Source of the DNA: a virus
Virus record (IMG/VR): IMGVR_UViG_3300043119_000156
Location: 1-20,679 of that record
Reading direction: 5' to 3' (one strand)
DNA length: 20,679 nt
In this document: in pieces, positions 1-20,679 of the stretch
Numbering within the stretch: position 1 is the first letter of the stretch
Layout: each line of letters starts with the position of its first letter
Notes under the pieces: model-generated
What the model saw: only the letters and a program-made list of their open reading frames with translations
The model's database searches: none
Told to the model about the DNA's origin: nothing
Translations under genes and position numbers: made by a program

Positions 1-49
1 TCTTTTCGATCAACGCACTTTTTGCTGATTCTTTGGTTTCTTCAGCCAT
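1..49 (-). CDS. Start of an unidentified gene, cut by the window edge
   Basis: Only the first 16 codons are inside the window (begins MAEETKESAKSALIEK). The ATG at 49-47 is preceded by GGAG with a five-base spacer, a strong ribosome site. The start overlaps the last eight bases of the 31-aa membrane-peptide gene, the same compact style as the rest of the operon. The visible residues are charged and probably helical. The product cannot be named. Its place just after the tailspike and a small membrane peptide would suit a lysis or late accessory gene, but that is only inference from position. Confidence 0.6.
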   Translation of the reverse strand, partial: MAEETKESAKSALIEK

Positions 50-137
50 AAAAACTCCAAATAAAAATGCGGATGCACCAAAGCACAAGCCCAACAAGAA
101 GGGCCGCAGCAACAAAGCTAACGGCCCAGTCTTTCAT
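42..137 (-). CDS. 31-aa single-pass membrane peptide
   Basis: A 31-codon frame begins MKDWAVSFVAAALLVGLVLW and ends with a Cys-Ile-Arg stretch and an aromatic tail (IFIWSFYG). Residues 5-28 form one long hydrophobic segment flanked by Lys2/Asp3 and interrupted by Arg23, so it should sit in the inner membrane as a single helix. AGGTG lies just upstream, overlapping the tailspike stop (TGA at 142-140), and the 3' end overlaps the next start by eight bases, so it is well embedded in the operon. Tiny membrane peptides near phage tail genes are sometimes holin or lysis accessories, but no family signature is visible. A chance hydrophobic frame is possible; the overlaps and ribosome site argue against it. 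Confidence 0.6.
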   Translation of the reverse strand: MKDWAVSFVAAALLVGLVLWCIRIFIWSFYG

Positions 138-139
138 GG

Positions 140-2020
140 TCACACCTGATAAGAAAGTTCAATAAACAAATCTGTTGAACCGCTGGTAAGCTGTGAAACC
201 AGCAGTGTTGCCTGCCCTGTGGTCGTTTGTTCAAACAAGGAAATGTAGTTTGATGCCGCGATTGCACGGGCGCTTATGCAACCTGTGGTTGTTGAAATAA
301 AACTAAACGACACAGCGCCAGCCGAGCGAAGCAACGTGTTTGAATTTACATCCCAAGGTAGGCCGCGAATAAATACCTGATTCCCAGCAGTCATTCCTGT
401 AGTAGTGATGTCTGTAAGAGAGATGGTCACAAAAACTCGGTTGCCGATTCTTGTGTACAAACCATAGGCGTAAAGAAAAGTTGCAACATTACCTCCCGTT
501 TGGTTGTCCGCCAGAATTGGAGTAAAAGTTCCGGTGTCGTAATACCCCATCAACGTGCTTGTTGATGTTCCAGTCGTTGCTGTTCCGAGGTTGGGGTAAT
601 AAAGACCTCCGGGGTAAGACCGTGGCGTGTTTGCAATTTGAGAGGTGGCCCTTAACTCAGCAACGTAAGTTCGCTCTCCGTTGTCTACAAGCCCCGTTGT
701 TGTTCCAGACAAGGAGGAAAACCCAAAAATTGTGGTGTCCAAACTTAGGGTTGTTAGGTTCATCCCTGTAGTGCAGCTTTCGGCATAAACTTGCTGAAAA
801 CTATTTCCGTTGGAGTTCAGGGTGTACAGGGTTGTATTCCCAACAACAATGCCGGTTCCACAGCTAGAGACTTCTGGTTGAATAAACCTGTTATCGCTAC
901 CCACCCACATAGAAATGCCTTCACCAAAGCTGGTGAAAACGCATTGGTTGACTTGGTTTAAGTTGGCACGCTGGTTGTCTGTGCTGCCAATTGTTGTGCC
1001 AAGCCAGATGCCGCTGTTGGTGCTTGAACTGCCGCCCCCGCTGGCTCGGCAATGGTTGATCTGGTTGTAGTAAGGGCCAGCTACACCGGTAATGCCCTTA
1101 ATCATGATTGCCGATGTGCGGTAGTTTGCGTTGTTGGTCACACCATCGTCGTAGGTAAATGTTCCGCTACCCACGTTGGTTATAACTGCATTGTCAACAA
1201 CGCAAGATTGAGCGCCTTCTAAAAAGATAGCTGCGCCCGTGCAACTGTTCATGTTAATTTGCGCGTTGTAAATTTTTGCGTAACGAACAGAAGTGTTTGG
1301 TACGGTTACAGACGGGCTCGTTGATGTGCGAATGGCAAACCCGTTTGCGGTTTGCTTGAATGTTGCGTTGGCATCAAACTCAAGAATGGTGTTTGGATAA
1401 ATTTTGATGCTCGTTACGGCGTATGTTCCCGCATCAACGTACACTGTTTGGCCGCTTGTAAAACACGCATCAATGGCGGCTTGAATTGCAGAGGTGGCGT
1501 TTGTAACCCCGTCTCCAACAGCGCCAAAGTCTTTGACGCTAACCGTTTCACGCAGTTTGGTTTGCACATCGGTTGTGACAGCGCCGGTCCCCGCAGGGGT
1601 GTACGTTACGCTGGACGCCGCAGTTCCTATCTTAACGAAGTCACTTCCATTCCATGCGGCCATGCACTTTTCGCCCGCCAAAATGGTTACGCCGGTTGTT
1701 GGGCCAGCGCCGCGCAAAACAATCGAACCTGTGCCTGCGTTGATGACAATGTAAGGCTTACTCTGCGCGGGCGCAGTAATGTTGCGTGTTGTCGCCCCGT
1801 TGCTGGCTGTCCACAAGAGAATGGCTTGCCGAGCTTGGTTGGCTGCAAGGGCTGTGGTGGTCAACGTAACGTCAGCGTCCGTGCTGAGTGTGGTTGTACC
1901 GGCGATAGCGGAGTCAATCAGCGAGGTGATGGACGTGTTAACAACAGTGCCCCATGTCCCTGCAAGTTCGCCTTGAACTGGCAGCGCCAGTCCGAGCAGT
2001 GCGGTGTTTCCTGTTGTCAT
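140..2020 (-). CDS. Tailspike with pectate-lyase-type beta-helix
   Basis: This 626-aa protein is a probable receptor-binding tailspike that binds and perhaps cleaves host surface polysaccharide. Residues 1-135 (motifs LPVQGELAGTWG, LTTTALAANQARQAILLW, WNGSDFVKI) look like the N-terminal particle-attachment module found on many aquatic phage fibres. Residues 161-185 carry SVKDFGAVGDG followed by SAIQAAIDA, the hallmark opening of the Pectate_lyase_3 right-handed beta-helix. A Gly/Asn/Thr/Ser-rich helix follows to about residue 480. The last ~140 residues (YDTGTFTPIL, YTRIGNRVFV, GLPWDV) form a beta-rich tip common on fibre C-termini. The ATG has AAAGGA five bases upstream and lies 15 bases after the 820-aa fibre gene. 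Enzyme activity is not proven by sequence: catalytic residues in this fold vary and none can be assigned. Confidence 0.85.
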   Translation of the reverse strand: MTTGNTALLGLALPVQGELAGTWGTVVNTSITSLIDSAIAGTTTLSTDADVTLTTTALAANQARQAILLWTASNGATTRNITAPAQSKPYIVINAGTGSIVLRGAGPTTGVTILAGEKCMAAWNGSDFVKIGTAASSVTYTPAGTGAVTTDVQTKLRETVSVKDFGAVGDGVTNATSAIQAAIDACFTSGQTVYVDAGTYAVTSIKIYPNTILEFDANATFKQTANGFAIRTSTSPSVTVPNTSVRYAKIYNAQINMNSCTGAAIFLEGAQSCVVDNAVITNVGSGTFTYDDGVTNNANYRTSAIMIKGITGVAGPYYNQINHCRASGGGSSSTNSGIWLGTTIGSTDNQRANLNQVNQCVFTSFGEGISMWVGSDNRFIQPEVSSCGTGIVVGNTTLYTLNSNGNSFQQVYAESCTTGMNLTTLSLDTTIFGFSSLSGTTTGLVDNGERTYVAELRATSQIANTPRSYPGGLYYPNLGTATTGTSTSTLMGYYDTGTFTPILADNQTGGNVATFLYAYGLYTRIGNRVFVTISLTDITTTGMTAGNQVFIRGLPWDVNSNTLLRSAGAVSFSFISTTTGCISARAIAASNYISLFEQTTTGQATLLVSQLTSGSTDLFIELSYQV

Positions 2021-2035
2021 GTTAGTCCTTTTGCT

Positions 2036-4498
2036 TTAGATGGTGTTGATATTTTGCCAGTTTGGGTCTTGGGCGTCATCAATTAAGTTCCACAGGAGGG
2101 CACTACTGGTAGCGTCTGTTAGTGTGGCGCTGTCGGATGCGGCTGCATTAAACGTAGCCGCCGCCTCTGCTGAGTCAGACAAAGTGGCCGTATCAGCAAC
2201 CTCTGGATTAAATGTGGCTGCTACGTCTGTTACGTCTGTTACGGCGGCAGTATCCGAGATGGTTGCATTAAACGTGGTCGCCGCCTCTGCCGAGTCCGAT
2301 AAAGCAGCAGTGTCCGAGGCAGCTGCATTAAATGTGGCCGCTGCCTCAGCTACGTCTGTTACGGCTGCGGAGTCGGTGGCAGTGTTTGCGTAGACGTTGT
2401 TGAAAAACGTCCAGCCCGTGTTGTTCCCGGCATCAATATTTGCGTTGGCCAAGTACGCAATCCATGTGGCCCCGCCCGTAGCGGCGCTGTCTTGGATGGT
2501 CAGGTAACTAACGTCAACTGTACCCGTTGCTTGAGACAACGTAGCCTGAACCCCTGCCGTGGAGCTTTGCAGATATTTTTGGTTTGTGCCTGATGTGGCA
2601 AAAGCGCCCACCGTGCTGGTTACGCCAGAAGCCAGATTAACCGTGCCCTCAGTCATCGTGAATGCTTTTCCAGCGCCCTGCGTCAAAGCATCTGCAAAAG
2701 ACCATGTGCCACCAACACCGTTAAAAGTGATCGGGAAGTCCAAAGTTTTGCCGTTGATGGTGATTGTTTTTGTTCCGCTGGTTGACGCAAAGGTAGTGAC
2801 TTCTGTGCCTGCGCCGACAGTCATCCCCGTTGAGATTGTGTAGCTTCCGTGGACTGTTTGCTGGGAGTTTGTGAATGTTCCTGAAAAGCCTGTGAAATCC
2901 ATGCTGTTGACGCGGCGGCTTGTAGCTGTAAAGCTAACCGTGTCTGTCCCGCCAGTAATGTAAAAACTTAAAGCTGTAGCCTCTGTACTTGTGCTTACCG
3001 TACTGGGGTTAAATGAGCGTGTGCCGGTTGTGGATGGTCCAAAAGCTTCAATCCGGGATGTTCCGGTGTAAGTAAAGCCTGTGCCCGTTGCGTTGGTCCA
3101 AACAAGTGCGTCCGTACCAGTCAACACAATTTTGCCAGTGCCAAAAGCAATTAAACGTGTGTTGCTGTTGTTTGTGTTAAAAACTCCCGTGGTCAACGTG
3201 TAGGTGTTTAAACCCACTGCGCCATTAGTCAGTGTAGTTGTGCGAGTTGCGCCAACAGTAAGCGCATCTTGAATTGTCCATGTTCCACCAACGCCATTAA
3301 ATGTGATGGGGAAATCAAGAGTTTTACCGGCGGTTGTAATGGTCTGAGAGCTAACGCCATTAAACGTGGTGACCAAAGAACCTGAAGATGGGGTAGCCAT
3401 TCCAGAAACCAAAGTAAGGTTTCCGTAAATGTTGCGAGTTGCGTTGCCCAGTGTTCCGGTAAACGGGCTTGTAAAAATTAAATTACTTAGCGTTGTTGTT
3501 CCGCTGGTTGTGATTGTATCGCTACCAGCAGTTACGGTAATGTTTGGAGATACAACAAGATTGCTAGTTGAACCTGAAGAAATTGTCCGCGTACCAACAG
3601 AACCAGAATAAGTTAAGTTGAACGTAGGACTTACATCAACCGTGTAGTTTGTGGTCGTTCCAAAGTTGACCACGACAGCGCCGCTACCAGTAATCACAAT
3701 TGGCACGGAATTAGTGACGAGTTGACGAACACCGCTGCCTGTTCCGGTAAACAAGCCCGTAGTCAGTGTATAGCTATTCACATCTAACGCACCAGCAGTC
3801 AGTGTGACTGTGCGGGTTGCGCCAGAAGTCAGGGCTGAAGCAAGTTGGAAAGTGCCGCCCACACCGTTGAATGTGAACGCACGGTCAAATGTTACGCCAG
3901 CAGTGTTGATTGTCTTTGTGCCTGATGTGGCTGCAAAAGTAAAAGCATTTGCAGACGACGAAGCCGTCATGCCTGTCGATGCTTTGAAATCGCCGTAAAT
4001 AGTTAAAGCCGCCGTACCCAATAATCCAGCGTATCCAGTTGGATTTGTTCCATCAGTAAAATCTAAATTTCTAAATACTGAATTAGCACCAAAACCTAAA
4101 GCCCCAGTTCCAGCAGTAATTCTGAACGAAATACTGTTAGCCTCTGTGACTGTTCCGGAATTGACTGTTCTTCCCGTTGCACTTGAGTCAGTGCAAATAA
4201 TCAAAGGCGTACCTGTGACCGTCATGGTCGTAGCGCCAGTGAAAATGGTTCCCGTGCTGTTCAGCGAAATCGTGTTTGTGCCAAACGCAAGTGTGCCCGT
4301 GAAGCCCGTGCAGGTCAGGGTTTGGATGTCTGGGCTGATGTCGAGCGTGACCGTGCCAGAGCCAGAGGAGGCGTTCAGCGTTGCAGTGTCAGCAGAACCC
4401 GGCACAGACGCACCAGAAGCTCCACCGGAAGTTGTAGACCAATTGGTTGTGCTGTTCCAGTCACCTGTACCGCCTGTTACCCAGAACCGTGCAGCCAT
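2036..4498 (-). CDS. Large repeat-rich fibre / adhesin-like protein
   Basis: This 820-aa protein is extremely rich in Thr, Ser, Gly, Ala and Asn and almost free of Cys and Lys, as expected for an extended beta-structured surface fibre. It opens MAARFWVTGGTGDWNSTTNW, a start seen on phage and bacterial adhesin-like repeats. The body holds three ~190-residue modules, each with a GTKTI/SQTI strand, FNGVGGT, an ALTxGATRT-like strand and a YTLTTG/GAF strand. The C-terminal ~110 residues are five 20-residue Ala/Asp/Ser repeats (AAATFN core) capped by a Trp-rich end (LLWNLIDDAQDPNWQNINTI). The ATG follows GAGGA inside the end of the upstream gene. It is probably a host-binding fibre in the same operon as the tailspike. 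No enzymatic motif is visible. Confidence 0.75.
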   Translation of the reverse strand: MAARFWVTGGTGDWNSTTNWSTTSGGASGASVPGSADTATLNASSGSGTVTLDISPDIQTLTCTGFTGTLAFGTNTISLNSTGTIFTGATTMTVTGTPLIICTDSSATGRTVNSGTVTEANSISFRITAGTGALGFGANSVFRNLDFTDGTNPTGYAGLLGTAALTIYGDFKASTGMTASSSANAFTFAATSGTKTINTAGVTFDRAFTFNGVGGTFQLASALTSGATRTVTLTAGALDVNSYTLTTGLFTGTGSGVRQLVTNSVPIVITGSGAVVVNFGTTTNYTVDVSPTFNLTYSGSVGTRTISSGSTSNLVVSPNITVTAGSDTITTSGTTTLSNLIFTSPFTGTLGNATRNIYGNLTLVSGMATPSSGSLVTTFNGVSSQTITTAGKTLDFPITFNGVGGTWTIQDALTVGATRTTTLTNGAVGLNTYTLTTGVFNTNNSNTRLIAFGTGKIVLTGTDALVWTNATGTGFTYTGTSRIEAFGPSTTGTRSFNPSTVSTSTEATALSFYITGGTDTVSFTATSRRVNSMDFTGFSGTFTNSQQTVHGSYTISTGMTVGAGTEVTTFASTSGTKTITINGKTLDFPITFNGVGGTWSFADALTQGAGKAFTMTEGTVNLASGVTSTVGAFATSGTNQKYLQSSTAGVQATLSQATGTVDVSYLTIQDSAATGGATWIAYLANANIDAGNNTGWTFFNNVYANTATDSAAVTDVAEAAATFNAAASDTAALSDSAEAATTFNATISDTAAVTDVTDVAATFNPEVADTATLSDSAEAAATFNAAASDSATLTDATSSALLWNLIDDAQDPNWQNINTI
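2101..2395 (-). repeat. 60-bp tandem coding repeats (C-terminus of the fibre)
   Basis: About five imperfect copies of a 60-bp unit are read as 20 residues each (pattern D-x-A-x-(L/V)-(S/T)-D-...-A-x-(A/T)-F-N). The CATTAAA/GATTAAA block recurs every 60 bases from about 2146. Copies alternate between a type with CTCTGCYGAGTC (residues SDSAEAA) and a type with CTACGTCTGTTACG (residues TDVTDVAA), giving a partial 120-bp higher-order period. Confidence 0.9.
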
Positions 4499-4500
4499 GC

Positions 4501-4689
4501 TTATTCCTCAATGGGTTCGTCAATTGCAACGGGTTCGTCAATTGCGGCAGGGGGGTTGTTGATAAAGTCAAGCCACTTGTCGTATCGGGCCTGCTTCATT
4601 GTTTCAATCTCTGCGTCAGTCAAGCCGTGGTCGTCAGGCAGATGCAAAGCGTCGCCAAAACCATTGATATTGAAATCAATCTTGACCAT
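4501..4689 (-). CDS. 62-aa acidic protein of unknown function
   Basis: The product is a small acidic protein with sequence FGDALHLPDDHGLTDAEIETMKQARYDKW at its core (here split: FGDALHLPDDHG, then LTDAEIETMKQARYDKW) and a short Pro/Glu tail. The core has the look of a conserved phage protein with an amphipathic helix, but I do not recognise a function. The ATG sits three bases after the 171-aa gene stop (TAAGCATG) with only a weak GGGG upstream, so translation is probably coupled. The C-terminus contains a hexapeptide duplication (AIDEPV / AIDEPI) made by an 18-bp tandem repeat. Its position between beta-rich virion proteins and the large fibre suggests a fibre accessory or chaperone-like role; this is inference. 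Confidence 0.7.
   Translation of the reverse strand: MVKIDFNINGFGDALHLPDDHGLTDAEIETMKQARYDKWLDFINNPPAAIDEPVAIDEPIEE
4513..4545 (-). repeat. 18-bp tandem duplication in the 62-aa gene
   Basis: GGGTTCGTCAATTGC (plus-strand reading) occurs at 4513-4527 and again at 4531-4545, a period of 18 bases that duplicates six residues (AIDEPV/AIDEPI) near the C-terminus. Confidence 0.9.
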
Positions 4690-4691
4690 GC

Positions 4692-5207
4692 TTACCCCGC
4701 CAAGCTGAAGGTGTAGGTCACATTCAAAACATCGCCCAAAGCCACGGAACGATCCGCAGTTGTAAAGTCGGCTGCCGCGAACAAAGTTCCGGTAGTCCCG
4801 CCTTTTGTGTTGTTACTGATGATGAACGCGCCGCCAACAACTGAAGTGGCGTTAATCAGGAACGAAGCAGGCGAAGCTGAGTTTGTTACAACCGTGGGGT
4901 TGGCTGCTGACGCAGTTGGAAAAGTGGCTTGGGGACGCGTTGCGTTGCTGTAAGGCGTAACTTCTGTCCATCCAGCGTGGGATGATGCCGTGTCGGAAGC
5001 GGCGGGGTTGTTCGATGCCTGAGCGCCGTAGAGGCCAACATACCACGTAGTAAGCTGCGAACCACCCGTCAGGGCGGTGTTTGCCATGTAAGCAAGGCCC
5101 ACGTTCACAACCAGATTGCTTTTTTCCGCAACCCACTTCAGGTTGCCCTGTGGGTCAAAACATTCGAGTTTGAACTTGCCTGTAGCGCGTGCGGTGTCGT
5201 TGGTCAT
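4692..5207 (-). CDS. Beta-rich virion protein (171 aa), unknown function
   Basis: The protein starts MTNDTARATGKFKLECFDPQ and continues with WVAEKSNLVVNVGLAYMANTAL and WYVGLYGA, then a Thr/Ser/Ala-rich body ending LGDVLNVTYTFSLAG. A charged N-terminal strand followed by a low-complexity beta-rich body suits a virion appendage or tail-tip protein. I chose the ATG at 5207 over an in-frame start nine codons upstream because AAGGA lies five bases before it, and the upstream alternative falls in the hairpin-containing gap. It follows two paralogous beta-rich proteins and precedes the large fibre, so a structural role near the tail is likely. It may share an overall fold with those two but is not obviously their paralogue. 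Confidence 0.75.
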   Translation of the reverse strand: MTNDTARATGKFKLECFDPQGNLKWVAEKSNLVVNVGLAYMANTALTGGSQLTTWYVGLYGAQASNNPAASDTASSHAGWTEVTPYSNATRPQATFPTASAANPTVVTNSASPASFLINATSVVGGAFIISNNTKGGTTGTLFAAADFTTADRSVALGDVLNVTYTFSLAG

Positions 5208-5243
5208 GGTGGTCCTTAAGGCCCTCGCGGGCATTTACGCCTT

Positions 5244-5690
5244 TTACGAAATACGCACAATGGCGCTGTCGGCGTCTGGGGTTGGAAAAACAATTTGAAA
5301 TGTGGTGTTGCTCACGGTTTTGTCAGAGCCAAAATCCAACACCGCAACAGATTTGTTGCTTTCGGTCGCGTTGTAAATCAGTGCGCCTCGCGCAGTAAAC
5401 GACGCTCCAGCCCAAGTAGTGTTGGCAAAAGACCAATACGCAGTCGGCACACCGCTGGAGTTGTTAGCTGCAACGGGCGTCACACTGATGACCAGCGTGT
5501 TGCCCCCGGCAGTGTATCCTGTTCCAACCACTTCTCCTGTGGTGGAGTACGCTGTGGTTGTAGCGTCCAAAGTAGCGGCCGCTGTGTACAACGCAATCTT
5601 GAAAGTATCGGGCGCAGTCGGACCGAAATTGTGGACGCCTTGCGGCAGCTCCACAATAAAACTGGTCGTTGCAGTTTGCGCAAAAGTCAT
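5244..5690 (-). CDS. Beta-rich virion protein, paralogue B
   Basis: This 148-aa protein is clearly related to the gene just upstream: both carry SF(I/M)xEL, G(V/T)HNF, (D/S)(T/S)FK(I/A)AL(Y/F), then YSTTGEV and GYTAGG, and later (L/I)YN(A/T)(T/S) before a Lys-Ser/Lys-Ala-Val strand. The family is all-beta and Thr/Ala/Ser-rich, typical of repeated surface or tail-tip subunits, but I cannot name a function. The ATG at 5690 overlaps nothing but lies one base from the preceding TGA (TGATATG) and lacks a clear ribosome site, so it probably depends on translation of paralogue A. The two likely arose by tandem duplication and have since diverged. Confidence 0.75.
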   Translation of the reverse strand: MTFAQTATTSFIVELPQGVHNFGPTAPDTFKIALYTAAATLDATTTAYSTTGEVVGTGYTAGGNTLVISVTPVAANNSSGVPTAYWSFANTTWAGASFTARGALIYNATESNKSVAVLDFGSDKTVSNTTFQIVFPTPDADSAIVRIS

Positions 5691-5691
5691 A

Positions 5692-6150
5692 TCAAGTGGT
5701 TGCCAAACGCAAGAGCGCCGTAGCCGTACTGTTTGTAGGCATGGTCAGCGTGAAGGTTCCGGCCGTGATTGTCTGATCGCCAAACGTGTGCACACTCACC
5801 GCTTTGTTGGTCTTGCTTGTGTTGTAAATCAGCACGCAGTTAAACGCAGATGTCAGCGTGACCGATGTGTATGTGAGTGACGCAGAGGGAGTCCAGTAGG
5901 CCGTACCCGCAGTTGCGGATGTGTTGGAGCTAAGCGGTGAAGTGCCGTTTGTGACCGCAACGCCGCCAGCGGTGTAGCCCGAACCGGAAACTTCGCCCGT
6001 GGTTGAGTACACTGTGGTAGCGGCATTGATCGTTGCGGAAGACAGAAACAACGCCGCCTTGAACGAGTCGCCAGTACCGGTTGTGAAGTTGTGTGTTCCA
6101 GTCAGCAGCTCGCCCATAAACGAGGTGCACATTGCTTGCGTGTTTGCCAT
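5692..6150 (-). CDS. Beta-rich virion protein, paralogue A
   Basis: This 152-aa protein begins MANTQAMCTSFMGELLTGTH and carries the shared motifs YSTTGEV and GYTAGG with its downstream neighbour. It is Thr/Ser/Ala-rich with few charged residues, as expected of an all-beta virion protein. The ATG has a good AAGGAG six bases upstream, so this copy has its own ribosome site and the paralogue behind it is probably coupled. Position between the adaptor gene and the fibres suggests a tail or appendage component. The function is not recognised; a minor tail or decoration protein is equally possible. Confidence 0.75.
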   Translation of the reverse strand: MANTQAMCTSFMGELLTGTHNFTTGTGDSFKAALFLSSATINAATTVYSTTGEVSGSGYTAGGVAVTNGTSPLSSNTSATAGTAYWTPSASLTYTSVTLTSAFNCVLIYNTSKTNKAVSVHTFGDQTITAGTFTLTMPTNSTATALLRLATT

Positions 6151-6161
6151 GTCAGGCTCCT

Positions 6162-6356
6162 TTATTCAAAAACTGCGGTGGATGCGCCGATGACAGGCGC
6201 TTTCTTCAAATGGACGTGTACAGAACGGTGCACCAACTCGCCGTCCAACCAGTACTCGACCCACGTAGTCAACTCGTCGTCATTTTCAAACTGACCTTCT
6301 TTTTTCTCAAGAAGGGCGTCATCCATGTCGCCTTTGGTCGTTGTTACGGTTGCCAT
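6162..6356 (-). CDS. 64-aa acidic protein of unknown function
   Basis: A short acidic protein (MATVTTTKGDMDDALLEKKE, later WVEYWLDGELVHRSVHVHLKKAP). The middle section looks like two beta strands (TTWVEYWLDGELVHRSVHVH) with a helix before it. AAGGA lies six bases before the ATG, and the gene sits between the adaptor-like gene (20-base gap) and paralogue A (11-base gap), so it is a normal member of the operon. No family is recognised. It could be a small tail-assembly or virion accessory factor; this is only positional inference. Confidence 0.65.
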   Translation of the reverse strand: MATVTTTKGDMDDALLEKKEGQFENDDELTTWVEYWLDGELVHRSVHVHLKKAPVIGASTAVFE

Positions 6357-6376
6357 TTAATTTCCTTGATTATCTA

Positions 6377-7063
6377 TCATGTTACTTGCTGACGGAACTG
6401 CCCGGAGCGGTACGCGTCCTGACGCTCCATGCCATCACCCAGACGTTTAGCCAACGCAAGCGCTTCCATAAACTTCTGGTTGTACAGGGTCAGCATGTCC
6501 TGCTCACCTTTCATGTACGTGTACGCCTCAAGCAGCGATCCGTACAGGAGCACAGAATCAAAGTTGTCCCCCAGCCAAGATGTGCCTGCGGTCACAATCG
6601 ACGCCGGGTAGTAGTAATAGTGCAACTCAACAGGGTACGCGTTATCAGGCGTTGGCCCCAAAATCAAAGACAACTCGGTTGTGATCGCGCTGCCAATAAC
6701 CAAAGGTCCAAACAGGGCGTAGTACTTGGGCACGCTCGTGTCGTTTGGTGTTGGGTACGCTTGGCGGATAAAGTTTACGTCCTTGTTCAGCAGGTACTCG
6801 TAGGTCCCCGTGTTCAAGTCACCGCCCACCGCGCCGGTAACAACGGCCAGCGAATACGGAGCCAAGAAGTCCGTAGGACAAGATAGATACTTGTTACCCG
6901 CTGACGTTGCGCCGGTGACGTTTTTACGCAAAGAAGGGAACTGCACCGAGTTGTAAATGCGCTGCTCCGCCTGCTGCACAAAGACAGGTATCTCCGTCTC
7001 AAACGACGTATCCTGATTTTCCGTGTAGGCGATGATCGCGGATTTAAGCTCGGTGTAGTTCAT
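6377..7063 (-). CDS. Head-tail adaptor protein (SU10-adaptor-like)
   Basis: This 228-aa protein resembles the adaptor ring proteins that sit under the portal of short-tailed phages such as phiSU10. Visible features: an N-terminal helical part (ELKSAIIAYTENQD, then FVQQAEQRIYNSVQFPSLR), a central beta part with CPTDFLAPYSLAVV, YEYLLNKDVNFIRQAYP and GPTPDNAYPVELHYYYYP, and a C-terminal helical part (LLYGSLLEAYTYMKGE, YNQKFMEALALAKR). The helical frame around a beta core and the PxDFL motif match that family as I know it. The start has AAGG nine bases upstream. In the virion it would bridge portal and tail. The related-looking 232-aa gene upstream may form another ring of the connector. Confidence 0.75.
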   Translation of the reverse strand: MNYTELKSAIIAYTENQDTSFETEIPVFVQQAEQRIYNSVQFPSLRKNVTGATSAGNKYLSCPTDFLAPYSLAVVTGAVGGDLNTGTYEYLLNKDVNFIRQAYPTPNDTSVPKYYALFGPLVIGSAITTELSLILGPTPDNAYPVELHYYYYPASIVTAGTSWLGDNFDSVLLYGSLLEAYTYMKGEQDMLTLYNQKFMEALALAKRLGDGMERQDAYRSGQFRQQVT

Positions 7064-7071
7064 GCGCTGCC

Positions 7072-7275
7072 TTATGCCATCGGGCCTCGGGCCAACACGC
7101 CCTTGGTCGCACAGCCAGTACCTCGGATTTTAATGCCGGAAGTCTTGGTTGGCTTGTAGTCGTTGCTGTGGTTTGTGCCCACAGAGACGTTCATGTCGCG
7201 CATGTACTTTTTGTTGTCCGTGTCGGGCAACACTGCTTGCGTAGCAGCGGGTTTGGGGGAACGGTACGTGGCCAT
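7072..7275 (-). CDS. 67-aa small basic phage protein
   Basis: The 67-aa protein is basic (MATYRSPKPAATQAVLPDTD, ending KIRGTGCATKGVLARGPMA). The last 20 residues form a Gly/Lys/Arg tail that I recognise as recurring at the C-terminus of small proteins from uncultured aquatic phages, usually left unnamed. No catalytic or membrane feature is seen. AGGGG lies seven bases before the ATG, and the gene follows the 60-aa basic protein by two bases. It belongs to a cluster of small basic proteins between capsid and tail genes. It may be a minor virion or DNA-associated protein, but there is no direct evidence. Confidence 0.7.
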   Translation of the reverse strand: MATYRSPKPAATQAVLPDTDNKKYMRDMNVSVGTNHSNDYKPTKTSGIKIRGTGCATKGVLARGPMA

Positions 7276-7277
7276 GA

Positions 7278-7460
7278 TTACCCCTTTGCTTTTTGGTTGG
7301 CAATTTTGGCCAATCCGCGACCCATCTTCAGCATGTCGCTGTTGGTTTTGCCGCCAGCGCGTAGCTTGGTCGGTTTTTTACCGGGGTGCATGCGTGCCTC
7401 GTGCTTATGCACTGCGCCCGCTACCATCTTTTTGTCCTGCTTCAAATCTTGCTTGTCCAT
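7278..7460 (-). CDS. 60-aa Lys-rich phage protein
   Basis: A strongly basic 60-aa protein (MDKQDLKQDKKMVAGAVHKH, then EARMHPGKKPTKLRAGGKTN, then SDMLKMGRGLAKIANQKAKG). The N-terminal half looks like one helix containing His-Lys-His, and the second half is a GGK turn with a short amphipathic helix. I recognise it as a conserved but unnamed family of environmental phages. TAGGAG sits six bases before the ATG. It starts one base after the zinc-ribbon gene's TGA. Net positive charge suggests nucleic-acid contact or packing inside the head; this is inference. Confidence 0.7.
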   Translation of the reverse strand: MDKQDLKQDKKMVAGAVHKHEARMHPGKKPTKLRAGGKTNSDMLKMGRGLAKIANQKAKG

Positions 7461-7461
7461 G

Positions 7462-7854
7462 TCAGACTCCTATTTGTACTGTAACTGTACCAATTTCCAC
7501 GACTAAAGCCAAGTTATTTGGCGTCAGCGCGTTGTCAAAGAACCGGGACCCGCCAACCGGGTTCCACCCCCACTGAATGTCTCTAGACCCGCCGGTAGTG
7601 TACCCGGCCGTGTTGACACCCGCTGTGATGTACGTGGTGTCTTTACGTGGATTGCGCACTGCCTGCGGATCATCTACCGGATACATGCCCAGCAGCAACT
7701 GCGGGTGATCTGGGTCCCAGCAGGAGTCACAGACCATAAGGTTGTACTGCTTGGTCTTGATGACTTCCGTGCGCAACTGGGTCAACTTAAAGCGAAACCC
7801 ACACCGATCACATTGCGCAATCGAGTTCTTGGCTGACGCAAAACGATTGCCCAT
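7462..7854 (-). CDS. Zinc-ribbon virion-associated protein
   Basis: This 130-aa protein has two Cys-x2-Cys knuckles (Cys15/Cys18 in CDRCGF and Cys42/Cys45 in CDSCWD) 24 residues apart, the layout of a zinc ribbon. A conserved-looking linker HPQLLLGMYPVDDPQAVRNP follows, then a Gly/Asn-rich beta tail (WGWNPVGGSRFF, VEIGTVTVQIGV). The gene lies exactly between two connector-type genes: its ATG abuts the stop of the 232-aa gene (TAAATG) and it ends one base before the next start. The combination suggests a structural zinc protein of the head-tail junction rather than a regulator, though a DNA-contacting role in ejection or transcription cannot be ruled out. Confidence 0.7.
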   Translation of the reverse strand: MGNRFASAKNSIAQCDRCGFRFKLTQLRTEVIKTKQYNLMVCDSCWDPDHPQLLLGMYPVDDPQAVRNPRKDTTYITAGVNTAGYTTGGSRDIQWGWNPVGGSRFFDNALTPNNLALVVEIGTVTVQIGV

Positions 7855-8553
7855 TTACGTACCGCTTCCAATGTACATCTGACGGGGCACAAAACGTACC
7901 GCAGCTTTTTCACGGTCTTCATCGCTGGCCAACTGCCAAGCCTCGTCGTACTGCTGCTTCAAAATCGGCAGACGTTCCGCACCGCCCGCCACCTTGAGCG
8001 CCAAGTAGTAGGCCAAGCCTGCCACCATGCACGGGATGAACCGGAAGGGCATGTCCATTGTGTTGACGCCATTGCCAGCGTCTTGGATACGCTTCATGCG
8101 CCAGTACACGAAGGTGTAGGGCTGGGTGTCGTCCGGCACAGGCCAGACGGTGATGCGTGGGGTGTTCAAGCGCTCAATCCAGACCTGAATAGGCCGGGCC
8201 TGTTGCAACTTGTTGGGGATCGTGGCGTAGGTCGAGACGCTAATACGCGTAATGGTCAAGTCCGCCTGTGTCGATGCGCTGCCCGCGCCCGTGCGAATCA
8301 CATGCTCAAGCAAGTCCACAGTGTCGGCCGGAAGGTCATACGTTGCTGTGCCCGCCACCAACGAGATCGAGCCCTGCTCAAACGTCCACATGTTGATGCC
8401 GCGGTTTGCCCAGTCGGCAAACATCAGGTTCAACGAACGACGGGCCGTACGCAGGTCGTAGCCCGTGCGCAACTCCGAACCTACGCGCTCGAACGCCTCC
8501 TCAACGATTTCCGTCAAGTCGAGGTTAAACGATGAGGTGCCGGAAGTTGCCAT
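7855..8553 (-). CDS. Head-tail connector / tail accessory protein (gp4-like)
   Basis: This 232-aa protein begins with helices (LTEIVEEAFERVGSELRTGY, ARRSLNLMFADWANRGINMW), passes through a beta section (GTATYDLPADTVDLLEHVIR, ITVWPVPDDTQPYTFVYWRM) and ends with helices (YYLALKVAGGAERLPILKQQ, YDEAWQLASDEDREKAAVRF). The pattern of an N-terminal helical hairpin, a beta domain and a C-terminal helical pair is that of connector rings of short-tailed phages (P22 gp4 / T7 gp11 type), and similar proteins are common in uncultured phages. The start overlaps the upstream stop by one base (TAATG). Its exact ring position cannot be read from sequence; it may be one of two stacked adaptors with the 228-aa protein. 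Confidence 0.65.
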   Translation of the reverse strand: MATSGTSSFNLDLTEIVEEAFERVGSELRTGYDLRTARRSLNLMFADWANRGINMWTFEQGSISLVAGTATYDLPADTVDLLEHVIRTGAGSASTQADLTITRISVSTYATIPNKLQQARPIQVWIERLNTPRITVWPVPDDTQPYTFVYWRMKRIQDAGNGVNTMDMPFRFIPCMVAGLAYYLALKVAGGAERLPILKQQYDEAWQLASDEDREKAAVRFVPRQMYIGSGT

Positions 8554-8786
8554 TATCTAAACCCTGCTGTTTTCTTTGCGATAGTCTTGGGCTGGGCCAC
8601 AAACTGCTTGCCCGCCGCCTTACCGGCACGTTTTGCACGGGTCGTTGCCGCATACTCTGCGGGGCTCAGCGATTTTATCGCCTTCTCAGGCAAGTAGCGC
8701 TCCCCCGTTTTTGAAGACGGCTTCCCACTCTTGGTGCGCCACTTCTGGTCGCCCCAGTCTTTGAGGGATTGCTGGGGCGCTTTCAC
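8553..8786 (-). CDS. 77-aa basic phage protein with GTG start
   Basis: The protein reads MKAPQQSLKDWGDQKWRTKS at its N-terminus, then GKPSSKTGERYLPEKAIKSL and a Lys/Ala-rich helix ending KKTAGFR. I recognise the KWRTKSGKPSSKTGERYLP core as a conserved small protein of phages and some bacteria with no established function. The only ATG-type start in frame is 27 codons upstream, deep inside the preceding gene. Instead I choose GTG at 8786-8784: AAGGA ends five bases before it, and it follows the upstream TGA by one base (TGACGTG), matching the spacing of neighbouring genes. Highly basic, so contact with DNA or packaging inside the head is plausible but unproven. Confidence 0.75.
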   Translation of the reverse strand: MKAPQQSLKDWGDQKWRTKSGKPSSKTGERYLPEKAIKSLSPAEYAATTRAKRAGKAAGKQFVAQPKTIAKKTAGFR

Positions 8787-8787
8787 G

Positions 8788-9063
8788 TCAGTCCTTGTAC
8801 CCGCCGCCCGCAGCCTTGTACTTCTTGGCCACGAGCTGGGCTTTTCGCGCTGACCACTGACCTGCACCTGTGCCCTGCGTTGCAGCAGCCTTGACTTGGC
8901 TCACAATCCGCTTGCGCAGACTGGGCTTGGTGTAGTTGCCCGCCGCATTGACTTTGCCGCCTTCAGCGTATTGCGTGAAGTCGGTGTCATCCCGGCGTGC
9001 TTTTTTCACACCTTTGGGCATCTTTGAGGGGGCGATGTCCCCCATGCCGCGGCTGGCCATCAT
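8788..9063 (-). CDS. DUF5872-like small basic protein
   Basis: This 91-aa protein has a basic N-terminus (GVKKARRDDTDF, YAEGGKVNAAGNYTKPSLRK) and a C-terminal block, RIVSQVKAAATQGTGAGQWS followed by ARKAQLVAKKYKAAGGGY, that I recognise as the DUF5872 signature seen in phages and large algal viruses. The function of that domain is not established. Two adjacent ATG codons (9063 and 9060) could start it; there is no clear ribosome site and the first lies one base past the upstream TGA, so coupling is likely. Its 3' end carries the ribosome site for the next gene. It belongs to the small basic protein cluster between capsid and tail genes. Confidence 0.75.
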   Translation of the reverse strand: MMASRGMGDIAPSKMPKGVKKARRDDTDFTQYAEGGKVNAAGNYTKPSLRKRIVSQVKAAATQGTGAGQWSARKAQLVAKKYKAAGGGYKD

Positions 9064-9064
9064 A

Positions 9065-9412
9065 TCAGCAGGTCTTGCCGCCGCGTTTCATTGTGACCAT
9101 AGTGCCCTTGGTCTTGCCTTTGGTGGCAATACCGTCACGGCTTGGAGCGCCTGTCTTGACAGAGCCCATCTTGGTCACGCCGCCCATAGCCATTTTCTTG
9201 GCAGGAGCACCTTTTTTCTTGGCCATCATTGCTTCAAAGCCTGCGTTCATTTTCGTTGCCATAGTGTCACCACCTTCTTTGAATTTGCGGTTTTTGTCCG
9301 CGTTGGAAAAGTCTTTGCCCACGGATTGTGGGACGCCTACCTTCTTCGCAAACGCGGGGCTGTGCGCCACGGCGTTCATGAAGTTGTGCTGTTTTTTACT
9401 CGTGCTTGGCAT
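9065..9412 (-). CDS. 115-aa basic phage protein of conserved unknown family
   Basis: The first half (SKKQHNFMNAVAHSPAFAKK, VGVPQSVGKDFSNADKNRKF) is a motif I recognise in many environmental phages, always unnamed. The second half is a Met/Lys/Gly-rich tail (MAKKKGAPAKKMAMGG, then APSRDGIATKGKTKG and KRGGKTC). I start at the ATG at 9412 rather than the in-frame start 38 codons upstream, because the upstream stretch is only the out-of-frame reading of the preceding coiled-coil gene and the conserved motif begins at this Met. The gene overlaps the preceding one by 17 bases. The tail shares an ATKG-type motif with the 67-aa protein at 7072-7275. Function unknown; strongly basic. Confidence 0.75.
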   Translation of the reverse strand: MPSTSKKQHNFMNAVAHSPAFAKKVGVPQSVGKDFSNADKNRKFKEGGDTMATKMNAGFEAMMAKKKGAPAKKMAMGGVTKMGSVKTGAPSRDGIATKGKTKGTMVTMKRGGKTC

Positions 9413-9641
9413 TGCTGCCTCGCAAGTTGTCGATCTTGCGCTCAAGCCTGTCAAACCGGTCCAGCAACTGCTGCATGTCCGCACGGAACTCCGCACGGGT
9501 AATGTGGTCACGAGCAACTTCTTCACGGGTGCGGTTCAGCAAAATGCTGAGCCGGTCCAGCTCGTCAAACTTACCTTTGAGCAAAAAGCCCATGATCGCC
9601 ACAATAGCGCTCAGGGCTGCGTTCCAAAGCATCATCTCCAT
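9396..9641 (-). CDS. 81-aa membrane-anchored coiled-coil protein
   Basis: Residues 5-21 (LWNAALSAIVAIMGFLL) form a hydrophobic segment. The remainder is a charged helix with regular Leu/Ile spacing (FDELDRLSILLNRTREEVAR, then DMQQLLDRFDRLERKIDNLR), so it should be a single-pass membrane protein with a coiled coil. The ATG follows the DUF6321-like gene's stop by one base (TGACATG). Small proteins of this build are sometimes called holin-like or virion-associated in phages; sequence alone does not decide. No lysis enzyme is visible nearby, which weakens the holin reading. Confidence 0.7.
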   Translation of the reverse strand: MEMMLWNAALSAIVAIMGFLLKGKFDELDRLSILLNRTREEVARDHITRAEFRADMQQLLDRFDRLERKIDNLRGSNAKHE

Positions 9642-9642
9642 G

Positions 9643-9897
9643 TCAGCACTTCCAAGCCCGCAGGCTTTTGTTGATCCGGGAGTCCGGGTCTTTGGCTGTT
9701 TTCTCGCTGGTCAGCTTCTTCTTCATGCCTTCCATACGAGCGCAAAAAGAGTCGCGGCGTTTGCCGCCCTCGGGCTGGGGAGCCTTCAGGCCGGGCTTGC
9801 CGGGGTTCGCCTTGTTGTAAGACGCCCGCCCTTTCGCGTTCAAGCCGCCCTTCTCGGACTTGCCTTCTTTGCGTGTCCATGCTGCGGTCTTAGCCAT
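9643..9897 (-). CDS. DUF6321-like protein
   Basis: This 84-aa protein carries the highly regular signature KEGKSEKGGLNAKGRASYN, a short Pro/Lys linker, EGGKRRDSFCARMEGMKKKL and ASP-type end (DPDSRINKSLRAWKC). I recognise this as the DUF6321 family, found in cyanophages and other aquatic phages, without known function. The SFCARM block around its Cys is the most conserved-looking part and the protein ends on Trp-Lys-Cys. Its start overlaps the upstream virion gene by eight bases, and only a weak GGTG precedes it, so it is likely coupled. An 82-aa frame on the same strand (9632-9880) is a shadow. Confidence 0.8.
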   Translation of the reverse strand: MAKTAAWTRKEGKSEKGGLNAKGRASYNKANPGKPGLKAPQPEGGKRRDSFCARMEGMKKKLTSEKTAKDPDSRINKSLRAWKC

Positions 9898-10405
9898 AGA
9901 ACACCGTGCATGTGTTCAAGTTGGTCATCAGCGCGTAGCACTGCTGAACACACAAAATACCTTGCCCGGGGATGAGAAAGTAGTTTTGAAACGTGTCGCC
10001 TGCCGCCAGATCAAGTGTCATCAACCACGTACCGTTAGAAACGTAGTTACACACTGCGCCTGCCGTAACCGTGTTTGGGTTAGGGCTAACAACCGTAAAC
10101 GTGTCGGCCGTCAGGCGTGTAACTACATAGTTGCCGGATGTGGCGGCTCCGCCTGTACCGGGCTGGTAAGAAATACCAACAGTGTCGCCTGTCACCAAGC
10201 CGTGCGCCGTCGAAGTTATGGTGACTGTTGCTCCGGACTGCGCATAGGTAGCTGCAACGGGGTCTATTTCGGTGCTGAAAAGCGCAATTTCTCCCGCAGT
10301 GGCTGTGCCCCTGACCGAAAGACCTTTAATCCGCGAACGAAACTGCTGAACAACGTAGCCGCTCTGGTGTATGTGGCCACTGAGAACATCGGTTTGCATC
10401 GTCAT
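9890..10405 (-). CDS. Virion protein with Ig-like/beta domain (171 aa)
   Basis: The protein begins MTMQTDVLSGHIHQSGYVVQ and has a central module HGLVTGDTVGISYQPGTGG, GNYVVTRLTADTFTVVSPNP, a pattern I recognise as a beta-sandwich insert repeated in many phage structural proteins (HGL-x-TGD-x-V ... G-x-Y-x-V ... D-x-FTV). The C-terminal part is hydrophobic and beta-rich (GILCVQQCYALM, NTCTVFYG) with four Cys. I choose the ATG at 10405 because GGAG lies exactly seven bases upstream; an in-frame TTG six bases earlier is less likely. A short cUUCGg-capped hairpin sits just before this ribosome site. Probably a capsid-surface or head-tail component; the exact role is unknown. Confidence 0.75.
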   Translation of the reverse strand: MTMQTDVLSGHIHQSGYVVQQFRSRIKGLSVRGTATAGEIALFSTEIDPVAATYAQSGATVTITSTAHGLVTGDTVGISYQPGTGGAATSGNYVVTRLTADTFTVVSPNPNTVTAGAVCNYVSNGTWLMTLDLAAGDTFQNYFLIPGQGILCVQQCYALMTNLNTCTVFYG

Positions 10406-10419
10406 AATCAATCTCCTTT

Positions 10420-10439
10420 AAAACAGGGGCCGAAGCCCC
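10420..10439 (-). terminator. Short hairpin with UUCG loop between two virion genes
   Basis: On the minus strand GGGGC-TTCG-GCCCC (10439-10426) is followed by TGTTTT and then by the AAAGGAG ribosome site of the next gene. The stem is only five bp but its C(UUCG)G loop is exceptionally stable. It may act as a weak terminator or attenuator, or as a 3'-end block that protects the 177-aa gene's message. Confidence 0.45.
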
Positions 10440-10448
10440 CGAGATCAA

Positions 10449-10982
10449 TTAAGCGTCAGCGAATGGGGTGACAACAGAGCCAGAGGCCAGAGCCACGCCA
10501 GTCACCATGTACTTGTTGGCAGCCAACACAGTCACGGTAACGGTCGAACCAGCGATACCACCGGTGGTAGTGCCGTTGAAGGTGATGACGTCGTTGGTCG
10601 ATGCGGGAGCAAAAGCTGTCACAGCGCCGGAGCTGTCGGTGTCAACCATCAGCATGGAGCCAACAAACTTGTCTGTACCGTCAGTGACGATGGACAACGC
10701 CGTTGCGGCAGTCTCAACCACGAACGTGTAGGTTGTGCCCACGTTGTTCACGGTGTTGGGGTCTTGGCCGGGGCCAGAAGTCACAGGATTGGCTGTAGCG
10801 TTGATGGTGGGCAGCGTGATGACCAGCGTAGCGTCGTTGGTGCGGATGGTCTTGCCCGCGTATGTGGCGACATCCAGAGTCACTGTGTTGGTGCCGTTAG
10901 CCAAGTTCACTACAGAAGCGGGGCCTTGGGTGTAGAAGCCAGCCAACGAACGAACTGGGCCTTGGAAAGTAGTCTGAGCCAT
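10449..10982 (-). CDS. Beta-rich virion protein with a structured leader (177 aa)
   Basis: This 177-aa protein (MAQTTFQGPVRSLAGFYTQG at the start) is rich in Thr, Val, Ala and Gly and low in charge, with alternating beta strands (NTVTLDVATYAGKTI, ATLVITLP, TYTFVVETAATALSIVTDG, SGAVTAFAPASTNDVITFNG). It has no Cys. Composition and place directly after the major capsid gene suggest an abundant capsid-surface or decoration-type protein; the family is not recognised. It is separated from the capsid gene by a strong terminator and has its own candidate promoter and an elaborate 5' leader, so it is probably expressed at an independently set level. GAAGGA lies seven bases before the ATG. Confidence 0.75.
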   Translation of the reverse strand: MAQTTFQGPVRSLAGFYTQGPASVVNLANGTNTVTLDVATYAGKTIRTNDATLVITLPTINATANPVTSGPGQDPNTVNNVGTTYTFVVETAATALSIVTDGTDKFVGSMLMVDTDSSGAVTAFAPASTNDVITFNGTTTGGIAGSTVTVTVLAANKYMVTGVALASGSVVTPFADA

Positions 10983-11066
10983 GATTTTTCCTTCATGCAG
11001 TTAAGGCGTATCTGTCTGCATGACGTCGGCCCGGAGCCGTCAGATACACCGGATAGTCCGGGAGTG
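10983..11066 (-). promoter_or_regulatory. Structured 5' leader with candidate H-type pseudoknot at the ribosome site
   Basis: Read on the minus strand, arm 1 GTATCTG (11047-11041), arm 2 TCATGCAG (11023-11016), arm 1' CAGATAC (11014-11008) and arm 2' CTGCATGA (11000-10993) interleave in the order 1-2-1'-2'. Both pairings are perfect (7 and 8 bp). The joining loops are 17 nt (itself able to form CGGC/GCCG), 1 nt and 7 nt, sizes that an H-type pseudoknot tolerates. Arm 2' runs straight into AGGA of the ribosome site. A separate hairpin CCGGA/TCCGG (11061-11049) sits upstream, and CCCGGA could instead pair with TCCGGG in the long loop. Either a pseudoknot or two mutually exclusive hairpins would affect translation of the 177-aa gene. 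Confidence 0.5.
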
Positions 11067-11071
11067 TTTGC

Positions 11072-11100
11072 AATATACACCAAAAGAAAAAGAGGCGCAA
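11072..11100 (-). promoter_or_regulatory. Candidate sigma70-like promoter for the second virion operon
   Basis: On the minus strand TTGCGC (11100-11095), a 17-base spacer rich in T, and TATATT (11077-11072). The -10 is good and the -35 weak. It lies just past the capsid terminator and would start RNA about 7 bases before the structured leader. Confidence 0.4.
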
Positions 11101-11105
11101 CAAAT

Positions 11106-11151
11106 AAAAAGGGCCCCCGAGGGGGCCCTAGTTTGGGGTCTCTCACCCCAA
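11106..11151 (-). terminator. Two-hairpin intrinsic terminator after the capsid gene
   Basis: On the minus strand a first hairpin TTGGGGT-GAGAG-ACCCCAA (11151-11133) is followed by GGGCCCCC-TC-GGGGGCCC (11128-11111) and TTTTTATTTG. The second is a perfect 8-bp GC stem with a T run, a textbook intrinsic terminator, 76-120 bases after the capsid stop. The first hairpin's core recurs at the plus-strand terminator at 19574-19623. Confidence 0.9.
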
Positions 11152-11226
11152 TGCCGTTACTTCCTTTTAAGTTGCCAACGGGTAAACAACTGGTAGGCCA
11201 GTCACCTCTACCGTACTGATTCCGGA

Positions 11227-12156
11227 TTAAGAGCCCGAAGAACCCCACATACCCAATGGGTCAGACCAGCCGAACGAATAACGCTCGCGGGCCTTGTAAC
11301 GGACGTTACCTGTGTCGAAGTCACCATCCATGGAGGTGGCCAGAGCGGTACGCTCGAAATGCTTCAAGCCGTTTGGAACGTCTGTGGTCAGGAACCAAGC
11401 GTTGTTGTCGGTCAAGAAGTTGTTGACGGTGTAGCCGCCAGAGATCGTGCCCATTTGCTTCAACGCGTTGATGTCGTTGTCAGCAGTACCAACACGCAGT
11501 TCGGTGTCCAGCAAACGCTTGGCAACGAACATCAATGATGGGGGGATAATCAGCTTGACTGGCTTGGCAGCGATCAACAGACCGCGTTCATCAGTCCACG
11601 CAGCGATCTGGATGGTAGCGTTTTCCAACGAGGTCTCGTTCAAGTCAACGCCAGTAGTTGGGCTGTTGTAGTTCACACCACCGCCAACCAAAGGATGACC
11701 AACGCGAGTGCCGCTGGAGTTGTTACCGAACAAAGACACGCCGTCGCCGCCCAGAGCGGTGCCAGCAAAGCCAGTGTTCAACACCGAAGCAGCTTTAACT
11801 TGCTTGGTGTAAGCCATACCGCGAGCCAGCGCCTTGGTGTAGCGGGCAGACAGACTGTCGTACAGGTTGTCTTCCACAGCTTCTTCCGTGATGGAGAAGC
11901 CCAAAGCGATGGTTTCGTGGGTGTAGCGTGCAGTGAAGGCTTCTTGCGCGTTGTCGTAAGCGATGGCGGAGCCTTCGTTCTTGACAGGAGCAGCGCCAAA
12001 ACCGGACAGCTTGGTCTCTTCTTCGAAACTACGCTCAGATTTCTCTGTTTCGTAAATTTCTTTGTGTTGCTCGCCGTAGCGTGCATATTCCAAACCGAAC
12101 AAAGCGTTCAGACCGGGGAGCAGCTCTTTGAGCAGTTGTGCGCGTGAAATAGCCAT
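11227..12156 (-). CDS. Major capsid protein
   Basis: This 309-aa protein forms the icosahedral shell. The N-terminal arm (ISRAQLLKELLPGLNALFGL, EYARYGEQHKEIYETEKSER) leads to the core FTARYTHETIALGFSITEEA, VEDNLYDSLSARYTKALARG, MAYTKQVKAASVLNTGF, the pattern of Mu gpT-type HK97-fold capsid proteins. Later come PVKLIIPPSLMFVAKRLL (the A-domain strand and helix) and the C-terminal GNVRYKARERYSFGWSDPLG. There is no upstream protease and no long N-terminal delta domain; a separate scaffold is encoded two genes upstream. AAGGAG lies seven bases before the ATG and a strong terminator follows, both fitting high expression. Confidence 0.9.
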   Translation of the reverse strand: MAISRAQLLKELLPGLNALFGLEYARYGEQHKEIYETEKSERSFEEETKLSGFGAAPVKNEGSAIAYDNAQEAFTARYTHETIALGFSITEEAVEDNLYDSLSARYTKALARGMAYTKQVKAASVLNTGFAGTALGGDGVSLFGNNSSGTRVGHPLVGGGVNYNSPTTGVDLNETSLENATIQIAAWTDERGLLIAAKPVKLIIPPSLMFVAKRLLDTELRVGTADNDINALKQMGTISGGYTVNNFLTDNNAWFLTTDVPNGLKHFERTALATSMDGDFDTGNVRYKARERYSFGWSDPLGMWGSSGS

Positions 12157-12167
12157 GGTTTAGCTCC

Positions 12168-12770
12168 TTAGATGCCGACGGCGTTAGAGAAGGCGTGTGC
12201 GCCGGGATTGAACTTAACCAGAACGTCTGGGTAAGCGTCAGTCACAGGGGATGCAAAGCCGATGATTTTGAACGCGGCAGCAGCGGTCTGGGTGGTGGAC
12301 TCCAACGCGCTGGTCGAGTTACCAGTCTGGGTAGAACCAGTGCTGGTGCTCTGAACGGCTGCGAAGAAAGTGTTTGCACCGAGGTCCGACTGGTCAGCAG
12401 CGCCGTCCAGTTGAGCTTGGAAAGTCACGCTGTCATCAGTAACCACGTATGCAGTTACCACGCCGGTTGTGCCGGAGGGGTAGTACTGGCCGTAGATTTG
12501 CTGACCTTGAGCGTTGATGTAAGAGCATCCGACAAACACGCCGAGAGCACCCAGACTCGAACCACCAAGGTTGTTGGTAGTCAAGTCAGCGCCAGTAGCG
12601 GTTGACAGAGCAACGTAGCCAGCGGCGTTAAGAATAACGACTTGGCCGAAGAACAGATTGGATGCCAGACCTGCTGGATCAACCAAGAACTGAGAAGTAG
12701 CGCCAGCATAAGGCATGCCGTCGATACGATTTACGGGGCGCAGCCCGTAAGCGGAAGCTGTAGTTGCCAT
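12168..12770 (-). CDS. Probable capsid-accessory (decoration-type) protein
   Basis: This 200-aa protein (MATTASAYGLRPVNRIDGMP) is rich in Gly, Ala, Thr and Ser with beta-type strands (FFGQVVILNAAGYVALST, ALGVFVGCSYINAQGQQIYG, VVTAYVVTDDSVTFQAQLDG) and a conserved-looking end YPDVLVKFNPGAHAF. I recognise the general form from a widespread family that sits directly upstream of the major capsid gene in uncultured phages, where decoration or capsid stabilisation is the usual guess. AAGGAG lies seven bases before the ATG and only 11 bases separate its stop from the capsid start, so the two are co-expressed. No biochemical function can be read from the sequence. Confidence 0.7.
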   Translation of the reverse strand: MATTASAYGLRPVNRIDGMPYAGATSQFLVDPAGLASNLFFGQVVILNAAGYVALSTATGADLTTNNLGGSSLGALGVFVGCSYINAQGQQIYGQYYPSGTTGVVTAYVVTDDSVTFQAQLDGAADQSDLGANTFFAAVQSTSTGSTQTGNSTSALESTTQTAAAAFKIIGFASPVTDAYPDVLVKFNPGAHAFSNAVGI

Positions 12771-12784
12771 TTAAGGACTCCTTG

Positions 12785-13243
12785 TTACTTTGAACCAGAA
12801 CCAAAACCGCCACCGCGACTGGTCGTTGACTTGCGGTCAGCGAAGAGTGGCATGCGGGGGTCATTGTTTCGCATGAAACTGTTATCAACAGATTCCATCT
12901 GGGCCTGAGCTTGTTTGGCGTAATACTCATCACGGGCTTGCGCACGTTCACGGGGCATCTTGCAGAGCATGAGACCGCCGAGTTCGACGTTGCCAGTTTT
13001 CGCATTACCCTCCAGCATCAGTTCCGGATGGTCGACTGCTTTGACCGGTTCCCAACCTTCACGCATCTTGGTAGACACGTTCGTGTTTTGTGCTTCGCCA
13101 AGTACGTGTGTCGCAATCCAGCGATACACCATACCGGGTTCAGGGGTAGGATCAGGCAGTGCACTCGCAGGTGTATACACATAACGAGTCGTTTTATCGC
13201 GTGCCTCAAGGGTACGGGGATTCCGGTTAATTGTTTCAGCCAT
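12785..13243 (-). CDS. 152-aa virion-module protein of unknown function
   Basis: The protein starts MAETINRNPRTLEARDKTTR and shows WIATHVLGEAQNTNVSTKMR, EGWEPVKAVDHPELML, GNVELGGLMLCKMPRERAQA, then a charged helix (RDEYYAKQAQAQME) and a Gly/Ser tail (TTSRGGGFGSGSK). I recognise it as a conserved unnamed protein lying between scaffold and capsid genes of aquatic phages. GGAG sits eight bases before the ATG, and it overlaps the scaffold stop by eight bases. A small compact domain followed by a flexible tail would suit a minor head protein or an assembly factor; this is inference from place and shape. Confidence 0.7.
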   Translation of the reverse strand: MAETINRNPRTLEARDKTTRYVYTPASALPDPTPEPGMVYRWIATHVLGEAQNTNVSTKMREGWEPVKAVDHPELMLEGNAKTGNVELGGLMLCKMPRERAQARDEYYAKQAQAQMESVDNSFMRNNDPRMPLFADRKSTTSRGGGFGSGSK

Positions 13244-14177
13244 TCGATTTCTCCAGTTTTGCTACTTCAACAGCATATTGCTGCGGGGTCAGTCCGTACT
13301 TTTTTGCCAACGCAACTTGCGTAGGGGTTAGTTGAACTTTTCGAGCTCCAGTCGAACGAGTCGCCGGTGCCACGACAGAAGCAGGTCGTCGGGAGCCATC
13401 GCCGGATTTTGGCCGGTCTTCATTTCCGAACACGTCCGGGAATGTTGACTTCATGCGAGAGTCGATTCTCTCGAAGTATTCGTCAGAGCGGGGGTCGAGT
13501 CCCGAATTCACTAGTTTTTGGTGCAGCCCTAGTGCAAAGCTGGTGTGTTCCTCAAAACCGTCAGCCCCAAACCACTGGTTTTTTGCCTGCCAGCGCAGCG
13601 TCTTTTCATCGACTTGGGACGTTTTGTCTTGCTGTTGACGTGTTTGTACAACAGTTTCTTCCACCTGTAAAGGGGTGGGGCGATAATTTTTTACACTTTC
13701 CGCCCGCATCTTGGCATCCATCAATGCTTCTGATGCGGTGGCGATGGCCTCGTTGTCAAAAGACTCTTGCGCTTCTTTCAAAGCGCGGCGGGCTTTTTCG
13801 ACATCTGAGTCTGCAATCTGCTTGACGGAAGCCACATACTGCTCATTGCCCGTATTCACGGTCTGTTTGAGCCTGTTGTTCTCCGCCAGCATGTGCTGTG
13901 CAAGACGCTCCAGCTCTTCTTTCTCACGCAGCAGGGCCTCTTTGGCACGGCGCTCGTCGTGGCGAGCGTGTGTCAGGTCCTTGATACGCTTTTTGACGTT
14001 GTCGGAGTAATTCTCGATCTCTTCCTCCGTGGGATCCGCCACTTCGCGGTCCAAAGGCTTGCGGCCTCTGTCTTGCGCGGGGGTGTCATCAACGATCTCG
14101 ACTTCAACGTCGCTTTCGGTAGTCACCTCGATTGAAGTGTCCTCGATCTCGTCGGGGAACTTGTACGGTTCAGCCAT
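13236..14177 (-). CDS. Capsid scaffolding protein
   Basis: This 313-aa protein probably directs procapsid assembly and is then released. It opens with an acidic tail (EDTSIEVTTESDVEVEIVDD), followed by a long charged helical region (ENYSDNVKKRIKDLTHARHD, KEELERLAQHMLAENNRLKQ, ARRALKEAQESFDNEAIATA), then a Pro/Gln linker, WFGADGFEEHTSFALGLHQK, and a basic C-terminal helix-turn-helix-like end (LTPTQVALAKKYGLTPQQYA) typical of scaffold C-termini that bind the coat. I choose the ATG at 14177 because GAAGGAG lies just upstream; the 18 extra in-frame codons before it run into the co-chaperonin gene. Position between portal and capsid supports the call. Confidence 0.8.
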   Translation of the reverse strand: MAEPYKFPDEIEDTSIEVTTESDVEVEIVDDTPAQDRGRKPLDREVADPTEEEIENYSDNVKKRIKDLTHARHDERRAKEALLREKEELERLAQHMLAENNRLKQTVNTGNEQYVASVKQIADSDVEKARRALKEAQESFDNEAIATASEALMDAKMRAESVKNYRPTPLQVEETVVQTRQQQDKTSQVDEKTLRWQAKNQWFGADGFEEHTSFALGLHQKLVNSGLDPRSDEYFERIDSRMKSTFPDVFGNEDRPKSGDGSRRPASVVAPATRSTGARKVQLTPTQVALAKKYGLTPQQYAVEVAKLEKSNG

Positions 14178-14187
14178 TTTTACTCCT

Positions 14188-14622
14188 TCATGCGCGGGTA
14201 TAACCGCGAGGGTCTTGCACAACACACTCAATTTGGTCGTCGTTCAGCACCCTGAACTCTTTACCAAACACCTTGAATCGCGTACCGGTGTAGGTACGCA
14301 CGAGAACAAAATCACCTTCCTTGCACCATGCACCTGATGGGAACTTGGCGGTGTCTTTGTACGCGTCTGGTCCGACCCGCATGACGAACAACACGGTTGT
14401 GGCATGTTCTTCGGCTCGCATGGTCGCCGCATCTCGAACGAGGTCGAGGCTCGTACCGGCGATCTTTTCATCGACCTCGGGCACGATGCACAGCAGCTTG
14501 TATCCCGTGGGGATAGGCAGCGCCGATGCTTTGGTTTCGCTGTCCGCCGTCTCGTCTGGGGTGTCGAGGGGCTGGATGTGGGCAGGCAGGGTAATGCCCG
14601 GAGGCAGAATGATTTCACTCAT
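14188..14622 (-). CDS. GroES-like co-chaperonin
   Basis: The 144-aa protein keeps the layout of GroES: an opening strand after a Pro/Asp-rich N-terminus (GYKLLCIVPEVDEK), a mobile-loop-like segment (IAGTSLDLVRDAATMRAEEH), then VLFVMRVGPDAYKD, the GDFVLVRTY strand, GTRFKVFGKEFRVL and NDDQIECVV, parallel to the GroES G-D-x-V ... V ... (E/D)-x-I-x-A-x-V pattern. It would cap host GroEL to help fold capsid proteins. It has a ~35-residue N-terminal extension over bacterial GroES and the mobile loop lacks an obvious IVL motif. The ATG at 14622 overlaps the previous gene by eight bases and is preferred to an in-frame TTG eight codons upstream. Context between portal and scaffold fits a capsid-folding role. 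Confidence 0.75.
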   Translation of the reverse strand: MSEIILPPGITLPAHIQPLDTPDETADSETKASALPIPTGYKLLCIVPEVDEKIAGTSLDLVRDAATMRAEEHATTVLFVMRVGPDAYKDTAKFPSGAWCKEGDFVLVRTYTGTRFKVFGKEFRVLNDDQIECVVQDPRGYTRA

Positions 14623-14809
14623 CTGATTGCTCAACTTTCTCTGCAAGGTCTAGGAGATAACGCTCTGCGGTCGCAAGACCCTGAATGATTCCGCAGAGTT
14701 TTTGGTAATCGTCATAGTTGCGGCATGCCCCACCAGCCATGTCATCGGCGTAGTTGTTCATGTCGGTGCGTATTTTTTCGCGCAATACGCGTGCGAAGTC
14801 TTGGATCAT
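14615..14809 (-). CDS. 64-aa helical protein next to the portal
   Basis: A 64-aa, mostly helical protein (MIQDFARVLREKIRTDMNNY, GGACRNYDDYQKLCGIIQGL, ATAERYLLDLAEKVEQSDE) with two Cys. It overlaps the portal stop by four bases (ATGA) and is in turn overlapped by the co-chaperonin start, so all three are translationally linked. I recognise similar small helical proteins with the NYDDYQxLCGxIxGL pattern behind portal genes of aquatic phages, unnamed. It may be a portal or packaging accessory; no domain is assigned. Confidence 0.75.
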   Translation of the reverse strand: MIQDFARVLREKIRTDMNNYADDMAGGACRNYDDYQKLCGIIQGLATAERYLLDLAEKVEQSDE

Positions 14810-17304
14810 TTAGGTTTTTTCTCCTGTTTACCGCTTTGGGAGGCTGCGGCCATGGCCTGCTGAAGCTGCTGGGCTTTGCTCTTTGCGATGTCGACACCGA
14901 GCTTGATGCCGTCACGTTCTTGTTCAAACTGAGCTTTGTTCTTGCTCTCGTTGATCTGGGCCCCCACGCGCAGGGCTTCCAGCTCCAGATTGCCAGAGAC
15001 TTTTTGCTCTTCCAGCTCTTGCTTGTCGGCGGCAATGGCAGCGTCCACAAGGATTTTCTTTTCCTTGAGCTCGACCTCTTTGGCCTTGAGCTGCAACTCT
15101 TGCATCTGCATCTGGACAACGGGGTCTTGCTGTTGCTGCTGGGCTTGCTGCTGAGCGGCCTTGGCTTGGTCTTGCATGAGCACCTGCTGGGAAGCCTGCG
15201 CCATCATGGCCGACAGTGCGATCTCCACGTTCGGTGGCAGCTGCTCGCCTTCGGGCGGCAGTGGCAGGCCCAGTTGTTGCTCGACTTGCTGGCGCATCAT
15301 GAAGCCAACGTGCTCGGCCACGTGTGCCGTCAACGCCGCTTGGATCATCGGAGCCCGTGGGTTCTGGCCAATCAGCTGCATGATGGTGGGGTTCTGCAAC
15401 ATTGACATGTGCACCTGAATGTGCGACTGGTGGTCTTGGTGCAGGAACGCCTTGACAGGCTCGCCCTTGAGCACGTGCTGGTTCTCGGTGACCGGGTCGG
15501 TGGGTTTCAAGTCCTCCTCCAGCGGCACGAGCTTGTCCGCATGCTTGATACCCAGCACCTCCAGCATGCCGCGGTGCAACTGCGGCAGGTCGTAAATGTC
15601 CGGAGCCATCTGCGCCATCTGGATGACGGCTTGGTACTGAACCACGCGCTGGCTGAGAGTCGCTGCGTTGGGGTCGCTCACGGGCAACACGTCCACGTGA
15701 CGGTAGTCCGCCGCCTTGGCCTTGGGGCCCTCTTCGCCGTCGGGCTCGTAGGTGTACTCGTCGTCCGTGTAGTCGCGGATGATGGTAGCCAGCAGTTGCA
15801 GCTCTTGCTTCAGGGCAAAGTGCACTCGGGCTTGGACGGCCGTCATGACTTTCAACTGGCGCTCCAGCAGTGCCAGCGTGGAGCCCACAGGCGCATTCGC
15901 GCCCATGTCGCTGATCTTCATGTCCGCTGTTGCGGCAAAACGACGCCCCTCTTCCACCACGTTGCCCAGCAACGCCATCAGAACTTGACTTGGCTCTTTG
16001 TAAGGCAGCGGTAAGATGTTGTCGCGGATCGTGCCCGAGCCCACGTCCACGTCGCGGAACTCGCCCGGAGCAATCGGTGTGTCGTCGCCCTTGATGCGCA
16101 GGCCACGGGACTTCAAACCACCGGGCAAGTTGCTCAATGTGCCAGCGTCGATCAACTGGCGCATCAAGCTGGTGGCCGACTTGGCAAACCCGCCGATCAG
16201 GTGGAACAGACCGAAGCCGTACGCACCGAAGCCGGGGATGTACTGGTAGTGCACGAAGTGCTGGCGCTTGAGTTTGAGCTCGTCGTCCTCGCGCCAGTTG
16301 CGGCGGATGGACAGCACGGTGTTTGTGCCACGGATGAACGTCACCACGTAAGGCAGCGCGATGCCTGTGGGCTCACCATCCTCATCCTCGTCCTCAAAGC
16401 CTTTGAGGTCCAAGTCCACGTGGCACTCGTACAGCGTGAAGCGCTCGTCGTTCAGGTCACTGAACCCGGTCTCTTTGTCCTTGGCTTTGTTGATCTCACT
16501 GATCGCTTTGTCCGGCTCCCCGATGTCCACGTCGAGGTAGAACCCGGCTTGCTGGAGCTTGACGATCTCGTTTTTCGTCTTGCGCATCTGGTGCGTGACG
16601 CGGTAGCAAGTCTGGATGTCGGAGGTGCCGTAGGGCAGCAAGATGTCCTCGGCGGGGATAAAGATCGACACCTGACGCGCCAAGCTGGGGTCAAAGTAGA
16701 CCTTCTTGAACGCTGAACCGGTGGCCGGGAGGCTCCACAGCATGCGCTCGTGCTCAGGCCGGAACTCGTGCATGTTCTCGGTGAGCTGGAAGTTCATGTC
16801 CTCTTCCACACGGGAAGCCGCGGCTTTCTTCTCTGGCGTCTCCTTGCCCACGATCTTTGTGCGCACAGGGCCCTTGGCCGGGAACGTCTCGGTGATTGTC
16901 TCTGACTGGAACCTTACAACGGCCTCAGTAATCATCGGGTGGAACACGCCCGATGCGCCGTTCCACGGCTCTGTGCGCTCCTCGATCTGCAAGCCCAGCA
17001 GTTTCAGGCCTTCCGTGTAGGCTTTCTCCCAGTCCTTGCGGCTGTTGCGGTCGTTGTCGATGTCGCCCGCCAGATCACCAGCCATGGTGCTCATGGCCCC
17101 GTCGGTCATGTACTCGGCCAAGTTGGCATCAAAGTCGTCGGCCGACGGCTCGGCTTCGCGCATCTCGATCTCCAAGTCGCCCATGTCAATGCGCACGGCT
17201 TCAGGGTCAACAATCTCAATCTCAATTGGCTCCTCAGCTTCGGCTGCCGCCGCCGCGATGCCCGTGGGCTGCTGGAACAGCGCCTTGTCAATGTTCGTTG
17301 CCAT
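14806..17304 (-). CDS. Portal protein
   Basis: This 832-aa protein forms the dodecameric ring through which DNA enters and leaves the head. After an acidic N-terminus (residues ~24-65) come the portal signatures NSRKDWEKAYTEGLKLLGL, EPWNGASGVFHPMITEAVVR, LPATGSAFKKVYFDPSLARQ, IPAEDILLPY and FGAYGFGLFHLIGGFAKSAT followed by SLMRQLIDAGTLSNLPG. The C-terminal ~110 residues are Gln/Lys/Glu-rich and form a long coiled coil (HAAQQQ-type barrel), as in portals with a barrel extension reaching into the head. The length exceeds the ~500-750 residues of many portals, mainly through both termini. It follows TerL by 14 bases with AAGAG upstream. The family is the one of short-tailed aquatic phages; confident from motifs and neighbours. 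Confidence 0.9.
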   Translation of the reverse strand: MATNIDKALFQQPTGIAAAAAEAEEPIEIEIVDPEAVRIDMGDLEIEMREAEPSADDFDANLAEYMTDGAMSTMAGDLAGDIDNDRNSRKDWEKAYTEGLKLLGLQIEERTEPWNGASGVFHPMITEAVVRFQSETITETFPAKGPVRTKIVGKETPEKKAAASRVEEDMNFQLTENMHEFRPEHERMLWSLPATGSAFKKVYFDPSLARQVSIFIPAEDILLPYGTSDIQTCYRVTHQMRKTKNEIVKLQQAGFYLDVDIGEPDKAISEINKAKDKETGFSDLNDERFTLYECHVDLDLKGFEDEDEDGEPTGIALPYVVTFIRGTNTVLSIRRNWREDDELKLKRQHFVHYQYIPGFGAYGFGLFHLIGGFAKSATSLMRQLIDAGTLSNLPGGLKSRGLRIKGDDTPIAPGEFRDVDVGSGTIRDNILPLPYKEPSQVLMALLGNVVEEGRRFAATADMKISDMGANAPVGSTLALLERQLKVMTAVQARVHFALKQELQLLATIIRDYTDDEYTYEPDGEEGPKAKAADYRHVDVLPVSDPNAATLSQRVVQYQAVIQMAQMAPDIYDLPQLHRGMLEVLGIKHADKLVPLEEDLKPTDPVTENQHVLKGEPVKAFLHQDHQSHIQVHMSMLQNPTIMQLIGQNPRAPMIQAALTAHVAEHVGFMMRQQVEQQLGLPLPPEGEQLPPNVEIALSAMMAQASQQVLMQDQAKAAQQQAQQQQQDPVVQMQMQELQLKAKEVELKEKKILVDAAIAADKQELEEQKVSGNLELEALRVGAQINESKNKAQFEQERDGIKLGVDIAKSKAQQLQQAMAAASQSGKQEKKPK

Positions 17305-17318
17305 GATGTAACTCTTTC

Positions 17319-18851
17319 TTAATAGTACGCAGCCCGGCGGGCTTGGTAAAAGCGCTCTTCTTGCTCGTCGGTTTCAAGCGGTATGAAGCCGCCCCGGCGA
17401 AAGCGTAACAGCGCCTGAGATGTGGTGTCAACGTAGTCGTCGTTCTCCCCGTTGGGAAAGGATGCAACTTCCTCGATCACCTCGCGTGCCCACCGCGTGT
17501 CTGGTGCCCAGACCGAGCCAGAGGCAAACAGGTCCGACACCGCGTTAAGCCGCACAATTTTATCGTTGCCCCGGCTGGGGCTGAACTCGTCGACCGGGAT
17601 GCCCATGGCCCGCAGCTCTTGGATCAGCGGCGCTCCGGCCGCTTTCTTCTCCACGATGAACGCGTCAGGCTCCCACTCTTTGTAGTGCTTGAGTGCGATC
17701 ACCTTGAGCTCGGGGAAGGCCATCCGGTCTTTGAACGCGTCCAGCAAGATCACCTGCGGCTTGTCGTTCTCTTCCTCGTTGTAGAACACCCCCCACGTTG
17801 TGCACGCAGAGTAGTCGGCCGTGTTGCTGGTCTCAAATGCCGTGTCCCAGCTCTGGATGACGAAGTCGCACCGGGGCGGCTCGTCACGGGTCCACACCCT
17901 CCAAGACTTGCGCGAGATGATGGCTGCGCTGTTGCTGGTGGGCTGCTGCATGTACTGGGCGTTCCAGTACTGGGGGTCAATGCTGGCCTTGGTAGCCTTG
18001 AGGGTGGCCAGCGGCCACTGCTCTGGCCAGAGCGACTTCTCGTTGGGCATGTCCTCGTTGAGGATGGCCGGAAGCTCCACGATCTCCCACGGCTCGGCGT
18101 TGGGGTTCTTCGACTGGTAGTCAATCAGGCGTCCAGTCAGGTCCAGTTTGCCCCAGCGCGTCATCACGATGATGATCGCACCGCCCGGCATCAGTCGCTG
18201 GAGCGGGCCTGTTTGGAACCAAGACCATGCAGTGTCGAAAGCCAGCCGTGAGTTGGCCTTAACGTCCTGCTCCGAGTGAGGATCGTCAATAACGAACAGA
18301 TCAGCACCACGACCAGCAAGAGCACCGCCGACACCAGCAGCATAGTACTGACCGCCAGCGCTTGTAGACCACTTACCAGCCGCCTTTTGGTCAGCAGCAA
18401 CCAGCGTTTGGGGGAAAAGTCCATGGTAGTCGTCGTCTTCCAGTAGGTTTCGCACCCTGCGGCCGAAGTCTTCCGACAAACCGGCCGTGTGCGTGCCCAT
18501 GATGATCTTCTTCTCGGGGAAATTGCCCAAAAAGAACGCCGGGAACAGGTAAGAGCTGAACTCAGACTTACCCATACGCGGCGCAATGTTGATGATGACC
18601 CGTTTTTTGGTCCCGGCGATCACTTCTGCAAAGATTTTGGCCAGTTTCCTGTGGTGCGGCCCGATTTTGAAGCCCGGATACATCGCCTTGGCGAACTCGA
18701 TCATGTCCGAGCGGGCCAAATTCTTCTGCTTGTGCTCCTGCGCCTTGTCCAAAAGCTCCAACGCCTCCAACTTCTCGGTCGCTGTCAGCTTGCCGAGGTT
18801 CTTGAACAGCGCAGAGGCTTGCTCAGGCGTCAGTGGTGGGTTGGTCGTCAT
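17319..18851 (-). CDS. terL: Terminase large subunit
   Basis: The 510-aa motor protein packages DNA into the head and cuts it. N-terminal ATPase: Walker A APRMGKS (residues 90-96), Walker B LFVIDD (185-190) and the coupling motif MTRW (230-233). C-terminal RNase H-type nuclease: the acidic positions are Asp336 in QSWDTAF, Glu401 in FIVEKKAAG and Asp472/Asp475 in NDDYVDTTSQAL. I start at the ATG at 18851, 22 codons inside the longest open frame, because the extra residues are a Pro/Thr-rich out-of-frame reading of the small-terminase end. It overlaps that gene by 29 bases. All catalytic motifs are intact, so it should be active. Confidence 0.95.
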   Translation of the reverse strand: MTTNPPLTPEQASALFKNLGKLTATEKLEALELLDKAQEHKQKNLARSDMIEFAKAMYPGFKIGPHHRKLAKIFAEVIAGTKKRVIINIAPRMGKSEFSSYLFPAFFLGNFPEKKIIMGTHTAGLSEDFGRRVRNLLEDDDYHGLFPQTLVAADQKAAGKWSTSAGGQYYAAGVGGALAGRGADLFVIDDPHSEQDVKANSRLAFDTAWSWFQTGPLQRLMPGGAIIIVMTRWGKLDLTGRLIDYQSKNPNAEPWEIVELPAILNEDMPNEKSLWPEQWPLATLKATKASIDPQYWNAQYMQQPTSNSAAIISRKSWRVWTRDEPPRCDFVIQSWDTAFETSNTADYSACTTWGVFYNEEENDKPQVILLDAFKDRMAFPELKVIALKHYKEWEPDAFIVEKKAAGAPLIQELRAMGIPVDEFSPSRGNDKIVRLNAVSDLFASGSVWAPDTRWAREVIEEVASFPNGENDDYVDTTSQALLRFRRGGFIPLETDEQEERFYQARRAAYY

Positions 18852-19470
18852 CAGGGGCGGGGGTTGGGGTGACGTCTGTGATGTCCACAAGGTCCGTAAC
18901 GTCGGCGTCGGACACATCCATGAACTTGGCCAGCTTCTCTTTCAGGCGCTGGTCGATCTCGGCCTCGGTCATGTCAGTCTTCTTGACCTCAATCTTCTCT
19001 GTGAACAGCCCGATCTCGGTGACCTTGCCCAAAAGGCCCAGCGCTTTGAGCCGGATGTTGGCGTTGGGGCTCTCACACTCTTCCAAAATCTTGGCCACCG
19101 CATACCCGCGCAATTCTTTCGCTTGGCTTACAAACTCCCAGTCATAGGCCGTCAGCATTCCCACAAGGTGCTTCACGGCCTCGGGCGTCTCAATCGAGGA
19201 GATCAAGGCGTGCTGTTCTTTTATGGCGGATGCGGTTGTCAGCGCGGAGAAAGTTTCCCGGGCCTGCTTCTTTTCCAACTCAGAGACCGCGGTCTCAGCG
19301 TCTGGGACACCCATTTCTTTCAACCAGTCGTTTGTACTGATCTTGCCGTTGAGCAGCTCAACAGGCGCAACCTTCTCCGCCGGGGCGGGCGCTTGAGATT
19401 TGGGCAGGACTTCAGGGTCGAAGTCAAGGAGGTGGTCTAACATTTGGTCCTGACGGAGGCCCAGCAACAT
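18823..19470 (-). CDS. Terminase small subunit (probable)
   Basis: This 215-aa protein lies directly before the large terminase and overlaps it by 29 bases, the usual place of the DNA-recognising packaging subunit. It has a helical middle (TNDWLKEMGVPDAETAVSEL, REYAVAK-type ARM helix: LRGYAVAKILEECESPNANI, RLKALGLLGKVTEIGLFTEK) and an acidic Asp/Thr/Pro tail (DVTDLVDITDVTPTPAPDDD). The KALxLLGKxTxIGLFTEK block recalls small terminases of marine and freshwater phages. No classical helix-turn-helix is obvious. Two starts are possible: ATG 19470 (weakly spaced GGAGG) and ATG 19443 (AGGA four bases upstream). The first start lies in a GCAAC/GTTGC hairpin. Confidence 0.75.
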   Translation of the reverse strand: MLLGLRQDQMLDHLLDFDPEVLPKSQAPAPAEKVAPVELLNGKISTNDWLKEMGVPDAETAVSELEKKQARETFSALTTASAIKEQHALISSIETPEAVKHLVGMLTAYDWEFVSQAKELRGYAVAKILEECESPNANIRLKALGLLGKVTEIGLFTEKIEVKKTDMTEAEIDQRLKEKLAKFMDVSDADVTDLVDITDVTPTPAPDDDQPTTDA

Positions 19471-19500
19471 TCTGTTGCCTACCCTCCAAAGAGTTGCGGG

Positions 19501-19529
19501 TTGCTGTCCCGATGTGCAGAGTATATACT
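19501..19529 (+). promoter_or_regulatory. Candidate rightward promoter in the divergent region
   Basis: TTGCTG (19501-19506), a 17-base spacer and TATACT (19524-19529). The -10 matches consensus at five of six positions and the -35 at three. It would start RNA near 19536, toward the plus-strand terminator and the rightward genes. Confidence 0.4.
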
Positions 19530-19549
19530 CACTTCCGGCTTGGGTGCAA
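19520..19549 (-). promoter_or_regulatory. Candidate leftward promoter of the late structural operon
   Basis: On the minus strand TTGCAC (19549-19544), an 18-base spacer and TATACT (19525-19520). It shares its -10 palindrome with the rightward promoter. Transcription would start near 19513 and give a ~43-base leader before the small terminase gene. Confidence 0.4.
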
Positions 19550-19623
19550 CTTCGGTTGGTCCTTTGCTTCTCCTTGGGTTGAGAGACCCCTTAACCCCCC
19601 ACGGCAACGCGGGGGGTTTTTTT
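19536..19623 (+). ncRNA. Candidate ~88-nt structured RNA or attenuated leader
   Basis: Between the candidate rightward promoter and the plus-strand terminator there is no open frame, but three hairpins: CAAC-TTCG-GTTG (19547-19558), GGGT/ACCC (19576-19589) and the terminator stem (19593-19618). A transcript from this promoter would be about 88 nt and end in a U run. It could be a phage small RNA or an attenuated leader of the rightward operon. No expression evidence is available. Confidence 0.3.
19574..19623 (+). terminator. Two-hairpin intrinsic terminator on the plus strand
   Basis: TTGGGTTGAGAGACCCC (19574-19590) forms a short hairpin. It is followed by AACCCCCC (19593-19600), an inner CG-GCAA-CG cap, GGGGGG (19611-19616) and a run of seven T. 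This is a strong intrinsic terminator in the rightward direction only; the other strand lacks a T run. No rightward gene ends before it. Confidence 0.85.
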
Positions 19624-19844
19624 ACGCCCCGAGTTTTTTGAAATTTTTATAAAATTTTTTAGAGGGGGTGTGGTTTTGTACAGGGGGGTGGTTGTCTAAG
19701 TTTTTACAAAGTGGTGGGAGCGGGAGTGAAACAGTGTTCATGCGGACCGGGGCTGTCGTCACATACAAGGCTTGGTGGGGGTACGGTGGGGTCTTCCGTA
19801 CTAGCTTTGGCCCTGCCAGTAATGCTTAGAAACACCCCCTTCCA
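19624..19844. other. Gene-free AT-rich then G-rich stretch
   Basis: No supported gene is seen here. Bases 19634-19660 are almost only A and T, including TTTTTATAAAATTTTTT. They are followed by a plus strand with several runs of G (19664-19668, 19683-19688, 19777-19781). Being next to the small terminase gene and at the switch of coding strand, it could hold the packaging or replication start, but no repeats of the kind expected of an origin are obvious. Confidence 0.4.
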
Positions 19845-19883
19845 TACAATAGAGGCATCGGTTAGGGAATCAGCCCAGCCGAT
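19845..19883 (+). promoter_or_regulatory. Possible -10 box and leader hairpin for the rightward genes
   Basis: TACAAT (19845-19850) matches a -10 at five of six positions but no convincing -35 is seen, so an activator or phage factor may be needed. Seven bases later the sequence forms ATCGGTT / AGCCGAT (19857-19863 with 19877-19883, one G-U pair), extended by GGG/CCC after a single bulged A. The ribosome site AAGGAG follows at 19894-19899. Confidence 0.35.
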
Positions 19884-19895
19884 ACATCAACCCAA

Positions 19896-19910
19896 GGAGA
19901 AACTTCCATG
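19896..19910 (+). repeat. Leader repeat, copy 1
   Basis: GGAGAAACTTCCATG, the ribosome site and start codon of the 139-aa gene, is identical over 15 bases to the start of the 60-aa gene (20457-20471). Confidence 0.85.
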
Positions 19911-20327
19911 TCTTTATCCATCAAGCAATTCGCAACCAATGTCGGCAACCACACAACAGCCCTACGTGATGCGGCTGACGCCTTCCACAAGGCTTACACC
20001 AGCGCAACCCCTACGCAACAAGGCGCACTGCGCAAAGAGTGGATGCTTGGCCACCTTGAGGGCCAAGGCGTGAGCAACCCAGAGAGAATGTTCTCTCTGG
20101 GCAAAGGCGCTGGTGCAAAGCCAGAGGCAGTCAAGGCCATTGACCGCGCTTCGAGTGACTTCCGCTACTACGTTGTGCGTCCGGTCAAAGCCAAGGCCAA
20201 GCCTGCGGCGCAACAGCGCATCAGCAAGGTGCACACGGCGGCGGCGATGGACTTCTTGGCCAACTTCGAGGGCGACTCCCTTGAGGCCCAACTCAAGCAA
20301 GCCCTGATCGTTCTGCGTTCCCTGTAA
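19908..20327 (+). CDS. 139-aa protein of unknown function (rightward operon)
   Basis: The first rightward gene. The protein begins MSLSIKQFATNVGNHTTALR and is largely helical, with KEWMLGHLEGQGVSNPERMF, a Lys/Ala-rich stretch (VVRPVKAKAKPAAQQRISKV) and a helical end (MDFLANFEGDSLEAQLKQAL). It has no Cys and is basic. I do not recognise the family. AAGGAG lies eight bases before the ATG, with a hairpin in the leader. Codons for NPERMFSLG lie in an 11-bp palindrome (20078-20101). Divergent placement from the structural genes suggests an early or middle protein, for example one acting on host functions, but no motif supports a specific role. Confidence 0.75.
   Translation: MSLSIKQFATNVGNHTTALRDAADAFHKAYTSATPTQQGALRKEWMLGHLEGQGVSNPERMFSLGKGAGAKPEAVKAIDRASSDFRYYVVRPVKAKAKPAAQQRISKVHTAAAMDFLANFEGDSLEAQLKQALIVLRSL
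20078..20101 (+). repeat. 11-bp-arm palindrome inside the 139-aa gene
   Basis: CCCAGAGAGAA (20078-20088) and TTCTCTCTGGG (20091-20101) are perfect inverted arms around TG. The AGAGAGA...TCTCTCT core recurs just after the gene's stop (20343-20359). Confidence 0.85.
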
Positions 20328-20342
20328 ATGCGAATGATTCTC

Positions 20343-20388
20343 AGAGAGATTTTCTCTCTCGAATTCAACGGGCGTGGCTGGCCCGTTG
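20343..20388 (+). terminator. Two hairpins after the 139-aa gene, possible weak terminator
   Basis: AGAGAGA-TTT-TCTCTCT (20343-20359) is followed by CAACGGGC / GCCCGTTG (20366-20373 with 20381-20388, 7-base loop) and then TTCCTCC. The second stem is strong but its T run is poor, so read-through into the 60-aa gene is likely. It may serve as an RNA-processing or stability element instead. Confidence 0.4.
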
Positions 20389-20405
20389 TTCCTCCCCGTG
20401 TCTAA

Positions 20406-20433
20406 CCGCCACTGGCTTCGCCAATCACGGCGG
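20406..20433 (+). promoter_or_regulatory. Leader hairpin before the 60-aa gene
   Basis: CCGCC (20406-20410) pairs with GGCGG (20429-20433), enclosing TGGC-TTC-GCCA (20413-20423). It lies 24 bases before the ribosome site of the 60-aa gene and may set its translation or mRNA stability. Confidence 0.4.
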
Positions 20434-20456
20434 CGACTTCATAGCCAAAACCAATC

Positions 20457-20471
20457 GGAGAAACTTCCATG
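20457..20471 (+). repeat. Leader repeat, copy 2
   Basis: Identical to 19896-19910 over 15 bases (GGAGAAACTTCCATG), covering ribosome site and start codon of the 60-aa gene. Confidence 0.85.
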
Positions 20472-20651
20472 AACAACCTTGTCACCCGTGATGCCAAGCG
20501 CATCATCCACGAACTGCACGACCAACTCAAGCGCATCTCCCCCACGTACTTGCCCTTGGTAGCCAAATTCATCGCAATCAAGTATTGCGTCCCCCAAAAG
20601 GTCATGCTCAAAGCCATGGCCCGCTATGTCCGCATCCACCACACCAACTGA
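20469..20651 (+). CDS. 60-aa basic protein of unknown function
   Basis: A short basic, helical protein (MNNLVTRDAKRIIHELHDQL, KRISPTYLPLVAKFIAIKYC, VPQKVMLKAMARYVRIHHTN) with one Cys and a His-His end. The CVPQKVMLKAMARYV segment has the spacing of a small helix-turn-helix recognition pair, but the match is too weak to call it a DNA-binding protein. GGAG lies eight bases before the ATG within a leader copied from the 139-aa gene. It ends 11 bases before the next start. Likely an early/middle phage protein. Confidence 0.7.
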   Translation: MNNLVTRDAKRIIHELHDQLKRISPTYLPLVAKFIAIKYCVPQKVMLKAMARYVRIHHTN

Positions 20652-20662
20652 AGGAGACAGCC

Positions 20663-20679
20663 ATGCGTAACAACAAGCA
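20663..20679 (+). CDS. Start of a further rightward gene, cut by the window edge
   Basis: ATG at 20663-20665 is preceded by AAGGAG with a six-base spacer and 11 bases after the 60-aa gene's stop. Only MRNNK and two bases of the next codon are visible. The product cannot be named. Confidence 0.6.

Follow-up and report, generated by a model that had tools for sequence, protein, structure and literature searches.

A short mRNA leader in the 20,679-base IMG/VR phage record IMGVR_UViG_3300043119_000156 (hereafter the window, i.e., the whole stretch of DNA analysed) is, as judged by covariation, built of four helices, P0, P1, P2 and P3, which interlock as two pseudoknots. Conservation of the RNA extends to hundreds of aquatic phages and persists when an unrelated protein has replaced the product of the gene downstream; the RNA is most likely a cis-acting leader for translational control that probably sets how much of a capsid-reinforcing protein is made. 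The minus strand of the window carries structural genes, including those for a terminase, a portal and a Mu gpT-like major capsid protein (11227-12156; phrog_371, PF25209, PF10124), and the leader lies between the last of these and a 177-aa gene (10449-10982, minus strand) in the slot of the capsid cement or decoration protein. The sequences with which it was compared were almost all metagenomic: 80 loci with homologous leaders were obtained with the 177-aa protein as the query and 80 further loci through a family of 151-aa proteins encoded in the same gene slot, to which were added leaders from named phages (Pelagibacter phages HTVC023P and HTVC027P, and phage DSL-LC04). An independent set comprised 80 loci fetched by the capsid protein alone, of which the 78 newly fetched ones were scanned with R1, a covariance model of P1 and P3 whose E-values are rough.

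Two interleaved helices had been described in the initial annotation, and these were exactly where it had placed them on the minus strand, in the order 1-2-1'-2', at 11047-11041 (arm 1, GUAUCUG), 11023-11016 (arm 2, UCAUGCAG), 11014-11008 (arm 1', CAGAUAC) and 11000-10993 (arm 2', CUGCAUGA). The inner gaps of 1 and 7 nt, the 55-nt span and the continuation of the last arm into AGGA were likewise verified. The interleaving is not due to chance: when the leader was shuffled 20,000 times with its dinucleotides preserved, perfect helices of at least 7 and 7 bp interleaved within 60 nt arose 3 times, and among 2,060 overlapping 84-nt tiles from both strands of the window they occurred at the leader only. 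Both helices proved to be parts of a larger fold than the outline suggested, one that begins further 5', with P0, and in which the helix described as 7 bp extends to 10 bp (GGUGUAUCUG/CAGAUACGCC, with one U-G pair).

In this fold (all coordinates on the minus strand), the mRNA 5' end, i.e., the 5' strand of P0 (CCCGGA, 11057-11062), pairs with the loop of the small hairpin P3 (CGG-C-UCCGGG-CCG, 11027-11039), the loop sequence UCCGGG (11035-11030) being the 3' strand of P0; covariation and the same topology in divergent leaders support P0, and sequence comparison and covariation support P3. P1 joins 11041-11050 (GGUGUAUCUG, including arm 1) to 11005-11014 (CAGAUACGCC, including arm 1'), and its strands were likewise assigned from covariation. 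The linker before P1', which is the 5' strand of P2 (arm 2, 11016-11023; covariation), pairs with bases at the Shine-Dalgarno sequence (SD, AAGGA, 10989-10993, from sequence), so that the 3' strand of P2 (arm 2', 10993-11000; covariation and sequence) has one base in common with the SD. P2 is 6 bp in most relatives of the window leader. Nested minimum-free-energy folding, a method that cannot represent pseudoknots, gave an unremarkable result for the leader alone (z = -1.0).

A local hairpin can also form between the 5' strand of P0 and UCCGG (11049-11053, its 3' arm, located by sequence comparison), and this arm competes with P0 and with the outer end of P1, in CCGG-type clades only. As a core switch partner the hairpin CCGGA/UCCGG was rejected because it is absent from CUAGG-type leaders, among them those of DSL-LC04 and HTVC023P. 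The suggested switch between two exclusive hairpins is consequently possible in the CCGG-type clade to which the window belongs and nowhere else, since the other clades have no alternative hairpin. Within that clade the mRNA 5' end (11049-11062) can pair either with the local UCCGG or with the P3 loop, and one leader (L035) alters both pairing partners together, having CUCGG with two copies of CCGAG; given the two pairing options and their change in step, a switch specific to the clade is conceivable.

Among the leaders of the 80 loci found with the 177-aa query the layout was strongly conserved and the sequence variable, and the arm sequences of HTVC023P, HTVC027P and DSL-LC04 were wholly different from those of the window. 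A descriptor parse recovered one topology in most leaders from the loci of both protein families: the 5' strand of P0, 6-8 nt, P1, A, P3 (whose loop holds the 3' strand of P0), AC(G), P2, AGA, P1', 4-7 nt, P2' and the SD. The leader of one locus, L114, has almost no arm sequence in common with the window, yet has the identical set of four helices. Under strict limits, and with the register of P0 in the parses set by structure, all four helices were found in 61 of 101 distinct leaders and in 19 of 10,100 shuffles; among the other leaders were those of a P2-less type and of the Mu-gpT-DE type, and a few fitting none. In a MAFFT alignment of 40 leaders (A3), 91.5% of cells were paired and 21 of the 24 pairs had double changes, amounting to 196 cells versus 57 in shuffles, while slid-partner controls yielded double changes in 8-13 pairs and 14-45 cells. 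Every one of the six counted P2 pairs had double changes in A3, as did all 10 pairs of P1, both there and in the independent set (A7). The initial annotation had taken homologous leaders without compensatory changes as a finding that would tell against a pseudoknot adjoining the ribosome site of a virion gene; such changes were abundant, and their extent across the homologous leaders supports the pseudoknot, the window leader having both the 1-2-1'-2' interleaving and the compensatory change of an H-type knot.

The independent set provided evidence for the fold and for the gene to which it belongs. Matches to R1 were obtained in 70 of the 78 scanned loci, one in each and on the sense strand, and all 13 modelled pairs covaried in A7 (292 double-change cells versus 84), an alignment that was fitted to P1 and P3. 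The four-helix parse succeeded in 56 of the 70 leaders as against 4 of 2,800 shuffles and, as R1 models P1 and P3, tests P0 and P2 independently of it. In each of the 67 loci with a readable next ORF, the RNA ended -2 to +4 nt from the start codon. The RNA lay 600-1,040 nt past the capsid gene in 18 of the 70 loci, and those inspected had an ORF between the two; where an ORF intervened, the RNA remained with the downstream gene. Its end at the start codon and its retention by that gene past inserted ORFs indicate that the RNA is the leader of the downstream gene rather than the tail of the capsid gene. A single R1 match per genome was found in 19 of the 20 records with a match. The sole record with two, that of L077 (IMGVR_UViG_3300036770_000545), has them near opposite ends of the contig (155-240 and 63114-63201), with unequal scores.

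The inserted ORFs (e.g., L414:3054-3806, L453:3023-3727, L425:3053-3793, L430:3015-3614 and L437:3013-3600), present in up to 18 of the 70 loci, include two GIY-YIG/NUMOD3 endonucleases identified by Pfam, and others that have no Pfam match and resemble GIY-YIG or HNH types by eye. The conserved DNA of the junction may be a homing target. In a further locus (L426:2976-3653), the capsid gene is separated from the leader RNA by a methyltransferase-like ORF (PF13578).

The virion role that had been ascribed to the downstream gene was supported by its position and by the fold of the proteins in its slot. The best solved-structure match of the window's 177-aa protein was the capsid spike of Pseudomonas phage Pa223 (7.3e-5, with a moderate TM score of 0.40), and the model of the 151-aa family matched the cement proteins of Pam1, KHP30 and GP4 (7eel_H, 2.4e-5; 7dn2, 4e-5; 8h89, 8.6e-5), so this family models as having the Pam1/KHP30/GP4 cement fold. 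Sequence searches turned up no relative of solved structure for either the cement families or the capsid protein. The capsid protein itself retains 53-74% identity across the named phages, and BLAST divides the proteins behind the RNA into at least eight mutually dissimilar groups, the two largest of 27 and 17 proteins. Many slot proteins that are otherwise BLAST-dissimilar have a common N-terminus, MAxTTFxGPV (10982-10950 in the window, and relatives), which is possibly a capsid-binding N-arm by analogy to that of the Pam1 cement protein. It is missing from the MALSTTQSIW and MGFATHLGPW types, and slot-protein types without it include MALSTTQSIWRSGG and MGFATHLGPWLLGT.

The geometry of the promoter and the SD places the RNA at the very start of a message. 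The major capsid gene is followed by an intrinsic-terminator hairpin and T run (11110-11129, minus strand), read from the sequence, and then by a -10 box, TATATT (11072-11077, minus strand), identified from the position of the box across 56 distinct leaders, in which it mostly stands 8-9 nt before P0 and has a mean best mismatch of 1.2, versus 2.5 in shuffled sequence. From this spacing the mRNA would begin just ahead of the structure, with transcription starting near 11065 in the window, and the RNA would thus occupy the whole leader from the transcription start to the SD. At the other end, P2 finishes 7-13 nt upstream of the ATG, and across 60 leaders the distance from the end of P2 to the first base of the SD was -3 to +4 nt. 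Leaders of the pelagic type have no P2; they have a linker, ACAAGCCAAGA, and in 55 of 61 of them the SD lies inside a separate hairpin of at least 5 bp. Double changes were found in seven of eight P1 pairs of this type, P0 and P3 being invariant and uninformative in the set because the search pattern had fixed both. The SD is thus in or against a helix in three leader types, and by different helices. In the P2 type it is often abutted only, without being paired, so blocking may be weak. The leader of L086 (Planktothrix phage Pag-Yong1, 2880-3000) appears by eye to hold a different H-type pseudoknot, in which GACCCGGGG/CCCCGGGUC interleaves with a second helix that includes GGAGACGG at the SD. 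An RNA with the structure, position and promoter and SD geometry described here occurs in one copy per genome and exclusively with the cement slot.

The window RNA itself matches no named Rfam class, as the initial annotation had supposed, but its slot is common to, and its core elements resemble those of, the Rfam family Mu-gpT-DE (RF03012). Nothing reached the gathering score when Rfam was searched with the window and 13 relatives; weak matches on the window by E-value lay mostly on the terminator of the capsid gene and were discounted. RF03012 gave no match in the window at its gathering cut-off (49 bits) or at E-values up to 10. It scored 72 bits in Roseobacter phage CRP-902, in the gap that separates a gpT-like capsid gene from the small gene following it, and the window leader too sits after a gpT-like capsid gene. 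A paper that mentions Mu-gpT-DE states only that Rfam and ZWD align it differently and that the structures listed for it lack covarying pairs (PMC7657543). Read by eye, both RNAs appear to have the order helix, A, hairpin, AC, linker, GA and closing strand, with the SD in or at the closing helix. They differ in that the outer helix of Mu-gpT-DE itself contains the SD, and the RF03012 consensus ends in AUG, whereas in the window the SD adjoins P2 rather than P1 and is not the 3' strand of the outer helix; in addition, the window type has the P0 and P2 pseudoknots and a P1 of 9-10 bp, and is not detected by RF03012. R1, for its part, does not recover CRP-902. Of 25 pelagic-type records, about a dozen had sub-threshold RF03012 matches in P2-less leaders with P0, and although a lax search also matched 13 of 14 control genomes and the weak matches are individually not significant, we count them because they fall exactly on the leader. 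Mu-gpT-DE and the window type are therefore tentatively read as one superfamily linked by intermediates. We did not find this leader type described in the open-access papers searched.

The explanation that we consider probable as a whole is that the 84-nt leader heads a separate cement mRNA, the translation of which is throttled by the interlocked fold. The cement gene would be transcribed as its own mRNA, from its own promoter after the terminator of the major capsid gene, with the fold capping the 5' end. In the folded state P2 would pair with or block the SD and so throttle cement translation, and unfolding of the last helix would set, or let something set, the output of cement relative to capsid protein; we infer that translation initiation is reduced or gated. 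A factor acting in trans, if there is one, would be something common to all these phages (the capsid protein, the assembly state or the translation machinery) and not the cement protein. A precedent is the pseudoknot in the mRNA leader of T4 gene 32, also tied to translation initiation, which a 2010 review considered possibly the only viral pseudoknot in translational autoregulation; it sits 67 nt ahead of the start codon and serves to nucleate the cooperative binding of gp32 along an A+U-rich run (PMC3014915). In contrast, the window has two interlocked knots that directly adjoin and reach the SD, with no intervening repeat run, and the product is a virion protein rather than a known nucleic-acid binder. 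A pseudoknot is also part of the translational operator of Escherichia coli rpsO (PMC3014915), the product of which, S15, differs in being an RNA-binding ribosomal protein.

Autogenous control as in T4, with excess cement protein binding its own leader and blocking the SD, had been raised in the initial annotation, and a virion gene with structure at its SD, a leader strictly tied to the cement slot and a common MAxTTFxGPV N-terminus that could recognise RNA are all in keeping with it. However, at least eight BLAST-dissimilar proteins, including types without that N-terminus, follow the same RNA class, and as the RNA persists while the protein behind it changes, autoregulation is unlikely to apply across the whole family; we hold it improbable. 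The conserved neighbour is the gpT-like capsid protein, whose gene precedes the RNA in 110 of 115 loci, whereas the cement protein is exchanged; it or an assembly intermediate might bind the leader and couple cement synthesis to capsid demand. In GP4, another phage that has a cement protein, cement and capsid protein are present 1:1, at 540 copies each (PMC9698820). The association may, however, reflect no more than gene order, and hosts and RNAs diverge widely; we regard this reading as rather unlikely. Somewhat better placed, albeit still unlikely, is a role in mRNA stability, in which a 5'-terminal knot would shield the cement mRNA from 5'-end-dependent decay and effects at the SD would be incidental. 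P0 begins a few nt from the inferred +1 and the product is needed in high copy, and protection of the mRNA 5' end could be the main function of the fold, but the pinning of its 3' end to the SD by different helices in three types would be unnecessary for protection from decay. A ligand-free setting of translation and stability is a candidate alongside an operator coupled to the capsid protein.

Control by a small molecule, also suggested initially, we consider very unlikely. In SAM-II and preQ1 riboswitches the 3' strand of an H-type pseudoknot reaches the SD, and the compact knot and few conserved unpaired bases (A, AC, AGA) of the leader recall them; the leader differs in having neither a match to an Rfam riboswitch nor metabolic target genes. 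A pattern scan of bacterial and archaeal genome contigs returned 107 exact matches, of which 96 lacked P0 plus P1 and were judged to be chance, and the 11 structured ones all preceded a cement-slot gene. With no metabolic or transport gene found behind any structured match, ligand sensing is without positive support. Least probable of all, to the point of being scarcely credible, is a trans-acting sRNA. This is what Rfam's entry for the related Mu-gpT-DE implies, its type being "Gene; sRNA" and its name referring to an element downstream of gpT rather than to a cis leader of the gene that follows. Against it, the RNA stops at the SD or start codon and travels with the cement gene past ORFs inserted after the capsid gene, and the final AUG of the RF03012 consensus points the same way. 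Returning to the throttled cement leader that we favour, a broader form of it, in which the whole leader superfamily, with Mu-gpT-DE as one branch, would be an assembly-coupled operator whose knot is read by a conserved factor such as the major capsid protein, seems to us doubtful.

Were that assembly-coupled reading true, cement synthesis would be matched to capsid demand whichever cement protein follows the RNA. By this comparison, an orphan motif that Rfam annotates as an sRNA would be a cis leader, and a general question, how phages fix the proportion of decoration to capsid protein, becomes testable. As the RNA varies less than the protein behind it, it may also serve as a portable part for the control of expression.
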